From NCBI RefSeq assembly GCF_001422285.1, contig NZ_LMMO01000004.1, positions 186,631 through 250,630 of the forward strand: a stretch of 64,000 nt of DNA, written 5' to 3'. Position 1 is the first letter of the stretch, and every line of letters starts with the position of its first letter. Below the pieces are notes generated by a model. That model was not told where the DNA came from. It saw only the letters and a list, made by a program, of their open reading frames with translations, and did no database searches. The translations under genes and the position numbers were made by a program. The stretch is from Frigoribacterium sp. Leaf263 (lineage in GTDB: Bacteria > Actinomycetota > Actinomycetes > Actinomycetales > Microbacteriaceae). Shown here piece after piece: positions 1 to 64,000 of the stretch.

Positions 1-377
1 AGACCGTTGACCTGCAGGATGCGCGTGGCGGGAGTCTCCGGCTTCGACGTCGCCGTGGAGGTGGGGATGCCGGCGGCGTGCACGGCGGCCATCAGATCGG
101 GGACCCCGGGGTAGATGGGGCTGCCGAGGGCGCCGGTCTCGAGGTAGTGCGCACGATAGAGGCGCATGGCCTCGACGAGCCGGTCGCCGGTCAGGCCCAG
201 ACGCACCTCGAAGCTCTGCGGGAGGGGCGGGCCGACCCAGGCGATCAGCTCGTCGGGCGAGGGCACGGGCAGCCCGAGGGCCTCGATGGTGTGCGCGAGG
301 CTGGCCGTGATGGCGGGCGCCGAATCGGCGATGGTGCCGTCGAGGTCGTAGAGGACGGCGGTGTAGGGGAGAGTCAT
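1..377 (-). CDS. HAD-superfamily hydrolase, phosphoglycolate phosphatase-like (3' end outside window)
   Basis: The protein opens MTLPYTAVLYDLDGTIADS, which is HAD motif I (DxDGT; the first Asp is the nucleophile), followed by a helical cap region. A TSTATSKPE segment near residue 113 is HAD motif II (Ser/Thr) followed by the SKP typical of the Gph/PGMB subgroup. The family usually has 210-230 residues; about 125 are visible and the gene runs off the left edge. The expected role is cytosolic phosphate-monoester hydrolysis; the substrate (phosphoglycolate, sugar phosphate or pyrophosphate) cannot be told from the fragment. The ATG at 377 lies 7 bases behind a TAAGCT -10 box, so it may be leaderless, although GAGGGGG next to it could also act as a ribosome site. 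Confidence 0.85.
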   Translation of the reverse strand, partial: MTLPYTAVLYDLDGTIADSAPAITASLAHTIEALGLPVPSPDELIAWVGPPLPQSFEVRLGLTGDRLVEAMRLYRAHYLETGALGSPIYPGVPDLMAAVHAAGIPTSTATSKPETPATRILQVNG

Positions 378-384
378 CCCCCTC

Positions 385-390
385 AGCTTA
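385..390 (-). promoter_or_regulatory. -10 box of the HAD hydrolase gene
   Basis: TAAGCT on the minus strand fits TANNNT and sits 7 bases before the ATG at 377, the spacing expected for a leaderless transcript. No clear -35 is seen. Confidence 0.45.
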
Positions 391-442
391 GGCACCGGGA
401 CCACCCCCGGGGAGGCGCGCCGTGGGCGGGTGGGGACGCCCG

Positions 443-694
443 TCAGGCCACGGGGCCCAGCGGCCAGGTGGTCGCGGGCAGGGAGCGCGGGCCGGAGGCC
501 GCGGTGCGACCCCGGCTCGGCGCGGTCGACCCGGGTCGACGGGCGGGTCGTGCGGAGTCGGTCCGCCCACGGGGCGTCGAGGGGACGATCGCGACGTCGT
601 CGCGGACGACGCTCGGGAAGGAGCCCGAGATGGACTCGAACAGAGGCGTCGCCTCTCGCTGGGAGAGGATCTGATCGAAGATGGGCGAGGTCAC
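443..694 (-). CDS. Small hypothetical protein, 83 aa
   Basis: An open frame starts at GTG 694 behind a good GGAGGC ribosome site. It encodes a hydrophilic peptide beginning TSPIFDQILSQREATPLFES, followed by a Pro/Arg/Ser/Thr-rich, probably disordered tail. I do not recognise a family, and no signal peptide or membrane segment is visible. A TTGCGC-N16-TAACAT promoter lies upstream (741-768). It follows nucS in the same orientation but has its own promoter. The N-terminal 25 residues look like ordinary protein; the tail has the composition of random GC-rich sequence, so the true stop or the gene itself is uncertain. Confidence 0.5.
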   Translation of the reverse strand: MTSPIFDQILSQREATPLFESISGSFPSVVRDDVAIVPSTPRGRTDSARPARRPGSTAPSRGRTAASGPRSLPATTWPLGPVA

Positions 695-740
695 GGGAGC
701 CTCCGAGGGTTGCGGGCTGGGGAAGAGCGGGACATGAGAA

Positions 741-768
741 ATGTTACGCTCATATTCCGCCCGCGCAA
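741..768 (-). promoter_or_regulatory. Promoter of the 83-aa small gene
   Basis: On the minus strand TTGCGC (763-768) and TAACAT (741-746) are separated by 16 bases. The segment is conspicuously AT-rich for this genome. A 5' leader of about 40 bases then leads to the GGAGGC site and GTG 694. Confidence 0.5.
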
Positions 769-825
769 GGGGTCGGCTGATGTATTTCGGATCGGCCCCC
801 GCGCCCCTGTTCTCGGTGATGCGGC

Positions 826-1521
826 TCAGAACAGTCGCGAGTGCGAGTCGTCGAGGCCGCGCATCGCGTCGTAGTCGAGCAGCAGCGTGCGGATGCCCCG
901 GTCGTGCGCCAGGGTGCGCGCCTGGGGCTTGATCTCCTGGGCGGCGAAGACGCCGGTCACCGGCGCGAGGTGCGGATCGCGGTTCATCAGCTCGAGGTAG
1001 CGGGTCAGCTGCTCGACGCCGTCGATGTCCCCGCGGCGCTTCAGCTCGACCGCCACCGCGCCTCCGGAGGCATCGCGCGCGAGGATGTCGACCGGGCCGA
1101 TCGCCGTCATGTACTCGCGCCGGACCAGCGTGTGGCCCTCGCCGAGGAGCTCGATCTGCTCGGCGAGGAGCTTCTGCAGATCGGCCTCGACGCCGTCCTT
1201 CGTGAGGCCCGGGTCGAAGCCCATCTCGTGGCTGGAGTCGTGCAGGACCTCGTGGATCGAGACCACGAGGATGTCGGCCGTCTTCGCCTGGGTGACCTTC
1301 CAGAGCTCGACGACCCCCGCCTCCTGCTGGTCGGCGTCGGCCTCGAGGATGCTGATCGAGCACGGCGGGCTCATCCAGTTCAGCGGCTTGTAGCTGCCGC
1401 CGTCGGAGTGCACGAGCAGGCTGCCGTCGCTCTTGATCATGAGCAGGCGCGTGGCCAGCGGCAGGTGGGCCGAGAGTCGCCCGGCGTAGTCGACGGAGCA
1501 ACGGGCAATGACGAGACGCAC
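826..1521 (-). CDS. nucS: Mismatch-specific endonuclease NucS (EndoMS)
   Basis: This 231-residue protein has the NucS layout: an N-terminal DNA-binding/dimerisation half ([15 protein letters not shown]..., KPLNWMSPP near residues 45-53) and a C-terminal RecB-like nuclease half. The active-site set is D145 (GPVDILARD), E159-x-K161 (VAVELKRR) and Q171-x3-Y (EQLTRYLE). It ends in SHSRLF, resembling the beta-clamp-binding tail known in mycobacterial NucS. In Actinobacteria and Archaea this enzyme cuts both strands at mismatches and replaces MutS/MutL in replication fidelity. The length matches the family. The GTG start at 1521 is 6 bases behind a TAGGAT -10 box, so a leaderless transcript is likely. 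Confidence 0.95.
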
Positions 1522-1527
1522 CCGACG

Positions 1528-1533
1528 ATCCTA
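1528..1533 (-). promoter_or_regulatory. -10 box of nucS (leaderless)
   Basis: TAGGAT on the minus strand lies 6 bases before the nucS GTG. No ribosome site precedes that GTG. Confidence 0.5.
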
Positions 1534-1601
1534 GGCGGGGAGGCGCGGGTCGGGCGACAGCGTCGGCGTCGGGCGATCGGTCCGCCTCTCCTGCTGGGCG
1601 C

Positions 1602-1630
1602 TTGACAGAGTGTGAAATGCGAAATATGTT
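1602..1630 (+). promoter_or_regulatory. Strong sigma-70-type promoter of the GntR-like gene
   Basis: TTGACA (1602-1607) and TATGTT (1625-1630) are separated by exactly 17 bases in a locally AT-rich stretch. It is the best consensus promoter in the window. The spacer and -10 contain TGAA-N12-TTCA, a possible operator for the regulator encoded just downstream. Confidence 0.75.
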
Positions 1631-1683
1631 CATGACACCGCGAGGAGCGGCCCGAGCACCAGCACCAGACCCCGGAGGAACCC

Positions 1684-2355
1684 ATGTCGACCACGCTGCC
1701 CGCCACCGCTCAGGACTCGCCCGCGACGAACGGCCGGTCGGGGATCGGCGTCGCCGCGGACGCCCTGCTGATCGACCTCGCGACGGGCCGCCACACCCCG
1801 GGCGACGTCCTCGACGACTCGGCCGTCGCCCGGGAGCTCGGCGTGAGCCTCGGCGAGGTGCGCCGCTCGATCGACGTGCTCTGCCGCATCGGGGTGCTCC
1901 TGCGGGCGCCGTTCGGCCGCGACGCAGTGGTCGGTCTGCCCGCCTACAGCGTCACGACCCTCCTGCGGCGTCTCGGGGGCGCCATGGAGCTCGCGCTCGC
2001 TCGCGGGCCGCAGGTCGAGGACCTCCCCGATCCGCGACCGGGCGCCACCCTCGCCGACCGGTTCGGGCTCGAGTCTCCCCTCGACATCGCTCGACTCGTC
2101 GAGCTGGCCGACCCGCTGTTCGGACTGTTCGACGACGAGGAGGCCGCACGACTCGACCGCGAGGTCGTCGGCCCCCTCTCGGTGCTCGCCAGCATCGACG
2201 CGCTGCGGGTGCACGACTCGCGCCCCGCCCTCCCGGACGACCTCCGCGCCCGCATCGTCGACGAGATCGAGGCGGCCGTGCACTACGGCGAGTGGCGCTC
2301 GATCCCGGGCCTGATGGCCGACTTCGGCATCGCGTTCGCACCCGACCAGCCATAG
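1684..2355 (+). CDS. GntR-type winged-helix transcriptional regulator
   Basis: Residues about 20-80 form a GntR-like winged helix: VAADALLIDLATGRHTPGDVL, then an ARELGVSLGEVRRSIDVLCRIGVL recognition helix and wing. A mainly helical C-terminal half (85-220) lacks obvious FCD metal-binding histidines. The 223-residue length suits the FadR-like class. The architecture parallels four other regulators in this window (29995-30684, 30823-31512, 37879-38541, 39305-39991), but the usual SRTPxREA recognition motif is replaced by SLGEVRRS, so it is the most divergent member. The ATG at 1684 is preceded by GGAGG. It probably binds DNA as a dimer, and the inverted repeat in its promoter suggests autoregulation. 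The effector is unknown. Confidence 0.75.
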   Translation: MSTTLPATAQDSPATNGRSGIGVAADALLIDLATGRHTPGDVLDDSAVARELGVSLGEVRRSIDVLCRIGVLLRAPFGRDAVVGLPAYSVTTLLRRLGGAMELALARGPQVEDLPDPRPGATLADRFGLESPLDIARLVELADPLFGLFDDEEAARLDREVVGPLSVLASIDALRVHDSRPALPDDLRARIVDEIEAAVHYGEWRSIPGLMADFGIAFAPDQP

Positions 2356-2378
2356 GGGGGACGCCCCGCGGGCACCGC

Positions 2379-2384
2379 TAGGCT
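2379..2384 (+). promoter_or_regulatory. -10 box of the LacI-family gene (leaderless)
   Basis: TAGGCT is followed after 8 bases by the ATG at 2393, with no ribosome site between. It lies within 40 bases of the upstream gene's stop. Confidence 0.45.
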
Positions 2385-2392
2385 GCACCACC

Positions 2393-3469
2393 ATGAGCCC
2401 GGCAGAGAAGCCCGACGTCGGCAGGCCGACGCTCGCCGCCGTGGCGCGTGCCGCGGGCGTCTCGGCCTCCACCGCCTCCCTCGCCTTCAGCGGAGCCGGC
2501 CCCGTCTCGCCGGCGACCCGCGACCGGGTCCTGGCCGCCGCCGCCGAGCTCGGCTACGGCGGACCCGACCCCCGGGCGCGATCGCTGCGACGCGGTCGCT
2601 CGGGCATCGTCGGGGCCGTCATCGAGTCGAGTCTCAGCGACGCCTTCCGGGATCCCGTCAACGTGGCCATGCTCGACGGCCTGGCCGACGTCACCGGACC
2701 GGCGGACTACTCGCTCCTGCTGCTCACGGAGACCGGGCCCGAGCGGTCTCGCCTGATCGACGCTCCGCTCGACGCCGTGGTGCTCTTCGGCTGCAGTCTC
2801 CGACTCGACGAGTCGGTCGCCGTCGTGCGACGGCGGGGCATCCCGGTCGTGTCCATCGAGGCGCGGGCGATGGAGGGCGTGCTCGACATCGGTCTCGACA
2901 ACCTCGACGCGTCGCGGACGCTCGCCCGTCACCTCCACGATCTCGGACACCGCCGCGTCGCCGTCGTGTCGCTCCAGCTCGGACCCACCCGGGCGCTCGG
3001 ACCGATCACCGACGAGCGGGTCGCCTCGGGGACGACCTACATCGCCCTGCAGCGTCTCGCCGGGGTCCGCGAGGTCTTCGGTCGGGTCGGGGGAGTCGTC
3101 ACGGAGGGCAGCTGGACGTCGGAGGGGTACCGGGCCGGACTGGCCCTGCTCGACGTCGCACCCGCCGACCGGCCGACGGCCGTCATCGCGCAGAGCGACC
3201 TGCTCGCGTCGGGGGTCATCGCGGCCGCCGCCGAGCTCGGCCTCGAGGTGCCGCGCGATCTCAGCGTCGTCGGCTTCGACGGCATCCGTCTCGACGACCC
3301 CCGGGCGGCGGACCTCACGACGATGCGTCAGCCGGCGGTCGAGAAGGGTCGCGCGGCCGGACGGGCGCTGCTCGACCTGCTGTCGGGGGGGCCCGTCGAG
3401 TCGACGTCGTTCACGAGCACTTTCCGACGCGGGTCGACGACCGGGCCGCCGCCGCTCCCGGCGGACTGA
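2393..3469 (+). CDS. LacI-family transcriptional regulator
   Basis: The protein has 358 residues. The N-terminal lambda-repressor-like HTH reads TLAAVARAAGVSASTASLAFS, with the hinge region RDRVLAAAAELGYGGPDPRARSLRRG. A periplasmic-binding-protein-like sensor domain follows (residues about 68-340), with RTLARHLHDLGHRRVAVVS and the C-terminal DLSVVGFDGIRLDD/RQPAVEKGRAAG patterns typical of LacI/GalR proteins. Such proteins repress sugar-catabolic genes until a ligand binds. No sugar operon is adjacent, so the target is unknown. The gene follows the GntR-like gene after 37 bases but has its own -10 box. Confidence 0.92.
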   Translation: MSPAEKPDVGRPTLAAVARAAGVSASTASLAFSGAGPVSPATRDRVLAAAAELGYGGPDPRARSLRRGRSGIVGAVIESSLSDAFRDPVNVAMLDGLADVTGPADYSLLLLTETGPERSRLIDAPLDAVVLFGCSLRLDESVAVVRRRGIPVVSIEARAMEGVLDIGLDNLDASRTLARHLHDLGHRRVAVVSLQLGPTRALGPITDERVASGTTYIALQRLAGVREVFGRVGGVVTEGSWTSEGYRAGLALLDVAPADRPTAVIAQSDLLASGVIAAAAELGLEVPRDLSVVGFDGIRLDDPRAADLTTMRQPAVEKGRAAGRALLDLLSGGPVESTSFTSTFRRGSTTGPPPLPAD

Positions 3470-3498
3470 CCGGGCGAGACGAGAGCGCGGGGGAGGCG

Positions 3499-3996
3499 TC
3501 AGGCGGCGGGAGTCGCCAGGACGCCCTCGAGGGCCTTGTCGGCCTCTTCGGCGGTGGTGTTCAACGCCAGGGCCAGCTCGGAGACGAGGATCTGCCGGGC
3601 GCGGCCCAGCATGCTCTTCTCGCCGGCGGAGATGCCCTTGTCCTGATCGCGACGCCAGACGTCGCGGACGACCTCGGCGACCTTGTAGACGTCACCGCTC
3701 GTCATCTTCTCCTGGTTGCTCTTGTAGCGACGCGACCAGTTGCCGGCCTCCTCGACCTCGGAGGTGCGGAGCACGTCGTAGACGCGCTCGACGCCGGCCT
3801 GGTCGATGACCTCGCGGACGCCGATGTCGGTGGCGTTGCCCGTGGGGATCTGGATGACGAGCTCGCTCGTGTGCACGCGCAGCGACATGTACTCGGTGGG
3901 CGAGCCCTTGATGTTCTTGGTCGTCAGGTCGGTGATCGTGACGGCGCCGTGGTGCGGGTAGACCAGCGTCGTGCCGACTTCGTATGTCGTGGCCAT
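3499..3996 (-). CDS. carD: CarD-type RNA polymerase-binding transcription factor
   Basis: The 165-residue protein has the CarD/TRCF RNAP-interaction Tudor-like domain at residues 1-55 (TTYEVGTTLVYPHHGAVTI) and a helical DNA-binding C-terminal domain with the highly conserved NWSRRYKSNQEKMTSGDVYK block (about 86-106). In mycobacteria CarD binds the RNA polymerase beta subunit and stabilises the open complex at promoters, notably of rRNA genes; it is essential there. The length is nearly that of the mycobacterial protein. ATG 3996 lies 3 bases after the lsr2 stop, so the two genes are very probably co-transcribed and translationally coupled. Confidence 0.95.
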   Translation of the reverse strand: MATTYEVGTTLVYPHHGAVTITDLTTKNIKGSPTEYMSLRVHTSELVIQIPTGNATDIGVREVIDQAGVERVYDVLRTSEVEEAGNWSRRYKSNQEKMTSGDVYKVAEVVRDVWRRDQDKGISAGEKSMLGRARQILVSELALALNTTAEEADKALEGVLATPAA

Positions 3997-3999
3997 GGT

Positions 4000-4335
4000 C
4001 TAGTGCGCCGCGTCGTAAGCGTCGCGGACGGCGGCGGCGATGCGGCCGCGGTCGGACACGTCGTGCCCGTTCGCCTTGGCCCACTCGCGGATCTTCTGCA
4101 GATCGTCGCCGTTCGACCGGGTCGAGCCGCTGCGCGCCGGGGCCTTGCGGCCGGTTCGGCGGGCCGCACCGGTGAAGGGGGCCAGGGCCTCGGTGAGCTC
4201 GTCGACGTGCGCGTCGCTCAGGTCGATCTCGTACGAGACGCCGTCGAGCGTCAGCGAGACGGTCTTGCCCTCGCCGTCGGCGATGGGGGTGCCGTCGATG
4301 TCATCGACGAGCTGGATGAGTGTTTTCTGGGCCAA
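4000..4335 (-). CDS. lsr2: Lsr2-family nucleoid-associated protein
   Basis: The protein has 111 residues. The N-terminal dimerisation domain begins AQKTLIQLVDDIDGTPI, as in known Lsr2 proteins, and the C-terminal half has the LQKIREWAKANGHDVSDRGRI DNA-binding helix pair, where the conserved RGR dips into the AT-rich minor groove. Lsr2 is the actinobacterial H-NS analogue that bridges DNA and silences AT-rich, often foreign, genes. The start is TTG 4335 because it gives the family's N-terminus and has AGGAGA at proper distance; an ATG further upstream would add 22 non-conserved residues. It heads the lsr2-carD operon. Confidence 0.93.
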   Translation of the reverse strand: MAQKTLIQLVDDIDGTPIADGEGKTVSLTLDGVSYEIDLSDAHVDELTEALAPFTGAARRTGRKAPARSGSTRSNGDDLQKIREWAKANGHDVSDRGRIAAAVRDAYDAAH

Positions 4336-4507
4336 CGGAGTCTCCTGAAAAAACAATGGAAAGCGCCGAAGATAAACGTGCGACGGCGTGCTAGGGAACA
4401 AGTGTAATTCATGCGTGTCTGTATGACATCCCTAAAGCACTCCGCAGGCCGTCGCGCGAACGCCGATCGTTTATGCGGACGCATTCACGAGTGACCGGGA
4501 ATGCCTT
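4336..4507 (-). promoter_or_regulatory. Leader and promoter region of lsr2-carD
   Basis: This 172-base gap lies upstream of lsr2. It is noticeably richer in A+T than its surroundings. A TACACT -10-like box and the stretch ATGTCATACAG sit about 60-80 bases before the TTG start, but no convincing -35 is visible. Lsr2 binds AT-rich DNA, so self-binding here is plausible, which is inference. Confidence 0.35.
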
Positions 4508-5509
4508 TCACCACCGCGCGAGGGTGTCGCGCGGATACTCTCCGAAGCGCTTCGCGTACGACGCCGAGAACCGACCGAGATTGCCGAATCCCCATCGACG
4601 CGCGACGTCGGCGACGAAGCCCGCGGCCGGATCGGCCGCGAGGAGATCCTGCCGGGCCCGGTCGAGACGGACGTGCCGGAGGTACGTCGTCGGGCTCGAG
4701 CCGAGGTGCTGGTTCATGAGCTGCTGCAGCGTGCGCGTGTGGACCCCGGCCGCCGTCGCGATGTCGCCCGCCGAGATCGGCTGGTCGGCGAAGGCGTGCA
4801 CGTACTCGGCGGCCTGGCGGAGCTTGCGGGTCTGCTCGGTCCGCAGCTCCTCGGGGACGTCGACGGCCTGCCACGGGAATAGGTCGAGGAGGGCGTGCGC
4901 CAGCGAGACCTGCGCCGAGTGGCGGGCCAGGGGCTTCGTCGTGTGGCCCACGACGAGCGGAGTCGCCGCGCCGAGCGCCTTCTGCCAGGCGGCGAGCCCG
5001 GCGGCGTCGGGCACCGCGTCGTAGTCGAACACGATGCGCTGGCGCGGGCCACCGTGCCTCTCGGTCGCGACGTCCTCCAGGAAGTCGGCGCCGAGATGCA
5101 CGATCCCGTGATGGTGCGGGGTCATCGTGAACGAGTACGAGGTCTCGCTCGGGGTCAGGAACGGCCGTCCGACGACGCTCGTCAGCTGGCCGCCGGGGTG
5201 GTCGATGGTCACCTCGCCGCTGCGGAACCACGACACGACGTAGTCCTTCGACCACGGGATCACGCCCTGCAGATGTCCGGTGAACGATCCCGTCTGCACG
5301 CTGAGCCGCTCGTCGCCCGCCGAGGCGAATCGGAATGAGAAGGGCTCGTCCGCGAGGCGCGCACGGAACTGACGACCGTCGAGAGAGGTCTCGAGGCTGT
5401 GTCGCGCCTCCTCGATGTCGTCGCCGGTGACCTGGAAGCGGTCGAAGCCGCCGGGGGTCTGGCCCGGCTCGGGCCGGGGCGTCCCGCTCGGCAGGTAGGT
5501 GGTGGTCAT
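4508..5509 (-). CDS. AraC-family transcriptional regulator
   Basis: The protein has 333 residues. The N-terminal 200 form a cupin-like sensor region resembling AraC-binding-like domains (QTGSFTGHLQGVIPWSKDYVVSW). The C-terminal 100 residues carry a double HTH: ISAGDIATAAGVHTRTLQQLMNQHLGSSPTTYLRHVRLDRARQDL and then VADVARRWGFGNLGRFSASYAKRFGEYP, the classic AraC signature. The start at ATG 5509 has AGGAGA 6 bases upstream. It stands divergently to nagA across a 223-base gap but nothing ties it to that gene. Ligand and targets are unknown. Confidence 0.9.
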   Translation of the reverse strand: MTTTYLPSGTPRPEPGQTPGGFDRFQVTGDDIEEARHSLETSLDGRQFRARLADEPFSFRFASAGDERLSVQTGSFTGHLQGVIPWSKDYVVSWFRSGEVTIDHPGGQLTSVVGRPFLTPSETSYSFTMTPHHHGIVHLGADFLEDVATERHGGPRQRIVFDYDAVPDAAGLAAWQKALGAATPLVVGHTTKPLARHSAQVSLAHALLDLFPWQAVDVPEELRTEQTRKLRQAAEYVHAFADQPISAGDIATAAGVHTRTLQQLMNQHLGSSPTTYLRHVRLDRARQDLLAADPAAGFVADVARRWGFGNLGRFSASYAKRFGEYPRDTLARW

Positions 5510-5732
5510 GAGGTCTCCTGGTCCTGAGCGTCTCGCACCGGTGCTGGTGGGGCACGCGGCTGCATCATCAGGACGTGTCCCGGAGGCCGAACGTCACGAA
5601 ACCGACGACGACGGCCCTCCTTCCACGGTCGCAAATCGCGGCGGCATGCGCTCTCCCCCGAACGCGGGTCGTCGAGGTAGCGTCGGCCGCAGCGCGAGAA
5701 CGCCCGGGCACCGAACGAGAGAGAGCGTCACC

Positions 5733-6929
5733 ATGAGCGGAGCCGTCGTCGTCCACGACGCCGTGCTGATCGACGCCGCGGGCCGACGACCCGGCTGGAT
5801 CCGCGTCGAGGACGGGGTGATCGCGGCCGTCGCCCAGGGCGCGGGTCGGCCCGAGGGAGCGACCGGTGGGGCGACGGGTCTGCCCGGCGCGTCGGCTGAC
5901 GGTCCCTCGACATCGACGGCGCGCGTGATCGACGCCGGGGGTCGCGTCGTCGCCCCGGGTTTCGTCGACCTGCACGGACACGGCGCGGCCGGCCTGTCGT
6001 ACGACGACGACGCCGACCTCTCGGCCGCGCTCGCGCACCACCGTCGACACGGGACGACGCGGCAGGTGCTGAGCCTCGTCTCGGCGCCACCCGCCCGACT
6101 GGAGGCGGCGCTCGGGCGCATCGCGGCGCTCGCGGCCACGGATCCGCTCGTGCTCGGCTCGCACCTCGAGGGGCCGTTCCTCGCCGCCTCGCATAAGGGC
6201 GCGCACGACGAGAGCGCGCTCGCGACGCCGACCGCCGAGACCGTCGACCGGCTGCTCGGAGCGGCGGACGGGAGCCTGCGGATGATCACGCTGGCACCCG
6301 AGCTCGACGGGGCCGCGGACGCGCTGCGGCGATTCGCCGACGCCGGGGTGGTCGTCGCCCTCGGGCACACGGCGGCGGACCACGACCTCGCGCTCGACGC
6401 CTTCGCCCGGGGCGCGCGCGCCCTCACCCACGCCTTCAACGCCATGCCGCCCCTGCTCCACCGCGACCCCGGCCCCGTGCTCGCCGCCGTCGACGCGGGC
6501 GCCGTGCTCGAGCTGATCGTCGACGGGGTGCACGTGCATCCGTCGGTCTGGCGGGCGGTCTTCGCGCTCGCACCGGGCCGGGTGGCGCTCGTCACGGACT
6601 CGATGTCGGCGACGGGCTGCGCCGACGGGTCGTACCGGCTCGGCGGGCTCGACGTCGTGGTGGCCGCCGGGGAGGCGCGGCTCGCCGACTCGGGAGCGCT
6701 CGCCGGGTCGGTGCTCACGCAGGACGTCGCCCTGCGGCTCGCCGTCGGGTCGGGCGTCGACCCCGTCGTGGCGATCACGGCGCTGACGCGCACCCCGGCC
6801 GACCTGCTCGGCCGCGGCGATCTCGGGCGGTTCGAGGTCGGAGCGCGGGGCGACCTCGTCGTGCTCGGCGACGACTGGTCGCCCGACGTGGTCGTGGCGG
6901 AGGGCGAGGTGCTGTTCGAGCGAGGATGA
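5733..6929 (+). CDS. nagA: N-acetylglucosamine-6-phosphate deacetylase
   Basis: The 398-residue amidohydrolase-superfamily protein has the metal-site patterns FVDLHGHGAAG (HxH), SHLEGPFLAASHKGAHD (the catalytic-metal Glu in LEGPF), VALGHTAADHD and THAFNAMPPLLHRDPG (His ligands and substrate loop), and LVTDSMSATG (catalytic Asp). It removes acetate from GlcNAc-6-P, feeding cell-wall or chitin amino sugar into glycolysis after NagB. The start at ATG 5733 follows a GAGAGAGAG tract; the 5' frame contains a Gly/Thr-rich loop at residues 30-60 longer than usual. The stop overlaps the next start (ATGA), so the neighbour is probably co-translated. Confidence 0.93.
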   Translation: MSGAVVVHDAVLIDAAGRRPGWIRVEDGVIAAVAQGAGRPEGATGGATGLPGASADGPSTSTARVIDAGGRVVAPGFVDLHGHGAAGLSYDDDADLSAALAHHRRHGTTRQVLSLVSAPPARLEAALGRIAALAATDPLVLGSHLEGPFLAASHKGAHDESALATPTAETVDRLLGAADGSLRMITLAPELDGAADALRRFADAGVVVALGHTAADHDLALDAFARGARALTHAFNAMPPLLHRDPGPVLAAVDAGAVLELIVDGVHVHPSVWRAVFALAPGRVALVTDSMSATGCADGSYRLGGLDVVVAAGEARLADSGALAGSVLTQDVALRLAVGSGVDPVVAITALTRTPADLLGRGDLGRFEVGARGDLVVLGDDWSPDVVVAEGEVLFERG

Positions 6930-7651
6930 TCGACCGGATGAGCGAGACCATCAGCGTCGGCGAGCTGCGTCAGCGGGCGGCGGGCACGACGGCCCCCGGG
7001 ACGGAGGCGCTGGTCGGCCTCCTGGGGCGGTCGCCCCGCGACGAGCGGATCGGTCTCGATCGTGCGCCCGCAGCCGTCCTGGCCCGGAGACTCCGCTCGA
7101 GCCGGGCGCCGTCGAGCGGGAGTCTCACGGCGCTCCTGGCGGTGCTCGACGATCTCGGCGACGACGACGTGCGATTCGGGCGATACGACACCGAGACCGA
7201 GGTCGCGATCATGCTGATCGATGCGGGTGGGGCCGTCACCGCCGCGTCCGTGGAGCCGGTCGTCGAACCGGATCACGTCTCGGCCGCCGAGCTGGCTGGA
7301 CTGCTGAGACGGTCCGACGACGCGGCGGCCGCCTCGTCGGCGGTCGCTCGGGCGTTGGCCGTGCTCGACGAGAGGCCCGACGAGTCGCTGCGGGTCGGAC
7401 GACAGGGCGCCATCGCCACCTCGCGGACGTTCCGGACCAAGTACTCGATCGCCCGGGAGAAGGACGTCACCGTCGTCGGGCTGGAGGACTTCGTCGATCG
7501 GCTCGCCGAGCGGGGCGAGACCGAGATCGCGCTCTGCTCCGCCGACACGGGCTCCGCCGTCGTCGTCGCGGCCCTCCGGCCGGATCGGTCAGCCGCGATC
7601 GCCGTCCTGTTCGTGACCGACCTGCGGCACGACGGCGACGCCCGGGCCTGA
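6926..7651 (+). CDS. Hypothetical protein, 241 aa, coupled to nagA
   Basis: I do not recognise this family. ATG 6926 overlaps the nagA stop; a second ATG at 6938 (giving MSETISVGELRQRAAG) is an alternative. The protein appears soluble and mixed alpha/beta, without signal peptide or membrane segment. Its most conserved-looking part is the C-terminal block FRTKYSIAREKDVTVVGLED followed by an EIALCSADTGSAVVVAALR strand. Codon use is like the neighbours. The 3' end overlaps that of the convergent WYL regulator by 63 bases. Confidence 0.65.
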   Translation: MIDRMSETISVGELRQRAAGTTAPGTEALVGLLGRSPRDERIGLDRAPAAVLARRLRSSRAPSSGSLTALLAVLDDLGDDDVRFGRYDTETEVAIMLIDAGGAVTAASVEPVVEPDHVSAAELAGLLRRSDDAAAASSAVARALAVLDERPDESLRVGRQGAIATSRTFRTKYSIAREKDVTVVGLEDFVDRLAERGETEIALCSADTGSAVVVAALRPDRSAAIAVLFVTDLRHDGDARA

Positions 7652-8719
7652 GGTCGGCACGGGCCGCGGCCTCGCCCGTCGATCGGCCGCCCGCGCGTAC
7701 CGGCCCGCGAGATCGGCGAAGGCGTCGATCAGCTCGGCCGGGCCGACGGCCACGAGCTCGGCGTCGAAGCGGCCGAACGAGGCGGCGAGCGACCCCCACG
7801 ACCACGATCCGGCCTCGACGCGGCAGCGCTCGGGACCGACGGCGACCACGACGCCGTCGCCGACGAACGGGGCCACGGCGCTCGCCGGCAGCGACAGCTC
7901 GACCGTGCCGACGCAGGCCCAGGCGTCGGCTCCGCTCGAGCCCTTGAACCGCGCCGACAGGAAGGCCGCCGGGTCGCCGCCCGGCACCGCCCTCGGCTCG
8001 AAGCGCCGACCCGTGTGCTGGCGCAGCCGTAACCGGTCGACCCGGAACACCCGCCAGTCGCCGTGCTCGTCCGACCAACCGATCAGGTACCAGCGGCCGG
8101 AGCTCAGCAGCAGGTGATGCGGCTCGACGCGGCGCGGCGGTCGGGGCGGGGGCGACGCGGAGGCCGGGGGCGGCGTCGACGCGGGGTGCGCTTCGGAGGC
8201 GACCCGCGCCTCCTCGGCCCGGTCGACGTCGAAGCGGAGCTCCTCGCAGCGGTGGATCGCGTCGCCGATGCGCAGCAGCACCTCGGGGTCGACCTGCACG
8301 CGGGTCGACGGCGAGCCCGGCGTGAGGGCCCCGACCTCGAGTCGCGCGATGCGCTGCGCCACGCGATCGGGCAGCAGTCGCGTCACGGTCAGCAGGGCCC
8401 GGGCCGCGGCGTCGTCGAGACCGGCCCCGGCCAGGCGAGCGGTCTGCAGCGCGAGGGTCACGGCGACCGCCTGCTCGTCGTCGAGCAGCAGCGGAGGCAG
8501 CGACTCGCCCGCCGCGAGCCGGTACCCGCCCTCGGGCCCGCGGCTCGTGTCGATCGTGTAGCCCAGCTCGCGCAGACGCTCGACGTCGCGACGCACGGTG
8601 CGCTCGCCGACCTCGAGCCGAGCGGCCAGCGTCGGAGCCGACCACGACCGGTTCGTCTGCATCAACGACAGGAGGGCGAGGAGGCGCTGGGACGTCGACG
8701 AGGCGGCTGCGGCGGGCAT
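7589..8719 (-). CDS. HTH/WYL-domain transcriptional regulator
   Basis: The protein has 376 residues. The N-terminal HTH_11 winged helix reads RLLALLSLMQTNRSWSAPTLAARLEVGERTVRRDVERLRELGYTI, followed by the linker SRGPEGGYRL. The WYL sensor domain is at about residues 190-260 (SGRWYLIGWSDEHGDWRVFRVDRL; the signature W-Y-L is in RWYLIGW) and a WCX-type C-terminal domain follows. WYL proteins sense nucleic-acid or nucleotide ligands and act as repressors or activators. The start at ATG 8719 is chosen because the HTH begins soon after; upstream in-frame residues are not conserved. The VOC gene diverges from it, a common WYL-VOC pairing. The 3' end overlaps the neighbouring gene by 63 bases. Confidence 0.9.
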   Translation of the reverse strand: MPAAAASSTSQRLLALLSLMQTNRSWSAPTLAARLEVGERTVRRDVERLRELGYTIDTSRGPEGGYRLAAGESLPPLLLDDEQAVAVTLALQTARLAGAGLDDAAARALLTVTRLLPDRVAQRIARLEVGALTPGSPSTRVQVDPEVLLRIGDAIHRCEELRFDVDRAEEARVASEAHPASTPPPASASPPPRPPRRVEPHHLLLSSGRWYLIGWSDEHGDWRVFRVDRLRLRQHTGRRFEPRAVPGGDPAAFLSARFKGSSGADAWACVGTVELSLPASAVAPFVGDGVVVAVGPERCRVEAGSWSWGSLAASFGRFDAELVAVGPAELIDAFADLAGRYARAADRRARPRPVPTSGPGVAVVPQVGHEQDGDRG

Positions 8720-8822
8720 GACGTCATCATCGCGCGTGAACCGGACCGAAGCTGACCGGTACACGGAGTCGACTTGTCTCAGCGCTCAGAGAGAGCGCGA
8801 CATCACGACGAGGAGACAGACC

Positions 8823-9248
8823 ATGAGCGTCATCACCACCCTGCACATCAACTTCCGAGGCCAGGCGAAGGAGGCGCTCGAGTTCTACCACTCGGTCTTC
8901 GGCGGCGACCTGGTGCTCGTGCCCTACGGCGAGACCGAGTCGGGTCAGGGCCCCGACCAGGCCGACCAGATCGTCTGGGGGCAGGTCAAGGCCCCGAGCG
9001 GGTTCCACGTCATGGCGTACGACATCCAGGACTCGCTGCCGTATGCGGCCGGCGACAACCCCTTCTACCTGTCGCTGCGCAGCACCGACGCGGCCGAGCT
9101 CGAGCAGCTCGGAACGGCGCTCGCCGCATCCGAGGGCGTCACCGTGCACGTCCCCTTCGGACCGTCGATGTTCTCGCCGTACTACGGCAAGCTCACCGAC
9201 CGGTTTGGCGTGACGTGGATCATCGACGTGATCGTCCACTGGGGCTGA
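8823..9248 (+). CDS. VOC-family (PhnB-like) protein
   Basis: The protein has 141 residues and two beta-alpha-beta-beta-beta VOC modules. It starts MSVITTLHINFRGQAKEALEFYHSVFGG, the standard PhnB/YjdN opening, and ends PFGPSMFSPYYGKLTDRFGVTWII. The motif W(G)QVKAPSGFHVMAYD is present. Members of this branch are glyoxalase-fold proteins of poorly defined function and are often regulated by the neighbouring WYL or ArsR regulator. ATG 8823 has a GAGGAGACAG ribosome site. It diverges from the WYL regulator with about 100 bases between. Confidence 0.88.
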   Translation: MSVITTLHINFRGQAKEALEFYHSVFGGDLVLVPYGETESGQGPDQADQIVWGQVKAPSGFHVMAYDIQDSLPYAAGDNPFYLSLRSTDAAELEQLGTALAASEGVTVHVPFGPSMFSPYYGKLTDRFGVTWIIDVIVHWG

Positions 9249-9347
9249 GCCGGGTCTCGGCGGGGCCGGAGCCCGCCCTCCACCGTGCGCGTGCCCGAGG
9301 GCCGGCCCCGCCCTGTGGCAGGATCGAGCCACGATCGAGGGGGAGAC

Positions 9348-9626
9348 ATGCGTTCAGAGGACGTCGTCGCGACGAGATTCACACCGACCCGGTTCCGGGA
9401 CGGCTACGACCAGGACCAGGTCGACGACCTGCTCGACCGGATCACCGCGACGTTCGCGGCCCTCGAGCAGGGGCGCGGCCCGGGTCCCCTCACCCCCGAC
9501 GAGGTCATCGCGGCGAGGTTCCAGCCGACGAAGTTCCGCGAGGGGTACGACCAGGATCAGGTCGACGCGTTCCTCGACCAGGTCGTCATCGCCCTGCGCG
9601 CCGTCGAACCGCCCGCCGCCGGCTGA
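9348..9626 (+). CDS. Mini-protein made of two DivIVA-type repeats
   Basis: The 92 residues consist of two copies of one motif: DVVATRFTPTRFRDGYDQDQ then VDDLLD (about residues 5-32), and EVIAARFQPTKFREGYDQDQ then VDAFLD (about 52-82). This is the N-terminal DivIVA/Wag31 membrane-targeting motif (F-x2-T-x-FR-x-GYD-x2-QVD-x-FLD), but the long coiled coil that normally follows is absent. DivIVA N-termini insert into curved membrane at poles and septa, so this protein may modulate Wag31 assembly; that is inference. ATG 9348 has a GGGGGAGA site directly upstream. Confidence 0.85.
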   Translation: MRSEDVVATRFTPTRFRDGYDQDQVDDLLDRITATFAALEQGRGPGPLTPDEVIAARFQPTKFREGYDQDQVDAFLDQVVIALRAVEPPAAG

Positions 9627-9686
9627 CGACGGAGCCGAGGAGGCGCGGGTCGCCACCCGCCGACCGGCCCGCACCGAGAGGGAGAC

Positions 9687-10274
9687 ATGCCCGACGACCG
9701 CCTCACCGTGCCCGACGCCGTCGCCTGGCGGGCATGGCTCGACGCCCACGAGTCGACCTCGGAGGGGGTGCGCCTCGTGCTCGCCAAGAAGGGCACCACG
9801 AGCCCCACGTCGCTCACGTACGCCGAGGCGCTCGACGAGGCCCTCTGCAGCGGCTGGATCGACGGGCGCCGCAACGCCCTCGACGCCGGCACCTTCCTCC
9901 AGCACTTCACGCCCCGGCGGGCCCGGTCGATCTGGTCGATGCGCAACGTCGACCACGTCGCCCGCCTCGTCGACTCGGGGCGGATGCGCCCGCGGGGTCA
10001 GGCCGAGATCGACCGGGCGAAGGGCGACGGGCGCTGGGATCGCGCCTACGCGGGCCAGGCGGACATGGAGCCGCCCGCCGACCTGGCGGCCGCGCTCGCC
10101 GACTCGACCCGCGCCTCCCGGACGTTCGAGGGGTTGAGCCGGTCGGCCCGCTACTCGGTCATGCACCCGGTGCTGACGGCCCCCACCGAGGAGGCGCGGG
10201 TCGGCCGCATCGCCCGCGCCGTCGCCCGGCTGGATGCCGGCGCCGAGCCGCCCGGCGCCGCCCGGCCCGGCTGA
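9687..10274 (+). CDS. YdeI/OmpD-associated family protein
   Basis: The protein has 195 residues. It carries the family's central block TYAEALDEALCSGWIDGRRN, then FTPRRARSIWSMRNVDHVARLVDSGRM and the C-terminal FEGLSRSARYSVMHPVLTAPTEEARVGRI helices. The family is named from E. coli YdeI and includes bacteriocin-protection proteins, but its biochemical role is not established. It is soluble, with no signal peptide. ATG 9687 lies 6 bases behind GAGAGGGAG. The EEARVG near its C-terminus is encoded by a copy of the dispersed CCGAGGAGGCGCGGGTCG element. Confidence 0.85.
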   Translation: MPDDRLTVPDAVAWRAWLDAHESTSEGVRLVLAKKGTTSPTSLTYAEALDEALCSGWIDGRRNALDAGTFLQHFTPRRARSIWSMRNVDHVARLVDSGRMRPRGQAEIDRAKGDGRWDRAYAGQADMEPPADLAAALADSTRASRTFEGLSRSARYSVMHPVLTAPTEEARVGRIARAVARLDAGAEPPGAARPG

Positions 10275-10284
10275 CGGCGACCCT

Positions 10285-10425
10285 GGTCGGAAGACGCCCG
10301 CGAGCGCCGCGCGAGGGGCGCCTTCCGCCCACCGTGGCCGCGGGGCTGGTGCGCTGGCCTGTCGTTGGTCAGAAGATGCCCGTCCGAGCTCTGCGAGGGG
10401 CACTTTCCGCCCACCGTGGCCGCGG
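10285..10425. repeat. Duplicated 59-bp hairpin element
   Basis: Two imperfect copies of a 59-base unit (10285-10343 and 10367-10425, 82 bases apart) lie after the YdeI stop. Both end in the identical TTCCGCCCACCGTGGCCGCGG. In copy 1 GGAAGACGCCC pairs with GGGCGCCTTCC (one mismatch) to form a stem-loop; in copy 2 both arms have changed but still pair partly, with two mismatches. The 192-base gap between the genes holds little else. The unit could be an intergenic repeat family, a double terminator or a small RNA. Confidence 0.75.
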
Positions 10426-10466
10426 CAGGGCAAGGCGGCAGGCGGCGAGCGGTGCGGAAGCGACGG

Positions 10467-10937
10467 CTAGGCGCGGCGCCTGATCAGGTTCATCATGATC
10501 TGCGACATGACGACCTCGTCGTGCTGGTTCAGCATCTCGATGCGGGTGCGGACGATGCCGCGGTCGGGCTTCGACCGCGAGGGGCGGGCCTCGAGCACCG
10601 TGAACCGCGCCCGCAGCTGGTCGCCGGGTCGCACGGGCCGGTGCCAGCGCAGCTCGTCGACACCCGGCGACGCGAGGCTCGTCCGCTCGTTGAGGAAGTT
10701 GTCGACCATCAGCCGCATCATCATGGCGGTCGTGTGCCAGCCGCTCGCGATCAGACCGCCGAAGGGACCGTCAGCCGCGCCGACGGGATCCAGGTGCATC
10801 GTGTGCGGGTCGAAGTCGGCCGCGAAGCCCACGATGGAGCTCGCGGTGACCTCGACCGGGCCGTACGTCCCGCCGGCGCCGGGCCGGTAATCGTCGAAGT
10901 GTCGGTCGGTCAGCGGGGTCTCGTCGAAGGAAGGCAC
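10467..10937 (-). CDS. MaoC-like (R)-specific enoyl-CoA hydratase family protein
   Basis: This 156-residue single hot-dog domain carries the hydratase-2 signature IVGFAADFDPHTMHLDP (catalytic Asp and His within DFDPHTMH), then GPFGGLIASGWHTTAMMMRLM and the C-terminal VRPGDQLRARFTVLEARPS. It probably adds water to an enoyl-CoA in fatty-acid or side-chain metabolism; the substrate is unknown. The start is taken as GTG 10937: no ribosome site precedes it, but a TACCGT -10 box lies 8 bases upstream, suggesting a leaderless message. Confidence 0.88.
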   Translation of the reverse strand: MPSFDETPLTDRHFDDYRPGAGGTYGPVEVTASSIVGFAADFDPHTMHLDPVGAADGPFGGLIASGWHTTAMMMRLMVDNFLNERTSLASPGVDELRWHRPVRPGDQLRARFTVLEARPSRSKPDRGIVRTRIEMLNQHDEVVMSQIMMNLIRRRA

Positions 10938-10945
10938 GAGAGGAG

Positions 10946-10951
10946 ACGGTA
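10946..10951 (-). promoter_or_regulatory. -10 box of the MaoC-like gene
   Basis: TACCGT on the minus strand, 8 bases before GTG 10937. It is a candidate leaderless promoter; no -35 is evident. Confidence 0.35.
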
Positions 10952-10991
10952 CACATCGCGCAGAATCCTGGCCGGGGGGTGGACAGACGTG

Positions 10992-11023
10992 CGGAGGGCC
11001 CCCGCCTGCGCGGGGGCCCTCCG
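10992..11023 (-). terminator. Strong hairpin terminator after hsp20
   Basis: A perfect 14-base-pair stem (CGGAGGGCCCCCGC / GCGGGGGCCCTCCG) encloses a CTGC loop, 10 bases past the hsp20 stop. There is no U tract, as is usual in GC-rich actinobacteria. Confidence 0.85.
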
Positions 11024-11032
11024 GTCGTCGGG

Positions 11033-11488
11033 TCAGCTGTCGATCGACCGTCGCTCGGCCGACGGAGCGCCGACGGACGGCTCGGTCGCCGGCCCGGCGG
11101 TCACCTCGATCTTGCGCGGCTTCGCCCGCTCGCTCACCGGGATCAGCAGCGACAGCACGCCGTTGTCGTAGTGGGCGGTGATCGCGTTCGAGTCGATGCC
11201 CTCGCCCACGCTGAACTGCCGCAGGTACGACCCGTGCGGGCGCTCCTGCGACAGCCACGTCACCCCGTCGCGGGTGTCGGGGGTGCGGTTCGCGCGGATG
11301 GTCAGCAGCTGACCGTCGACGTCGATGTCCACCGAGCCCGGGTCGATGCCCGGCATGTCGGCGTTCAGCACGTAGCGGTCGCCGTCGCGGTAGAGGTCGA
11401 CGGGCATGACCTTCGGGCCCTGACGGGTGCCGAGGAGCCCGGCGGCGAGGCGGTCGAGCTCGGTGAAAGGATCGAAAGACACAGCCAT
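11033..11488 (-). CDS. Hsp20/alpha-crystallin small heat-shock protein
   Basis: The protein has 151 residues. The start MAVSFDPFTELDRLAAGLLG is typical of actinobacterial Hsp20. The alpha-crystallin domain covers about residues 38-128 (MPVDLYRDGDRYVLNADMPGIDP, LLTIRANR, SYLRQFSVGEGID, AHYDNGVLSLLIPV) and ends with the PRKIEV tail motif. It is an ATP-independent holdase that keeps unfolding clients soluble in the cytosol. ATG 11488 follows AAGGGG. No HspR (HAIR) inverted repeat of the known consensus is visible in the 154-base upstream gap. A strong terminator follows. Confidence 0.93.
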   Translation of the reverse strand: MAVSFDPFTELDRLAAGLLGTRQGPKVMPVDLYRDGDRYVLNADMPGIDPGSVDIDVDGQLLTIRANRTPDTRDGVTWLSQERPHGSYLRQFSVGEGIDSNAITAHYDNGVLSLLIPVSERAKPRKIEVTAGPATEPSVGAPSAERRSIDS

Positions 11489-11642
11489 ATGAAGAGTCCC
11501 CTTTCGGTGTTCGCGTGTGGTTATCCGGGCCGGTCCCGGTCTCGGATCCGGCCGACGAGAAGAGGATAAGTCCTGGCCAGCGGGCATGTCTTGAAAAGCG
11601 CTTCGAGCACGCTGGGATGAATCTGAGACCGCGACGGCCTGC

Positions 11643-12968
11643 TCAGCGCGCGCCGACGACCATCCAGCGCGACCCCGCGGCCCGCACCCCGAGGGTGACC
11701 GCGCGGATCCCGATGTAGCCCAGGCCGAACGCGGACCAGAGCGCCACGACCGCCCCCGGCCCGTCGCCCACCGCGCTCTCGACCGGCACGAGGATCGCCA
11801 GGTACACCAGCACGTTCACCACCCCCGCCAGCGCCAGGTAGCGCGCATCGCCGGCTCCGAGCAGCACGCCGTCGAGCACGAACACGAACCCGGCCAGCGG
11901 GATGCCGACCGCCATCGCGAGCACCACCCCGGGGAGCAGTGCGCGGACGCCCTCGTCGGTCGTGAACACCGGCCCGAGCACCCCCGAGAGCGCGGCGACG
12001 AGCACCCCGAGCAGCACCCCGCCGCCGACCCCGAACAGCATCAGGCGGCTGGTCACCGCCCTCACCCGGTCGCGGTCCCCGGCTCCGAGGGAGTGCCCGA
12101 TCATGGCCTGCCCGGCGATCGCGAGGGCGTCGAGCGCGAAGGCGAGCGTGCTGAAGACCGTCAGCGCGACCTGGATGGTCGCCAACCCCGTCACCCCCGA
12201 GGAGGCGGCGGTCGCCACGGTCGCGATCATCGCGACCCGCAGACTCGCGTTCCGCACCAGCAGCCACGCGCCCGACCGGGCCGTGCGTCCGACCCCTGCG
12301 AGCCCGGGGCGCAGATCGGCGCCGACGGCGCGGGCCGCGCGCACGGCGATCACGACGTAGACGGCCGCCATGCCCCACTGCGCGACGACGGTGCCGGCCG
12401 CCGATCCGGCGACGCCCCAGCCGAACCCGTAGATGAACACGGCGTTCAGCCCGGCGTTCACGGCGAAGCCCACGCCGGCGACGACGAGAGGGGTGCGGGT
12501 GTCCTGCAGGCCGCGCAGCAGGCCGGTGGCGGCGATGACGATGAGCATGCCCGGCAGGCCGATCATGGACACCGTGAGATAGGTCGTGGCGGCGGCCTCC
12601 ACGGCCGGCTCCGTGCCGAACAGCCCCACGAGCGACGGCGCCGTGAACGCTCCGGCGACGGCCAGCACGACGCCGAGCAGCAGCGCGAACCAGAGGCCGT
12701 CGACGCCGGCGCGGATGGCCCCCGCCCGGTCACCGGCACCGAGCCTCCTCGCCACGGTCGGGGTCGTCGCGTACGCCAGGAAGATCAGCAGCCCGAGCGC
12801 CGTCTGCAGGATCACCCCGGCCACCCCGAGACCGGCCAGCGGCACCGAGCCGAGATGCCCGATCAGGGCCGTGTCGGTCAGCAGGAACAGCGGTTCGGCG
12901 ATCAGCGCCCCGAGCGCCGGCAGGGCCAGACGGACGATCTCGCGGTCGAGGGGGTTCCGGAGGCGCAC
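11643..12968 (-). CDS. MATE-family (DinF-like) efflux transporter
   Basis: The 441-residue integral membrane protein has 12 predicted hydrophobic segments in two pseudo-repeats. It begins NPLDREIVRLALPALGALIAEPLFLLTDTALIGHLG, which is the DinF-subgroup opening, with GQAMIGHSLGAGDRDRV at the start of the second half. MATE proteins expel cationic drugs or metabolites against Na+ or H+. The start GTG 12968 lies 1 base after the stop of the uracil permease gene, so the pair is likely one operon with coupled translation, although the functions are unrelated. Confidence 0.92.
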   Translation of the reverse strand: MRLRNPLDREIVRLALPALGALIAEPLFLLTDTALIGHLGSVPLAGLGVAGVILQTALGLLIFLAYATTPTVARRLGAGDRAGAIRAGVDGLWFALLLGVVLAVAGAFTAPSLVGLFGTEPAVEAAATTYLTVSMIGLPGMLIVIAATGLLRGLQDTRTPLVVAGVGFAVNAGLNAVFIYGFGWGVAGSAAGTVVAQWGMAAVYVVIAVRAARAVGADLRPGLAGVGRTARSGAWLLVRNASLRVAMIATVATAASSGVTGLATIQVALTVFSTLAFALDALAIAGQAMIGHSLGAGDRDRVRAVTSRLMLFGVGGGVLLGVLVAALSGVLGPVFTTDEGVRALLPGVVLAMAVGIPLAGFVFVLDGVLLGAGDARYLALAGVVNVLVYLAILVPVESAVGDGPGAVVALWSAFGLGYIGIRAVTLGVRAAGSRWMVVGAR

Positions 12969-12969
12969 C

Positions 12970-14235
12970 TCAGTCGGTGCCGCGGGCCCGGCCGACCAGC
13001 GTCATCAGGTGGTACACGACGATGGCCGCGACCGTTCCGAGGATGATGCCGCCGAACGTGGCGCCGCCGAGCGACAGCGTGAAGTCGGCGATGCCCATGA
13101 TCAGGGCGATGCCGGCCGTGAGCTGGTTCTTCGGTCGGCTGAAGTCGACCTTGTTCTCGACCCAGATGCGGATGCCGATGACGCCGATGAGGCCGTAGAG
13201 GGCCGTGGTCACGCCGCCGAGCACCCCCGGCGGGATGGTGAAGATGACGGCGCCGATCTTCGGCGACAGCCCGAGCAGGATCGCCACGATGCCGGCGACC
13301 CAGTACGCCGCGGTCGAGAAGACCCGGGTGGCGCTCATCACGCCGATGTTCTCGCCGTAGGTGGTGGTGGCCGAGCCGCCGCCGAGCCCGGCGAGCACCG
13401 TGCTGAGGCCGTCGGCGAAGAGCGCTCGGCCGGTCAGCGGGTCGAGGTTCCGCTTCGTCAGCTGACCGACGCCCTTCACGTGCCCGACGTTCTCGGCGAT
13501 CAGGGCCAGCACGACCGGCAGGAAACCGAGGTAGACGGGCAGCGCCGACAGATCGAAGGCCGGCGCGGTGAAGGTCGGCAGACCCACCCAGGGGGCGTCG
13601 CGCACGGCATCGAAGCTGACCTCGCCGAGCAGCACGGCGGCGATGTAGCCGACCACCACGCCGACGAAGATCGAGAGGCGACCGAGGAGGCCTCGGAAGA
13701 GCACGGCGCTCAGCACCACCGCGGCGAGCGTGATGACCGCCGTCAGCGGGGCGAGCGCGAAGTTGTCGCGGGCGGCGGGCGCGAGGTTGAAGCCGATCAG
13801 GGCGACGATCGCGCCGCTGACGACCGGCGGCAGCAGCGAGTCGATCCAGCGCGTGCCCGCGAGGTGCACCACCACGCCGATGATCGCGAGCAGGGCACCG
13901 ACGACGATGATGCCGCTGAGAGCGAGCGGTATGCCCCCGACCTCCTTCGCCGCGGCGATCGGAGCGAGGAACGCGAACGACGACCCGAGATAGCTGGGCA
14001 GCCGGTTCTTCGTGATGATCAGGAACAGCAGCGTGCCGATGCCCGAGAACAGCAGGGTCGTGCTCGGCGGGAAGCCCGTGAGGATCGGCACCAGGAAGGT
14101 CGCGCCGAACATGGCGACGACGTGCTGACCGCCCAGGCCGATGGTGCGCGGCCAGGTGAGCCGCTCCTCCGGCGCCACGATCTCGGTCGAGTCGACGGTC
14201 TTGCCGTCACCGTGCAGGGACCAGGGGAGTGCCAT
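12970..14235 (-). CDS. uraA: Uracil/xanthine permease (NCS2 family)
   Basis: The 421-residue membrane protein has about 14 segments. UraA signatures present are LGGQHVVAMFGATFLVPILTG (TM1), ALIAENVGHVKGVGQLT (the substrate-binding Glu in TM8 lies in AENVGH), and GGGSATTTYGENIGVMSATR (TM10; the second substrate Glu lies in TTYGENIG). It is a H+-coupled nucleobase importer, uracil being most likely from the AENVGH/TTYGEN motifs. ATG 14235 lies 7 bases behind a TACAGT box and diverges from the M13 peptidase gene across only 41 bases. Confidence 0.93.
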   Translation of the reverse strand: MALPWSLHGDGKTVDSTEIVAPEERLTWPRTIGLGGQHVVAMFGATFLVPILTGFPPSTTLLFSGIGTLLFLIITKNRLPSYLGSSFAFLAPIAAAKEVGGIPLALSGIIVVGALLAIIGVVVHLAGTRWIDSLLPPVVSGAIVALIGFNLAPAARDNFALAPLTAVITLAAVVLSAVLFRGLLGRLSIFVGVVVGYIAAVLLGEVSFDAVRDAPWVGLPTFTAPAFDLSALPVYLGFLPVVLALIAENVGHVKGVGQLTKRNLDPLTGRALFADGLSTVLAGLGGGSATTTYGENIGVMSATRVFSTAAYWVAGIVAILLGLSPKIGAVIFTIPPGVLGGVTTALYGLIGVIGIRIWVENKVDFSRPKNQLTAGIALIMGIADFTLSLGGATFGGIILGTVAAIVVYHLMTLVGRARGTD

Positions 14236-14242
14236 GCTCAGA

Positions 14243-14269
14243 ACTGTAGCGGCGACGCGGTCGTAGGCT
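14243..14269. promoter_or_regulatory. Divergent leaderless promoters, uraA / M13 peptidase
   Basis: In the 41-base gap, TACAGT (minus strand, 14243-14248) lies 7 bases before the uraA ATG, and TAGGCT (plus strand, 14264-14269) lies 7 bases before the peptidase ATG. Neither start has a ribosome site. Confidence 0.55.
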
Positions 14270-14276
14270 GACGACC

Positions 14277-16241
14277 ATGACGAGCGACGCCCTCTCCTCC
14301 GGAATCCTGACCGACGAGCTCGACCCGGAGGTGCGTCCGCAGGACGATCTCTTCCGTCACGTCAACGGTCGCTGGATCGCCCGGACGGCGATCCCCGACG
14401 ACAAGGCGCGCTACGGCTCGTTCTACGTCCTCGCCGAGGAGGCCGAGGCGGCCGTCCGCGACATCATCCAGGAGTCTCAGGACGCCGAGCCGGGCACCGA
14501 GGCCCGCAAGGTCGGCGACCTCTACACGAGCTTCCTCGACGAGCAGCGCGTCGAGGCGCTCGGCGCCGAGCCGATCCGCCCCCTGCTCGACCCCGTCGAC
14601 GACGTGACCGACGTCGACGGCCTCCTGCGCCTCCTGGGCTCGTTCGAGAAGCAGGGGCTCGCGAGCTTCGTGCAGCTCTTCGTCGACAACGACCCGGGCG
14701 ACCCCGAGCGCTACGTCCTGTTCGTCGAGCAGGGCGGTCTGGGTCTGCCCGACGAGTCGTACTACCGCGACGAGAAGTCCGAGTCGATCCGCACCGCCTA
14801 CGTCGCCTTCGTCGCCCGCATGCTCGAGCTCGCCGGCTTCGACGAGGCCGCCGACCGCGCCGCCCGCATCATGGCGCTCGAGACCGAGCTCGCCTCGCAC
14901 CACTGGGACAACGTCGCCACCCGCGACAGCGACGCGACCTACAACCTCCTGCCCTGGGCGGGGTTCGACGCGCTCGCCGAGGGCGTGGACCTGACCGTCT
15001 GGCGCGACGCCGTGGGCGCGCCCGAGCGCGTGTTCGACGAGCTCGTCGTGCGTGAGCCGTCGTTCGTGACGGGTCTGGCGTCGCTGCTGACCGGAGCGCG
15101 CCTCCCCGACTGGCAGGACTGGCTGCGCTGGCAGATCATCCGCTCGTCGGCGGCCTATCTGTCGACCCCGTTCGTCGAGGCGAACTTCGGCTTCTACGGT
15201 CGCACCCTCACGGGCGCCCCCGTCCAGCGCGCCCGCTGGAAGCGCGGCGTCTCGCTCGTCGAGGGCGCCATGGGCGAGGCCGTCGGCCGCATCTACGTCG
15301 AGCGCCACTTCGCGCCCGAGGCCAAGACCGCCATGGACGTGCTCGTCGCGCACCTGGTCGAGGCGTACCGGCAGAGCATCACCGGCCTCGAGTGGATGAC
15401 GGAGGAGACCCGCGGCCGCGCCCTCGAGAAGCTCGAGAAGTTCACGCCGAAGATCGGGTTCCCCGACACCTGGCGCGACTACTCGGCCCTCGAGGTCGAC
15501 CCGGCCGATCTGGTCGGCAACGTGCGGGCGACCGCCGCCGTCGGCTTCGACCGCGAGCTGGGCAAGATCGGACAGCCGCTCGACCGCGGCGAGTGGTTCA
15601 TGACCCCGCAGACGATCAACGCTTACTACAACCCCGGCATGAACGAGATCGTGTTCCCCGCGGCGATCCTGCAGTTCCCGTTCTTCGACGAGACCCGCGA
15701 CGCCGCCGCGAACTACGGCGCGATCGGCGCGGTCATCGGACACGAGATCGGCCACGGCTTCGACGACCAGGGGTCGAAGTACGACGGCGACGGCCGACTC
15801 CGCGACTGGTGGACGGCCGCCGACCGCGAGGCGTTCGAGAAGCTCACCGCGTCGCTGATCGCCCAGTACGACGCGCTCGCCCCGGCTCAGGTCCCCGACC
15901 ACCACGTCAACGGCGCCCTCACCATCGGCGAGAACATCGGCGACCTCGGTGGGCTGTCGATCGCCTACAAGGCGTACCTGCTCTCGCTCGAGGGGGCCGA
16001 GGCTCCTGTGATCGACGGCATGACCGGAGCCCAGCGGTTCTTCCTCAGCTGGGCGCAGGCGTGGCAGATCACGCTGCGCGACGAGGAGGCCGTCCGGCTG
16101 CTCTCGATCGATCCGCACTCGCCGAACGAGTTCCGCTGCAACCAGATCGTGCGCAACATCGACGAGTTCTACGCCGCCTTCGATGTCGCGCCGAGCGACG
16201 CGGCCTGGCTGCCGCCGGAGGAGCGCGTCACGATCTGGTGA
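14277..16241 (+). CDS. M13-family zinc metallopeptidase (PepO/neprilysin-like)
   Basis: The 654-residue protein has the peptidase M13 N-terminal domain (PQDDLFRHVNGRWI, KVGDLYTSFLDE) and C-terminal catalytic domain. HEIGH at residues 489-493 in GAVIGHEIGHGFDDQGSKYD provides two Zn ligands and the catalytic Glu, the ENIGDLGG motif provides the third ligand and its supporting Asp, and NAYYNPGMNEIVFPAAIL is the substrate-binding strand. No signal peptide or anchor is seen, so it is probably cytosolic, as actinobacterial PepO proteins usually are, cleaving short peptides. The gene stands alone with a leaderless start. Confidence 0.95.
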   Translation: MTSDALSSGILTDELDPEVRPQDDLFRHVNGRWIARTAIPDDKARYGSFYVLAEEAEAAVRDIIQESQDAEPGTEARKVGDLYTSFLDEQRVEALGAEPIRPLLDPVDDVTDVDGLLRLLGSFEKQGLASFVQLFVDNDPGDPERYVLFVEQGGLGLPDESYYRDEKSESIRTAYVAFVARMLELAGFDEAADRAARIMALETELASHHWDNVATRDSDATYNLLPWAGFDALAEGVDLTVWRDAVGAPERVFDELVVREPSFVTGLASLLTGARLPDWQDWLRWQIIRSSAAYLSTPFVEANFGFYGRTLTGAPVQRARWKRGVSLVEGAMGEAVGRIYVERHFAPEAKTAMDVLVAHLVEAYRQSITGLEWMTEETRGRALEKLEKFTPKIGFPDTWRDYSALEVDPADLVGNVRATAAVGFDRELGKIGQPLDRGEWFMTPQTINAYYNPGMNEIVFPAAILQFPFFDETRDAAANYGAIGAVIGHEIGHGFDDQGSKYDGDGRLRDWWTAADREAFEKLTASLIAQYDALAPAQVPDHHVNGALTIGENIGDLGGLSIAYKAYLLSLEGAEAPVIDGMTGAQRFFLSWAQAWQITLRDEEAVRLLSIDPHSPNEFRCNQIVRNIDEFYAAFDVAPSDAAWLPPEERVTIW

Positions 16242-16260
16242 CCCCGCGCGGCCCCGCCGG

Positions 16261-16668
16261 TCAGTCGATCAGGCCGAGCCGGACGAGACCGTCGAGGGTC
16301 GCGACGCCGGCCGGGGGGCACCGGTCGGCGTCGGCCGACGTGACCCAGTGGAGCGCACCCACCTCGGCCGAGGCGAGGGGCTCGGGGCTGGCCGTGGTCG
16401 GGTCCGCCGAGAACAGGGTCATGTGCACCTCCCGCCCGTCCGGCTCGCCGTGGGCCTGGGTTCGCACGGTGAAAAGCTCGACGACGGTCGACGGGTCGAG
16501 TTCGACGGCGACCTCCTCGCGCGACTCGCGCACGAGGGCCTCGGCGGGCGACTCGCCCGGCTCGAGCTTGCCGCCCGGCAGGTACAGCACGTCGCGGCCG
16601 CGGGCCGTGACCATGAGGAGGCGCCGGTCGCGGATCAGGGCGAGGGCGCTGACGACGATCGGTTCCAT
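16261..16668 (-). CDS. Nudix hydrolase
   Basis: The 135-residue protein has a Nudix box at about residues 35-57: GGKLEPGESPAEALVRES then REEVAVEL, fitting Gx5Ex7REuxEExGu except Ala for the last Gly. It starts MEPIVVSALALIRDRRLLMV, the strand preceding the box. Such enzymes cleave nucleoside diphosphates linked to another group; the length and the GKLEPGE form resemble MutT-like house-cleaners, but the substrate is unknown. It lies 29 bases downstream of hemA on the same strand and is probably co-transcribed with it. Confidence 0.9.
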   Translation of the reverse strand: MEPIVVSALALIRDRRLLMVTARGRDVLYLPGGKLEPGESPAEALVRESREEVAVELDPSTVVELFTVRTQAHGEPDGREVHMTLFSADPTTASPEPLASAEVGALHWVTSADADRCPPAGVATLDGLVRLGLID

Positions 16669-16697
16669 CCGGTCATCCTCGCACCGGCCTGAAGAGG

Positions 16698-17969
16698 TCA
16701 GCTCGCGTCGCCGACGGCGCGCAGATGCGGGGCCGGGGTGGCGGCGCGCGTCTCGGTGAGGCCGAAGAGGGCCTCGAGCCCGTCGCGGAACTCCTCGCCG
16801 CGACCTTCGCGGGCCAGCTCGCGCGCTCGCACGGACGGGGTGTGCAGCAGCACGCCGGCCAGGTGGCGCAGGGCGGCCTCGGTGCGGTCGGACGAGTCGC
16901 CACGGGACCTCGCGCGCTGGATCTCGGAGTCGAGCAGATCGAAGACGTGCTTGCGCAGAGCGACGACGGCCGGGGTGAGCGACTGCTCGGCGGCGACGGC
17001 CTGGAACTCGGCCGCGGCCGTCGAGACGAGCGCGCGGGCGTCGTCGGCGGCGGTGAGCTCGGCGAGCGGGGCGTGCAGGCTGATGGTCTCGAGGTCGAGC
17101 AGCTCGACTCCGTCGATCTCGGTGACGAGGGGGTCGACGTTGCGGGGCAGGCCGAGGTCGATGACCAGGCGGCGGTCGCCCGCGGCGACGACGTCGGGGG
17201 TCACGACGGGTTCGGTCGTCGACGTGCAGGTGATGAGCACGTCGCACCAGGCGATGGCCTCGGCGAGGTCGTCGTAGGGGGTGGCGTCGTGCTTCAGCCC
17301 GAACCAGGAGGCGCGACCCGACGACGAGTACACGGCGAGCCGGTCGGCGCCCCGGTCGCGCAGGGCGGTGACCGTCGTGGCGGCGTACTGGCCGGTGCCC
17401 ACGATCAGCACCCGGGCGTCGGCCCAGTCCGTGACGCGCGAAGACGCGAGCTCGAGGGCGAGGCGCACGAGCGAACGACCCGCGCCTCCGACGTTCGTGC
17501 GGTTCTTGATGCCGCGGGAGGTGTGCGAGGCCTTCTGGAAGAGGCGCTCGAGGTCGGACGACGTCGTGCCGCCCTCGCGGGCGCGCTCGAGCGCGCGGCG
17601 GACCTGGCCCGAGATCTCGTCTTCGCCGATGACGACCGACTCGAGACCCGAGCTGACGGCGAACAGGTGCTCGACGACCTCGTCGCCGGTGATGACGCGC
17701 ACGCTGTCGCGCAGGTCGTCGGCCGTGACGTCGCTCGCGTCGCTCATGGTCGCGATGGTGGCCTCGACCGCGACGGCGCTGCCGGCCGTGAGGGGCTCGT
17801 CGACGTCGAGATAGGCCTCGAAGCGGTTGCAGGTCGCGAGCACGACGGCTCCGTTGACGAAGTCGCTGCCGTCGACCAGGGTGCCGACCGCCGAGGGTGC
17901 GCCGATGCTCAACTTCTCGAGGAGGTCGAAGCTGGCGTTCCGGTGGGACGCCGTCAGGCAGATGAGCAC
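16698..17969 (-). CDS. hemA: Glutamyl-tRNA reductase
   Basis: The 423-residue protein catalyses the first step of C5-pathway tetrapyrrole synthesis, NADPH reduction of Glu-tRNA to glutamate-1-semialdehyde. The catalytic Cys is in [13 protein letters not shown] (about residue 47), followed by [18 protein letters not shown], the Rossmann segment [12 protein letters not shown], and the dimerisation helix that ends with [13 protein letters not shown]. It diverges from a CurA-like reductase instead of heading the main hem cluster, which starts 1.3 kb away. GTG 17969 lies 6 bases behind a TACTCT -10 box. Confidence 0.95.
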
Positions 17970-17975
17970 CGATCA

Positions 17976-17981
17976 AGAGTA
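17976..17981 (-). promoter_or_regulatory. -10 box of hemA (leaderless)
   Basis: TACTCT on the minus strand, 6 bases before the GTG of hemA, without a ribosome site. Confidence 0.5.
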
Positions 17982-18053
17982 ACGCTCATCGACGCATCCG
18001 GCTGGGTGATGCCTCGATGTCGAGAGGATGCACGGGGTCAGGCTGGTCCCGGG

Positions 18054-18083
18054 AATGCGCATGCAGTGTTGCGCATTGCAACA
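18054..18083. promoter_or_regulatory. Overlapping palindromes between hemA and the CurA-like gene
   Basis: Two inverted repeats overlap: AATGCGCA-N8-TGCGCATT (18054-18077) and TGTTGC-N5-GCAACA (18067-18083). They lie 45-75 bases before the start of the reductase gene and about 85 bases from hemA. The form is that of TetR- or MarR-type operators; no candidate regulator gene is adjacent. Confidence 0.6.
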
Positions 18084-18128
18084 TGAGGCCCCGCCGACCA
18101 CCCCGATCGGCCCGACGACAGGAGAATC

Positions 18129-19136
18129 ATGACCACCAGCATCCAGTGGCAGCTCATCGCCCGCCCCGAGGGCGAGCCCACCACCGACGACGTGCGCCGG
18201 GCCGAGGTGACCCTGCCCGAGCTCGCCGACGGCGAGGTGCGCGTGCAGAACGAGTTCCTGTCCGTCGACCCCTACATGCGCGGTCGCATGAACGACGTGA
18301 AGTCCTACGTGCCGCCCTTCGCCCTGAACGAGACGATGACCGGCGGCGCCATCGGACGCGTCGTCGAGTCGCGCTCCGACGAGCTCCCGGTGGGCACGGT
18401 CGTGCAGCACGACCTCGGCTGGCGCGACGTGGCCCAGGGAGGCGCCGGCTCGTTCCGCGCCACGCAGACCGTCGAGGGCGTGCCCCTGTCCGCTCACCTC
18501 GGCGTGCTCGGCCTCACCGGTCTGACGGCCTACGTCGGCCTCACCGAGATCGCCGGGATCCGCGAGGGCGACGTCGTCTTCGTCTCCGGCGCCGCCGGCG
18601 CCGTGGGCACGATGGTCGGTCAGATCGCCCGGCTGAAGGGCGCCTCGCGCGTCATCGGCAGCGCCGGATCGGCCGAGAAGGTCGAGCTGCTCACCTCGAA
18701 GTACGGCTTCGACGCGGCGTTCAACTACAAGGACGGCGACGTCACCGAGCTGCTGCGCGAGGCGGCGCCCGACGGCATCGACGTCTACTTCGACAACGTC
18801 GGGGGCGACCACCTCTCGGCCGCGCTCGACTCGTTCCGCGACGGCGGCCGTGCCGCGCTCTGCGGCTCGATCGCCAACTACAACTCGACCGGGGCCCCCG
18901 TCGGCATCACCGGCATGACCAACATGGTCACCCGCGGTCTCATGATGAAGGGCTTCACGCTCGGTGACTACCGTCACATCGCCCCCGCCTTCCAGGCCGA
19001 GATGGGCCCGTGGCTCGCGAACGGCGACGTGGTCCACGACGAGACCGTCGTCGAGGGCATCGACCAGGCCTTCGAGGCGTTCACCGGGCTGATGCGCGGC
19101 GCCAACGTCGGCAAGATGGTCGTCAAGGTCGGCTGA
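18129..19136 (+). CDS. NADP-dependent oxidoreductase, CurA/leukotriene B4 dehydrogenase-like (MDR)
   Basis: The 335-residue medium-chain reductase lacks zinc-binding cysteines. Signatures are LSVDPYMRGRM at about residue 45 (PTGR/CurA group), LGLTGLTAYVGL, VFVSGAAGAVGTMVGQIA (NADP-binding Rossmann motif) and VDVYFDNVGGDHLSAAL. E. coli CurA reduces curcumin and related enones; the natural substrate here is probably an alpha,beta-unsaturated carbonyl. ATG 18129 follows GACAGGAGAATC. The upstream palindromes suggest inducible control. Confidence 0.92.
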   Translation: MTTSIQWQLIARPEGEPTTDDVRRAEVTLPELADGEVRVQNEFLSVDPYMRGRMNDVKSYVPPFALNETMTGGAIGRVVESRSDELPVGTVVQHDLGWRDVAQGGAGSFRATQTVEGVPLSAHLGVLGLTGLTAYVGLTEIAGIREGDVVFVSGAAGAVGTMVGQIARLKGASRVIGSAGSAEKVELLTSKYGFDAAFNYKDGDVTELLREAAPDGIDVYFDNVGGDHLSAALDSFRDGGRAALCGSIANYNSTGAPVGITGMTNMVTRGLMMKGFTLGDYRHIAPAFQAEMGPWLANGDVVHDETVVEGIDQAFEAFTGLMRGANVGKMVVKVG

Positions 19137-19147
19137 CCCGCGCCTCC

Positions 19148-19184
19148 TCGGCTCCCGCCTCCGCGTCGTCGGCGAGCCGAGGGC
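19148..19184 (+). terminator. Probable terminator after the CurA-like gene
   Basis: The arms CCTCGGCTC (19148-19156) and GAGCCGAGG (19176-19184) are perfect complements just after the stop. The left arm overlaps a copy of the dispersed CCGCGCCTCCTCGG element. A 16-base perfect palindrome follows at 19200-19215. Confidence 0.5.
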
Positions 19185-19265
19185 GAGGCGGCCGCGCGGG
19201 CGGTCCCGGGACCGCGGGACCCCCGCCGGGTCGCCTCGACGAGACGCCCAGCAGGCGATGGGAGA

Positions 19266-20339
19266 ATGCTCCCCGTGATCACCTCCGCCCTGCCCGACCA
19301 GCACCCGCTCGCGACCGGCCTCACCGCCGACTCCCGCCTGGTGCGGGCGCTGCGGGGCGACCGGCCCGAGACGCTGCCCGTCTGGTTCATGCGTCAGGCC
19401 GGTCGATCGCTGCCCGAGTACCGCGAGCTGCGCGTCGGCACGAAGATGCTCGACGCCTGCCTCACCCCCGACCTCGCCAGCGAGATCACGCTGCAGCCGG
19501 TCCGTCGCCACGGCGTCGACGCCGGCATCTTCTTCAGCGACATCGTCGTGCCGATCAAGCTCGCCGGGGTGTCGGTCGACATCGTCCCCGGGCGCGGTCC
19601 GGTGCTCGAGAACCCCATCCGCACGGCGGCCGACGTCGCCGCCCTGCGCCCGCTCGACGACGACGCGCTGGCCCCCATCGCGGCCGGCGTCGCGCAGACG
19701 GTCGCCGAGCTGGGCGCCACCCCGCTGATCGGCTTCGCCGGCGCCCCGTTCACCCTCGCCGCGTACCTCGTCGAGGGCGGCCCCTCCAAAGACCACATCC
19801 GCGCCCGCACCCTGATGCACAGCGATCCCGACACCTGGGAGGCGCTGCTCACCTGGGCGGCGGACGTCACGGGGGCGTTCCTGCGCGCGCAGGTGATGGC
19901 CGGTGCGAGCGCCGCCCAGCTGTTCGACTCGTGGGTCGGGTCGCTGTCGCTCGCCGACTACACGGCGAACGTGGCACCGCACTCGGCCCGTGCGCTGTCG
20001 CACGTGGCCGACCTGGGCGTGCCGCGCATCCACTTCGGCGTCGGCAGCGGCGAGGTGCTGACCGCCATGCGCGACGTCGGCGTCGACGCGATGGGCGTCG
20101 ACTGGCGCATCCCGCTCGACGAGGCCTCGCGTCGCCTCGGCGGCGGCACCCCGCTCCAGGGCAACATCGACCCCGCCCTGCTGCAGGCGCCCTGGCCGGT
20201 GCTCGAGGCGCACGTGCGCGACGTCGTCGAGCGCGGCCGCGCCGCGCCGGCCCACGTGCTCAACCTGGGGCACGGCGTCAACCCCGACACCGACCCCGAC
20301 GTGCTGACCCGCATCGTCGAGCTGGCGCACACGCTCTAG
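19266..20339 (+). CDS. hemE: Uroporphyrinogen decarboxylase
   Basis: The protein has about 355 residues. The N-terminal substrate-binding signature [19 protein letters not shown] (about 40-58) has the conserved Arg residues; [43 protein letters not shown] and [14 protein letters not shown] follow. It removes four carboxylates from uroporphyrinogen III to give coproporphyrinogen III. GGGAGA directly touches ATG 19266, too close to serve it; GTG 19275 ([10 protein letters not shown]) has that site at 9 bases and may be the true start. It heads the hem cluster; hemY follows after 29 bases. Confidence 0.95.
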
Positions 20340-20368
20340 AAGACCGCTCTCAGAGAAGGGGAACGCCC

Positions 20369-21784
20369 GTGTCCGACCCGCTCCGCGCCTCCTCGGTCGG
20401 TTCCGAGTCGCCGGCGCCCGCCTCCGGGCGCGCGCTCGTCGTCGTCGTCGGCGGCGGGGTCGCCGGACTGGTCACCGCGCGCGAGCTGGCCCGAGGCGGG
20501 GCGCGCGTGCTGCTGCTCGAGGCCTCGGGTCGACTCGGCGGCGAGGTGGGCCGGCACACCGTCGCGGGGATCGACCTCGACTCGGGCGCCGAGAGCTTCG
20601 CCACCCGCGGGGGGACGGTCGCCGCCTACCTCGCCGATCTCGGCCTCGGCGACGACATCGTGCTGCCCGACGGTCGAGGCGCCTGGGTGCATCAGGCCGA
20701 CGGCGAGGCGTTCCCGCTGCCCCGCACGGGTCTGCTCGGCATCCCCGGCGATCTCGCAGACCCCGACGTGCTGCGCGTCATCGGGGCCGACGGGGCGGCG
20801 ATCGCCGCCCGGCTCGACGCGCAGCCCGCCGAGGTCGGCGCCGACGAGATCGCCGTCGGTCCGTTCATCCGCGCGCGCATGGGCGACGCCGTGCTCGACC
20901 GGCTCGTCACGCCGATCGTCGGGGGCGTCCACTCGCGTCACCCCGACGACCTCCTCGTCGACCGCGTGTCGCCGGGCCTGCGCCGCGCGCTGCTGCGCGA
21001 GGGGTCGCTCACGGCCGCCGTCCTGAGCCTGCGGGCCCTGGCCCCGGCGGGCTCGGCGGTCGCGGGTCTGCGGGGCGGCAACGCCCGGCTGGTCGACGCG
21101 CTCGTCGCCGATCTGGCCCGGCTCGGCGTCGAGACCCGCCTCGACGCCCCCGTGAGCGCGCTCGACGCGTCGTCCGTGACCGTCGGGGGCGAGCGGCTCG
21201 TCGCCGACGCCGTGGTGCTGGCCGTCGGCGAGGGTGCGGGGCGGGCCCTGGCGGGTCGCGCCTCCTCGGCTGCGGGCCTGATCACGCTCGTCACCCTCGT
21301 CGTCCGCGAACCGGCCCTCGACGGCGGCCCGCGGGGCACCGGGGTGCTCGTCGCGCCGGGCGCCCTCGACGTGCGGGCGAAGGCCCTCACGCACGCCACC
21401 GTCAAGTGGCCGTGGCTCGCCGAGCGGACCGGCGGTCGCCACGTGCTGCGGCTGAGCTACGACTCGCCCGTCGTCGAGCGGAGCACCCCCGACGCCGAGC
21501 TGCGTGCGGTCGCGATCGCCGATGCCGGGGTGCTGCTCGGCGTCGCCCTCGACCCCGATCGGGTCGACGGCTGGGCGCGCGTCGCCTGGGACGCCCCGCT
21601 GACGACGCCCGCGACCGGAGCCGAGGAGGCGCGGGTCGGCTCCGTCACCCCCCTCGACGGCGTCCGTCGCGTCGGCGGCGCCGTGGCGGGACGGGGCCTC
21701 GCCTCGGTCATCGCGCAGTCCCGTGCGACCGCCGCGGCCGTCTTGAGCGACGGCGTCGGGCATCTCGCGGCGCCCTCGGACTAG
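20369..21784 (+). CDS. hemY: Coproporphyrinogen III oxidase / protoporphyrinogen oxidase (HemY-type, CgoX)
   Basis: The 471-residue FAD-dependent amine-oxidase-fold enzyme has the dinucleotide motif VVVGGGVAGLVTARELARGG then VLLLEASGRLGGE (residues 24-55), GGVHSRHPDDLLV in the middle and GRGLASVIAQSRATAAAV at the C-terminal FAD site. With HemQ and a Cys-containing ferrochelatase downstream, the coproporphyrin-dependent route applies, so the reaction is most likely coproporphyrinogen III to coproporphyrin III. GTG 20369 has AGAAGGGG 7 bases upstream. Two copies of the dispersed element are translated within it, as RASS and as EEARVG. Confidence 0.93.
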   Translation: MSDPLRASSVGSESPAPASGRALVVVVGGGVAGLVTARELARGGARVLLLEASGRLGGEVGRHTVAGIDLDSGAESFATRGGTVAAYLADLGLGDDIVLPDGRGAWVHQADGEAFPLPRTGLLGIPGDLADPDVLRVIGADGAAIAARLDAQPAEVGADEIAVGPFIRARMGDAVLDRLVTPIVGGVHSRHPDDLLVDRVSPGLRRALLREGSLTAAVLSLRALAPAGSAVAGLRGGNARLVDALVADLARLGVETRLDAPVSALDASSVTVGGERLVADAVVLAVGEGAGRALAGRASSAAGLITLVTLVVREPALDGGPRGTGVLVAPGALDVRAKALTHATVKWPWLAERTGGRHVLRLSYDSPVVERSTPDAELRAVAIADAGVLLGVALDPDRVDGWARVAWDAPLTTPATGAEEARVGSVTPLDGVRRVGGAVAGRGLASVIAQSRATAAAVLSDGVGHLAAPSD

Positions 21785-21835
21785 ATTGGGGTCTCGCGTG
21801 GCCGACGGCCGCGCGCAGACCACAGAAGGAGCGAC

Positions 21836-22114
21836 ATGCGAGGCAAACTGATCTTCGTCGCCGGTGGAGCACTCGGCTTCGTGCTGGGCGCCCGGGCCGG
21901 TCGGGACCGCTACGAGCAGATCTCGGCGACGAGCTCGAAGCTCTGGCACAGCCGCGCGGTCCAGCGCCAGGTGGTCAAGGCCGAGGACTTCGCCGGCGCC
22001 AAGACGGCCGACGTCGTCGACGCGGGTGTCAACGCCGTCAAGTTCGTCATCGTGCGGGCCTTCGGCGGCGGCAGGAAGAAGCAGAAGTCGACGACCACCG
22101 GTAAGACCCGATGA
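21836..22114 (+). CDS. YtxH-like small membrane-anchored protein
   Basis: The protein has 92 residues. The N-terminal MRGKLIFVAGGALGFVLGARAGRDRYEQI combines a short hydrophobic anchor with the GxRAGRxRYEQI motif of actinobacterial YtxH-domain proteins, followed by a charged helical stretch and a basic tail. Function is unknown; YtxH proteins are linked to envelope stress. AAGGAG precedes ATG 21836. The next gene overlaps by ATGA. It sits in the middle of the hem cluster, and a TAGATT box overlapping the hemY stop (21782-21787) may give this trio its own promoter. Confidence 0.8.
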   Translation: MRGKLIFVAGGALGFVLGARAGRDRYEQISATSSKLWHSRAVQRQVVKAEDFAGAKTADVVDAGVNAVKFVIVRAFGGGRKKQKSTTTGKTR

Positions 22115-22572
22115 CCGATTCGACCCGGAGCGACCGGATCCGCCACGACTCCGGCTCACGGACCCGCTCCCGGTCGCTCTTCACGCTGCTGCACGACGTC
22201 CCGACCCTGGTGACGGACCTCGTCAAGGGCGAGATCGCGCTGCTGAAGAGCGAGATCCTCGGCACCCTCAAGGCCTTCGGCCTCGGCGCGGGCTTCGTCG
22301 TCGGCGCGCTCGTGCTCGTCTTCGCGGCCCTCGGGGTGCTCCTGACCGCGATCGTGCTCCTGATCGCCATCTGGCTCCCGGGCTGGCTGTCGGCCCTCAT
22401 CGTCGCGGTGGCCCTGCTGATCGGCGCGGGCATCCTCGGCTGGGTCGGCTACAAGAAGATCAAGGTCGGGCTGCCGGTCGTCCCCGAGAAGACCCTGGCC
22501 AGCCTGCAGCGCGATCTGCGGGCCATCAAGGGCGTCGGCACGATCCCCCGCACGCGTCTCGACGAGTCCTGA
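22111..22572 (+). CDS. Phage holin family / Act_Holin-like membrane protein
   Basis: The protein has 153 residues. A Ser/Arg-rich N-terminus is followed by an amphipathic segment (LHDVPTLVTDLVKGEIALLKSEI) and two long hydrophobic helices (about residues 60-85 and 90-115), then a short cytosolic tail. This is the actinobacterial putative holin-X/E (DUF1469-like) layout. Despite the family name there is no phage context; such genes are commonly chromosomal beside YtxH and DUF3618 genes, as here. The start overlaps the previous stop (ATGA). Confidence 0.8.
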   Translation: MTDSTRSDRIRHDSGSRTRSRSLFTLLHDVPTLVTDLVKGEIALLKSEILGTLKAFGLGAGFVVGALVLVFAALGVLLTAIVLLIAIWLPGWLSALIVAVALLIGAGILGWVGYKKIKVGLPVVPEKTLASLQRDLRAIKGVGTIPRTRLDES

Positions 22573-22618
22573 CGCTCCTCCCCCTCTCCGCACCTCCCCT
22601 GCACCGAACGGAACCATC

Positions 22619-22846
22619 GTGAGCGACACGAACGACATCCAGGGTCACATCGACAAGACGCGTGCCGAGCTGGCCGCGACGCTGAACGAGATCGAGGACA
22701 AGCTCAACGTGCCCAAGCAGCTGGGTGCCGCCGGGCAGCGGGCCAAGGCGTCGTACGAGCGCGACAAGTGGCCGTGGCTCGCGGGCGCGGGGGTCGTCGC
22801 GCTGACCGTCGGCGGCATCCTGGTCGGCGTCGTCAAGCGCCGTTAG
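22619..22846 (+). CDS. DUF3618 small membrane protein
   Basis: The protein has 75 residues. The first 45 form the DUF3618 helix (IQGHIDKTRAELAATLNEIE then DKLNVP), and the C-terminus is a single membrane helix (WPWLAGAGVVALTVGGILVGVV) ending in KRR. Function is unknown. It completes the YtxH-holin-DUF3618 set often found together in actinobacteria. GTG 22619 follows a weak GAACGGAA site. Confidence 0.82.
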   Translation: MSDTNDIQGHIDKTRAELAATLNEIEDKLNVPKQLGAAGQRAKASYERDKWPWLAGAGVVALTVGGILVGVVKRR

Positions 22847-22886
22847 CCCCTCCCCACCGACCCCGCCCGGGGCGTCCTCCACCGTT

Positions 22887-22929
22887 CTCTCGAACTGGAA
22901 GTACCTGGTTGGGCTCCCAGCCGCGAGAG
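22887..22929 (+). promoter_or_regulatory. Structured leader before hemQ
   Basis: CTCTCG (22887-22892) pairs with CGAGAG (22924-22929), enclosing a second stem GGTTGGG/CCCAGCC (22907-22922). The structure ends 15 bases before the hemQ ATG and its outer stem abuts the GAGGGGGAG ribosome site. It could influence hemQ translation; no known riboswitch class is recognised. Confidence 0.35.
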
Positions 22930-22944
22930 GGGGAGAATAGCCGC

Positions 22945-23712
22945 ATGAGTACCAGCGCCGACGGGTCGGCACCCGTGTTGCCGACGTCAGATTCACCCGC
23001 CGCTCCCGCATCGGCCCCGACCGGGGCTCCGTCGTCGGGCGCCGGCGCCGAGCGTCTCGGCTACACGCTGTGGGCCGTGCTCCGCCGAGACCCCCAGAAC
23101 CCGTTCACCCCCGACGAGACCGACGCCGAGGCGCTCGACGCCGTCGTCGAGTCGCTGGCCGCCGACGGCGTCGTCGTCCGCGGGTTCTACGACGTCAGCG
23201 CCCTGCGCGCCGACGCCGACATCATGATCTGGCTGCACGGCGAGATCCCCGAGGCGATCCAGTCCGCCTACCGTCGCCTGGTCCGCACCGACGCGCTCGG
23301 CGGCCTGCTCCCGACCTGGAACGCCATGGGCATGCACCGCGAGGCCGAGTTCTCGCGCAACCACAGCCCGGCCTTCATGCGCGGCAAGGATCCCGAGGCG
23401 TGGCTGACGGTCTACCCCTTCGTGCGCAGCTACGAGTGGTACCTGCTGCCCGAGTCCGAGCGCCGTCAGATGCTGGCCGACCACGGCAAGCAGGGGTCCG
23501 AGCACCGGGCCGTGCTCACCAACACGGTCGCGAGCTTCTCGCTGGGCGACTACGAGTGGATCCTCGCCCTCGAGGCGCCCGAGCTGGTCCAGCTCGTCGA
23601 CCTCATGCGCGACCTGCGCTACACCGAAGCCCGTCGTCACGTCCGCGAGGAGATCCCCTTCTTCACCGGCCGACGCATCACCACCACCGAGATCATCGAG
23701 GTTCTGTCGTGA
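22945..23712 (+). CDS. hemQ: Coproheme decarboxylase (HemQ/ChdC)
   Basis: The 255-residue chlorite-dismutase-fold protein has a disordered Ser/Ala/Pro-rich N-terminus (about 35 residues) and then GYTLWAVLRRDPQNPF. The block EAWLTVYPFVRSYEWYLLPESERRQMLADHG contains the active-site Tyr region and the family's most conserved motif; the proximal-side segment FSLGDYEWILALEAPELVQLVDLMRDLRYTEAR follows. It converts coproheme to heme b with peroxide, the last step of the coproporphyrin route. The stop overlaps the hemH start (GTGA). Confidence 0.95.
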   Translation: MSTSADGSAPVLPTSDSPAAPASAPTGAPSSGAGAERLGYTLWAVLRRDPQNPFTPDETDAEALDAVVESLAADGVVVRGFYDVSALRADADIMIWLHGEIPEAIQSAYRRLVRTDALGGLLPTWNAMGMHREAEFSRNHSPAFMRGKDPEAWLTVYPFVRSYEWYLLPESERRQMLADHGKQGSEHRAVLTNTVASFSLGDYEWILALEAPELVQLVDLMRDLRYTEARRHVREEIPFFTGRRITTTEIIEVLS

Positions 23713-24932
23713 CCGACACCAGCGGAATCACCAACGGCGAGCTCGTGCGCAACGCCACCCCGGCGGCCGAGCGCGGCCCCGAGCACGTCTCCGAGCCGAC
23801 CGACTACGACGCCATCCTCCTGGCCGGCTTCGGCGGCCCCGAGGGCCAGGACGACGTCATCCCGTTCCTGCGGAACGTCACGCGCGGTCGCGGCATCCCC
23901 GAGGAGCGGCTCGAGGAGGTGGCCACCCACTACCGCCACTTCGGCGGCGTCAGCCCGATCAACGAGCACAACCGCGAGCTCAAGGCGGCCCTCGAGGCCG
24001 AGCTCGAGCGACGCGGCATCGACCTGCCCGTCGTCTGGGGCAACCGAAACTGGGATCCCTACATGGCCGACGCGGTCCGCGAGGCGGATCGCCGCGGGTT
24101 CCGCAAGCTCATCGCCGTCGCCACGAGCGCCTACTCGTCGTACAGCTCGTGCCGCCAGTACCGCGAGGACTTCGCCATGGCCCTCGACGAGACGGGTCTC
24201 GCCGACACGATGCAGATCGACAAGGTGCGTCAGTTCTTCGATCACCCCGGCTTCGTCCAGCCCTTCATCGACGGCGTGCGCGACGCGCTGCTGAAGGCCC
24301 GTGCCGAGCTGGACGGTCTCGACCTGTCGTCCGAGATCCAGGTGCTCTTCGCGACGCACTCGATCCCCTCGACCGATGCGGCCAAGAGCGGGCCGCAGTC
24401 GCGCGGCTTCGACGAAGACGGCGCCTACGCCGCCCAGCACAAGGCGGTCGCCGAGGTCGTCATGGCCGCGGCCGAGGCCGCCCTCGAGCTGGAGATCCCC
24501 GGAGGCGGCGGCAGCACCGTGCCGTGGCAGCTCGTCTACCAGTCGCGCAGCGGTCCGCCGTCGATGCCGTGGCTCGAGCCCGACATCAATGACGCGATCG
24601 ACGATCTCGCCGGCGGTCCGACCCGCGCCGTCGTCATCGTGCCGCTCGGCTTCGTCAGCGACCACATGGAGGTCATGTGGGACCTCGACAACGAGGCGCT
24701 CGAGACCAGCGAGAAGAACGGCTTCTGGGCCGTCCGCACGCCGACGCCCGGCATCGACCCCAACTACGTGACGGGTCTGGTCGACCTCGTGCTCGAGCGA
24801 CGCGACGGGGTCCCGGCCGAAGACCGCCCGCACGTGACCGACCTCGGCCCCTGGTACGACGTCTGCCGCCCGGGGTGCTGTGAGAACGTCCGCCTCGGCT
24901 TCAAGCCGGCGCTCTCGGGTCTGGTGCCCTGA
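23709..24932 (+). CDS. hemH: Coproporphyrin III ferrochelatase (HemH/CpfC)
   Basis: The 407-residue protein inserts Fe2+ into coproporphyrin III. Visible features are ILLAGFGGPEGQDDVIPFL (N-terminal motif), THYRHFGGVSPIN, the catalytic-His segment LFATHSIPS, and VIVPLGFVSDHMEVMWDLD with the second acidic metal-site block. The C-terminal WYDVCRPGCCENVR carries the cysteines that bind a [2Fe-2S] cluster in actinobacterial ferrochelatases. GTG 23709 overlaps the hemQ stop. The order hemQ-hemH-hemC-hemD-hemB-hemL forms one tight run. Confidence 0.95.
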   Translation: MTDTSGITNGELVRNATPAAERGPEHVSEPTDYDAILLAGFGGPEGQDDVIPFLRNVTRGRGIPEERLEEVATHYRHFGGVSPINEHNRELKAALEAELERRGIDLPVVWGNRNWDPYMADAVREADRRGFRKLIAVATSAYSSYSSCRQYREDFAMALDETGLADTMQIDKVRQFFDHPGFVQPFIDGVRDALLKARAELDGLDLSSEIQVLFATHSIPSTDAAKSGPQSRGFDEDGAYAAQHKAVAEVVMAAAEAALELEIPGGGGSTVPWQLVYQSRSGPPSMPWLEPDINDAIDDLAGGPTRAVVIVPLGFVSDHMEVMWDLDNEALETSEKNGFWAVRTPTPGIDPNYVTGLVDLVLERRDGVPAEDRPHVTDLGPWYDVCRPGCCENVRLGFKPALSGLVP

Positions 24933-24936
24933 CGCC

Positions 24937-25923
24937 GTGACGACACTCCGCATCGGAACCCGCGGCAGCGCACTCGCCGTCGCCCAGTCGACGACCATCG
25001 CCGAGCGGCTCGGGCGTGCGACGGGCGCCGACGTCGAGCTCGTCCGCATCAAGACGGAGGGCGACCGCACCCAGTCGTCGGGTGAGTCGCTGTCCAGCCT
25101 CGGCGGAACCGGCGTCTTCGCCAGCGCCCTGCGCTCGGCGCTGCTCGCCGACGAATGCGACGTGCTCGTCCACAGCCTGAAAGACCTGCCCACCGCCTCC
25201 CACCCCGGTCTCGTCATCGGCGCGACGCCCGGCCGGGCCGACGCCCGCGACGCCCTGTGCGCGCGCGACGGGCTCACCCTCGAGACCCTGCCTCAGGGCT
25301 CGCGCGTGGGCACGGGGTCCCCTCGACGTGCCGCGCAGCTGCTCTCGCGTCGTCCGGACCTCGAGATCGTCGACATCCGCGGCAACGTCGACACGCGCCT
25401 CCGGCGGGTCGGAGACGACCTCGACGCCGTGCTGCTGTCGGCGGCGGGCCTCGGCCGCCTCGGGCGTCTCGACGCGGCGACCGACCTGCTCGGCCTGGGC
25501 TGGTGGCCGACCGCCCCCGGTCAGGGCTCCCTCGCGGTCGAGGTGCGCGAGGGCGACCCCGACGAGGTCCTCGCCCGCGGGCTCGCCGCGGTCGACGATC
25601 GCGAGACCCGACTGGTCGTCACGGCCGAGCGTCAGGTGCTCGCCGGTCTCGAAGCGGGCTGCGCCGCACCGATCGGCGCCACCGCCGTCGTCGACGCCGG
25701 TCTGCTGCTGCTCAGCGCCACCGTCTACAGCCCCGAGGGCGCCGGAACCGTCAGCTCCTCGCACGCCGTGTCGCTCGACGACGGCTCGCTCGAGTCGCAG
25801 CTGGTGGACGTCTCCGAGGTCGCCCGTCGCGTCGTCGACGAGCTCCTCGAGCTCGGCGCCGCCGATCTGGCGCCGCTCGGCGGCGGACCGTCGGGCGGCG
25901 ACCCGGTGGGGAGCGCGTCGTGA
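24937..25923 (+). CDS. hemC: Porphobilinogen deaminase (hydroxymethylbilane synthase)
   Basis: The protein has 328 residues. It starts [31 protein letters not shown] and [12 protein letters not shown] carry the Lys/Arg substrate-binding residues, and [11 protein letters not shown] holds the Cys that anchors the dipyrromethane cofactor. It polymerises four porphobilinogens to hydroxymethylbilane. GTG 24937 is 4 bases after the hemH stop, and the stop overlaps hemD. Confidence 0.96.
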
Positions 25924-26702
25924 CGGTCGATCGGCCGCTCAAGGGCACTCGTGTGCTCGTGCCTCGCGGCGGCAAGTGGGGCGACGGCGTGGCCGCCGCC
26001 CTGCGCGCCCACGGCGCCGCCCCCGTCATCGCCCCGATGATCAACTTCGCTCCGGCCGAGACGCCCGAGCTGCTGGCCGCCGCCCTCGCCCGTCTCGAGG
26101 CGGGTGTCTACGACTGGCTGGTCGTCACCAGCGCCACCACGGTCGACGTGCTCGTCGGCAACGGCATCCGCCCACCCGCCTCGACCCGCATCGCGGCCGT
26201 CGGCGAGACGACCGCCGCGGCCCTCACGCTCTCCGGCTACCGCGTCGACTTCGTGCCCGAGGGCGACAACTCGGCGCGGGGTCTCGTCAAGGAGTGGCCG
26301 CGCGACGACGTCCAGGGCCGCGTGCTGGTGCCGCAGTCCGACCTCGCCGAGCCGACCCTCGTCGCGGGCCTGTCGGAGCGCGGCTTCGACGCCGAGTTCG
26401 TCTCCGCCTACCGCACGGTCGGCGTCGACGTCTCCGAGTCCGTCGCGACCGGCGTCCGGTCGGGCGACATCGGCGTCATCCTCATCACCTCGGGCAGCGT
26501 GGCCCGGCAGATCGCGGCACAGCTGGCCCCGCTGCCCGCGAGCACCCTCGTCGCCTGCATCGGGCCGCGCACGGCGTTCGACGCCCGCGCGGCCGGGCTG
26601 CCGGTGCACCTGATCGCCGAGACCCGCTCGGCGGCCGCCCTCGTCCAGGCCGTGGTCGACCACGCCCTCGACGGACGCCCCTCCGATCCCGAGAAAGACT
26701 GA
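25920..26702 (+). CDS. hemD: Uroporphyrinogen-III synthase
   Basis: The protein has 260 residues in the two-domain HemD fold: [22 protein letters not shown] at the start, then [16 protein letters not shown] (the conserved T/S-S-x-N-x-V region), [29 protein letters not shown] and [12 protein letters not shown] near the second hinge. Sequence conservation in HemD is always low, but position between hemC and hemB makes the call firm. It cyclises hydroxymethylbilane. Both ends overlap neighbours (GTGA and TGATG). Confidence 0.92.
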
Positions 26703-27694
26703 TGTCCGAGTTCCCCCGCGTGCGCCCCCGTCGGCTGCGCGCCACCCCCGCCCTCCGCCGCCTGACCGCCGAGACGCGTCTGCATCCGGCCGATCTCGTG
26801 CTGCCGATGTTCGTCCGAGAGGGCATCGACTCGCCGGTCGAGATCTCGTCCATGCCGGGAGTCGTCCACCACAGCCTCGCGAGCCTCCCGCACGCCGTCG
26901 CCGAGGCGGCCGAGGCCGGGGTCGGCGGTGTCATGCTCTTCGGCGTCCCGCTCGAGAAGGACGCCGTCGGCTCGGGTGCGACCGACCCGGACGGCATCCT
27001 GAACGTCGCGACCCGGGTGGCCGTCGACGCCGCGCAGGGCGCCCTCGTCGTGCAGACCGACCTCTGCCTCGACGAGTTCACCGACCACGGGCACTGCGGC
27101 GTCCTCGCCGCCGACGGCTCCGTCGACAACGACGCGACGCTCGTCCGCTACGACGAGATGGCCGTCGTGCAGGCCGAGGCCGGATCGCAGCTGATCGGCA
27201 TGAGCGGCATGATGGACGGCCAGATCGGCTCGGCCCGCGACGCGCTCGACGCCGCCGGCTTCTCGAACACCGCTCTGCTGGCCTACGCCGCGAAGTACGC
27301 CTCGGCGTTCTACGGGCCGTTCCGCGAGGCCGTCCAGTCGACGCTCGTCGGCGACCGCCGCACCTACCAGCAGGACGCGGCCAACGGTCGCGAGGGCATC
27401 CGCGAGGTCGAGCTCGATCTCGCCGAGGGCGCCGACATCGTCATGGTGAAGCCCGCCATGAGCTACCTCGACGTGCTCGCCGAGACCGCGGCGATGAGCC
27501 CGGTGCCCGTCTGGGCGTACCAGATCAGCGGCGAGTACGCGATGATCCAGGCCGCCGCCGCCAACGGCTGGATCGACCTCGACGCCGCGTCGTACGAGAG
27601 CGTGCTCTCGATCAAGCGGGCCGGAGCCGATGCGATCCTGACGTACTGGGCCACGGAACTGGCCACGCGCCTCCGGGAAGGACGGATCCGATGA
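26702..27694 (+). CDS. hemB: Delta-aminolevulinic acid dehydratase (porphobilinogen synthase)
   Basis: The protein has 330 residues. [10 protein letters not shown] begins the barrel; [19 protein letters not shown] is the metal-binding segment, with an Asp where the classical three-Cys zinc site has its second Cys, as is usual in actinobacteria. The Schiff-base lysines lie in [16 protein letters not shown] and [13 protein letters not shown]. It condenses two ALA molecules to porphobilinogen. ATG 26702 shares bases with the hemD stop (TGATG). Confidence 0.96.
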
Positions 27695-29055
27695 TCACCG
27701 ACCGCAGCACAGACCGCACCAACGACGGGTACTTCGCGCGAGCGAAGCGCTCCATCCCCGGCGGCGTCAACTCGCCGGTCCGGGCCTACGGGTCGGTCGG
27801 GGGCACACCCCGGTTCCTCGTCGGCGCCTCGGGCCCCTACGTGACCGACACCGAGGGCCGCGAGTACGTCGACCTCGTCGCATCGTGGGGTCCGGCCATC
27901 CTCGGCCACACGCATCCCGAGGTGCTCGAGGCCGTCCAGCAGGCCGCCGCCCGCGGTCTCTCGTTCGGGGCGTCGACGCCGGGCGAGACCGAGCTCGCCG
28001 AGCTCGTGCGAGAGCGGGTCTCCGTGGGCGACGCCCGCCCGATCGGCAAGATCCGCATGGTGTCGACGGGCACCGAGGCGACCATGACGGCGATCCGTCT
28101 CGCCCGCGGCTGCACCGGCCGCGATCTGCTGGTGAAGTTCGCCGGCCACTATCACGGACACTCCGACTCGCTGCTGGCCGAGGCCGGCTCGGGAGTCGCG
28201 ACCCTGTCGCTGCCCGGCTCGGCCGGCATCACCGCGGCCACCGCGGCGCAGACCCTCGTGCTGCCGTACAACGACCTCGACGCCGTGCGCCGCGCGTTCG
28301 CCGAGCACGGGCCGCGCATCGCGGCCGTCATCGTCGAGGCCGCCGCCGCGAACATGGGCGTGCTGGCGCCGCAGCGCGGCTTCAACCGCAGCCTGTCCGA
28401 GATCACGCGCGCCAACGGCGCCCTGCTGATCGTCGACGAGGTGCTGACCGGGTTCCGGGTCGGCCCGGCCGGCTGGTGGGGTCTCGAAGCGGCTGACATC
28501 GTGCCCGACGGCAGCGGGTGGGAGCCCGACCTCGTCACGTTCGGCAAGGTCATCGGCGGCGGCATGCCCCTCGCCGCGCTCGGCGGTCGTGCCGACGTGA
28601 TGGACCACCTCGCCCCTCTCGGCCCCGTCTACCAGGCCGGCACGCTGAGCGGCAACCCCGTCGCCGTCGCGGCGGGCACGGCGACCCTCCGTCTCGCGAC
28701 GCCCGAGGTGTACGCCACGCTCGACTCGGTCTCCGACCGGCTGTCGGACGCCGTCTCCGCCGCGTTGTCCGCCGAGGGGGTCGAGCACACCGTGCAGCGC
28801 GCGGGCTCGCTGTTCTCGTTCGCCTTCACGCCCACGGCACCCGTCGACTACGACGACGTCCGCGCGCAGCAGGCCTGGCGCTACCCGCCGTTCTTCCACG
28901 CCATGCTCGACGCGGGCGTGAACCTGCCGCCGTCGGTCTACGAGGCGTGGTTCGTCACGGCGGCGCACGATGAGACCGCGGTGTCGCGCATCCTGGATGC
29001 CCTGCCCGCCGCCGCGAAGGCTGCGGCTGCGGCGACGCCGCCGACGCCGGTCTAG
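27691..29055 (+). CDS. hemL: Glutamate-1-semialdehyde 2,1-aminomutase
   Basis: The 454-residue class-III PLP aminotransferase-fold enzyme has [19 protein letters not shown] at the N-terminus, [17 protein letters not shown] (phosphate and cofactor binding), [16 protein letters not shown] (PLP-ring Asp) and [16 protein letters not shown] (catalytic Lys). It makes 5-aminolevulinate from the HemA product. ATG 27691 overlaps the hemB stop. It is the last gene of the cluster; the next gene is convergent. Confidence 0.96.
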
Positions 29056-29120
29056 GCCGGCCGGGTCCGTCGGGGCGACGGCTCGCTGCCGTGGTCCCGT
29101 CGGGCCGGGCGTGCGGGTGC

Positions 29121-29154
29121 GCGCTCCAGGGCGCGAGGCGCTCCAGGGCGCGAG
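29121..29154. repeat. Perfect 17-bp tandem duplication
   Basis: GCGCTCCAGGGCGCGAG occurs twice head to tail in the 112-base gap between the convergent hemL and ABC-ATPase genes. A short hairpin CCGTCG-GGG-CGACGG at 29067-29081 may terminate hemL. Confidence 0.7.
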
Positions 29155-29167
29155 GTGCGCCGGGCAC

Positions 29168-29998
29168 TCAGGCCGGCGGGGCGCCTCGCCGGGTCCGAGC
29201 CGACCAGCGTCCGTCGACGCGCTCCACGTCGAGCGGGTGGTCGAAGGCCGCCGACACCGGCTCCGATGTCAGCACGTGGTCGGCCGCTCCCTGGGCGAAG
29301 ACGCGGCCGTCGCGCAGCAGGACGGCATGACTCGTGCTGGCCGGGAGATCCTCGAGATGATGGGTCACGGTCACGGACGCGATGTCCGGGTGGGCCGCCC
29401 GCACGCCGTCGAGGGTGTCGAGCAGGTGCTCGCGGGCGGCCACGTCGAGACCGGTCGCGGGTTCGTCGAGCAGCAGCAGCGAGGGCGTGGCGACCAGCGC
29501 CCGGGCGATGAGGGCGCGACCCCGTTCGCCCTGCGACAGCACCGACCAACGCGCCGTGGACCGGGCCCCGAGACCGACGGAGGCGATGAGCGAATGCGCC
29601 CGCGCCTCCTCGGCGGGTGTCGGCGACCAGCGGGCGACGGGGTCGCTGCTGCCGGTGAGCCCGGTCAGCACGACCTCGGTGACGATGTTGTCGCGCAGCA
29701 TGCGGTGCCGCGGGTCGACGTGACCGATGTGCCGCCGCAGCTCGCTCAGCTCGACGCGGCCGAGACGGCGGCCCAGCACGTCGACCGTGCCCGAGGTGGG
29801 GTGCCCGAGGGCCCCGCAGAGCGTCAGCAGCGTGGTCTTGCCGGCGCCGTTCGGGCCGATGAGGGCCCAGTGCTCACCCGATCGGACCCGCAGCGACACG
29901 TCGGCCAGGAGGTCGCGACCCGAGCGCGCGACCCGCACGTCGGCGACGTCGAGCACGACCGGGCTCGGCCGCGCGCCGGTCGCCGACGCCGGGGTCAC
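29168..29998 (-). CDS. ABC transporter ATP-binding protein, orphan
   Basis: This 276-residue single ATPase domain has Walker A GPNGAGKTT, the signature LSQGERGRALIARAL, Walker B LLLLDEPATGLD and the H-loop in TVTHHLEDLP. It resembles the YlmA-like branch with no recognisable substrate specificity, and no permease or binding-protein gene is nearby. GTG 29998 overlaps the stop of the upstream GntR-type gene (GTGA), so regulator and ATPase are translated together. The EEARAH segment is encoded by a dispersed element copy. Confidence 0.88.
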   Translation of the reverse strand: MTPASATGARPSPVVLDVADVRVARSGRDLLADVSLRVRSGEHWALIGPNGAGKTTLLTLCGALGHPTSGTVDVLGRRLGRVELSELRRHIGHVDPRHRMLRDNIVTEVVLTGLTGSSDPVARWSPTPAEEARAHSLIASVGLGARSTARWSVLSQGERGRALIARALVATPSLLLLDEPATGLDVAAREHLLDTLDGVRAAHPDIASVTVTHHLEDLPASTSHAVLLRDGRVFAQGAADHVLTSEPVSAAFDHPLDVERVDGRWSARTRRGAPPA

Positions 29999-30684
29999 GA
30001 GAGGTAGACGCCCGCCTCGCGGACCTGCTCGTGGAACGCGGCGAGGCGCGCCGGCTGCGTGCGGACGGCCTCGGCCGCGGCGGCGGCGTCGCCCGAGGCC
30101 ACGGCCTCGCGCAACGACTCCGTGAACTCGAGAGCGGCGTCGAAGTCGAAGAGCCCCTGCGACGACGGACGACGGATCAGCAGCAGGAGGCGCGGGCCCG
30201 TGTTCGCCCACAGTCGCGCCAGCGAGGTGCTCGCGCTGGCCTCGAGCAGCAGCTCGTTGAAGCGGACCAGGGCGGCGTCGTCTTCGAGCTTCTTCGCCGA
30301 GAAGGCCTTGATGCGGGCGTCGAGGATCTTCAGGGCCTCAGCGCGCTGGCTCGAGCCGAGGCGGGCGACGCCGCGCTCGACGAAGAGCGCCCAGACGGCG
30401 TAACCGACGTCGATGGTGTCGACGAACTCGTCGAAGGTGGGGTGCACGATGCGCGTGTAGCGGTTCGCCTCGATGTCGACCAGGGCCTGGTCGGCGAGCT
30501 TGGCGATGGCCTCGCGGACGGGCGTGCGCGAGACCCCGAGCCAGGCGACCAGCTGGTCGTCGTTCAGTCGCTCGCCGAACTCGAGGGTGCCGTCGATGAT
30601 CGCGTCGAACATCTTGTCGTAGACGACGTCGCGGAGCAGACGGCGGGGGGCGGGCGGCTGGTCGGTGAGCGTGGGGATCGGCAT
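29995..30684 (-). CDS. GntR-family regulator (paralogue family member)
   Basis: The protein has 229 residues. After MPIPTLTDQP comes the winged helix RRLLRDVVYDKMFDAIIDGT, GERLNDDQLVAWLGVSRTPVREAIAKLADQALVDIEANRYTRIV (about residues 15-75), then an all-helical ligand domain of FCD size but without clear FCD metal ligands. It is strongly similar to the protein encoded at 30823-31512 and at 39305-39991. ATG 30684 has AGGAGA upstream; the longer frame adds non-conserved residues. Overlap with the ABC ATPase gene suggests a shared operon. Confidence 0.88.
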   Translation of the reverse strand: MPIPTLTDQPPAPRRLLRDVVYDKMFDAIIDGTLEFGERLNDDQLVAWLGVSRTPVREAIAKLADQALVDIEANRYTRIVHPTFDEFVDTIDVGYAVWALFVERGVARLGSSQRAEALKILDARIKAFSAKKLEDDAALVRFNELLLEASASTSLARLWANTGPRLLLLIRRPSSQGLFDFDAALEFTESLREAVASGDAAAAAEAVRTQPARLAAFHEQVREAGVYLS

Positions 30685-30714
30685 GGGGTCTCCTGGGTCG
30701 GGCGGAGGGCGGGA

Positions 30715-30748
30715 GGTGCGGGCCGACTTCCCTGCGTCGGCCCGCACC
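30715..30748 (-). terminator. Terminator between the two tandem GntR genes
   Basis: A perfect 13-base-pair stem (GGTGCGGGCCGAC / GTCGGCCCGCACC) with an 8-base loop lies 75 bases past the stop at 30823, so the two GntR paralogues are probably separate transcription units. Confidence 0.75.
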
Positions 30749-30822
30749 GGGGATGGTGCGGTGGAACTGGTCGTGCTGTCGTGCTGTGGAGCTGGTCGTG
30801 CGGGTGTCGCGGTGCGGCGGTG

Positions 30823-31512
30823 CTACGACCGGGTCGTGAGCAGCGCGCCGACGACCTCGACGGCTTCGAGGTGGCGGAGGTTCGCCTCGTCGAGGGGCTG
30901 GAAGGCGGCGATCGCGAGGGCGACGTCGCGCCGGCGCACGGCCTCTCGGATCCGGGTGAGGTACTCGGTGGTGAGATCCCACTGCCAGTGGTCGAGGACG
31001 GGCTTCGAGTTGAACATCACCCGGGCGTTGATGAGCCGCTCCGCGCTGTCGAGCAGGGGGTTGCCGACCTTCGTCCGCAGGTACGCCGGCACCGCCTGGA
31101 AGTCGGGCAGCCCGGCGACGTCGTGCTCCGCGAGACGCGCCAGCGCGACGTCGACCAACCCGGTGAACTCGTCGACGTCGGCGTCGTCGAGCAGGGGGAT
31201 GGCCCAGCGGGCGGTGAGCTCGTTCAGCCCCGAGTAGACCTGCAGGGCGTGCCGGTACATCTCGAAGTCGGGCAGGGCGATGCGGGTGTAGCGATTCGCC
31301 TCCATCTCGACGAGGCCGTGGTCGACGAGCTTCGCGATCGCCTCGCGGATGGGTGTGCGCGAGACGCCGAGCCAGGTGACGAGCTCGTCGTCGTTCAGGC
31401 GCTCACCGGGCTGCAGCGTGCCGTCTTCGATCGCCGCGAGCAGCTTGTCGAAGACGACGTCGCGCAGGAGGCGGCGGGGTGCCGGAGCGTCGGGACCGGA
31501 GGGGATGGGCAT
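30823..31512 (-). CDS. GntR-family regulator (paralogue family member)
   Basis: The protein has 229 residues. It starts MPIPSGPDAPAPRRLLRDVV, followed by GERLNDDELVTWLGVSRTPIREAIAKLVDHGLVEMEANRYTRIALP and a helical C-terminal domain. It has the same length and wing sequence as its neighbour at 29995-30684, indicating tandem duplication. The N-terminal MPIP and RRLLRD blocks are shared by the whole local family. ATG 31512 follows a GAAGG site. A 17-base palindrome upstream is a likely operator. Effector and regulon are unknown. Confidence 0.88.
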   Translation of the reverse strand: MPIPSGPDAPAPRRLLRDVVFDKLLAAIEDGTLQPGERLNDDELVTWLGVSRTPIREAIAKLVDHGLVEMEANRYTRIALPDFEMYRHALQVYSGLNELTARWAIPLLDDADVDEFTGLVDVALARLAEHDVAGLPDFQAVPAYLRTKVGNPLLDSAERLINARVMFNSKPVLDHWQWDLTTEYLTRIREAVRRRDVALAIAAFQPLDEANLRHLEAVEVVGALLTTRS

Positions 31513-31534
31513 GTATCAGACCTTCAATGCACGA

Positions 31535-31551
31535 GGATGTATCGATTATCC
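31535..31551. promoter_or_regulatory. Palindromic operator candidate before the GntR gene at 31512
   Basis: GGATGTATCGATTATCC has dyad symmetry around ATCGAT with GGAT/ATCC ends and overlaps a GATAAT -10-like box on the minus strand. It sits 23-39 bases before the ATG, in one of the few AT-rich spots of the region. Confidence 0.5.
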
Positions 31552-31615
31552 GGTACTTTAGTAGACCACCCCGGGCGTGTCCACAGAGCGCCCCCGCGAG
31601 TCGGGGGTCGAGGTG

Positions 31616-32611
31616 TCAGGCGCCGACGCGGACGACGGTGCGGCCCTGCACGCGTCCGTCGAGGATGGCGCCGCCCTGGGCGACGACGTCGTCGAGCGCG
31701 ACCTCGCGGGTCATCGAGTCGAGCAGGTCGAGATCGAGGTCGTCCGCCAGACGCGCCCAGGCCCAGCGACGCAGCGCGACCGGCGCCTGGACCGAGTCGA
31801 TGCCCGCCAGGGTGACCGACCGCAGGATGAACGGCAGCACCGTCGTCGGCAGATCGGAGCCCTGCGCCAGCCCGCAGGCCGTCACGGTGCCGCCCCAGGA
31901 CGTCTCGGCGAGCACCCCCGCGAGCGTGGTGCTGCCGACCGAGTCGATGCCGCCGGCCCAGCGCGGCCGGCGGATGGGCTTGCCCGGCTCGCCGAGCTCG
32001 GACCGGTCGATGACCGTGCCGGCGCCGAGCGACCGGAGATACGGTCCCAGCTCGTCGGCCCGCCCCGAGGAGGCGGTGACCGAGTACCCCAGGCGACTCA
32101 GCACCGCGACGGCGACCGACCCGACGCCCCCGGCCGCCCCGGTGACGACGATCTCGCCGTCGCCCGGGTGTACGCCGCGCTCGAGGCGGAGCACGCTCAG
32201 CATCGCCGTCAGCCCGGCCGTGCCGATCGCGGCGGCCTGCCGTGCGCTGATGCCGGCGGGCACGGCCACGAGCGTGTCGGCGTCGACCACGGCCTGGTCG
32301 GCGAAGCCGCCGTCGCGCGTCTCGCCGAGACCGGCGCCGGTCGCGACCACGAGGTCGCCGACCGCGAACGATCCGTCGGCGGTCTCGGGCCCCACGGAAA
32401 GGACCCGCCCGACGACGTCGATGCCCGGCACGAGCGGGCTGACGCGGACGACGCCCGGGTCGCCGGCGAGGGCGAGTCCGTCTTTGTAGTTCAGGCTCGA
32501 CCAGAGGACGTCGACGACGACCCGGCCGGGCTCGAGTCCGTCGCCGCCGAGGGGCGGCGCCACCTCGCGCAGGGTGGCTCGCTGACCTCTCTCGACGACG
32601 ACGGCTCGCAT
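31616..32611 (-). CDS. acuI: Acrylyl-CoA reductase-like quinone oxidoreductase (AcuI/YhdH)
   Basis: The 331-residue zinc-free MDR protein has LWSSLNYKDGLALAGDPGVVR (hallmark of the YhdH/AcuI group), PGIDVVGRVL, GTAGLTAMLSVL, VTGAAGGVGSVAVAVL (NADPH-binding) and ETSWGGTVTACGLAQGSDLPTTVLPFILR. AcuI reduces toxic acrylyl-CoA to propionyl-CoA. ATG 32611 lies 7 bases behind TAGCCT, a leaderless arrangement. The stop lies 104 bases from the GntR gene's start, which reads in the same direction. Confidence 0.92.
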   Translation of the reverse strand: MRAVVVERGQRATLREVAPPLGGDGLEPGRVVVDVLWSSLNYKDGLALAGDPGVVRVSPLVPGIDVVGRVLSVGPETADGSFAVGDLVVATGAGLGETRDGGFADQAVVDADTLVAVPAGISARQAAAIGTAGLTAMLSVLRLERGVHPGDGEIVVTGAAGGVGSVAVAVLSRLGYSVTASSGRADELGPYLRSLGAGTVIDRSELGEPGKPIRRPRWAGGIDSVGSTTLAGVLAETSWGGTVTACGLAQGSDLPTTVLPFILRSVTLAGIDSVQAPVALRRWAWARLADDLDLDLLDSMTREVALDDVVAQGGAILDGRVQGRTVVRVGA

Positions 32612-32618
32612 GCGCGCC

Positions 32619-32624
32619 AGGCTA
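32619..32624 (-). promoter_or_regulatory. -10 box of acuI (leaderless)
   Basis: TAGCCT on the minus strand, 7 bases before ATG 32611. It overlaps the last codons of the flotillin gene upstream. Confidence 0.45.
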
Positions 32625-34037
32625 CGCGGAGTCGCGCGGCGTGGTGACGGGGGAGTCGGACGCCGCCCCGGCGCGACCGCCGAGGAACCCGCCCAGGGCC
32701 CCCACGAGGTCGAGACCGGTCGTGGCCTTCACGACGTCCTGCAGCTGCGTCATGTTGTTCGCCACCGACTTGGTGAGCTCGTTCGCCCCGTCGGTCGACA
32801 CGACGGTGAGCGTGTCGATGTTGCTCATCGGCGCCGCCATCTCGCGGGCGATGTCGGGCAGACGCGAGATGACCTGCGAGGCCAGGGCGGCCTGGCCGAA
32901 CTTGCCCTGCGCCTCGGCGAGGGCGTCGACCGCCTCGGCCTCGGCCAGACCCTTGGCCTTGATGGCGGCGGCCTCGGCGCGACCGGCGGCCTCGACGGCG
33001 GCGGCCTCGTTCTCGGCCGCGGCGCGGGCGGCGTCGGCGAGCTGCGTGCGGCGGAAGGCCTCGGCCTCGACGGCGGCGTTGGCCGCGTCGCGCTCGGCCT
33101 CGGCGTTCTGGACGGCGGCGTACGCGGCGGCCTCGGCGGGCTGGCGCACGTCAATGTTCAGGCGCTCCTGGTTGACCTTGGCCTGCTCGGCGACGGCGAT
33201 GCTCTCCTGCTCGGCGACGAGCTTGTCCTGCGTGGCGCGGGCCAGCTCGCCGGCGGCGGACGCCTCGGCGTTGGCGCGGTCGGTCTCGGCCTTGATCTGC
33301 GCCTGGCGCACGTCGAGCTGCAGCTGACGCTCGGCGGTCTGCTGCGTGTTGCCGATGCGCGCCAGGGCGGCGATGCGCTCGGCCTCGGCCTCGGCGACGT
33401 CGGCGTTCTGCTTGGCGACGGCGGCCTCGGCGCGACCGCGGTCGGCGAGGTACGTGCTGCCGGGGGTCTCGATCTCGCGGATGTTCATCGTCTCGATCTG
33501 GAGACCGAGCTCGGCGAGCTCGCCCTTGGTCTCGTTGACGGCGTCGGCCGCCAGACGGGAGAAGTTCTTGACGAGGTCGTCCACCGGCTGGCCGCCGATC
33601 AGACCGCGGATCGAGCCCTCGAGCGACTGCTGGACGATCACGGGCAGCTGCTGCTGCTGCAGCAGGTACCGCTGGGCGGCGCGACGCACGCCGTCTTCGG
33701 TGCCGGTGACCTTGAAGTTGACCGTGGCCTTGACCGCGGTGCGGATGTAGTTGGCGTCGATCGCCTGCACCTCGACGGGGGTCTGGTACTGCTCGAGGCT
33801 GAGCTTGAACCCCTCTTGGAAGATCGGCCAGACGAAGGTGCGTCCGCCGATGATGACCTTCTGCGGGCTCGAGATCCCGCCGCCCTCGGAGCGCTCGGCG
33901 CCACGGCCGACGACGATCAGCGCCTCGTTCGGCGGGACGCGTCGCACGCGGCTGGCGACGAACGACAGCAGGGCGACGACGATGACGACCGCGACGACGA
34001 TGGCGACGACGCTGATGTTTCCGGAGATGAAGTCCAT
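32622..34037 (-). CDS. Flotillin-like SPFH-domain membrane scaffold protein
   Basis: The protein has 471 residues. An N-terminal membrane helix (residues about 8-28, ISVVAIVVAVVIVVALLSFV) precedes the SPFH/band-7 domain (35-200: RRVPPNEALIVVGRG, GGRTFVWPIFQ) and a long Ala/Glu coiled coil (205-385), ending in a short Gly-rich tail. This matches bacterial flotillin FloT/YuaG, which organises membrane microdomains. An NfeD protein is encoded just upstream, the classic YuaF-YuaG pairing. ATG 34037 follows AGAGAAAC at low match; the gap to nfeD is 81 bases. Confidence 0.93.
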   Translation of the reverse strand: MDFISGNISVVAIVVAVVIVVALLSFVASRVRRVPPNEALIVVGRGAERSEGGGISSPQKVIIGGRTFVWPIFQEGFKLSLEQYQTPVEVQAIDANYIRTAVKATVNFKVTGTEDGVRRAAQRYLLQQQQLPVIVQQSLEGSIRGLIGGQPVDDLVKNFSRLAADAVNETKGELAELGLQIETMNIREIETPGSTYLADRGRAEAAVAKQNADVAEAEAERIAALARIGNTQQTAERQLQLDVRQAQIKAETDRANAEASAAGELARATQDKLVAEQESIAVAEQAKVNQERLNIDVRQPAEAAAYAAVQNAEAERDAANAAVEAEAFRRTQLADAARAAAENEAAAVEAAGRAEAAAIKAKGLAEAEAVDALAEAQGKFGQAALASQVISRLPDIAREMAAPMSNIDTLTVVSTDGANELTKSVANNMTQLQDVVKATTGLDLVGALGGFLGGRAGAASDSPVTTPRDSA

Positions 34038-34118
34038 CGGGCTTCTCGTTTCTCTTTCGGTGGTGCGGGGCGGTAGTCGGGGGACCCGGTGCGGGTCGGG
34101 GAACGGGGGCGGCGGAGC

Positions 34119-34610
34119 CTAGGAGGCGCGGGTCGGCTCGGACCCGTCGCGCACGACCTCGACGCGCGGACCGGCCTCGGCCACCACCCGGATGCGGGTG
34201 CCGCGCTCGATGCGCTCGCTGCTGACGGCCAGGCGGCGCTCGAGCTCGCGGACGTCGTCGAGGCGGACCTCGCCGCCCGTCGGCGTGATGGTCTCGGTCG
34301 CCGTGCCGACGAAGCCGACCGGCGACCAGTGGCCGCCGGTCTCGCGGCGGGTGACCCGGCGGACGAGGATCTGGATGACCACGAGGGCGACGAGGGCCAT
34401 CGCGATCGCGATGACGTACGTCCAGCCCGGGGGCAGGCCGTTCTGCAGGGTGACGACGCCCGCGAGGCCGAAGATCGCCAGAGCGGCGCCCACGGCGACG
34501 CCGGAGACGAGGCCGTCGCCGATGTCGAAGACGTCGAGCAGATCGCCCACGACGATGCTGAGCAGCAGGACGACGAGCCCCACCGACCCGACGACGATGA
34601 ACGTGACCAT
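34119..34610 (-). CDS. NfeD-like membrane protein (flotillin partner)
   Basis: The protein has 163 residues. Three hydrophobic segments (about 3-22, 35-57, 65-85) are followed by a C-terminal OB-fold NfeD domain (GFVGTATETITPTGGEVRLDD... RGTRIRVVAEAGPRVEVV). NfeD short forms (YuaF type) assist flotillin assembly. A copy of the dispersed element spans its 3' end and stop. It is probably co-transcribed with the flotillin gene. Confidence 0.88.
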   Translation of the reverse strand: MVTFIVVGSVGLVVLLLSIVVGDLLDVFDIGDGLVSGVAVGAALAIFGLAGVVTLQNGLPPGWTYVIAIAMALVALVVIQILVRRVTRRETGGHWSPVGFVGTATETITPTGGEVRLDDVRELERRLAVSSERIERGTRIRVVAEAGPRVEVVRDGSEPTRAS

Positions 34611-34716
34611 GCGACGAGACTGTCAGAAGACGACCCGCCGCGCCTCGGCTGCGCGGGGGAATGCGGACGGATCCGCCTGGGGTCGCCGACCCGCGCCTCC
34701 TCGGCGGGTGCCCGGA

Positions 34717-35742
34717 TCAGCCGAAGAGGATGGCGGCCTCGTCGTAGCGGTGCTGCGGCACGGTCTTCAGGCTGTCGAGGGCCTCCTCGAACGAGACGTG
34801 CACGATGTCGGTGCCGCGCAGGGCCACCATGCGGCCCCAGCGCTCGTCCCGCACCGCGTCGCTCGCCGCGAGCCCGAGACGCGTCGCGAGCACCCGGTCG
34901 TACGACGTGGGCGTGCCGCCGCGCTGGATGTGACCGAGCGTCGTGGCTCGCGTCTCGATGCCGGTGCGCTCTTCGATGATCGGCGCGAGGCGCTCGCCGA
35001 TTCCGCCGAGACGGGGACGGCCGAAGGCGTCGAGCCCGCGCTCGGAGTGCACGTCGGTGCCCTGATCGGGCACGAAGCCCTCGGCCACGACGACCAGCGG
35101 CGCGCGACCCCGGTCGTACGCCGACTTCACCCACGCCACGATCTGATCCATGCTCGTCGCCTGCTCGGGGATGAGGATCGCGTGCGCGCCCGACGCCATG
35201 CCCGAGTGCAGGGCGATCCAGCCCACGTGGCGGCCCATGACCTCGGCGACCATGCAGCGGCTGTGCGACTCGCCGGTCGTGCGGAGGCGGTCCATGGCGT
35301 CGGTCGCGATCTGCACGGCGGTGTCGAAGCCGAAGGTGTAGTCGGTGGCACCGAGGTCGTTGTCGACGGTCTTCGGCACGCCGACGATCTTGAGACCGGC
35401 GTCGGTCAGGCGCTTGGCCGCCGCGAGGGTGCCCTCGCCGCCGATCGCGATCATGGCGTCGATGCCGTGCCGCTCCATGTTCTCGGTGATGCGCGCCACG
35501 CCGCCGTCGCCCTCGAAGGGGTTCGTCCGGCTCGTGCCGAGGATCGTGCCGCCCTGCTTGGCGATGCCCTGGATGTCCTTCCGGGCCAGGGGGACGATGT
35601 CGGCGTCGACGACCCCGCGCCATCCGTCGCGGAACCCGACGAACTCCTGCCCGTGGATCTGCGTGCCCTTCAGGACGGCTCCGCGGATGACGGCGTTCAG
35701 GCCGGGGCAGTCGCCGCCGCTGGTGAGGATTCCGATTCTCAT
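34717..35742 (-). CDS. pfkA: 6-phosphofructokinase
   Basis: The protein has 341 residues. MRIGILTSGGDCPGLNAVIRG, GGEGTLAAAKRL, VGVPKTVDNDLGATDYTFG, EVMGRHVGWIALHSG and TTLGHIQRGGTP are the phosphoryl-donor, catalytic (TVDND) and F6P-binding motifs. The donor site has Gly (GGEGT) with Lys (PKTVDND), the mixed combination of actinomycete ATP-dependent group III enzymes, rather than the Asp/Lys of PPi enzymes. It commits F6P to glycolysis. ATG 35742 has TGGAG at 8 bases. Confidence 0.95.
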   Translation of the reverse strand: MRIGILTSGGDCPGLNAVIRGAVLKGTQIHGQEFVGFRDGWRGVVDADIVPLARKDIQGIAKQGGTILGTSRTNPFEGDGGVARITENMERHGIDAMIAIGGEGTLAAAKRLTDAGLKIVGVPKTVDNDLGATDYTFGFDTAVQIATDAMDRLRTTGESHSRCMVAEVMGRHVGWIALHSGMASGAHAILIPEQATSMDQIVAWVKSAYDRGRAPLVVVAEGFVPDQGTDVHSERGLDAFGRPRLGGIGERLAPIIEERTGIETRATTLGHIQRGGTPTSYDRVLATRLGLAASDAVRDERWGRMVALRGTDIVHVSFEEALDSLKTVPQHRYDEAAILFG

Positions 35743-35807
35743 CGTGATGCTCCATCGCAAGGTCGGGCCCGGCCCGGAGGGCCGAGGTCGGTTCCATCAT
35801 GGCGTAC

Positions 35808-35813
35808 TACCCT
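35808..35813 (+). promoter_or_regulatory. -10 box of the DUF4190-type gene (leaderless)
   Basis: TACCCT is 6 bases before ATG 35820. There is no ribosome site. Confidence 0.5.
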
Positions 35814-35819
35814 CGACGC

Positions 35820-36359
35820 ATGAGCGACCAGTCGACGCCGCGACCGCCGTCGGCCTGGGCGCGTTTCACCCGGCCCGCACCGGGCGAGAGCCGCGAGATC
35901 CCTCTCGCCGCGCCTCCTCGGCCCCGGCAGGAGGCGCGGGTCGATCCGTTCGCGCCGGCCGCCGAGCAGACGTGGGCGCCAGCCGCCCCCGAGCCCCGGC
36001 CCGACGCGGCCGGATTCGACTCGTACTTCGCCCCTGCCGACGACGACGAGTGGGACGCCCCGAGACCCCGACACGACGACCCCGGTCACGGTCTCGCCGT
36101 CGCGTCGATCGTCTTCGCGGTCTTCTTCGCGCCGCTCGGGCTCGTCCTCGGCCTCGTGTCGGCCCGACGCTCGGCCCGGGCGGGCCACTCGCGGCGCCTC
36201 GCCCTGATCGGCGTCGCGATCGCCGCCGTCGTGATGGTGGCGAGCATCGTCTACGGCGTCAGCGCGCTCGACCACCTGGCGCGGCTGTCGGCGACGTGCG
36301 CCCAGCTGGGCCCCGGCGAGTACGCCGACCCGGCCGGACGCACGGTCACCTGCGACTGA
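35820..36359 (+). CDS. DUF4190-type membrane protein
   Basis: The protein has 179 residues. A long Pro/Glu/Arg-rich cytosolic N-terminus (about 80 residues) leads to two hydrophobic helices (HGLAVASIVFAVFFAPLGLVLGLVSARRSAR and LALIGVAIAAVVMVASIVYG), the DUF4190 layout, and a short extracellular C-terminus with two cysteines. Function is unknown. Two inverted copies of the dispersed element (35908-35917 and 35930-35940) are translated within its N-terminal region. It has a leaderless start and diverges from pfkA. Confidence 0.8.
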   Translation: MSDQSTPRPPSAWARFTRPAPGESREIPLAAPPRPRQEARVDPFAPAAEQTWAPAAPEPRPDAAGFDSYFAPADDDEWDAPRPRHDDPGHGLAVASIVFAVFFAPLGLVLGLVSARRSARAGHSRRLALIGVAIAAVVMVASIVYGVSALDHLARLSATCAQLGPGEYADPAGRTVTCD

Positions 36360-36386
36360 CGCCGGTCGTGCTGGCCGCCGATCGAC

Positions 36387-36872
36387 TCAGAGTCGGACGG
36401 TGCCCGTGTCGGCGACGTTCTCGGGGTGACCGCCGGTGATCGCGGCCTTCGCGTACTTCAGCAGCGTGACGGCCTTGGGCTCGTTGCTGACCCAGTACTC
36501 GGCGGTCTCGACGTCGACCTCGAGCAGGGCGACGGTGGGGTCGTCACGGCCCTGGTCGAACCAGGCCTCGGCCCCGGTGGTCCACAGCTCGTCGATGAGC
36601 TCCGCGTCCTTGACGACGGTCGCCTTGCCGGAGAGCGACAGGTAGCCCTTGCCGGTCTCGACGGCGACGTTGACCTGCGGGTGCGCGCGGACGTCGTCGA
36701 CCTTGGGCGACGGGTCGGGCGTGAAGAAGTAGACCTTGCCGTCGAACTCGCGGTCGACGATGGCGAGGGGCCGGCTGACCAGGTGCTGGCTGCTGCCCTG
36801 GGTCGTGAGGATGCCGATTCGGCCCTTGTCGAGGACCTCGGAGATGCGCTTGATGTCGTTCGTGTCGGTCAT
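36387..36872 (-). CDS. Pyridoxamine 5'-phosphate oxidase-family protein (general stress protein 26-like)
   Basis: The protein has 161 residues in a split-barrel flavin-binding fold: [55 protein letters not shown] and the C-terminal [16 protein letters not shown]. This subfamily (GS26-like) binds FMN or a deazaflavin but its reaction is undefined. ATG 36872 overlaps the trhO stop (ATGA), so the two are translated together. Confidence 0.88.
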
Positions 36873-37762
36873 GCGGGTGACGCTACGCCGGAGGTGCGGT
36901 GCGGGTCACAGTGCACCGCGCCTCCTTCCGCGCACGCGTCGCAGACCACCAGCTGCTCGCGGCACTGGACGTCGCTGCAGTTGCGCATCCGCTTCGTCGC
37001 GTCGCCGCAGCGGACGCATCGACCGAGCACGGCGGTGTGGTCGGAGAAGTCGACCGAGCCGCGGCCGTCGAACACGTAGAGCGAGCCGTCCCAAACGCCG
37101 TCGTCGCCGAAGCGCTCGCCGTAGCGGACCACGCCGCCGTCGAGCTGATAGACGCGGGTGAAGCCGCGCGTCGTCATCAGCGAGCTGAGCACCTCGCAGC
37201 GGACGCCGCCGGTGCAGTACGTGACGACCGGTTCGTCCTTCAGGTGGTCGTAGCGGCCGCTCTCGATCTCGGCCACGAACTCGCGCGTCGTGGCGACGTC
37301 GGGCACGATCGCATCGCGGAACCGGCCGATGCGCGACTCGAACTCGTTGCGACCGTCGAAGAACGTGACCTGCTCGCGCGCCATGAGCTCGTGCAACCCG
37401 TCGGGCGACAGGCGCGTGCCGCCGCCGACCATGCCGTCGGCGTCGACCCGAAGCTCGTCGGCGGCGCCGAAGGTGACGATCTCGTCGCGGACCTTGACCG
37501 ACAGGCGGGGGAAGTCGTGACCCGTGCCCTCGCTCCACTTCGCGTCGAGGCCGGCGAAGGGCGCGTACTCGCGGGTCGTCTTGAGGTAGCGCTTGACGTC
37601 TCGGAGCTCGCCGCCGACCGTCGCGTTGATCCCGTGGGGCGAGAGGACGATCCGACCCGTCAGGTCGAGCGAGCGGCACAGGTCGCGCTGCCAGAGGCGC
37701 AGGGCCTCGGGGTCGGCGAGCGGGGTGAACACGTAGAACAGCAGGATCTTGGGGACGGCCAC
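36869..37762 (-). CDS. trhO: tRNA uridine(34) hydroxylase TrhO (rhodanese family)
   Basis: The protein has 297 residues. The N-terminal UPF0176 region has [22 protein letters not shown] and [13 protein letters not shown]; the rhodanese domain has active-site loop [16 protein letters not shown] (catalytic Cys) and [16 protein letters not shown]; the C-terminus has the Cys pairs RCVRCGD, NCSDVQC and CDAC, a likely zinc site. It introduces 5-hydroxyuridine at wobble U34 of tRNAs. GTG 37762 lies 6 bases behind TAAGCT (leaderless). Confidence 0.93.
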
Positions 37763-37768
37763 CCGGAG

Positions 37769-37774
37769 AGCTTA
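37769..37774 (-). promoter_or_regulatory. -10 box of trhO (leaderless)
   Basis: TAAGCT on the minus strand ends 6 bases before GTG 37762. Confidence 0.5.
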
Positions 37775-37878
37775 GTCGTCGACTGTGCAGTCCTGGATGA
37801 TGAATGCACTATTCTGACATGTGGAACGGCACCGGGCGGCACACCGCCGGTCGGGGCCGTCGACCACGAGGAGGATCG

Positions 37879-38541
37879 ATGCCCATCCCGACGACCCCGT
37901 CACCCGCGTTCTGCCGGCGGCTCCACCGCGACGAGGTCTTCGAGCTCGTCCTCGACGCCATCGTGTCGGGCGAGCTCGCCGAGGGCGAGCGGCTGCGCGA
38001 CACCGAGCTGGAGGAGTGGCTCGGCGTCTCCCGCACGCCCATCCGCATGGCGCTGGCCCGCCTCGAGGACCTCTCTCTGATCGAGACCGTGCCGAAGAGG
38101 TACACCCGGGTCAGTCACGCCCGCCCCTGGCTCGTGCGCCCGCTGCTGCCCACGCTGTGCTCGCTCGTGCTGCTCGCCCTGGTCGAGGCCGTCGCCGACG
38201 ACGAGACGCGGGTCGCGGTGGCGGCGGTGCTCCGTCAGGCCGGTGCGGAGGCCCCGGCGGGGGACGAGGCGCGGGTGGTGGCGCCGAGCGCGCCCCCGGT
38301 CGTCGAGGCCCTCGTCTCGGCCGCTCGCACGATGGCCGCCGCCTCGTCGAACGGTCGACTCGAGGGAATGGTCGTCCACTTCGGGGTCGCGCTGCTGTTC
38401 CACGCCCGGTTCGTCGGCGACGACCTCGACGAGGCGGGTCTGACGGAGGGGCTGTCGAGTCTCGCCGTCGCCCTCGAGAGGGCCGATGTCGAGGCGGCTC
38501 GCACGGCCGTCGAGAGGATCGCCTCGTCGGCGGGTCAGTAG
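37879..38541 (+). CDS. GntR-family regulator (paralogue family member)
   Basis: The protein has 220 residues. It starts MPIPTTPSPAFCRRLHRDEVFELVLDAIVSGELAEGERLRDTELEEWLGVSRTPIRMALARL. The winged helix matches the other local GntR proteins, but NRYTRI is changed to KRYTRV and the helical C-terminal domain has diverged, with an insert encoded by a GACGAGGCGCGGGTGG element variant. The start at ATG 37879 is set by the family N-terminus and GAGGAGG. Its last 7 bases overlap those of the convergent sugar-transferase gene. Confidence 0.87.
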   Translation: MPIPTTPSPAFCRRLHRDEVFELVLDAIVSGELAEGERLRDTELEEWLGVSRTPIRMALARLEDLSLIETVPKRYTRVSHARPWLVRPLLPTLCSLVLLALVEAVADDETRVAVAAVLRQAGAEAPAGDEARVVAPSAPPVVEALVSAARTMAAASSNGRLEGMVVHFGVALLFHARFVGDDLDEAGLTEGLSSLAVALERADVEAARTAVERIASSAGQ

Positions 38542-39308
38542 GCGCCGACCGGGCGCACCACGGCGCGCACCGTCCGGACGAGGACGACGGCGTCGGTGAC
38601 CGGGGTCCAGTCGTGGACGTACGAGAGGTCGAGATCGAGCGCGGCCTCCCAGGGGAGGTCGGATCGGCCGCCGACCTGCCACGGGCCCGTGAGCCCGGGG
38701 AGCACCAGCAGGCGCTGCCGCGCCCGGTCGCAGTAGCGGTCGACCTCGTGGGGCAGCGCGGGTCGGGGGCCGACGAGGCTCATGTCGCCGCGCAGCACGT
38801 TGAGCAGCTGGGGCAGCTCGTCGATCGAGTGGAGACGCAGTCGGCGACCCACCCGGGTGACCCGGGGGTCGCGACGGAGCTTGAAGAGGGGCCCGCCGGC
38901 CTCGTTGCGGGCGGCGAGCTCGGCGAGCCGGGCCTCGGCATCGACGTGCATGGTGCGGAACTTCAGCATCGTGAAGGGCCGGCCGTCGAGACCCGCGCGC
39001 TGCTGTCGGTAGAGGATCGGCCCGGGGGTGTCGAGGCGGACCGCCAGGGCGACCAGGACGGCGAGGGGGAGGAGGGCCACGGCGAGGACGAGTCCGACGA
39101 TCACGTCGACGAGGCGCTTCGCGACCCGGTGCGGACGGCGGCGGACGGGCGGCGGGGCGAGGTAGGGCGAGGCGCCCGGCGAGGCCTCCGGGGTGACGGC
39201 ACCCGGGGCCACGGCGTTCGGGGTGACGGCGATCGGGGTGACGGCGTCGGGGAGGGGGGCCGGGGTCGCGCCCCGGGTCGAGCCCGGCCTGAGGGGCGTG
39301 GTCGTCAC
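38535..39308 (-). CDS. Bacterial sugar transferase (polyprenyl-phosphate glycosyl-1-phosphate transferase type)
   Basis: The 257-residue protein has an N-terminal low-complexity region with repeated AVTPx pentads (about residues 20-45) and then a single membrane/re-entrant helix (KRLVDVIVGLVLAVALLPLAVLVALAVRL). The catalytic domain motifs are GPILYRQQRAGLDGRPFTMLKFRTM, RVGRRLRLHSIDELPQLLNVLRGDMSLVGPRP and RLLVLPGLTGPWQVGGRS. Such enzymes load a sugar-1-phosphate onto undecaprenyl phosphate to begin exopolysaccharide synthesis. No polysaccharide genes are next to it. GTG 39308 overlaps the upstream GntR gene stop (GTGA), an odd regulator-enzyme coupling. Confidence 0.9.
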   Translation of the reverse strand: MTTTPLRPGSTRGATPAPLPDAVTPIAVTPNAVAPGAVTPEASPGASPYLAPPPVRRRPHRVAKRLVDVIVGLVLAVALLPLAVLVALAVRLDTPGPILYRQQRAGLDGRPFTMLKFRTMHVDAEARLAELAARNEAGGPLFKLRRDPRVTRVGRRLRLHSIDELPQLLNVLRGDMSLVGPRPALPHEVDRYCDRARQRLLVLPGLTGPWQVGGRSDLPWEAALDLDLSYVHDWTPVTDAVVLVRTVRAVVRPVGAY

Positions 39309-39991
39309 CGTGCCGCCCGCCGGGTGTCGGGCACAGCCGGGATGTCGTCGAGCCCTGCGACGGCGGGGCCGAGCGTCTCGCGGCCGAGCAGCTCGACGAG
39401 CGCATCGCCGGCCTCGAGCCAGCGTCGATCGGACACCGCTGCCGCGAAGACCGCCACCGAGGGGCGGAGGGCCGGCTCGCCGAGGCTGATCGAGACGTGC
39501 TGCGAGAGGAACGCCGCGCGATGGTCGAGCGGCTCGGCGGCCCGACGCGTGAGCGGGTTCCCGGCCCGGTCGACGAAGACCGTCGTCTCGCGGACGATGT
39601 CGGCGCACGTCGCGTCGTCGGCCGCGAGGGCCTCGACCAGCTGGTCGGCGAGGGGTGCGGTCTCGTCGCCCGGCAGCTGCCTCGCGTGGCGCATCGCCTC
39701 GCCGTGGAGGACGCCGATGAGCTCGAACGTGTCGAGCAGGTCGGCGATCGTCACCGACGCGATGCGGGTGTACCGGTTCGCCTCGATGTCGACGAGGCCC
39801 TGGGTGGCGAGCCGGGCGAGCGCCTCCTTGACGGGCGTCTTCGAGACGCCCAGCCAGGCCGCGATGTCGTCTTCGAACAGGCGCTCGCCGGGATGCAGCG
39901 TGCCGTCGAGGATGGCGTCGAGGACGGATTCGAACGTCAGATCGCGGAGCAGTCGCCGGGGGCGACGCGTCGAGCGGTCGGGAACTGGCAT
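39305..39991 (-). CDS. GntR-family regulator (paralogue family member)
   Basis: The protein has 228 residues. It starts MPVPDRSTRRPRRLLRDLTFESVLDAILDGT, then GERLFEDDIAAWLGVSKTPVKEALARLATQGLVDIEANRYTRIA and a helical C-terminal domain. The DIEANRYTRI wing is identical to that of the paralogue at 29995-30684. The start at ATG 39991 is preferred over the upstream ATG because of GGAGGC and the family N-terminus. It is coupled by a 4-base overlap to the sugar transferase gene, which it may control; this is inference. Confidence 0.88.
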   Translation of the reverse strand: MPVPDRSTRRPRRLLRDLTFESVLDAILDGTLHPGERLFEDDIAAWLGVSKTPVKEALARLATQGLVDIEANRYTRIASVTIADLLDTFELIGVLHGEAMRHARQLPGDETAPLADQLVEALAADDATCADIVRETTVFVDRAGNPLTRRAAEPLDHRAAFLSQHVSISLGEPALRPSVAVFAAAVSDRRWLEAGDALVELLGRETLGPAVAGLDDIPAVPDTRRAAR

Positions 39992-40014
39992 GCTGCCTCC
40001 AAAGTCAGAAGCAG

Positions 40015-40043
40015 AACATATCATCCGTCATTCTTTTTCGCCA
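40015..40043 (-). promoter_or_regulatory. Promoter of the GntR gene at 39991
   Basis: On the minus strand TGGCGA (40038-40043) and TATGTT (40015-40020) are 17 bases apart in an AT-rich spot. The -10 TATGTT is followed by C, the same ATATGTTC context as in the promoter of the GntR-like gene at 1684. Confidence 0.5.
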
Positions 40044-40069
40044 GAGCGGTAGCGGGCGGCGGACGGGCG

Positions 40070-40759
40070 TCAGGCCCCCGCCGACGCCGACGCCGACGCC
40101 GTCGCCGTCGTGTCCGATCCGATGCGGCCGCCGTCGAGACGGATCACGCGCCCGGCGACGGCGAGCACCGCCGGGTCGTGCGAGACGCAGACCACCGCGA
40201 CGCCGCGGCGCGCCTCGGTCTGCATGATGTCGCGGATCCGCTCGGAGCTCTCGTCGTCGAGCCCCGTCGTGGGCTCGTCGAGCAGCAGGAGGTCCGCACC
40301 GCCGACGAGGCCCTGCGCCAGGAGCGCCCGCTGGCGCTGACCGCCCGACAGCGACGAGAACGGCTCGCCCGAGAGGTCGGCGATGCCGAGTCTGTCCAGC
40401 GCGACCGCCACGGTCTCGCGCGCCGCGCCTCCTCGGTGCCGGGGGCTCGTCGAGCGGCCCCAGGTGCCGATCGTCACGACGTCGCGCACCGTGACCGGCA
40501 GGCGGTCCGAGACACCGGCACGCTGCGGCACGAAGGCCGTGACGCGGGAGCCCACGCGGGTGCCGCGCGAGAGGGGGCGGGTGCCGGCGACGACCTCGAG
40601 GAGCGTCGACTTGCCGGCGCCGTTCGGGCCCGCCACGACGGTCAGCGACGCGGCGGCGAGGTCGAGGTCCACCCCGTCGAGTGCGGCGCGACCGTCGAAG
40701 TCGACACCCGCGCCGCGGAGGCTGACGCAGGGGAGGGGGGCGGGTCGGTTCGAGAGCAC
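40070..40759 (-). CDS. aztA: Zinc ABC transporter ATP-binding protein AztA
   Basis: The 229-residue ATPase has Walker A GPNGAGKST, Q-loop VPQRAGV, signature SLSGGQRQRALLAQGL, Walker B LLLLDEPTTGLD and the switch His in CVSHDP, ending in an Ala/Ser/Thr tail. Divergent pairing with a zinc permease, a ZnuA-like binding protein and AztD identifies it as the ATPase of an AztABCD importer. GTG 40759 lies 6 bases behind TAGGGT, and a Fur/Zur-type palindrome overlaps both divergent promoters. Confidence 0.92.
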   Translation of the reverse strand: MLSNRPAPLPCVSLRGAGVDFDGRAALDGVDLDLAAASLTVVAGPNGAGKSTLLEVVAGTRPLSRGTRVGSRVTAFVPQRAGVSDRLPVTVRDVVTIGTWGRSTSPRHRGGAARETVAVALDRLGIADLSGEPFSSLSGGQRQRALLAQGLVGGADLLLLDEPTTGLDDESSERIRDIMQTEARRGVAVVCVSHDPAVLAVAGRVIRLDGGRIGSDTTATASASASAGA

Positions 40760-40765
40760 GACTCC

Positions 40766-40805
40766 ACCCTACAAGTTGATAACCGTTCTCATTCTCGGCT
40801 ACGGT
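40766..40805. promoter_or_regulatory. Divergent leaderless promoters of aztA and aztB
   Basis: Toward aztB, TTGATA (40776-40781) and TACGGT (40800-40805) are 18 bases apart and the GTG follows 8 bases later. Toward aztA, TAGGGT (minus, 40766-40771) lies 6 bases before its GTG. The aztB -35 box is inside the palindromic operator. Confidence 0.7.
40777..40791. promoter_or_regulatory. Fur/Zur-type operator between aztA and aztB
   Basis: TGATAACCGTTCTCA is a 15-base dyad (TGAxAAC-C-GTTxTCA) of the Fur-superfamily shape. It overlaps the -35 of aztB and lies just upstream of the aztA -10, so one bound repressor dimer could block both directions. The zinc-uptake genes on both sides make Zur the likely ligand; that step is inference. 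Confidence 0.75.
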
Positions 40806-40813
40806 CGTGCCTC

Positions 40814-41716
40814 GTGCCCTCCTCCATCACCGGGATCCTCGAGCCGTTCACGCTCGACTTCCTCCAGCGCGCCCTCGTCGGCGGCGGTCTCGTCGCCGTC
40901 CTCTGCGGCGTCGTCGGCACCTGGGTCGTCATCCGCGGCATGGCGTTCCTCGGCGAGGCCCTCGCCCACGGGATGCTGCCCGGCGTCGCCCTCGCGACCG
41001 TCGTCGGCGCCCCCGTCCTGGTCGGGGGCGCCCTGAGCGCCGTCGCCATGAGCCTCGGCATCGCCGCCCTGCAGCGTCGGGGCCGGCTCTCGTACGACAC
41101 GAGCATCGGCATGCTCTTCGTCTCGATGCTCGCCCTCGGCGTCGTGATCATCTCGCACTCGGGCAGCTTCGCCACCGACGCGACCTCGATCCTCTTCGGC
41201 GACATCCTCGCCATCGCCCCGCTCGACGTGCTGCTGCTCGCCGTCGCCGCCGTCGTGGGCCTCGTCGTCGCCGTCGTGTTCCACCGCCCGCTCGTCGCCT
41301 CGGCGCTCGACCCGCGGATCGCCGCCGTGCTCGGACTCCGCCCCCGGCTGGCGCACGCGGCCCTGGTCGGACTCGTCACCCTCGCCGTCGTCGCCTCGTA
41401 CCAGGCCGTCGGGTCGCTGCTGGTCGTGGGCCTCCTGCTCGCACCGGCCGTCGCAGCCGGCCAGTGGACGACGCGCATCCCCACCCGCATGGCGCTCGCC
41501 GCCGTCGTCGGCATCGCCGCGGTCGTCATCGGACTGCTCGTCTCGTGGCACGCCGCCACGGCGGCCGGCGCGTCGGTCGCCGCCACCGCCATCGCCCTGT
41601 CGGGTCTCTCGTGGGCCGCGCGCTCGATCGTGACGACCCGGCGGCGGGCTGCTCGACCCCCGGCCCCGCCCGCGGCACCGGCCCCCGCGCCCGCCCCTCT
41701 CGAAAGGACCCCGTGA
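40814..41716 (+). CDS. aztB: Zinc ABC transporter permease AztB
   Basis: The 300-residue ABC-3 family permease has about eight hydrophobic helices. Signatures include GTWVVIRGMAFLGEALAHGMLPGVALA, DTSIGMLFVSMLALGVVIIS and SVSYQAVGSLLVVGLLLAPA-type helix VVASYQAVGSLLVVGLLLAP, then a Pro/Ala-rich tail. It carries Zn2+ through the inner membrane, driven by AztA. The leaderless GTG 40814 lies in the Zur-controlled divergent promoter region. The stop overlaps the next gene (GTGA). Confidence 0.93.
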   Translation: MPSSITGILEPFTLDFLQRALVGGGLVAVLCGVVGTWVVIRGMAFLGEALAHGMLPGVALATVVGAPVLVGGALSAVAMSLGIAALQRRGRLSYDTSIGMLFVSMLALGVVIISHSGSFATDATSILFGDILAIAPLDVLLLAVAAVVGLVVAVVFHRPLVASALDPRIAAVLGLRPRLAHAALVGLVTLAVVASYQAVGSLLVVGLLLAPAVAAGQWTTRIPTRMALAAVVGIAAVVIGLLVSWHAATAAGASVAATAIALSGLSWAARSIVTTRRRAARPPAPPAAPAPAPAPLERTP

Positions 41717-42942
41717 TCTCCCGCATCCTGAACTCCGCCCTCGTCGGCGTCTGCGCGCTCGCCCTGACCGCGTGCTCCCCGGGGTCCGACGCCTCCGACG
41801 GGTCCGCCGCGGGGTCCGAGTCGTCGGCGGCGACCGCACCCGCGGGTCACGGCGCGGTCGCCGGCGCGGAGGAGCTCGCCGAGCCGCGCCTCGGGCTCAC
41901 CACGATCGACCCCGAGGGGGCGGTCTCGCACCTCGACCTGCTCGACGAGACCGTCACCGAGATCGGGTCGATCGGCGCCCCGTCCGCCATCACGACGGAC
42001 GGCCGGTACCTGTTCGCGCAGACGGAGGCCGGCGTCGAGGTCGTCGACAGCGGGGTGTGGACGTGGGATCACGTCGACCACTTCCACTACTACCGGGCCG
42101 ACCCGCGCCTCCTCGGCACCGTCGACGGAGGCGGGGAGGCGCAGATCGCCACCACGAACCTCTCGACGTCGGGCGGCACCGGCGTGTTCTTCGAGGGCTC
42201 GGGCGAGGCCGTCCTGCTCGACACCGAGGCGCTGTCGGAGGGCGAGGTCTCGGAGCTGTTCCGCCTCGACACCGCGCCCGGCCCGGGCATGGTCGTGCCC
42301 GTCGGGTCGTTCGCGGTCGTCGCCCAGGGCGGCACCGCCGTCGGCTACACGGCCGAGGGCGAACCGACCGGGCTCGACGAGGCGTGCCCCGACGCGTCGG
42401 GCACCATCACCACCCGCGTCGGCGCCGTCATCGGCTGCTCGGACGGGGCGCTGCTGGCCACCGTCGTCGACGACGAGCTCACCGTCGAGCGGATCCCCTA
42501 CCCGGCCGGGACGACCGCGCCGCCCGCGACGTCGTTCGACAACCGGGAGGGGCGACCCACCGTCGCGGCGCTCGCCGGCTCGGAGGGCATCTGGCTGCTG
42601 GACACCCGAGAGCGCTCGTGGACGCTGATCGACGCCCCGGCGCCGCTCGTGCACGTCACCGCGGTGGACGACGCCGACGAGAACGTCCTCGCCCTCACCG
42701 CCGACGGCCGCGTCGTGGTCATGAGCGCCGACGGCGCCGTGCTCGCCGAGACCGAGCCGCTCGTCGCGGAGTCCCTCGCGGCCGGAGCGACCCCGACCCT
42801 CGTCGCCGACCAGCAGCGCGCCTACCTCAGCGGCCCGTCCGAACGGCGCCTGTTCGAGATCGACCACGCCGACGGCGCCCGCGTCGCCCGCACGTTCGAC
42901 ACCGCCACCGAACCGGCGTTCACCGCCCAGACGGGACGATGA
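41713..42942 (+). CDS. AztD-like secreted lipoprotein (second copy in the zinc locus)
   Basis: The 409-residue protein has a signal peptide ending in lipobox LTAC, a Ser/Ala linker, and a repeated beta-strand pattern of the seven-bladed-propeller type seen in AztD zinc chaperones. Only one His cluster is obvious (WDHVDHFHYY, about residues 116-125), and the HxxxH sites of the true aztD downstream are not preserved. It lies between permease and binding-protein genes with overlapping ends on both sides, so it is made with the importer. It may pass Zn2+ to AztC or stabilise the complex; the role is unproven. Confidence 0.8.
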   Translation: MISRILNSALVGVCALALTACSPGSDASDGSAAGSESSAATAPAGHGAVAGAEELAEPRLGLTTIDPEGAVSHLDLLDETVTEIGSIGAPSAITTDGRYLFAQTEAGVEVVDSGVWTWDHVDHFHYYRADPRLLGTVDGGGEAQIATTNLSTSGGTGVFFEGSGEAVLLDTEALSEGEVSELFRLDTAPGPGMVVPVGSFAVVAQGGTAVGYTAEGEPTGLDEACPDASGTITTRVGAVIGCSDGALLATVVDDELTVERIPYPAGTTAPPATSFDNREGRPTVAALAGSEGIWLLDTRERSWTLIDAPAPLVHVTAVDDADENVLALTADGRVVVMSADGAVLAETEPLVAESLAAGATPTLVADQQRAYLSGPSERRLFEIDHADGARVARTFDTATEPAFTAQTGR

Positions 42943-43874
42943 CCATGCGATCCACCACTCGGCGCGCGACCCTGTCCACGATCGTCGCGGCCGCCGTCGC
43001 CGGCCTCGCGCTCACAGGCTGCTCGCCCGTCGCGGGCGACGACCGGCCGCTCGTGGCCGTCTCGACGAACATCCTCGGCGACGTGGTCGAGGAGCTCGTG
43101 GGCGACGACGCCGAGGTCATGACGCTGATGAAGCCGAACGCGGACCCGCACTCGTTCGAGATCTCGGCCCAGGAGGCGGCGCGCCTGCGGTCGGCCGATC
43201 TGATCGTCTCGAACGGGCTCGGTCTCGAGGAGGGGCTGCAGCAGCACCTCGACGCGGCCTCGGCGGACGACGTGCCGACGTTCGTCGCCGGCGACGTCAT
43301 CGACGTGCTCGACTACAGCGAGGGCGACGCCGAGGGCATGCCCGACTCGCACTTCTGGACGGATCCGGCGCGGATGCTCGACGTCGTCGACGCGCTCGAG
43401 CCCGAGCTGGCCGGGATCCCCGGCGTCGACGCCGAGGCCGTCGCCGAGCGGACCGCCGACTACCGGGCGCGGCTGGACGCGCTCGACGCCGAGATGACCG
43501 CGGCGTTCGAGGCGATCCCCGACGACCGCCGCGCCCTCGTCACGAACCACCACGTCTTCGGATACCTCGCCGACCGGTTCGACTTCGACGTGGTCGGAGC
43601 CGTCATCCCCGGGGGCACGACCCTGGCCGCGCCCTCCGCCTCGGACCTCGCCGACCTCGTCGACGCCGTCGAGGAGACCGGGGTCCGGGCGATCTTCGCC
43701 GAGTCGTCGTCGCCCGACCGCCTCGTCCAGGCCCTCGCCGGCGAGGCCGACATCCACGTGGAGGTGGTCGAGCTCTACACCGAGTCCCTTACGGGACCCG
43801 ACGAGGGGGCTCCCGACTACCTCACCATGATGCGCGTCAACACGCAGCGCATCGCCACCGGGCTCTCGCCCTGA
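42939..43874 (+). CDS. aztC: Zinc ABC transporter substrate-binding lipoprotein AztC
   Basis: The 311-residue ZnuA/TroA-type protein has signal peptide and lipobox LTGC. Zn ligands are expected at His in NADPHSFE, His in DSHFWTDP, His in TNHHVFGYLA and an acidic residue in IFAESSSP; the matching helices DAEVMTLMKPN and SADLIVSNGLGLEE are present. It has no His-rich loop of the ZnuA kind, consistent with AztC receiving metal from AztD. ATG 42939 overlaps the preceding stop; ATG 42945 is an alternative. Confidence 0.93.
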   Translation: MTMRSTTRRATLSTIVAAAVAGLALTGCSPVAGDDRPLVAVSTNILGDVVEELVGDDAEVMTLMKPNADPHSFEISAQEAARLRSADLIVSNGLGLEEGLQQHLDAASADDVPTFVAGDVIDVLDYSEGDAEGMPDSHFWTDPARMLDVVDALEPELAGIPGVDAEAVAERTADYRARLDALDAEMTAAFEAIPDDRRALVTNHHVFGYLADRFDFDVVGAVIPGGTTLAAPSASDLADLVDAVEETGVRAIFAESSSPDRLVQALAGEADIHVEVVELYTESLTGPDEGAPDYLTMMRVNTQRIATGLSP

Positions 43875-43909
43875 GCGCCCTGATCCACCATCAAGAGAAG
43901 GAACCCGCC

Positions 43910-45133
43910 ATGCGCACCCCCCACCTCCGCCGAGTCGGCCTCGCCGCCGCCTCCCTCGGGCTCGTCGCCGCCCTGGCCGCCTGCTCGTCGGGCGCCGCAC
44001 CCGAGAGCGACGGCACCACCACCCCCGCCGCCGACGCGTCATCCGGCCCGGCCGGCAGCCGCGTCGCCGTCTCGTACGAGGGCGGCATCCTCGTGCTCGA
44101 CGGCACGACCCTCGAGACGGTCGCCGACATGGACTCCGAGGAGTTCACCCGGCTGAACCCGGCGGGCGACGGCCGCCACGTGATGGTCACGATGAGCGAG
44201 GGCTTCCAGCTGCTCGACACCGCGGCCGGCACGTCGGAGGAGCCGGAGCTCACCGACACCGTCTTCGCGGCCGACACCCCGGGCCACGTCGTGCGGCATG
44301 GCGGCAAGACGATCCTCTACGCCGACGGCACGAGCGACACCACCGTCTTCGACACCGCCGACCTGGCCACCGCCGACGGTCTGCCCGAGACGGAGACCAT
44401 CGAGGGCGTCGAGGCGCACCACGGCGTCTCGGTCGTGCTCGAGGACGGCACGTTCCTCACCACGGTCGGGAACGCCGACGGCCGGAACGGCATCGAGGTC
44501 CGCGACGCGGCCGGCGAGGTCGTCGCGCAGAGCGACGAGTGCCCGGGCGTGCACGGCGAGGGCACCGCGGCCGACGAGGCCGTCGTCTTCGGCTGCGAGG
44601 ACGGCGCGATCGTCTACCACGACGGCGAGATCACCAAGCTCGACGCACCCGACCAGCCCTACGGCCGCATGGGCAACGCGTACGTGAGCGAGACCAGCCC
44701 GATCATCGTCGGCGACTACAAGAACGACCCCGACGCCGAGGGCTACCTGCTGAACGCTGTGACCCTGATCGACACCGAGGCGAAGACCCTCGAGGTCGTC
44801 GACCTGCCCGAGGGCGTCGAGTACACCTTCCGTGACGTCGCCCGCGGCCCGGACGACCTCGCGTACATCATCGGCTCCGACGGCGCCGTGCACGTGCTCG
44901 ACCCCGAGACCGGCGAGCTGACCGCCTCGTACCCCGTCATCGACGCCTGGGAGAGCCCCGTCGAGTGGCAGGACGCCCACCCGGCGATCGTCGTGGGCGC
45001 CGACGGCGTCGGCTACGTCACCGAGCCGGCCAAGAACAGCATCCACGCGGTCGACCTGACCACGGGCGAGGTCGTCGCCACGAGCGAGCTCGACGTCACC
45101 CCGAACGAGATCGCGACCGCGGTCGGCGAGTAG
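43910..45133 (+). CDS. aztD: Zinc metallochaperone AztD
   Basis: The 407-residue lipoprotein (LAAC lipobox) has a beta-propeller-like repeat. Histidine pairs expected to bind Zn occur in GHVVRHGGK, EGVEAHHGVS, ECPGVHGEG and later AHPAIVV, as in the family first defined in Paracoccus, where AztD hands Zn2+ to AztC. GAAGGA precedes ATG 43910, 35 bases after aztC. It is the last gene of the zinc operon and is followed by a very strong terminator. Confidence 0.92.
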   Translation: MRTPHLRRVGLAAASLGLVAALAACSSGAAPESDGTTTPAADASSGPAGSRVAVSYEGGILVLDGTTLETVADMDSEEFTRLNPAGDGRHVMVTMSEGFQLLDTAAGTSEEPELTDTVFAADTPGHVVRHGGKTILYADGTSDTTVFDTADLATADGLPETETIEGVEAHHGVSVVLEDGTFLTTVGNADGRNGIEVRDAAGEVVAQSDECPGVHGEGTAADEAVVFGCEDGAIVYHDGEITKLDAPDQPYGRMGNAYVSETSPIIVGDYKNDPDAEGYLLNAVTLIDTEAKTLEVVDLPEGVEYTFRDVARGPDDLAYIIGSDGAVHVLDPETGELTASYPVIDAWESPVEWQDAHPAIVVGADGVGYVTEPAKNSIHAVDLTTGEVVATSELDVTPNEIATAVGE

Positions 45134-45141
45134 CCGAGGGC

Positions 45142-45175
45142 AGGAGGCGCGGTGCCGGTCGGCACCGCGCCTCCT
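45142..45175. terminator. Bidirectional terminator built from two inverted element copies
   Basis: A perfect 15-base-pair stem (AGGAGGCGCGGTGCC / GGCACCGCGCCTCCT) with a GGTC loop lies between convergent aztD and umuC. Each arm contains one copy of the dispersed GGAGGCGCGG core. Confidence 0.88.
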
Positions 45176-45215
45176 CGTCCGTCGCGGAGCCACCCCCAGC
45201 CGGGTCGGCCGGCGC

Positions 45216-46529
45216 TCAGTCGGCCTTGACGACCGCGAGTTCGTTCCAGTGGGTGGTGGCGCGGGGCGAGACCATGTCGCGCTTCATCGTCCAGCCGCGG
45301 CGATGGCGGAGCCCGGCCACGCCGAGGCCGAGCGTCTCTTCGCCGAACCGGCCGGCGATCCGGTCGAGCACGGCCCCGTAGGCGGGCGGGGTCTCGGCGG
45401 CCTCGCCGAAGACGTCGAGACTGGCGTGCTCGTCGCGCGGCGTGAGCTCCATCAGGGTGACGCCGGCGCGGACGTACCTCTTGCCGGGCTCGAGCTGCGG
45501 CCCGAGCGCGGCGATGGCGGCGCGGTAGAGCGTCGTGGCGTCGTCGGTCGGCTCGGGGAACGCGGCCGAGACGACGTGGTTCGTGTGGGCCGACCCCTCG
45601 GCGAACGGGGAGGTCGCGGCGAAGCAGCGCATCATGCGGGTCAGCGAGCCCTGCTTCCGCAGGCGGGCGGCGGCGCGCTGCGTGTAGACCGACATGACCT
45701 CTTCGAGCTCGGCGACGGTCGTGATGGGCACGGCGAACGACCGCGAGTGGTGGATCTGGTCGCGTTCGGGCTGCACCTGGTCGATCGGCAGGCAGTCGAC
45801 GCCGCGGAGCTCCTCGACGACCCGGGCCTGGACGACCCCGAACCGCTTGCGGATGCGGGCGACGTCGGCGTCGCGGAGATCGGCGGCGGTGTGGATGCCG
45901 AGCGGGATCAGCTTCTTGGCCGTCCGTCGGCCGATGCCCCACACCTCGCCGGCGTCGACGCTCGCCAGGATGGCGGTCTGCTGCTCGGGGCCGTAGCTGC
46001 CGAGGTGGCACACTCCCGCGAGGGCGGGGTTCTGCTTGGAGCCCCGATTGGCGAGCTTGGCGAGGGTCTTGGTCGGAGCGATGCCGATGCTGACGGGCAG
46101 CCCGATCAGCTTGCGGATCATGCGCCGGATCTCGCGCGCCTGCGCGATGGTGTCGTCGAGCGTGCCGGTCAGCTCGATGAAGGACTCGTCGATCGAGTAG
46201 ACCTCCTGGCTGCTGGTGTACCGGCTGAGGATCTCGGCCGAGCGGGCCGACATGTCGCCGTAGAGCTCGTAGTTGCTCGACACGGCGACCACGCCCTGCA
46301 TCGCCGCGATCGGGGCGATCGTGTGCCACGGCGCCGCCATGTCGACGTTCAGCGCCTTCGCCTCCTGCGACCGGGCGATGACGCAGCCGTCGTTGTTCGA
46401 GAGCACGACGACGGGCCGGCCCTCGAGGGCGGGGTCGAACACGCGCTCGCACGAGACGTAGAAGTTGTTGGCGTCGACGATCGCGATGCTGCGCCGCGAA
46501 GCCGTCGACGGGGAGCGCGGCTCAGACAC
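45216..46529 (-). CDS. umuC: Y-family DNA polymerase V catalytic subunit UmuC
   Basis: The protein has 437 residues. The palm starts SIAIVDANNFYVSCERVFDP (first catalytic Asp), with VVVLSNNDGCVIARSQEAKAL and VYSIDESFIEL (the S-I-D-E catalytic pair). GIGRRTAKKLIPLGI is the HhH thumb, and the C-terminal DUF4113 motif GLRHRRGWTMKRDMVSPRATTHWNEL is typical of UmuC. It performs error-prone lesion bypass with processed UmuD. GTG 46529 overlaps the umuD stop by 8 bases. Confidence 0.95.
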   Translation of the reverse strand: MSEPRSPSTASRRSIAIVDANNFYVSCERVFDPALEGRPVVVLSNNDGCVIARSQEAKALNVDMAAPWHTIAPIAAMQGVVAVSSNYELYGDMSARSAEILSRYTSSQEVYSIDESFIELTGTLDDTIAQAREIRRMIRKLIGLPVSIGIAPTKTLAKLANRGSKQNPALAGVCHLGSYGPEQQTAILASVDAGEVWGIGRRTAKKLIPLGIHTAADLRDADVARIRKRFGVVQARVVEELRGVDCLPIDQVQPERDQIHHSRSFAVPITTVAELEEVMSVYTQRAAARLRKQGSLTRMMRCFAATSPFAEGSAHTNHVVSAAFPEPTDDATTLYRAAIAALGPQLEPGKRYVRAGVTLMELTPRDEHASLDVFGEAAETPPAYGAVLDRIAGRFGEETLGLGVAGLRHRRGWTMKRDMVSPRATTHWNELAVVKAD

Positions 46530-46956
46530 GGTGCAGGCACCTCGTGGCGACGCCCCAGATGGTCGCCTCGTCGTGCTCGGACAGCACGATCTCGGGGTAG
46601 GCGGGGTTCTCGGGGCTCAGCACCATGCGGCCCGACCGGTACGACAGCCGCTTGACGGTCAGCTCGGTGTTGACGACGGCGACCACCACGTCGCCCTCGT
46701 GCGCGTCGAGCCCGCGATCGACGATGAGCTCGTCGCCGTCGAAGATGCCCGCGCCGATCATGCTCTCGCCGCTGACCCGCACGATGAACGTCGCCGTCGG
46801 GTCGCGCATCAGGTGGCGGTTGAGGTCGACGGGGCCGGTGTAGTAGCCCTGCGCCGGCGACGGGAAGCCCGCGGGGACGGCCTCGGGCGCCAGGCGGGCG
46901 AGGAGCCCCTCGGGTCGCTCGTCGCCCCCGACGGGTCCGATGATCGCGGCGCTCAC
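46522..46956 (-). CDS. umuD: UmuD, S24-family self-cleaving polymerase V subunit
   Basis: The 144-residue protein has a cleavage site A29-G30 in PAGFPSPAQGYY, catalytic S65 in RVSGESMIGAGI and general-base K102 in LTVKRLSY, all offset +5 from E. coli UmuD (24/25, 60, 97). It is processed with RecA filament help and joins UmuC. GTG 46956 overlaps the stop of a 21-codon upstream ORF. No LexA-type SOS box of the known actinobacterial form is visible in the upstream 100 bases. Confidence 0.94.
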   Translation of the reverse strand: MSAAIIGPVGGDERPEGLLARLAPEAVPAGFPSPAQGYYTGPVDLNRHLMRDPTATFIVRVSGESMIGAGIFDGDELIVDRGLDAHEGDVVVAVVNTELTVKRLSYRSGRMVLSPENPAYPEIVLSEHDEATIWGVATRCLHRV

Positions 46957-47018
46957 CGGGCGCCCCCGACGGCACCCCGCGCCGCGGCGGGGTCGGCGAC
47001 GATCGTCGGGGAGCTCAT
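46953..47018 (-). CDS. 21-residue leader ORF coupled to umuD
   Basis: ATG 47018 opens a 21-codon frame (SSPTIVADPAAARGAVGGAR after Met) whose TGA overlaps the umuD GTG by 4 bases. A TAGGCT box lies 7 bases before the ATG, so the messenger likely starts at this codon and umuDC depends on translation of the leader. There is no ribosome site at the umuD GTG other than re-initiation. The peptide has no recognisable family. It may act as a coupling or sensing leader. Confidence 0.5.
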   Translation of the reverse strand: MSSPTIVADPAAARGAVGGAR

Positions 47019-47025
47019 GGGGTGA

Positions 47026-47031
47026 AGCCTA
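47026..47031 (-). promoter_or_regulatory. -10 box of the umuDC leader
   Basis: TAGGCT on the minus strand ends 7 bases before ATG 47018. No -35 is evident. Confidence 0.45.
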
Positions 47032-47057
47032 CGGAGCACCCCCGACATCGGGGGAGG

Positions 47058-47102
47058 GGCCGAGGAGGCGCGCCCGCGGTCGCGAGGACCGCCTCCTCGG
47101 CC
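47058..47102 (-). terminator. Terminator after the SDR gene, element-derived
   Basis: GGCCGAGGAGGCG (47058-47070) and CGCCTCCTCGGCC (47090-47102) form a perfect 13-base stem. The 19-base loop can form its own CGGTC/GACCG stem. It starts 11 bases after the SDR stop. A second hairpin CCCCCG-ACAT-CGGGGG lies at 47039-47054. Confidence 0.75.
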
Positions 47103-47112
47103 GGTCACGGCG

Positions 47113-47823
47113 TCAGCCGCGGGCCAGCTGCGGGTACAGGGCCTCGAGGGGGGCCGAGAGACCCGCCCGCACCTGCCGCGAGGTCTCGTCGGCGAGGACC
47201 TCGTGCTCGCCGGCCTCGGTCGCGTCGAAGACGTCGGAGACGAGGTCGACGGGCGAGGTCTTCGCGTCGGTCACGCCGGCGGCCATCGCGGTGTCCACGT
47301 AGCCGACGTGCACGCCGACCACCTGGACGCCGGCGGGCTGCAGCTCGAGGCGCAGCGAGTTCGTCGCCGACCACAGAGCGGCCTTGGTCGCCGAGTAGAT
47401 GCCCGCCACGGCGAACCACGACAGGGCCGAGTGGATGTCGATGATCGCCGTGCCGCCGCCCTGCGCGGAGAGCAGCGGGGCGTAGGCGCGGGCGAGGAAC
47501 AGCGGCCCGAAGAAGTTCGTCTCGACGTTGGCGCGGATCTCGTCGTCGGTGTGGCTGAGGATCCCGGGGGTGGGCGTGTTGGCGCCGGCGTTGTTGATGA
47601 GGATGGTGACGTCGGGGGCGGCCTCGACCACGGCCGCGATGGAGGCGGCGTCGGTCACGTCGAGGGCGAGGGGCACGACGCGGTCGTCGCTCCATTCGCG
47701 CGGGGTGCGGGCGGTCGCGTAGACCTTCGCGGCACCGCGGGCGAGGGCGGCCTCGACGAACGCGGTGCCGATGCCCCCGTTCGCTCCGGTGACGAGGACG
47801 ACGGAGCCTTCGATGCTGGTCAT
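47113..47823 (-). CDS. Short-chain dehydrogenase/reductase
   Basis: The 236-residue classical SDR has VVLVTGANGGIGTAFVEAAL (TGxxxGIG cofactor motif), LDVTDAASI, ILINNAGANT (NNAG) and a catalytic Ser in IIDIHSALSW with GIYSATKAALWSATNSLR (YxxxK). The substrate is unknown. It is transcribed divergently from a TetR regulator with a large dyad in the 109-base gap, so it is most likely the regulator's target. GGAAGGAACACCC precedes ATG 47823. Confidence 0.93.
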   Translation of the reverse strand: MTSIEGSVVLVTGANGGIGTAFVEAALARGAAKVYATARTPREWSDDRVVPLALDVTDAASIAAVVEAAPDVTILINNAGANTPTPGILSHTDDEIRANVETNFFGPLFLARAYAPLLSAQGGGTAIIDIHSALSWFAVAGIYSATKAALWSATNSLRLELQPAGVQVVGVHVGYVDTAMAAGVTDAKTSPVDLVSDVFDATEAGEHEVLADETSRQVRAGLSAPLEALYPQLARG

Positions 47824-47880
47824 GGGTGTTCCTTCCGAGAGGGTGAGAAGATGTGATGCTCGAATACGAGCCGCCAGATA

Positions 47881-47912
47881 TCTGACTCATGTCATAATTG
47901 AGTTCAGTCAGA
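47881..47912. promoter_or_regulatory. Nested dyad operator between SDR and TetR genes
   Basis: TCTGACT (47881-47887) and AGTCAGA (47906-47912) are perfect inverted arms; inside, ACTCA-N9-TGAGT (47885-47903) forms a second dyad around a CATAAT -10-like box. The position between divergent genes and the AT-rich content fit a TetR-type operator. Confidence 0.7.
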
Positions 47913-47932
47913 ATCTATTCCTGGAGCATGCC

Positions 47933-48535
47933 ATGTCGTCGACATCCCCCGAGCCCGGGCGGCGCGAACGCAACAAGCAGGCGAAGCTCGAGCGCATCAC
48001 CCGGGCGGCCTCCGACCTGTTCTCCCGCCACGGCGTCGACGAGGTCACGACCCAGCAGATCGCCGAGGCGGCCGACGTCGGCGCCGGCACGCTGTTCCTC
48101 TACGCCAGGACGAAGGGCGAGCTGCTGCTGCTCGCGCAGAACGCGAACTACGCGCGTTCCCTCGACGAGGGGATCCGCGCCTCCCAGAGCGCCGCGACGG
48201 CCGTCGAGGCCATCGTCGCCGTGCTGACTCCGATCGTGCACTGCAACCGCGAACAGGTCGAGAACGGCCGCACGTACCTCCGCGAGATGGCGTTCGGCGA
48301 CGCGACCGAGCCGCATCACGCCGAGGCCCTCGCCATCGTGGCTCGCACCGAGGAGGCGGTGGCCGGCATCATCACGCGCCTCACGTCGCGCAGTCCGGCC
48401 GACGCCGCCTCGCTCGCCCAGGTGATCTCGGCGGTCGTCATGCTCGCGATGTCGTCGGCGGTCGACGAGGCGGTCTCCGACGACGAGATCGTCGAGGCGA
48501 TCCGCGCGCGCCTGAGGGTCATCCTCCCCGACTGA
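47933..48535 (+). CDS. TetR-family transcriptional regulator
   Basis: The protein has 200 residues. The HTH at about residues 10-60 reads RRERNKQAKLERITRAASDLFSRHG, TTQQIAEAADVGAGTLFLYARTKGELLLL, the TetR signature. The C-terminal ligand domain is helical and variable. GGAG lies 8 bases before ATG 47933. It probably represses itself and the divergent SDR gene through the dyad at 47881-47912. Confidence 0.93.
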   Translation: MSSTSPEPGRRERNKQAKLERITRAASDLFSRHGVDEVTTQQIAEAADVGAGTLFLYARTKGELLLLAQNANYARSLDEGIRASQSAATAVEAIVAVLTPIVHCNREQVENGRTYLREMAFGDATEPHHAEALAIVARTEEAVAGIITRLTSRSPADAASLAQVISAVVMLAMSSAVDEAVSDDEIVEAIRARLRVILPD

Positions 48536-48618
48536 GGCGGGGCTCGGCCATCCATGCGCACCGCGACCTCGAGGGAGGGACTCAGGTACCGGATGCCGAG
48601 GCAGTCACTTCGACTTCA

Positions 48619-49521
48619 TTAGGACAGGGCCGCCAGAGACCCATCCCGAAGCCAGCACGAGAAGGTAGCCGTCTCGGACCACTCGTCCTCAAGGGGCCAG
48701 TAGGCGTACCACTCCACGCCTTCCGGCGCTTCGGCCTCGCACAGCACCCTGCCCCGATCCTCGATCGCAGCGATGCCCGGGTTCCCCGCTGGGAACTCGT
48801 CCGAGGCCTTGATGGAGGAGACGAACCGCCATTCGTACTCGCCGGTGCAGTCGGCCACTTCGGTTCGGCGCCCCTGAGAGTCGAACGGGTCCTGACCGCC
48901 TGGAGTGGTCGCGCACAGCTGATACTCACGAGGGTCGGCCTTCATCTGCGCGGCCATGTCCGCGATGCTCGCCGGCAGGAGGGGATACGCAGCAGTCGAC
49001 TTCTGCGCGGCGAAGTTCATCCCTGCTGGCAGCCTCATGATGTCGCATCGCAGCCAGCGGTCGCCATCGGCCCAGGCCGTTGGCGCAGGGATGTGAGGTT
49101 GCAGCGTGAATGTCGCGTACAAGGAGTCGTCGTCGATCTGCAAGGCATCGCTCAAGGCGAGGCCTCAGGTCGATTGGATGAAGTCGCGCGTCGTCTGTGT
49201 GACGTCGTCCATGGTCGTCTCGGGGGTGAACGACTCCATCGTGCCCTGCGGAATGTCCGCGACCTTCACGGTGATGATCTCGTGATCGGTGGCGCAGTCG
49301 ACCGGTTCCGCTCCCGACCAGGCGAGTGGCAGTTTCGTGCCCGCACGTTCATCGATCGCCTCGTCCTCGAGAGTCCAGCAGTGACCTTCCTCGGGTGTCG
49401 GGTCTGCGGCCATTGAAGGTGCTGCTTCGCTGGGCGGCGACGTTTCATCGGCGGCCGAGCAGGCGGACAATCCCATGGTCGCGATGATCGCCAGGCTGAC
49501 GAGCGTTTTTCTTCTCCGCAT
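48619..49521 (-). pseudogene. Septum_form-type lipoprotein gene interrupted by one in-frame TGA
   Basis: The two parts (49168-49521 and 48619-49164) lie in the same frame, separated only by TGA at 49165-49167. Read through, they give a 300-residue lipoprotein (lipobox LSAC, C21) with two repeats of a four-Cys domain: C48, C76, position 119 (the TGA), C159; and C203, C225, C261, C289. The repeat alignment places the TGA at the third Cys. Motifs GHCW, PVDCATDHE, W-x-DGDRWLRC and ADCTGEYEWRF suggest the septum-formation (Septum_form) family of secreted actinobacterial proteins. The downstream part has a weak TTG (49155) with no ribosome site. It is a recent nonsense mutation, a sequencing error or a recoded codon. 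Confidence 0.75.
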
Positions 49522-49581
49522 GAACCCCCCAAAGGTCGATGCCAGATTATTCAGCGACCCGTGACGAGCGCGACTCGCGGA

Positions 49582-50199
49582 TCACCCCCTTTCGGGTCGG
49601 GCGTCGCCCGGCTCGAGCGTCACCCACTCCTCGTCGCGCACGTAGCCCAGCAGGGCGTTCGCCCGGAGGATGCCGGTGTTGTCGGCGGAGCCGCCGGTGC
49701 GGAACCGCTCGACGCCGTCGTCGACGAGGGTCAGCACCGAGAGCGCCTTCACGGCGACGCCCAGACCCCGGCGCCGTCGGTCGCGTGCGACCACCGTGAA
49801 ATCGGTCTCGGCCGCGGCCCCGTCGACGTCGACGACGGTGAGCGCGAGCAGCTCGCCGCCCGCCGAGAGCACCCCGAACATGCGCCGTGAGGCCGACGGC
49901 GTCGCCCCATCGCGATCGACGGGCCGTTGCCGCGTCGCCACGCTGCCCGGGTAGTCGCGGGCCGTCGCGGCGTCGAGGGCCAGGACGGCGTCGACGTCGT
50001 CGGCGGTGAGCTCGCGCGCGACGCCCGCCCGTCCGACGGAGCCGGCCAGCGCCTCCTGCAGCCTCGCCCGGTCGATGCGGTCGGCGTCGAGCTCCGCGCC
50101 GAACGACCGGGCCGTCACGCGCCAGCCCTCCGCCTCGAGCGCCGCGCGGCGCGGGTCGTCGGCGGGCATCACGGCGCTGTCTCGCATGCCCTCCATCAT
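49582..50199 (-). CDS. GNAT-family N-acetyltransferase
   Basis: The 205-residue protein has a GNAT core in the C-terminal half: TDFTVVARDRRRRGLGVAVKALSV (motif A, acetyl-CoA pyrophosphate loop R-x-x-G-x-G/A) and FRTGGSADNTGILRANALLGYVRDEEW (motif B, N-x3-M/L-x3-N-x-x-L-G). The N-terminal half is a probable degenerate GNAT repeat. The acyl acceptor is unknown. Two adjacent ATGs (50199, 50196) may serve as start; no strong ribosome site. Confidence 0.88.
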   Translation of the reverse strand: MMEGMRDSAVMPADDPRRAALEAEGWRVTARSFGAELDADRIDRARLQEALAGSVGRAGVARELTADDVDAVLALDAATARDYPGSVATRQRPVDRDGATPSASRRMFGVLSAGGELLALTVVDVDGAAAETDFTVVARDRRRRGLGVAVKALSVLTLVDDGVERFRTGGSADNTGILRANALLGYVRDEEWVTLEPGDARPERG

Positions 50200-50297
50200 G
50201 CCGTGGCGTGTGGAGTCCGTGAGGATCCCCGAGCCCGGCGTGAGGAACCCGTAAAGGCCGCCGGCCGAGGCGCCGAGGGGGCGTCTACTGACTCGCT

Positions 50298-50331
50298 GTG
50301 CCCGTGACGGGCACCCGGGCCTCAGGGCCCG
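50298..50331 (+). promoter_or_regulatory. Two adjacent hairpins in the kdp leader
   Basis: GTGCCCG-TGA-CGGGCAC (50298-50314) and CGGGCC-TCAG-GGCCCG (50316-50331) stand side by side 24 bases before the first kdp micro-ORF. They could form an attenuator or terminate transcription. I do not see the c-di-AMP riboswitch consensus. Confidence 0.5.
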
Positions 50332-50354
50332 CCGATCATCCTCTTGGAGTCGTA

Positions 50355-50438
50355 GTGCTCGACATCGTGTACGTGCTCGCCGTCATCGCTGTGTTCGCAG
50401 TGGTCACCCTCGTGGCGAAGGGGGTCGAGAAGCTGTGA
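50355..50438 (+). CDS. 27-residue membrane micro-protein upstream of kdpF
   Basis: GTG 50355, 5 bases behind TTGGAG, opens a 27-residue frame ([20 protein letters not shown] then KGVEKL) that is one hydrophobic helix with a basic C-terminus. Its stop overlaps the kdpF start (GTGA). It resembles KdpF in size and layout without its sequence signature, so it may be a second small KdpFABC-associated peptide or a translational-coupling leader. Confidence 0.6.
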
Positions 50439-50524
50439 TCGTCTTCAGCATCGGCGCGGCGGTCCTCGCCGTGGCCGCCCTCGCCTACCTCGTGTACGCC
50501 CTCGTGAAGCCCGAGAGGTTCTAG
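50435..50524 (+). CDS. kdpF: K+-transporting ATPase subunit KdpF
   Basis: The 29-residue single-helix peptide ends [13 protein letters not shown], the recognisable KdpF C-terminus (LxYALLxPExF). KdpF stabilises the KdpABC complex in the membrane. GTG 50435 overlaps the preceding stop, and its TAG overlaps the kdpA GTG (TAGTG). Confidence 0.88.
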
Positions 50525-52197
50525 TGGACGCTCTCTCCGGCATCCTCCAGATCCTCACCGTCGTGGTGGTCCTGGTCGTTGTGCACCGCCCCCTGGGCGA
50601 CCACATGGCCCGCATCTTCACCACGGCGAAGGACGCCCGGCTCGAGCGCGGCTTCTACCGCCTCATCGGGGTCGACTCCGCCTCCGAGCAGACCTGGCCC
50701 GCGTATCTGCGCGGTGTGCTCGCGTTCTCGCTCGTCGGCGTGCTGTTCGTCTACGCCCTGCAGCGGCTCCAGGCGGTCCTGCCGTACTCGCTCGGCTTCC
50801 CGGCCGTGCCCGAGGGGCTGTCGTTCAACACGGCGGCCTCGTTCGTGGCCAACACGAACTGGCAGTCGTACTCGCCCGACATCACGATGGGCTATGCGGT
50901 GCAGGTGCTCGGACTCGTCGTGCAGAACTTCGTGTCGGCGGCCGTCGGGATCGCCGTCGCGGTCGCGCTGATCCGCGGGCTCGCCCGGGTCCGCAGCGGC
51001 ACCCTCGGCAACTTCTGGGTGGACCTGACGAGGGCCGTCACGCGCCTCCTGCTGCCCCTCGCCGTCCTCTCGGCGTTCGTGCTCCTCGCCGGCGGCGTCG
51101 TCCAGAACCTCGCGGGCTTCACCGACGTGACGACCCTCACGGGGGGCGCCGCGACGATCCCCGGCGGGCCGGTCGCCTCGCAGGAGGCCATCAAGCTGCT
51201 CGGCACCAACGGTGGCGGCTTCTTCAACGCCAACAGCGCCCACCCGTTCGAGAACCCCACCCCGTGGACGAACGTCCTCCAGGTGCTGCTGATGCTCGTC
51301 ATCCCGTTCTCGCTGCCGCGGACCTTCGGCCGCATGGTCGGCTCGACCCGTCAGGGCGTCGCCATCGCCGCGGTCATGGCGACGATCTTCGCCGTGTCGC
51401 TGTCGGCGATGACCTGGTTCGAGCTGCGCGGCGCGGGCACCGCGACGCAGCTGGCCGGAGGCGCGATGGAGGGGAAGGAGGCGCGGTTCGGCATCTGGGG
51501 GTCGACCCTGTTCGGCACGACCTCGACGATCACGTCGACCGGCGCCGTCAACTCGATGCACGACTCGTACACGGCCCTCGGCGGCATGATGGCGATGCTG
51601 AACATGATGCTCGGCGAGATCGCCCCCGGCGGTGTGGGCAGCGGGCTCTACGGCCTGCTCGTGCTCGCCGTGATCACCGTGTTCATCGCGGGGCTGCTCG
51701 TCGGGCGGACGCCCGAGTACCTCGGCAAGAGGATCGGGCCGCGCGAGATCAAGCTCGCGAGCCTGTACATCCTCGTCACGCCGACGATCGTGCTGGCGTT
51801 CACGGCGCTGAGCTTCGCGATCCCCGCGGTGCGGGCCGACGTCGAGGGCACCAGCATCTGGAACCCGGGGCTGCACGGCTTCAGCGAGGTGCTCTACGCC
51901 TTCACCTCGGCGGCGAACAACAACGGCTCCGCCTTCGCCGGGCTGACCGCGAGCACGCCCTGGTTCACCACGACCCTCGGCGTCGCGATGCTGCTCGGCC
52001 GGTTCGTGCCGATCGTGCTCGTGCTCGCGCTCGCCGGCTCGTTCGCCGCACAGGACAGGGTGCCCGCCACGGCCGGCACGCTGCCCACCCACCGCCCGCA
52101 GTTCGTGGGCCTCCTGACCGGCGTCTCGGTGATCATCACCGCGCTGACCTACTTCCCCGTCCTCGCACTCGGGCCGCTCGCCGAAGGGCTGCAGTAA
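50524..52197 (+). CDS. kdpA: K+-transporting ATPase subunit KdpA
   Basis: The 557-residue channel-like subunit has 10 helices. Four selectivity-filter loops are recognisable: [55 protein letters not shown] and [14 protein letters not shown]. It selects K+ and passes it to KdpB. Its GTG start overlaps the kdpF stop. One dispersed element core at 51477-51486 is within KEARFG codons. Confidence 0.96.
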
Positions 52198-52199
52198 CC

Positions 52200-54383
52200 A
52201 TGACCACCACCGACACACCTGCCACCGACGCGTCACACGACGCCGACGACGCCACCCGCGCCGACTCCGGCACCGGCACCCCGCCGAAGCGCGGCGGCGC
52301 CTTCGGGGCCGCCCAGCTCGTCGCCGCCCTCCCGGGGGCCCTCCGCAAGCTCGACCCGCGCGAGATGTGGCACAACCCCGTCATGTTCATCGTCGAGGTC
52401 GGCGCCGCCTACACGACGATCCTCGCCGTGGCCGGGCTCTTCACGGGCCCGGAGACCTCGGGCGGATCGCCCGTGCCCGGCTCGTTCACGGCCGCCATCG
52501 CCGTCTGGCTGTGGTTGACCGTCGTCTTCGCCAACCTCGCCGAGTCCGTCGCCGAGGGGCGCGGCAAGGCGCAGGCCGAGACCCTGCGGGCCACCCGCAC
52601 GAGCACCACGGCCCGGCGCGTCACGGCGTACGACGCGGTGTCCGACGGCGGAGCCGAGCGCGCCTCCTCGGAGTCCGTCTCGTCCGCCGATCTCACCCTC
52701 GGCGACGTCGTCGTCGTGACCGCCGGCGAGGTCGTGCCCGGCGACGGCGACATCGTCTGGGGCATCGCCAGCGTCGACGAGTCGGCCATCACCGGCGAGT
52801 CCGCGCCGGTCATCCGCGAGTCGGGCGGCGACCGCAGCGCCGTCACCGGTGGCACGCGCGTGCTGTCCGACCGCGTGGTCGTGCGGATCACGAGCAAGCC
52901 GGGCGAGACCTTCGTCGACCGGATGATCCGTCTCGTCGAAGGGGCCTCGCGGCAGAAGACGCCGAACGAGATCGCGCTGAACATCCTGCTCGCGAGCCTC
53001 TCGATCGTCTTCGTCGTCGTCACGCTGACCCTGAACCCGATCGCCGCCTACAGCGACGCGTCGGTGAGCATCCCCGTGCTCATCGCCCTGCTGGTGTGCC
53101 TCATCCCCACGACGATCGGCGCCCTGCTGAGCGCCATCGGCATCGCCGGCATGGACCGCCTCGTGCAGCGCAACGTGCTGGCCATGTCGGGTCGCGCCGT
53201 CGAGGCCGCCGGCGACGTCACCACGCTGCTGCTCGACAAGACCGGCACGATCACGTACGGCAACCGCCAGGCCGCCGAGTTCACGCCGCTCGACGGCATC
53301 GCACCGGCCGAGCTCGTCGACGCCGCAGCGCGGTCCTCCCTCGCCGACCCGACGCCCGAGGGCAAGTCCATCGTCGACCTGGCCCTGACGACGGGCTGGC
53401 ACGACGCCGAGGATCGGCGAGGGGAGATCGTGCCCTTCACCGCGCAGACCAGGATGTCCGGGCTCGACCTGCCCGACGGCACCCGGATCCGCAAGGGCGC
53501 CGGCAACTCGATCATCTCGTGGGTCGAGGAGGATCGCCGCCTCTCGTCGAGCGAGCGCGACGAGCTCCAGACCCGCATCGACGAGATCTCGAACGCCGGC
53601 GGCACGCCCCTGGTGGTCGCCATGAAGACGACCGCAGCCGATGCCCGCGTGCTCGGCGTCGTCCACCTGAAGGACGTCGTCAAGACCGGGCTGCGCGAGC
53701 GCTTCGCCGAGCTGCGCACGATGGGCATCCGCACCGTGATGATCACGGGCGACAACCCGCTCACCGCGAAGGCCATCGCGGCCGAGGCCGGCGTCGATGA
53801 CTACCTCGCCGAGGCCACGCCCGAAGACAAGCTCGCGCTCATCCGCCGCGAGCAGCAGGGCGGGGCGCTCGTCGCCATGACGGGCGACGGCACCAACGAC
53901 GCCCCCGCGCTCGCGCAGGCCGATGTGGGCGTGGCGATGAACACGGGCACCTCGGCCGCGAAGGAGGCCGGCAACATGGTCGACCTCGACAGCGACCCCA
54001 CGAAGCTGATCGACATCGTCCGCATCGGCAAGCAGCTGCTCATCACCCGAGGCGCCCTCACGACGTTCTCGATCGCGAACGACGTCGCGAAGTACTTCGC
54101 GATCATCCCGGCCATGTTCGCCGGGGTGTTCCCGGGGCTCGGGGTGCTGAACGTGATGCAGCTGAGCTCGCCCGCGTCGGCGATCCTGTCGGCGATCGTC
54201 TTCAACGCGCTGGTCATCGTCGCGCTCATCCCGCTCGCCCTGCGCGGAGTCCGGTACCGGGCGGCGTCCGCGTCGGCGATCCTGTCGCGCAACCTGCTCG
54301 TCTACGGAGTGGGCGGCGTCGTCGCCCCGTTCGTCGGCATCAAGCTCATCGACCTCGTCGTCAGCCTCCTCCCCGGCTTCTGA
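52200..54383 (+). CDS. kdpB: K+-transporting P-type ATPase subunit KdpB
   Basis: The 727-residue protein has an extended Thr/Asp-rich cytosolic N-terminus (about 50 residues), then [20 protein letters not shown]. The actuator motif is [10 protein letters not shown], the phosphorylation site is DKTGT in [13 protein letters not shown], the nucleotide-binding KGA is in RKGAGNSI, and [11 protein letters not shown] and [18 protein letters not shown] complete the HAD core. It energises K+ uptake at low external K+. ATG 52200 lies 2 bases after the kdpA stop. Confidence 0.97.
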
Positions 54384-54426
54384 GCCGGCCAGCCGAGCCC
54401 GCGACCCCCACGCAACGAGAGAGACC

Positions 54427-55032
54427 ATGAACACACGCACCCTGTTCCGCCAGCACGGCGTCGCCCTCCGGGCCATGCTCGTCTTCACCCTGCTGCTCGG
54501 CGTCGTCTACACGGCGGTCGTCACGGGCATCGGCCAGGTCGCCCTGAGCGGTCGGGCCGACGGCTCGGCCGTCCGTCTCGACGGAGAGACCGTCGGGTCG
54601 TCGCTCATCGGGCAGTCGTTCACCGACGCCGACGGGGTCGCTCTGCCCGAGTGGTTCCAGTCGCGGCCCTCCGCGGCCGGCGACGGCTACGACGCCTCGG
54701 CCTCGAGCGGCAGCAACCTCGGGCCCGAGAGCGACGACCTCGTGACCGCGGTCGAGGAGCGCCGGGCCGCGATCGCCGAGAGCGACGGGGTCGACCCCGC
54801 GAGCATCCCGGTCGACGCCCTGACCGCGTCCGGCTCGGGCCTCGATCCGCACATCAGCCCCGCCTACGCCCGTCTGCAGATCGCCCGGGTCGCGGCCGCG
54901 CGCGACCTGCCCGCCGACGAGGTGTCGGCCCTCGTCGAGAGTCACGTCCAGGGCCGCGACCTCGGCTACCTCGGGGAGCCCACGGTGAACGTGCTCGAGC
55001 TGAACGTGGCGCTCGCGGCGACGGCGGGCTGA
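54427..55032 (+). CDS. kdpC: K+-transporting ATPase subunit KdpC
   Basis: The protein has 201 residues. An N-terminal helix (ALRAMLVFTLLLGVVYTAVVTGIGQ) precedes a periplasmic domain with LIGQSFTDADGVALPEWFQSRPSAAGDGYDASASSGSNLGP and the C-terminal LDPHISPAYARLQIARVA, both hallmarks of KdpC. It stabilises the complex and aids ATP binding. GAGAGAGACC precedes ATG 54427. A long hairpin follows, and no kdpD/kdpE genes come next. Confidence 0.95.
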   Translation: MNTRTLFRQHGVALRAMLVFTLLLGVVYTAVVTGIGQVALSGRADGSAVRLDGETVGSSLIGQSFTDADGVALPEWFQSRPSAAGDGYDASASSGSNLGPESDDLVTAVEERRAAIAESDGVDPASIPVDALTASGSGLDPHISPAYARLQIARVAAARDLPADEVSALVESHVQGRDLGYLGEPTVNVLELNVALAATAG

Positions 55033-55033
55033 C

Positions 55034-55096
55034 CCGCGGGCGGGGCGGTCGGGGCACCGGGGTCGCGGGCGGTCGGGGCATCCCGGCCGCCCGCGG
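55034..55096 (+). terminator. Long-stem hairpin after kdpC
   Basis: CCGCGGGCGG (55034-55043) and CCGCCCGCGG (55087-55096) are perfect 10-base arms enclosing two copies of GCGGTCGGGGCA. It begins 2 bases past the kdpC stop. The 210-base gap before the MarR gene holds nothing else recognised. Confidence 0.55.
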
Positions 55097-55242
55097 CGTC
55101 GTCTGCCTCGAACAGGGCATAGACGCGGCACCCCGCAGCGCGACAGAATCGGGGGAGGCCCGACGGTCTCACCGCCCCGCCGCCCCGCGGGAAGAAGCCG
55201 CGCGCGACGACCGCGCCCCCGCACCCTGAGCAAAGAGCACCC

Positions 55243-55719
55243 ATGCACGACGATCTGCCCGCGACCCCGGCCAACACCCCGGAGTCCGTCGCACGACTGG
55301 CCGACACCCTCCACCAGCTCGACGAGGCCCACCGCCGGTACCGCGTGTACACCGCCAGGGTCGTCGACGTGAGCCCCATGGAGCTGTCCGCGCTGACCGC
55401 CATCAACGACACGCCCGGCATCACGCCGGGGGCGCTCGCGAAGGACATCGTCCTCAGCTCGGGGGCCACCACCGCCGTCATCGACCGCCTCGAGCGCTCG
55501 GGGCACATCTTCCGCGAGAAGCACCCCGGCGACCGTCGCAGCCTGCACCTCCGCCTCACCGAGAAGGGCGACGACACGATGTCGATGCTGAACGAGGCGT
55601 ACCGCTACGTGCTCTCGACCTCGGGCACCGACGATGCCATCACCGCCGTGCTCCCGCAGCTCGACCGCGTGACCGACGCCCTGAACGGCGCCGCCCGGGA
55701 GGCCGCCGGCCCCGAGTGA
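55243..55719 (+). CDS. MarR-family transcriptional regulator
   Basis: The protein has 158 residues. The winged helix reads LSALTAINDTPGITPGALAKDIVLSSGATTAVIDRLERSGHIFREKHPGDRRSLHLRLTEKG; the wing D-R-R is intact. Helices at both ends form the dimer interface. The ligand is unknown. It lies downstream of kdpC but after a terminator-like hairpin, so it is unlikely to belong to the kdp operon. Confidence 0.9.
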   Translation: MHDDLPATPANTPESVARLADTLHQLDEAHRRYRVYTARVVDVSPMELSALTAINDTPGITPGALAKDIVLSSGATTAVIDRLERSGHIFREKHPGDRRSLHLRLTEKGDDTMSMLNEAYRYVLSTSGTDDAITAVLPQLDRVTDALNGAAREAAGPE

Positions 55720-55775
55720 CACGCCGTCGGCCGCCGAACCGTCCCCAGTGTCCGCCAGCCGTCTTTAATGGGGCG

Positions 55776-56495
55776 ATGTCGGAGAGCCGTGAAGCGCAAC
55801 TCGTCCATTCGTTCGTCAGCCTGGCCGATTCGCTCGTCAACGAGTACGACGTGATCGACACGCTGCAGACCCTCGTCGACCAGTGCGCGACCCTCTTCGA
55901 CGCGACCGACTGCAACATCGTCCTCGGCGCCGACGACGCGCACCTCGAGGTCGCGGCCGCCACCAGCGAGGAGTGCCGCGGCATCGGGCGGCTGCAGCTG
56001 GAGGCCGAGCAGGGCCCCTGCATCGAGGCCGTCACGCGACGCGTCGTCGTGTCCGTCGTCGACCCGGCCGAGATGGTCGACCGCTGGCCGGTCTTCGCCG
56101 AGGCGTCCGTGGACGCCGGCTACCGTTCGGCCCACGCGATCCCCATGCGTCTGCGCGAGCAGACCATCGGGTCGCTCAACCTGTTCCGCGACCACGACGG
56201 CGCGCTGAACGACGCCGACGCGACGGCGGCCCAGGCGCTCGCCGACGTCGCGACGATCAGCATCATCCGCGAGAGGGTCATCCGCGACGGCGACGAGGTG
56301 CGCGAGCAGCTGCAGCGGGCCCTCGACAGCCGGGTGGTCATCGAGCAGGCCAAGGGCTTCCTCGCGCACCGGCACGAGCTCGACACCGACAGCGCCTACC
56401 GCCTCCTCCGCGCCCACGCCCGCTCGGCGCAGGCCCCGCTCTCGTCGATCGCCGAGGGCGTCGTCCAGGGCACGGTGGTCATCCCGGCCCGGTGA
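55776..56495 (+). CDS. GAF-ANTAR regulatory protein
   Basis: The protein has 239 residues. A GAF sensor domain spans about residues 20-165 (DTLQTLVDQCATLFDATDCNIVLG... YRSAHAIPMRLREQTIGSLNLF). The ANTAR RNA-binding three-helix domain is at 180-235 (LQRALDSRVVIEQAKGFLAHRHELDTDSAYRLLRAHAR). ANTAR proteins bind paired hexaloop hairpins in nascent RNA and prevent termination. No such tandem hairpin is seen upstream of a neighbouring gene. The ATG lies 6 bases behind TTTAAT, a possible leaderless promoter. Confidence 0.92.
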   Translation: MSESREAQLVHSFVSLADSLVNEYDVIDTLQTLVDQCATLFDATDCNIVLGADDAHLEVAAATSEECRGIGRLQLEAEQGPCIEAVTRRVVVSVVDPAEMVDRWPVFAEASVDAGYRSAHAIPMRLREQTIGSLNLFRDHDGALNDADATAAQALADVATISIIRERVIRDGDEVREQLQRALDSRVVIEQAKGFLAHRHELDTDSAYRLLRAHARSAQAPLSSIAEGVVQGTVVIPAR

Positions 56496-56499
56496 CGCC

Positions 56500-56540
56500 G
56501 AGGAGGCGCGGTGCCGGTCGCAGCCCCACCGCGCCTCCTC
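56500..56540 (+). terminator. Terminator built from inverted element copies
   Basis: GAGGAGGCGCGGTG (56500-56513) and CACCGCGCCTCCTC (56527-56540) form a perfect 14-base stem with a 13-base loop, 4 bases past the ANTAR gene stop. A third CCGCGCCTCC core follows at 56546-56555. Confidence 0.82.
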
Positions 56541-56603
56541 CTTCTCCGCGCCTCCTCCCCTTCTCGTGCACCACGCGCGCCCGATCGTGTCGGCGGCGGC
56601 GTC

Positions 56604-56609
56604 TACCAT
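56604..56609 (+). promoter_or_regulatory. -10 box of the AlkA-like gene (leaderless)
   Basis: TACCAT ends 6 bases before ATG 56616, without a ribosome site. Confidence 0.5.
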
Positions 56610-56615
56610 CGCTCC

Positions 56616-57572
56616 ATGTCCGATCCCGCCTCGACGCACCACGTCGACCCGGCGGGCGGCCCAGCGGTCGTGACCGTGTACCGGCCGTCCGACCCGGTCG
56701 ACGTGCGGGCGACCCTGCGGCCGCTCTCGCGGGGCGCCGGCGACCCCGCCTACCGCGTGATCGGCGGCGTCGTGTGGCGGGCGATCCGCACGCCGTCGGG
56801 GGCCGCGACCCTGCGCCTCGAGGCGGTCGCCGACGGCGTGCACGCCCGCGCGTGGGGCCCCGGCGCCGAGTGGGTCATCGAGTCCGTGCCCGAGATGCTC
56901 GGCCGAGGCGACGACTGGTCGGGGCTCGACGTCTCCGGCAGCGCCCTGCTGCGCGACGCCCGGCACCGCCTGCCGGGGCTCCGGCTGACCCGGGTCAACC
57001 AGGTGGTGCAGGTGCTCGTGCCGGCGGTGCTCGAGCAGAAGGTGACGAGCCGGGAGGCGTGGCGGGCCTGGCGCGATCTCGTCCGCCGACACGGCGAGCC
57101 CGCGCCGGGGCCGGCCCCCGAGGGGCTGGTCGTGCCGCCCGACGCCGCGGGCTGGCGCCGCATCCCGAGCTGGGACTGGCACCGCGCCGGGGTCGGTCCC
57201 CAGCGGTCCGACACGGTCATGCGGGTCTGCGCCGTGGCGTCGTCGCTCGAGCGGACGCTGTCGCTCGGGCGCGGGGGCCCCGGGGTCGAGCGGCGCCTGC
57301 GGTCGATCCCCGGCATCGGCGTGTGGACGGCCGCCGAGACGATGCAGCGTTCGCACGGCGACGCCGACAGCCCGAGCGTCGGCGACTACCACCTCCCCGC
57401 GCTCGTGGGCTGGGCCCTGATCGGGAGGCCGGTCGACGACGACGGCATGCTCGAGCTGCTCGAGCCGTGGCGGGGTCACCGCGAGCGGGTGATGCGCCTC
57501 ATCTCGGCGAGCGGCTTCTCGAAGCCGAAGTTCGGCCCGCGGATGACCATCCAGGACCACCGCTTCCACTGA
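56616..57572 (+). CDS. AlkA-like HhH-GPD DNA glycosylase
   Basis: The protein has 318 residues. The helix-hairpin-helix RSIPGIGVWTAAET (about 229-242) is followed by DSPSVGDYHLP, with the catalytic Asp at D257. The upstream block VNQVVQVLVPAVLEQKVTSREAWRAW is the interrogating helix region of 3-methyladenine glycosylases (E-Q-K-V-T/S). No C-terminal [4Fe-4S] cysteines are present. It should excise alkylated or oxidised bases. The leaderless start is at ATG 56616. Confidence 0.9.
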   Translation: MSDPASTHHVDPAGGPAVVTVYRPSDPVDVRATLRPLSRGAGDPAYRVIGGVVWRAIRTPSGAATLRLEAVADGVHARAWGPGAEWVIESVPEMLGRGDDWSGLDVSGSALLRDARHRLPGLRLTRVNQVVQVLVPAVLEQKVTSREAWRAWRDLVRRHGEPAPGPAPEGLVVPPDAAGWRRIPSWDWHRAGVGPQRSDTVMRVCAVASSLERTLSLGRGGPGVERRLRSIPGIGVWTAAETMQRSHGDADSPSVGDYHLPALVGWALIGRPVDDDGMLELLEPWRGHRERVMRLISASGFSKPKFGPRMTIQDHRFH

Positions 57573-57661
57573 CGCCTCCGGTCCTCCCCGGGCGCGCCTC
57601 CTCGGGGGTCGGCGCAGGTCGCGGCGATCGGTGGGTCGCCGGGCCGGTGGACCGGTAGGCC

Positions 57662-57693
57662 GGCGGTCGGGCGGTCGGGCGGTCAGGCGGTCG
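57662..57693. repeat. Octamer tandem repeat at the 3' end of the MarR gene
   Basis: Four head-to-tail copies of GGCGGTCG (third copy GGCGGTCA) span the stop codon of the convergent MarR gene (57683). They contribute its last codons. Confidence 0.65.
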
Positions 57694-58177
57694 GATCGGG
57701 GCCCGGGCGCGCGGGGCCGTCGGGCGAGGCGTCCGCTCCGATCGCGCCGAGGACGCGATCGGCGAAGGCCTGCAGAGTCTGCGCGTCGTCGCCGAGCGAG
57801 GTCACGAAGTACTCGTGGATGGCCGCGGTGTGACCACGGGTCGCCGTCAGCATCGCGCGTCGGCCGTCGGCCGTCAGCTCGACCCAGGTGCCGCGGCCGT
57901 CCGTCGGGCACTCCGAGCGGCGCACGAGCCCGCGCCTCTCCATGCGGGTGACCTGATGGCTGACGCGGCTCTTCTCCCAGCCGATGTGGTCGGCGATGTC
58001 CCGGACCCGGAGGCGCCGGTCGGCGCTGCGACCCAGCCCCACCAGGATCTCGTACTCGGCCGCCGACACGCCCGACTGCGTGTGCAGGCGCAGCTCGAGC
58101 GCGCGATCGAGCCGTCGTCGCATGTTGTAGAAGGCGTCCCAGACGGCCCACTCGTCGTCGGTCAGTTCGTGGGACAT
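57683..58177 (-). CDS. MarR-family transcriptional regulator, divergent to the PutA-like gene
   Basis: The protein has 164 residues. HELTDDEWAVWDAFYNMRRRLDRALELRLH opens; the wHTH is ILVGLGRSADRRLRVRDIADHIGWEKSRVSHQVTRMERRGLVRRSECPTDGRGTWVELTADGRRAM. This W-E-K-S-R-V-S-H type is common in actinobacterial MarR proteins. The C-terminus is a Pro-rich tail partly encoded by an octamer repeat. ATG 58177 lies 6 bases behind TACACT. Only 41 bases separate it from the PutA-like gene, which it probably controls. Confidence 0.9.
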   Translation of the reverse strand: MSHELTDDEWAVWDAFYNMRRRLDRALELRLHTQSGVSAAEYEILVGLGRSADRRLRVRDIADHIGWEKSRVSHQVTRMERRGLVRRSECPTDGRGTWVELTADGRRAMLTATRGHTAAIHEYFVTSLGDDAQTLQAFADRVLGAIGADASPDGPARPGPDPTA

Positions 58178-58183
58178 TCGCCC

Positions 58184-58212
58184 AGTGTAGAGACGGTGGT
58201 GCGGCATATCCT
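58184..58212. promoter_or_regulatory. Divergent leaderless promoters, MarR / PutA-like
   Basis: TACACT (minus, 58184-58189) and TATCCT (plus, 58207-58212) each end 6 bases before their ATGs within a 41-base gap. Binding of the MarR protein here would control both genes. Confidence 0.6.
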
Positions 58213-58218
58213 CGGGCC

Positions 58219-61200
58219 ATGCCCGATGTGAACGCCGCCGACCTCACACAGCAGACCGCCGAGACCGCCCGGCGATGGCAGCAGGCCGCGAGCGGCGCAC
58301 CGGTCGACGCGACGGCCGCCCGGCTGGCCCGGGTGACGCGCGATCCCGAGGGTCTCGACTTCACGGCGGCGTTCATCGACGGCGTCGTCCTCGTCGACGA
58401 CCCGGCCGTCGCGGCCCGCCGACTCGACGGCCTCAGCCGCTCGATGCCCGACTCGCTCCCGTGGCCTCTGCGCGCCGCCGTCTCGACCGGCGGCGGCTTC
58501 GGCCCGCTGGCGCCCCGCGCCGTGATCCCCGTCGCCCGGCGGGCGTTCCGTCGCCTGGTCGAGCACCTCGTCGTCGACGAGACGCCCGAGCGGCTCGCGG
58601 CGCAGCTGCCGGCGCTCGCCGTCGACGGATCGTGGCCGAACCTCGCCCCGCTGGGCGAACCCGTCGTCGGACCGGCGGGCGCCGACCGACGGCTCGCCCG
58701 GGTGCGCGCGCTCGTCGCCCGTGGCGACGTGCGGCACGTCTCGTTCTCGCTGCGCGACGTCGGCGGCCCGTTCGGCCCCTGGGGCCTCGACGAGACCGCG
58801 GCGGCGCTCGTCGAGCGGCTGACCCCGCTCTACGAGCTCGCGCGGAGCGGCGAGACGCCGACCCTGCTCGATCTCGACATGGGGAGGCGCGGCGAACTCG
58901 ACCTGACCGTCGACGTCTTCACGCGCCTCCTCGATCAGCCCTCGCTGCGGGGTCTGCACGCCGGCATCGCGCTGCAGGCCTATCTGCCCGACGCCCTCGC
59001 GACCCTCGAGCTGCTCACCGACTGGGCGCGGCAGCGGGTGGCCGAGGGCGGCGCGCCGATCCGCGTCCGGCTGGTGAAGGGCGGCAACCTCGGCGCCGAG
59101 GCCGTCGAGGCGGCACGTCACGGGCGGGCCGCACCCACCCTCCCGTCGAAGGCGGCGACCGACGCCTCGTACCGACGCCTGCTCGATCACGCCCTGCGGC
59201 CCGAGAACGCCGCCGTGGCGCACGTCGGCGTCGCCACGCACGACCTGACCGACCTCGCGCACGCCTGGACTCTCGCGCGCCACCGCGACGTCGCCGGGTC
59301 GGTCGTGTTCGAGATGATGCACGGACTCGCCCCGGCTCAGACCCGCGTCGTCGCGGCCGAGGTCGGGGGCATGGCCGTCTACACGCCGACGGCGCCGCCC
59401 GCCGAGTCCGACGCGGCGGTCGGCGCTCTCATCCGGGGCCTGATCGGCGGGGGTCCGAGCGCCGGGGGCGGTGCGGGTGCGGGTGCCGGTGCCGGTGCGG
59501 GGAGTGACGACCTCGCCGACGCGGCCGACGCCGCCGACGCCATCGACGCCGACGGGGCCGACGACGCGACATCGGGCGACGCATCCACGCGGCCCGCGCC
59601 TCCCTACGGTGACCTCGTCTCCGCGCCCGACTCGGATCCCGCCCTCGACGCGGTCCGTGCCTGGGCCCGGCGGATCCTCGTGGCCGCCCGCACCTCCGAG
59701 CTCGGTCTCGAGCAGATCGAGGGGGCCCGCGTGCGGGACCACGGGCGCCTCGAGGAGATCGTGGCGCGCACGGTCGAGGCCGGGGTCGCCTGGGGGCGTC
59801 GCGAGCATGCTCTCCGCGCCGAGCTCCTCGATCGGGTGGCGGCGAAGATCGACTCGCATCGGGCCCGCCTGATCGAGGTGTTGGTCAGCGAGACCGGCGC
59901 GACCATGACCGAGGCCGACCTCGACGTCGCCGCGGCCGTCGACGCCGCCCGCTGGCATGCGGTGCTCGCCCGCGGACTGGGTGACGTCCGCGGTGCCCGC
60001 TACGCGCCTCCTCGGCTCACCGTCGTCGTGCCGACCGCCGACTCGGCCGTCTCGACCCTGATCGGCTCCGTCTCGGCTGCGCTCGCCGCCGGCAGCGGCG
60101 TCGTCGTCCGCCCGGCGTCGGAGGCCTGCCGCACCGCGTCGGTCGTCTCGGACCTGCTGCGTTCGGCCGGGGTGCCGACGTCGCTCGTGTCGACGGCGAT
60201 CGTCGACGACCTCGAGCTCGCCCACGATCTGCTCATGCACCCGGCCGTCGACCGCGTCGTGCAGCACGGATCGTTCGACGACGCGGCCCGGATCCGCTCC
60301 TTCCGCGGCGATCGCGAGATGTGGGCCGAGACCGCCGGGCTGAACTCCGTCGCCGTGGCCGAGAGCGCCGACCTCGACCGCGCGGCCGTCGACGTCGTCG
60401 CGGGGGCGGTGGCTCACGCCGGTCAGGCGCCGTGGGTCGCTCGCCTCGTCGTGGTGGTCGGGTCGCCGATCCGGGTCGACGCCTTCCGTCGTCGGCTCGT
60501 CGACGCCGTCGCCGCTCTCCGCGTCGGCTGGCCGGACGTCGTGACGACCGACGTCGGGCCGCTGATCGACCCCGCCGAGGGGCCGCTGCTCGCCGCCCTG
60601 ACCCGGCTCGACTCCGGTGAGAGCTGGCTGGTCGAGCCCGAGCGGCTCGACGACGACGGCCTGCTCTGGCGGCCCGGTGTGCGCGACGGCGTGCGACCGG
60701 GCGGAACGTTCTTCGCGCCCACCCGCGGCGGGCCCGTCATCGGCCTGATGCGCGTCGACACCCTCGGCGAGGCCATCGAGGTGCAGAACTCGCTCGACCG
60801 TTCGATCACCGCGGGCCTGCATTCGCTCGACGCGGGCGAGGTCGAACGCTGGCTCGACGAGGTGGAGGCGGGTTCGCTCGTGGTCAACCGCCCCGTCGCG
60901 GCCCCTCGCGCCGGGCGGTCGCCGGCGGCTGGTCGACGCCGTGCCTCGATCGGGCGGACGACGGCCTCAGGAGGCGCGCACACCGTCACCGCGCAGGGCG
61001 CCTGGTCGCGCGTGGCCCGGTCGCCCGAGAAGTCGCTCGCCCTCGACGGCGTCTCCGAACCGGTCGTCCGGCTGATCGAGGCCGCGCGAGCGAACCTCTC
61101 GTTCGACGAGTTCGACCGGGTCCGCGCCGCGGCTCGAAGCGACGAGAGGGCGTGGAGCGACCTGTTCGGGGCGTCGCGCGAGATCGGGGGCGTCCCGGTC

Positions 61201-61749
61201 GAGCGCACGCTCGTACGGCACCGACCCGCGTCGGTCGTGCTGCGTCTGGCGTCGGGCGGCGACCCCGTCGACCTCGTGCGGCTGATCGCGGCGGCCACCC
61301 GCGCCCGTGCCCGCGTCGACGTCAGCACCGCCTCGCCCCTGCCCGCCTCGCTCCGGCTGCTGATCACCTCGCCGCGGTCGCCGGTCCAGGTCGGCTCGGT
61401 GGTCGTCGAGAGCGACGAGGCCTTCTTCGACCGGGCCGCCGTCGGGGGGCTCCAGAACGCCGACGACGAGCGCGACCTCGTCGTCGACCTCGGCATCGCG
61501 CCGTCGGGTGCGCCCCGGCGGGTCGCCGACTACCGCGGGCTGCGCATCCGGCTGATCGGTCAGGGGCGGACGGCCCTGTCGTCGGCCTTCGGCAACAGCG
61601 CCGACGTCGCCGTGTGGACGGGCGAGGTGACCGACGAGGGGCGCGTCGAGCTGCTGCCGTTCGTGCACGAGCAGACGGTCACGGTCGCCGCCCACCGCGA
61701 CGGGCGCCCCGACGCCTCGCTGCGCCGACTGGTCGGAGGCCTGCGCTAG
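58219..61749 (+). CDS. putA: PutA-like fusion of proline dehydrogenase and aldehyde dehydrogenase domains, catalytic motifs degenerate
   Basis: The protein has 1176 residues in PutA order. The N-terminal PRODH barrel (about 155-410) keeps LQAYLPDAL, VRLVKGGN (284-290) and VVFEMMHGL, but the proline-binding RRLEEN signature reads IRGLIGG (405-411). A Gly/Ala/Asp linker (412-460) follows. In the ALDH half (about 470-930) PWNFP is replaced by PTADS (605-609), the cofactor Lys of KP by Arg (R631), and the GQxC nucleophile motif reads GQAP (P738 for Cys), while AET (703-705), TAGLHSLD and NR remain. The C-terminus is long and divergent. The frame is intact, so this is either a pseudoenzyme paralogue or has a new role. 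It is probably controlled by the divergent MarR. Confidence 0.8.
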   Translation: MPDVNAADLTQQTAETARRWQQAASGAPVDATAARLARVTRDPEGLDFTAAFIDGVVLVDDPAVAARRLDGLSRSMPDSLPWPLRAAVSTGGGFGPLAPRAVIPVARRAFRRLVEHLVVDETPERLAAQLPALAVDGSWPNLAPLGEPVVGPAGADRRLARVRALVARGDVRHVSFSLRDVGGPFGPWGLDETAAALVERLTPLYELARSGETPTLLDLDMGRRGELDLTVDVFTRLLDQPSLRGLHAGIALQAYLPDALATLELLTDWARQRVAEGGAPIRVRLVKGGNLGAEAVEAARHGRAAPTLPSKAATDASYRRLLDHALRPENAAVAHVGVATHDLTDLAHAWTLARHRDVAGSVVFEMMHGLAPAQTRVVAAEVGGMAVYTPTAPPAESDAAVGALIRGLIGGGPSAGGGAGAGAGAGAGSDDLADAADAADAIDADGADDATSGDASTRPAPPYGDLVSAPDSDPALDAVRAWARRILVAARTSELGLEQIEGARVRDHGRLEEIVARTVEAGVAWGRREHALRAELLDRVAAKIDSHRARLIEVLVSETGATMTEADLDVAAAVDAARWHAVLARGLGDVRGARYAPPRLTVVVPTADSAVSTLIGSVSAALAAGSGVVVRPASEACRTASVVSDLLRSAGVPTSLVSTAIVDDLELAHDLLMHPAVDRVVQHGSFDDAARIRSFRGDREMWAETAGLNSVAVAESADLDRAAVDVVAGAVAHAGQAPWVARLVVVVGSPIRVDAFRRRLVDAVAALRVGWPDVVTTDVGPLIDPAEGPLLAALTRLDSGESWLVEPERLDDDGLLWRPGVRDGVRPGGTFFAPTRGGPVIGLMRVDTLGEAIEVQNSLDRSITAGLHSLDAGEVERWLDEVEAGSLVVNRPVAAPRAGRSPAAGRRRASIGRTTASGGAHTVTAQGAWSRVARSPEKSLALDGVSEPVVRLIEAARANLSFDEFDRVRAAARSDERAWSDLFGASREIGGVPVERTLVRHRPASVVLRLASGGDPVDLVRLIAAATRARARVDVSTASPLPASLRLLITSPRSPVQVGSVVVESDEAFFDRAAVGGLQNADDERDLVVDLGIAPSGAPRRVADYRGLRIRLIGQGRTALSSAFGNSADVAVWTGEVTDEGRVELLPFVHEQTVTVAAHRDGRPDASLRRLVGGLR

Positions 61750-61830
61750 CTCGGAGGTGAGGTGAGGTGCGGTGCGGCTCGGAGGCCTGCGCGAGCTCGG
61801 CGGCCTGCGCCGGCTCGGAGGCGCGCGGCT
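61734..61830. repeat. 18-bp repeat units derived from the end of the PutA-like gene
   Basis: CGGAGGCCTGCGCTAGCT (61734-61751, containing the stop) is echoed by CGGAGGCCTGCGCGAGCT (61780-61797), CGGCGGCCTGCGCCGGCT (61798-61815) and a partial CGGAGGCGCGCGGCT (61816-61830). The 196-base gap to the Lrp gene is otherwise without recognised features. Confidence 0.75.
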
Positions 61831-61945
61831 CCAAGGTCTCCGCTGACTCCGAGGTGCGGATGCCGGGGCGCGGCGAGCCGTGCCCGTGCTCTCGCCCGTT
61901 CGCGGTTGCCCGTGCCCGTTCTGGTTCCCCTGCGCACCGAGCCGC

Positions 61946-62383
61946 TCAGGCCGGGTGTCGGCTGATCAGCTTCGACAGGACGATGGCGCTGCGGGTGTGG
62001 TCGACGTTGGGTGCGTTGCGGACGCGCTCGAGCGCCTCCTCGAGCGAGGGGATGTCGCGGCTGCGCATGTGGACGATCGCGTCGGCGCTGCCCGTGACCG
62101 TTCCGGCGTCGACGACCTCGGGCACGGTGCTGAGGATGCGCTGCAGCTCCTGCGGCGACACGGTGCCGCGGCAGAAGAGCTCGACGTAGGCCTCGGTGCC
62201 GAGCCCGTCGACCGCGGGGTCGACCTGCACGGTGAACCCCTTGATGACCCCGTCGGCGACGAGCCGGTCGACCCGGCGCTTCACGGCCGAGGCGCTGAGG
62301 CCGACGGACGCCCCGATGTCGCCGTACCCGGCGCGGGCGTTCTGGCGGAGCAGGTCGATGATGCCGAAATCGAGATTGTCCAC
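61946..62383 (-). CDS. Lrp/AsnC-family transcriptional regulator
   Basis: The protein has 145 residues. The N-terminal HTH reads FGIIDLLRQNARAGYGDIGASVGLSASAVKRRVDRLVADGVIKGF; the RAM/AsnC ligand domain follows (PAVDGLGTEAYVELFCRG, VTGSADAIVHMRSRDIPSLEEALERVR). It diverges from a dimethylargininase gene; in actinobacteria such Lrp proteins usually control arginine/ornithine breakdown. GTG 62383 lies 6 bases behind TAGGGT (leaderless). Confidence 0.92.
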   Translation of the reverse strand: MDNLDFGIIDLLRQNARAGYGDIGASVGLSASAVKRRVDRLVADGVIKGFTVQVDPAVDGLGTEAYVELFCRGTVSPQELQRILSTVPEVVDAGTVTGSADAIVHMRSRDIPSLEEALERVRNAPNVDHTRSAIVLSKLISRHPA

Positions 62384-62389
62384 CCGAAG

Positions 62390-62437
62390 ACCCTACTCGT
62401 TGCGTGCACAGTGCTCACAACGCATGTTCGTTGCGTG
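62390..62437. promoter_or_regulatory. Lrp/DDAH control region
   Basis: TAGGGT (minus, 62390-62395) is the Lrp gene -10. Next to it CGTTGCGTG occurs at 62398-62406 and 62429-62437, 31 bases or three helical turns apart, with inverted ACGCA between them. Helically phased half-sites are typical for Lrp-type octamers. Confidence 0.55.
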
Positions 62438-62480
62438 GCAGCCCGATCACCTGCGCGCACGGCGTGTGACACTGGCATCC

Positions 62481-63356
62481 GTGAGCATCACGAGCGACTC
62501 CGTGGACACCGCCGGAGACCCCCAGAACCCGATCACCCGTCGAGCCACCCCGCGCACGGTGCTGATGTGCCGACCCGACCACTTCACCGTGAGCTACAAG
62601 ATCAACCCGTGGATGGACCCGGCCGAGCCCACCGACACGGCCAAGGCGGTCGCCCAGTGGCAGGTGCTGTACGACACGTACGTCGGGCTCGGCCACGACG
62701 TGCACCTGATCGACCCGATCGACGGCCTGCCCGACATGGTCTACGCGGCGAACGGCGGCTTCGTCGTCGACGGCAAGGCCTACGGCGCCCTCTTCACCTA
62801 CCCCGAGCGCCAGCCCGAGGGCCCCGCGTACATGGACTGGTTCCGCGACGCGGGCTTCGAGGTCGCCGTCCCGAGCGAGATCAACGAGGGCGAGGGCGAC
62901 CTCCTCCTCGTGGGCGACGTCGTGCTCGCCGGCACCGGGTTCCGCACCTCGACCCGCTCGCACGACGAGGTCGCCCGGGTGTTCGGCCGCGAGGTCGTCG
63001 GGCTCACGCTGGTGGACCCCGCCTTCTATCACCTGGACACCGCCGTGGCCGTGCTCGACCCCGAGCCGGTCGAGGGCCGCCAGAACATCGCCTACCTCGA
63101 GAGCGCCTTCGACGCGCCCTCGCTCGAGATCCTCCGCGAGAGGTTCCCCGACGCGATCCTGGTCGACGAGCAGGATGCCGCGATCCTCGGGCTCAACTCG
63201 TACAGCGACGGCTACAACGTCGTCATCGCCGCCCGGGCCACCGGCTTCGAGCGCCAGCTGCGCGAACGCGGCTACAACCCGATCGGCGTCGACCTCTCCG
63301 AGCTGCTGCTGGGCGGCGGCGGGGTCAAGTGCTGCACCCTCGATCTGCGACGCTGA
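62481..63356 (+). CDS. ddaH: Dimethylargininase / amidinotransferase-fold hydrolase (DDAH-like)
   Basis: The 291-residue guanidino-group-modifying enzyme has VLMCRPDHFTVSYKINPWMD, DMVYAANGGFVVDGKAYGALF (N-G-G/A-F substrate region), the conserved EGEGDLLLVG, TGFRTSTRSHDEV (Arg for the carboxylate), FYHLDTAVAVLDP (catalytic His in Y-H-L-D) and nucleophile Cys in GGGGVKCCTLDLRR. DDAH gives citrulline and dimethylamine from methylarginines; arginine-deiminase or ornithine-linked activity of the same fold cannot be excluded. GTG 62481 lacks a ribosome site; GACACT lies 7 bases upstream. Confidence 0.9.
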   Translation: MSITSDSVDTAGDPQNPITRRATPRTVLMCRPDHFTVSYKINPWMDPAEPTDTAKAVAQWQVLYDTYVGLGHDVHLIDPIDGLPDMVYAANGGFVVDGKAYGALFTYPERQPEGPAYMDWFRDAGFEVAVPSEINEGEGDLLLVGDVVLAGTGFRTSTRSHDEVARVFGREVVGLTLVDPAFYHLDTAVAVLDPEPVEGRQNIAYLESAFDAPSLEILRERFPDAILVDEQDAAILGLNSYSDGYNVVIAARATGFERQLRERGYNPIGVDLSELLLGGGGVKCCTLDLRR

Positions 63357-63393
63357 CGGTCGACCCGACCCGCGCCTCCTCGGCGGTCCGTGC

Positions 63394-64000
63394 TCAGCCG
63401 CGGCCGTCGGGGCGCACGAACAGGTAGACCACGCTGCGGCCCGTGCGGTGCTCCTGCGCGAGGTCGTAGCCGAAGCCGCCGAGGGTCCGCAGATCGGAGT
63501 CGTCGACGGCGTCGACCTGCAGCCGGGTGATCCAGAGACGGTCGACGTCGCTGAGGCGCTCCTGAAGCTCGTCGCGCTGGGTCTCGTCGTCGAGGCTCAG
63601 CGTGACGTCGGTGAACCGGCCCTCGGACGCGCCCGAGCGCACGAACGCGACGTCCTCCAGCCCGTCGAAGCGGTCCGGGTAGGCGTAGAGCGCCTGGCGG
63701 GGCCTGGTCGAGACGGTGCCCGACGCGTCGAGCACGAAGGCGTCGCCGGGCCGCGCCTGCTGCTCGATGTAGCTCGCGATCTGACGCAGATCGGCCGCGC
63801 CTCCCTTGCCCGTCGGCTGCCGCTGCAGCACCCAGGTCGGGGCCGACGCGACGACCAGCAGCGCGATCAACGCGATGCTGATCCAGCGACGGCGGAACCC
63901 GGTGATGGCGACGCTCAGCAGCAGGCACATGCCGGGGGCGGCGAACACGGCGAGGCGCGCCTGGTAGATCGGCTCGAGCGCGATGCCGGCCAGCAGCAGC
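63394..64000 (-). CDS. C-terminal part of a membrane glycosyltransferase-like protein (5' end outside window)
   Basis: About 200 residues are visible, open to the right edge. A hydrophobic stretch (LLLAGIALEPIYQARLAVFA, CLLLSVAITGF, WISIALIALLVVASAPTW) is followed by a roughly 140-residue extracytoplasmic domain (GGAADLRQIASYIEQQARPGDAFV... WITRLQV... YDLAQEHRTGRSVVYLFVRP). This matches the ends of GT39/ArnT-like GT-C proteins, which use polyprenyl-phosphate sugars, but the catalytic part is not in the window. Confidence 0.7.
   Translation of the reverse strand, partial: LLLAGIALEPIYQARLAVFAAPGMCLLLSVAITGFRRRWISIALIALLVVASAPTWVLQRQPTGKGGAADLRQIASYIEQQARPGDAFVLDASGTVSTRPRQALYAYPDRFDGLEDVAFVRSGASEGRFTDVTLSLDDETQRDELQERLSDVDRLWITRLQVDAVDDSDLRTLGGFGYDLAQEHRTGRSVVYLFVRPDGRG

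Follow-up and report, generated by a model that had tools for sequence, protein, structure and literature searches.

A PutA-fold protein with two degraded active sites and its probable maintenance by purifying selection in Frigoribacterium

The PutA2 locus and its neighbours

The window, a stretch of 64,000 nucleotides of Frigoribacterium sp. Leaf263, carries an open reading frame for a PutA-fold protein of 1176 amino acids, named PutA2, with a gene GC content of 76% (Table 1). The homology to PutA spans both enzyme domains in the PutA order, and Pfam revealed Pro_dh (132 bits) and Aldedh (180 bits) only, with no DNA-binding domain; PutA1, the canonical PutA of the same genome and 45% identical to PutA2, scored 202 and 311 bits. 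The NCBIfam model PRK11904.1 (cut-off 747) was dropped as a criterion, since besides PutA2 (162 bits) canonical PutA1 (361 bits) also falls below it, as does an intact PutA2 of a second genus (G019; 364 bits over a 1095-aa stretch).

Table 1. Features in and around the PutA2 gene (window coordinates)
Feature	Position	Strand	Remark
MarR1, MarR-family regulator	57683..58177	-	conserved ATG of relatives at 58177; ORF list start 58207
Divergent intergenic stretch, PutA2/MarR1	58178..58218	.	41 bp
TACACT	58184-58189	-	six bases ahead of MarR ATG
TATCCT	58207-58212	+	six bases ahead of PutA2 ATG
PutA2	58219..61749	+	1176-aa PutA-fold protein, both active sites degraded
PRODH barrel	58654..59451	+	residues 146-411
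S177	58747-58749		K329 equivalent, PRODH barrel
G407	59437-59439		R556 equivalent, PRODH barrel
Low-complexity Gly/Ala/Asp linker	59452..59634	+	residues 412-472; pLDDT <50 at 411-472
P5CDH (ALDH-fold) domain	59689..61008	+	residues 491-930
D608	60040-60042		in place of the Asn of PPWNFP, P5CDH domain
P738	60430-60432		in place of the nucleophile Cys, P5CDH domain
C-terminal PutA domain	61009..61731	+	residues 931-1171; best-kept domain
Lrp/AsnC-family regulator	61946..62383	-	conserved neighbour
DdaH-type dimethylargininase	62484..63356	+	conserved neighbour; start approximate

An AF2 model of PutA2 built from 31 rows, canonical sequences included, reached a pLDDT of 83.3 and a pTM of 0.83, and its best Foldseek match was the PutA of Corynebacterium freiburgense (PDB 5ux5; TM 0.90 by target length, 0.74 by query length). 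This protein is the best match in sequence as well, and PutA2 shares its full PRODH-P5CDH-C-terminal order; unlike it, PutA2 lacks the nucleophile Cys and the PPWNFP Asn as well as the Lys and one Arg of the substrate site, and it has a long low-complexity linker. A model made from 14 dead copies alone had a pLDDT of 63.5 and a pTM of 0.44, with residues 1077-1176 at the end of the C-terminal domain below 50, and the good 31-row model may partly be owed to its canonical rows.

In the window and in all 15 other genomes of the genus, PutA2 lies at one conserved place beside the MarR, Lrp and DdaH genes, the Lrp/AsnC neighbour being 94-99% identical to that of the window in each of the 15; the MarR gene also adjoins PutA2 in both second-genus genomes. 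Given this constant neighbour order, horizontal replacement of the locus is not favoured. A further reading frame, gene X (56616-57572), gave no Pfam match at E 0.01.

The intergenic stretch is nearly identical in 15 of the 16 genus genomes and in the two of the second genus; read by eye, G006 retains its PutA2 side only. Allowing 9 substitutions, the motif was not found in the stretches of G142, G069, G086, G155, G175, G032, G113, G021, G036 and G006. A 31-base pattern for a putative MarR1 operator, sought in its own genome with as many as 3 mismatches allowed, has a single occurrence, at the PutA2 locus. We infer that the 41 bp form a promoter region; a scan of 58050-62000 for the sigma-70 consensus and for terminators gave no match. 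The sequence-only reading had tentatively placed PutA2 under the control of the MarR gene: the neighbour proved to be conserved, and control is plausible by position only.

Loss of active-site residues

Aligned to PutA1, which served as the reference for the motif comparison, PutA2 reads P605-T-A-D-S-A610 for PPWNFP, R631-P for KP, E704-T-A-G-L-N for ETSGKN, H733-A-G-Q-A-P738-W for HAGQKCS, G899-R-S-P-A-A-G905 for RRQPFGG and R406-G-L-I-G-G411 for RRLEEN. The alignment thus bears out the altered GQxC, PWNFP, KP, C-terminal and RRLxEN blocks, and the missing catalytic residues, read earlier from the letters, the latter in both PRODH and P5CDH. Further losses, absent from that reading, are K329 (S177), E372 (G222) and L513 (M367) in E. 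coli numbering; of the PRODH substrate Arg pair, R555 is retained (R406) and R556 has become G407. The E. coli residues K329, R555, R556, Y540, L513 and C917 presumably correspond to the substrate contacts and the nucleophile of Sinorhizobium meliloti PutA. No substitute nucleophile comes into question, since the sole Cys of PutA2, C637, lies about 100 residues ahead of the nucleophile column (738), and the claim that the catalytic Cys is missing stands. In S. meliloti PutA, Lys265, Arg488, Arg489, Tyr473 and Leu449 are named as contacts of proline or P5C, and Cys844 as the nucleophile (PMC12398946).

Retained in the window copy are D220, Q253, R284, V286, K287, H341, Y388, R406 and E704, and with several flavin-site residues and E704 in place it may still bind a flavin or another ligand. 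A family survey gave matches in 131 of 150 genomes, from which 92 distinct PutA-type sequences were compared. PutA2 of the window retains 7 of 12 scored residues; all 12 are present in 71 of the 92, a share that is not a population frequency in a set mainly of near relatives and second copies, and the losses are therefore not due to chance.

Both PutA genes are present in all 16 Frigoribacterium genomes examined, so that the canonical PutA sought in the window genome is indeed there, and all 12 scored residues are intact in PutA1 of 17/17 rows (the 16 genus genomes and G019). Among the readable PutA2 copies of the genus, the equivalents of K329, E372 and L513 are gone from 15/15 and the P5CDH Cys from 14/15. 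The frame is intact in 15 of the 16 genomes. The broken copy, of G015, is 98.8% identical in DNA to its near-twin G013 and shows two single-base frameshifts against it, which could be sequencing errors; its scored piece stops short of the Cys column, and another piece has His there. If the assembly is right, PutA2 is not indispensable everywhere, as one genome of 16 has it frameshifted.

At the same locus of the second genus, with the same neighbours, PutA2 has all 12 scored residues (G019 and G124; n=2), which means that the losses in Frigoribacterium are derived. In a tree calculated by the program's quick method, the 15 genus PutA2s formed a single clade (SH-aLRT 100), which the G019 PutA2 joins before other PutAs; a larger tree was made by FastTree. 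A possible long-branch false join was flagged for PutA2_G006 and the clade of G010 and relatives. G005 changes clade between the PutA1 part of the tree and the PutA2 part.

Selection after the loss

Between same-clade dead PutA2 copies, omega was 0.036-0.077 in seven pairs of 1144-1207 codons, which share genomes, are not independent and represent 7 of the 15 pairs of the untrimmed set; the values for PutA1 were 0.020-0.046. With untrimmed frames, the likelihood ratio against omega=1 was 316-717 in 12 within-clade PutA2 pairs. Third codon positions held 58-75% of the differences in six pairs. Because the compared pairs share the dead residues and still show such low values, the codon comparisons indicate that purifying selection acted on PutA2 after residue loss. 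Some estimates are less stable: one of the 30 in the untrimmed set (G000-G019 PutA1) was saturated, no weight was given to values with dS >4 (two for the PutA2 linker, G000-G005 for PutA1 PRODH and most for G019-G124), and omega of the G000-G002 PutA2 pair shifted with trimming and alignment (0.065, 0.105 and 0.115), that of G000-G005 being 0.160 untrimmed.

The sequence-only reading had argued for selection from the intact frame, and the maintenance holds on dN/dS, but frame length as an argument does not. At 76% GC, a 3.5-kb open frame is too weak a proof: antisense reading frames of 886 aa over PutA2 and of 1212 codons over PutA1 are open as well, and in neutral simulation without indels, 2-8% of runs still ended with a frame free of stops when set to the GC3 of the gene (0.0-0.6% at GC 0.72). 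The case for selection therefore rests on dN/dS.

Constraint was not relaxed evenly. In the PRODH domain, and again in P5CDH, omega of PutA2 exceeded that of PutA1 in 7/7 pairs; in the C-terminal domain it was the smaller of the two in 7/7. The G000-G005 PRODH pair is counted here in spite of its dS >4. Within three clades, the ratio of protein distances (PutA2/PutA1) was 4.6-6.9 for PRODH, 3.8-5.5 for P5CDH and 1.2-1.4 for the C-terminal domain. By these measures, constraint on PutA2 has dropped in the catalytic domains and hardly at all in the C-terminal domain. Of the four domains compared, the latter is the one that evolves fastest in PutA1, so that its being kept means about equal, not exceptional, conservation; PutA2 retains on average 90% of its 22 near-invariant canonical columns. 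Over the 334 columns whose identity among canonical PutAs is 97% or more (96 rows with duplicate loci, 71 of them distinct, the intact second-genus PutA2 rows being excluded), retention was 86% for Pro, 80% for Gly and 39% for polar residues. Charged and aliphatic residues were retained equally (68% each), and the loss is therefore not simply one of all polar chemistry.

Could PutA2 be a slowly decaying pseudogene, redundant beside PutA1, whose GC-rich frame survives and whose low omega reflects past selection or the avoidance of toxic misfolding? Its evolution is about three times faster than that of PutA1 overall, the active sites were lost differently in different clades, and the frameshifts of G015, the simulated frames that stayed open by chance, the poor AF2 model obtained with dead copies as the only input and the partly degraded copies of four other genera, resembling stages of decay, would all suit it. 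A pseudogene should show omega near 1 and broken frames, whereas the pairs that evolved after the loss keep their low omega and third-position excess, one frame of 16 is broken, and constraint is redistributed by domain instead of being evenly lost. Selection is relaxed compared with PutA1 but far from absent, and we regard decay as improbable.

Possible roles of PutA2

Of the roles named in the sequence-only reading (pseudoenzyme, sensor or enzyme of new specificity), the first is favoured and the other two are less supported. A repurposed enzyme or ligand sensor would have pockets binding another metabolite, for example for flavin-linked amine chemistry or for sensing without turnover. The window clade does retain R284, V286, K287, G288, Q253, H341, Y388 and R406 of the PRODH site, flavin-site residues among them, and the old nucleophile site bears new residues common to a clade (GQAPW in 3/3, HAGRGHG in 6/6). 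However, retention is lowest for the polar class of residues, and the PutA2 clades share no pocket composition with one another: K434 and V433 are lost in clade A and G006, D370 and R555 in clade B. New specificity is less supported in view of the differences between clades in the former active sites, and a sensor in view of flavin-site residues that some clades retain and others have lost; both are unlikely. Selection on another element of the same DNA, either an antisense gene (the 886-aa frame) or a MarR1 regulatory stretch (the nearly invariant 41 bp), is very improbable, given that the codon-position pattern of differences matches the forward frame and that a longer antisense frame over canonical PutA1 makes such frames look like a GC effect.

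PutA2 is very probably a maintained, catalytically dead PutA, and we consider it, with a probability of roughly 0.6, a pseudoenzyme kept for a non-catalytic role at the protein level. Its ancestor would have been a bifunctional proline dehydrogenase/P5C dehydrogenase, both of whose activities disappeared in Frigoribacterium, at the ancestral locus beside the ancestral MarR gene; PutA1 has kept all residues for the pathway, the activity of such relatives being assumed from their residues. PutA2 would then be expressed, adopt a PutA-like fold without residual activity and act by protein-protein contacts.

The P5CDH domain of PutA2 resembles human ALDH16A1 in having an ALDH fold without catalytic residues, though ALDH16A1 is an animal protein and no PutA, is not known to have a PRODH domain, and in PutA2 both enzyme domains are degraded. 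ALDH16A1 is described as an ALDH pseudoenzyme without catalytic residues that reportedly works via protein contacts (PMC10650815). Among the contacts open to PutA2, the most likely would be pairing with or modulating PutA1, a tentative proposal made by analogy with trypanosomatids, where the dead paralogues of AdoMetDC (prozyme) and of deoxyhypusine synthase are reported activators of the active subunit (PMC5201418, PMC3663545). There too, a dead paralogue stands beside an active one in the same genome; activation is reported in that case and for PutA2 only proposed.

Partly degraded second PutAs were also found in four other genera, each genome having a canonical copy as well, and the PRODH lysine is missing from 21/21 non-canonical copies examined. 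Among the titles and abstract openings of the literature matches listed, none dealt with a pseudo-PutA, which is not proof of absence from print. A more speculative and rather doubtful extension is a pseudo-PutA that recurs, and in Frigoribacterium spans the genus: in genomes with two PutAs, the active sites of one would be lost time and again, and this copy would come to serve the active PutA as a partner in regulation or structure, acting via the N-terminal arm and the C-terminal domain and expressed from the ancestral promoter on the MarR side. PutA2 is a large two-enzyme protein that has apparently lost both active sites and is still under purifying selection genus-wide; if this is true, intact, partly degraded and dead copies form a natural series for roles of PutA beyond catalysis, notably of the C-terminal domain. 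Genes like PutA2 may carry annotation as active PutA.

Lost catalytic residues of PutA2 and its canonical companion

PutA2, the PutA-fold protein of the window, is matched by both Pro_dh and Aldedh of Pfam, and among solved structures its closest relative, aligned over residues 9-1030, is the PutA of Corynebacterium freiburgense (5ux5). On the side of the proline dehydrogenase (PRODH) domain, K329, E372, L513, R556, and E559 (E. coli numbering) are replaced by S177, G222, M367, G407, and G410, respectively, while on the side of the P5C dehydrogenase (P5CDH) domain the Asn of PPWNFP became D608 and C917 (E. coli numbering) became P738. The altered motifs listed in the sequence-only reading were confirmed, with further residues also gone, and a search for an alternative to the missing nucleophile revealed a single Cys, C637, distant from the nucleophile column. 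We take the contact residues of S. meliloti PutA to be equivalent to those numbered after E. coli PutA. In PMC12398946, Lys265, Arg488, Arg489, Tyr473, and Leu449 are given as the proline/P5C contacts of the S. meliloti enzyme and Cys844 as its nucleophile. From the known chemistry, loss of the Cys and the Asn should abolish P5CDH activity, and a PRODH domain that lacks the Lys, one Arg, and the Glu residues would be expected to be inactive or severely impaired.

The genome also carries the second, canonical PutA for which a search had been proposed. This PutA1 is 45% identical to PutA2 and has PPWNFP, KPA, ETSGKN, HAGQKCS, RRQPFGG, and RRLEEN intact; all 12 scored residues were present in 17/17 PutA1 rows (16 genomes of Frigoribacterium and G019, a genome of one other genus).

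Features of the PutA2 locus in the window
Feature	Position	Strand	Remark
Gene X	56616-57572		318 aa; conserved neighbour; no Pfam match at E 0.01
MarR1	57683-58177	-	MarR family
PutA2	58219-61749	+	open frame, 1176 codons
Linker of PutA2	59452-59634		Gly/Ala/Asp-rich, joins the two enzyme domains; length differs among relatives
Lrp-type gene	61946-62383	-	
DdaH	62484-63356	+	DdaH-type dimethylargininase

Distribution and origin of the losses

PutA1 and PutA2 occur together in 16/16 genus genomes, and the order gene X, MarR1, PutA2, Lrp-type gene, DdaH is constant in the window and the 15/15 others. A record from Frigoribacterium sp. CFBP 13712 is 78% identical to PutA2. Among the 15 readable PutA2s of the genus, Lys, E372, and L513 are lost in 15 each and Cys in 14, the exception being G003, which retained the Cys and lost both lysines (329, 434) and E883. 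The replacements vary by clade: Cys became Pro in clades A (G001, G007, G011, G012) and C (G000, G002, G005), His in clade B (G004, G008, G009, G010, G013, G014), and Arg in G006. Both genomes of the other genus, G019 and G124, have a PutA2 with all scored residues and the same neighbours as in the window, except gene X in G124, and in the tree the PutA2s of the genus, 15 in all, group as a single clade joining that of G019 ahead of other PutAs. The losses are therefore derived, dating to an ancestor or early within the genus.

All 12 scored residues were present in 71 of 92 distinct PutA-type sequences read. The 21 non-canonical copies comprise 16 of Frigoribacterium, including the broken one of G015, and five with partly lost catalytic residues, L142 (G175), L138 (G142), L139 (G069), L143 (G032), and L140 (G086), spread over four genera (G142 and G069 belong to one); a canonical PutA accompanies each of these five in its genome (5/5). 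Lys is gone in 21/21 and Cys retained in three. The losses sit on separate branches of a larger FastTree tree, and G155, from the genus of G086, has a matching copy with all scored residues. In the genus of G069 and G142, the partly degraded copy repeats the Frigoribacterium pattern of constraint: omega (dN/dS) of the degraded versus canonical copies was 0.114 versus 0.005 for PRODH and 0.044 versus 0.105 for the C-terminal domain. In G175 the partly degraded copy has gene X on one side and Lrp-DdaH on the other, the arrangement of the window except that MarR1 is missing. A PutA-like match in four pieces (29-40% identity) was seen in Nesterenkonia pannonica (L066, 6001-9393).

Selection, fold and possible role

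Pairs of PutA2s with identical dead residues have diverged since the loss, so that their comparison gauges selection on the dead protein. Omega of seven pairs, computed on the trimmed protein, was 0.036-0.077 versus 0.020-0.046 for PutA1 of the same pairs, and third codon positions held 58-75% of PutA2 differences (six pairs). Maintenance by selection, as suggested in the sequence-only reading, is borne out by this purifying signal; an intact frame was found in the 15 genus genomes besides G015. Counting against maintenance, PutA2 of G015 (L083, 5566-9166) has two one-base frameshifts relative to the near-identical G013. Constraint is redistributed among domains: omega was higher in PutA2 than in PutA1 for PRODH and P5CDH and lower for the C-terminal domain, each in 7/7 pairs, which share genomes and include one PutA1 PRODH estimate close to saturation. 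PutA2/PutA1 protein-distance ratios in three clades were 4.6-6.9 (PRODH), 3.8-5.5 (P5CDH), 2.7-6.3 (N-terminal arm), and 1.2-1.4 (C-terminal domain).

Canonical PutAs have 334 columns with an identity of at least 97%; on average, 64% of these are retained in the 15 dead copies, and 96% in the intact PutA2s of the second genus. Retention by the dead copies was highest in the C-terminal domain (90% of 22 columns), followed by the N-terminal arm (80% of 36) and the two catalytic domains (60% each, of 112 and 147); by residue type, it was 86% for Pro, 80% for Gly, 68% for aliphatic and charged, 48% for aromatic, and 39% for polar residues. Retention and rates roughly fit a protein under selection for fold and contacts, without catalysis. 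An AF2 model from 31 alignment rows, canonical ones included (pLDDT 83.3, pTM 0.83), matched 5ux5 with a TM of 0.90 by target length and 0.74 by query. Counting against this, the thin alignment of 14 dead copies alone gave a poor model (pLDDT 63.5, pTM 0.44), the final part of the C-terminal domain included. The predicted fold is likely intact.

By homology PutA2 belongs to the PutA family, and judged by its catalytic features it would not be a functional PutA. The NCBIfam cut-off for PutA (PRK11904.1, 747 bits) does not separate the two copies, as PutA2 scores 162 bits and canonical PutA1, at 361, falls short as well. Its apparent catalytic death and its maintenance are both well supported by sequence comparison, and it is probably best filed as a maintained pseudoenzyme. 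It might act via protein contacts, most simply with PutA1, a role proposed because the C-terminal domain is kept, the pockets are lost, and a canonical paralogue occurs in 16/16 genomes. PMC5201418 and PMC3663545 describe dead paralogues of trypanosomatids that activate live partners; PutA2 may be likened to these. In humans, the ALDH superfamily includes a dead member, ALDH16A1 (PMC10650815). No literature on a dead PutA was among the matches listed.

Intergenic stretch and neighbouring genes

The 41 bases separating the start codons of MarR1 and PutA2 are near-identical in 15/16 genus genomes, G019, and G124; G006 retained the PutA2 side alone. TATCCT lies six bases 5' of the PutA2 ATG and TACACT six bases 5' of the MarR1 ATG, a placement that would suit back-to-back leaderless promoters; a sigma-70 scan across the locus gave no promoter match. 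Conservation of the stretch may be owed to MarR1 alone. A by-eye label of gene X as a DNA glycosylase was dropped for want of a Pfam match. The DdaH assignment reached 424.7 bits in NCBIfam (cut-off 300), the Pfam DDAH and ADI matches barely exceed their cut-off, and the adjacent Lrp-type regulator is 94-99% conserved.
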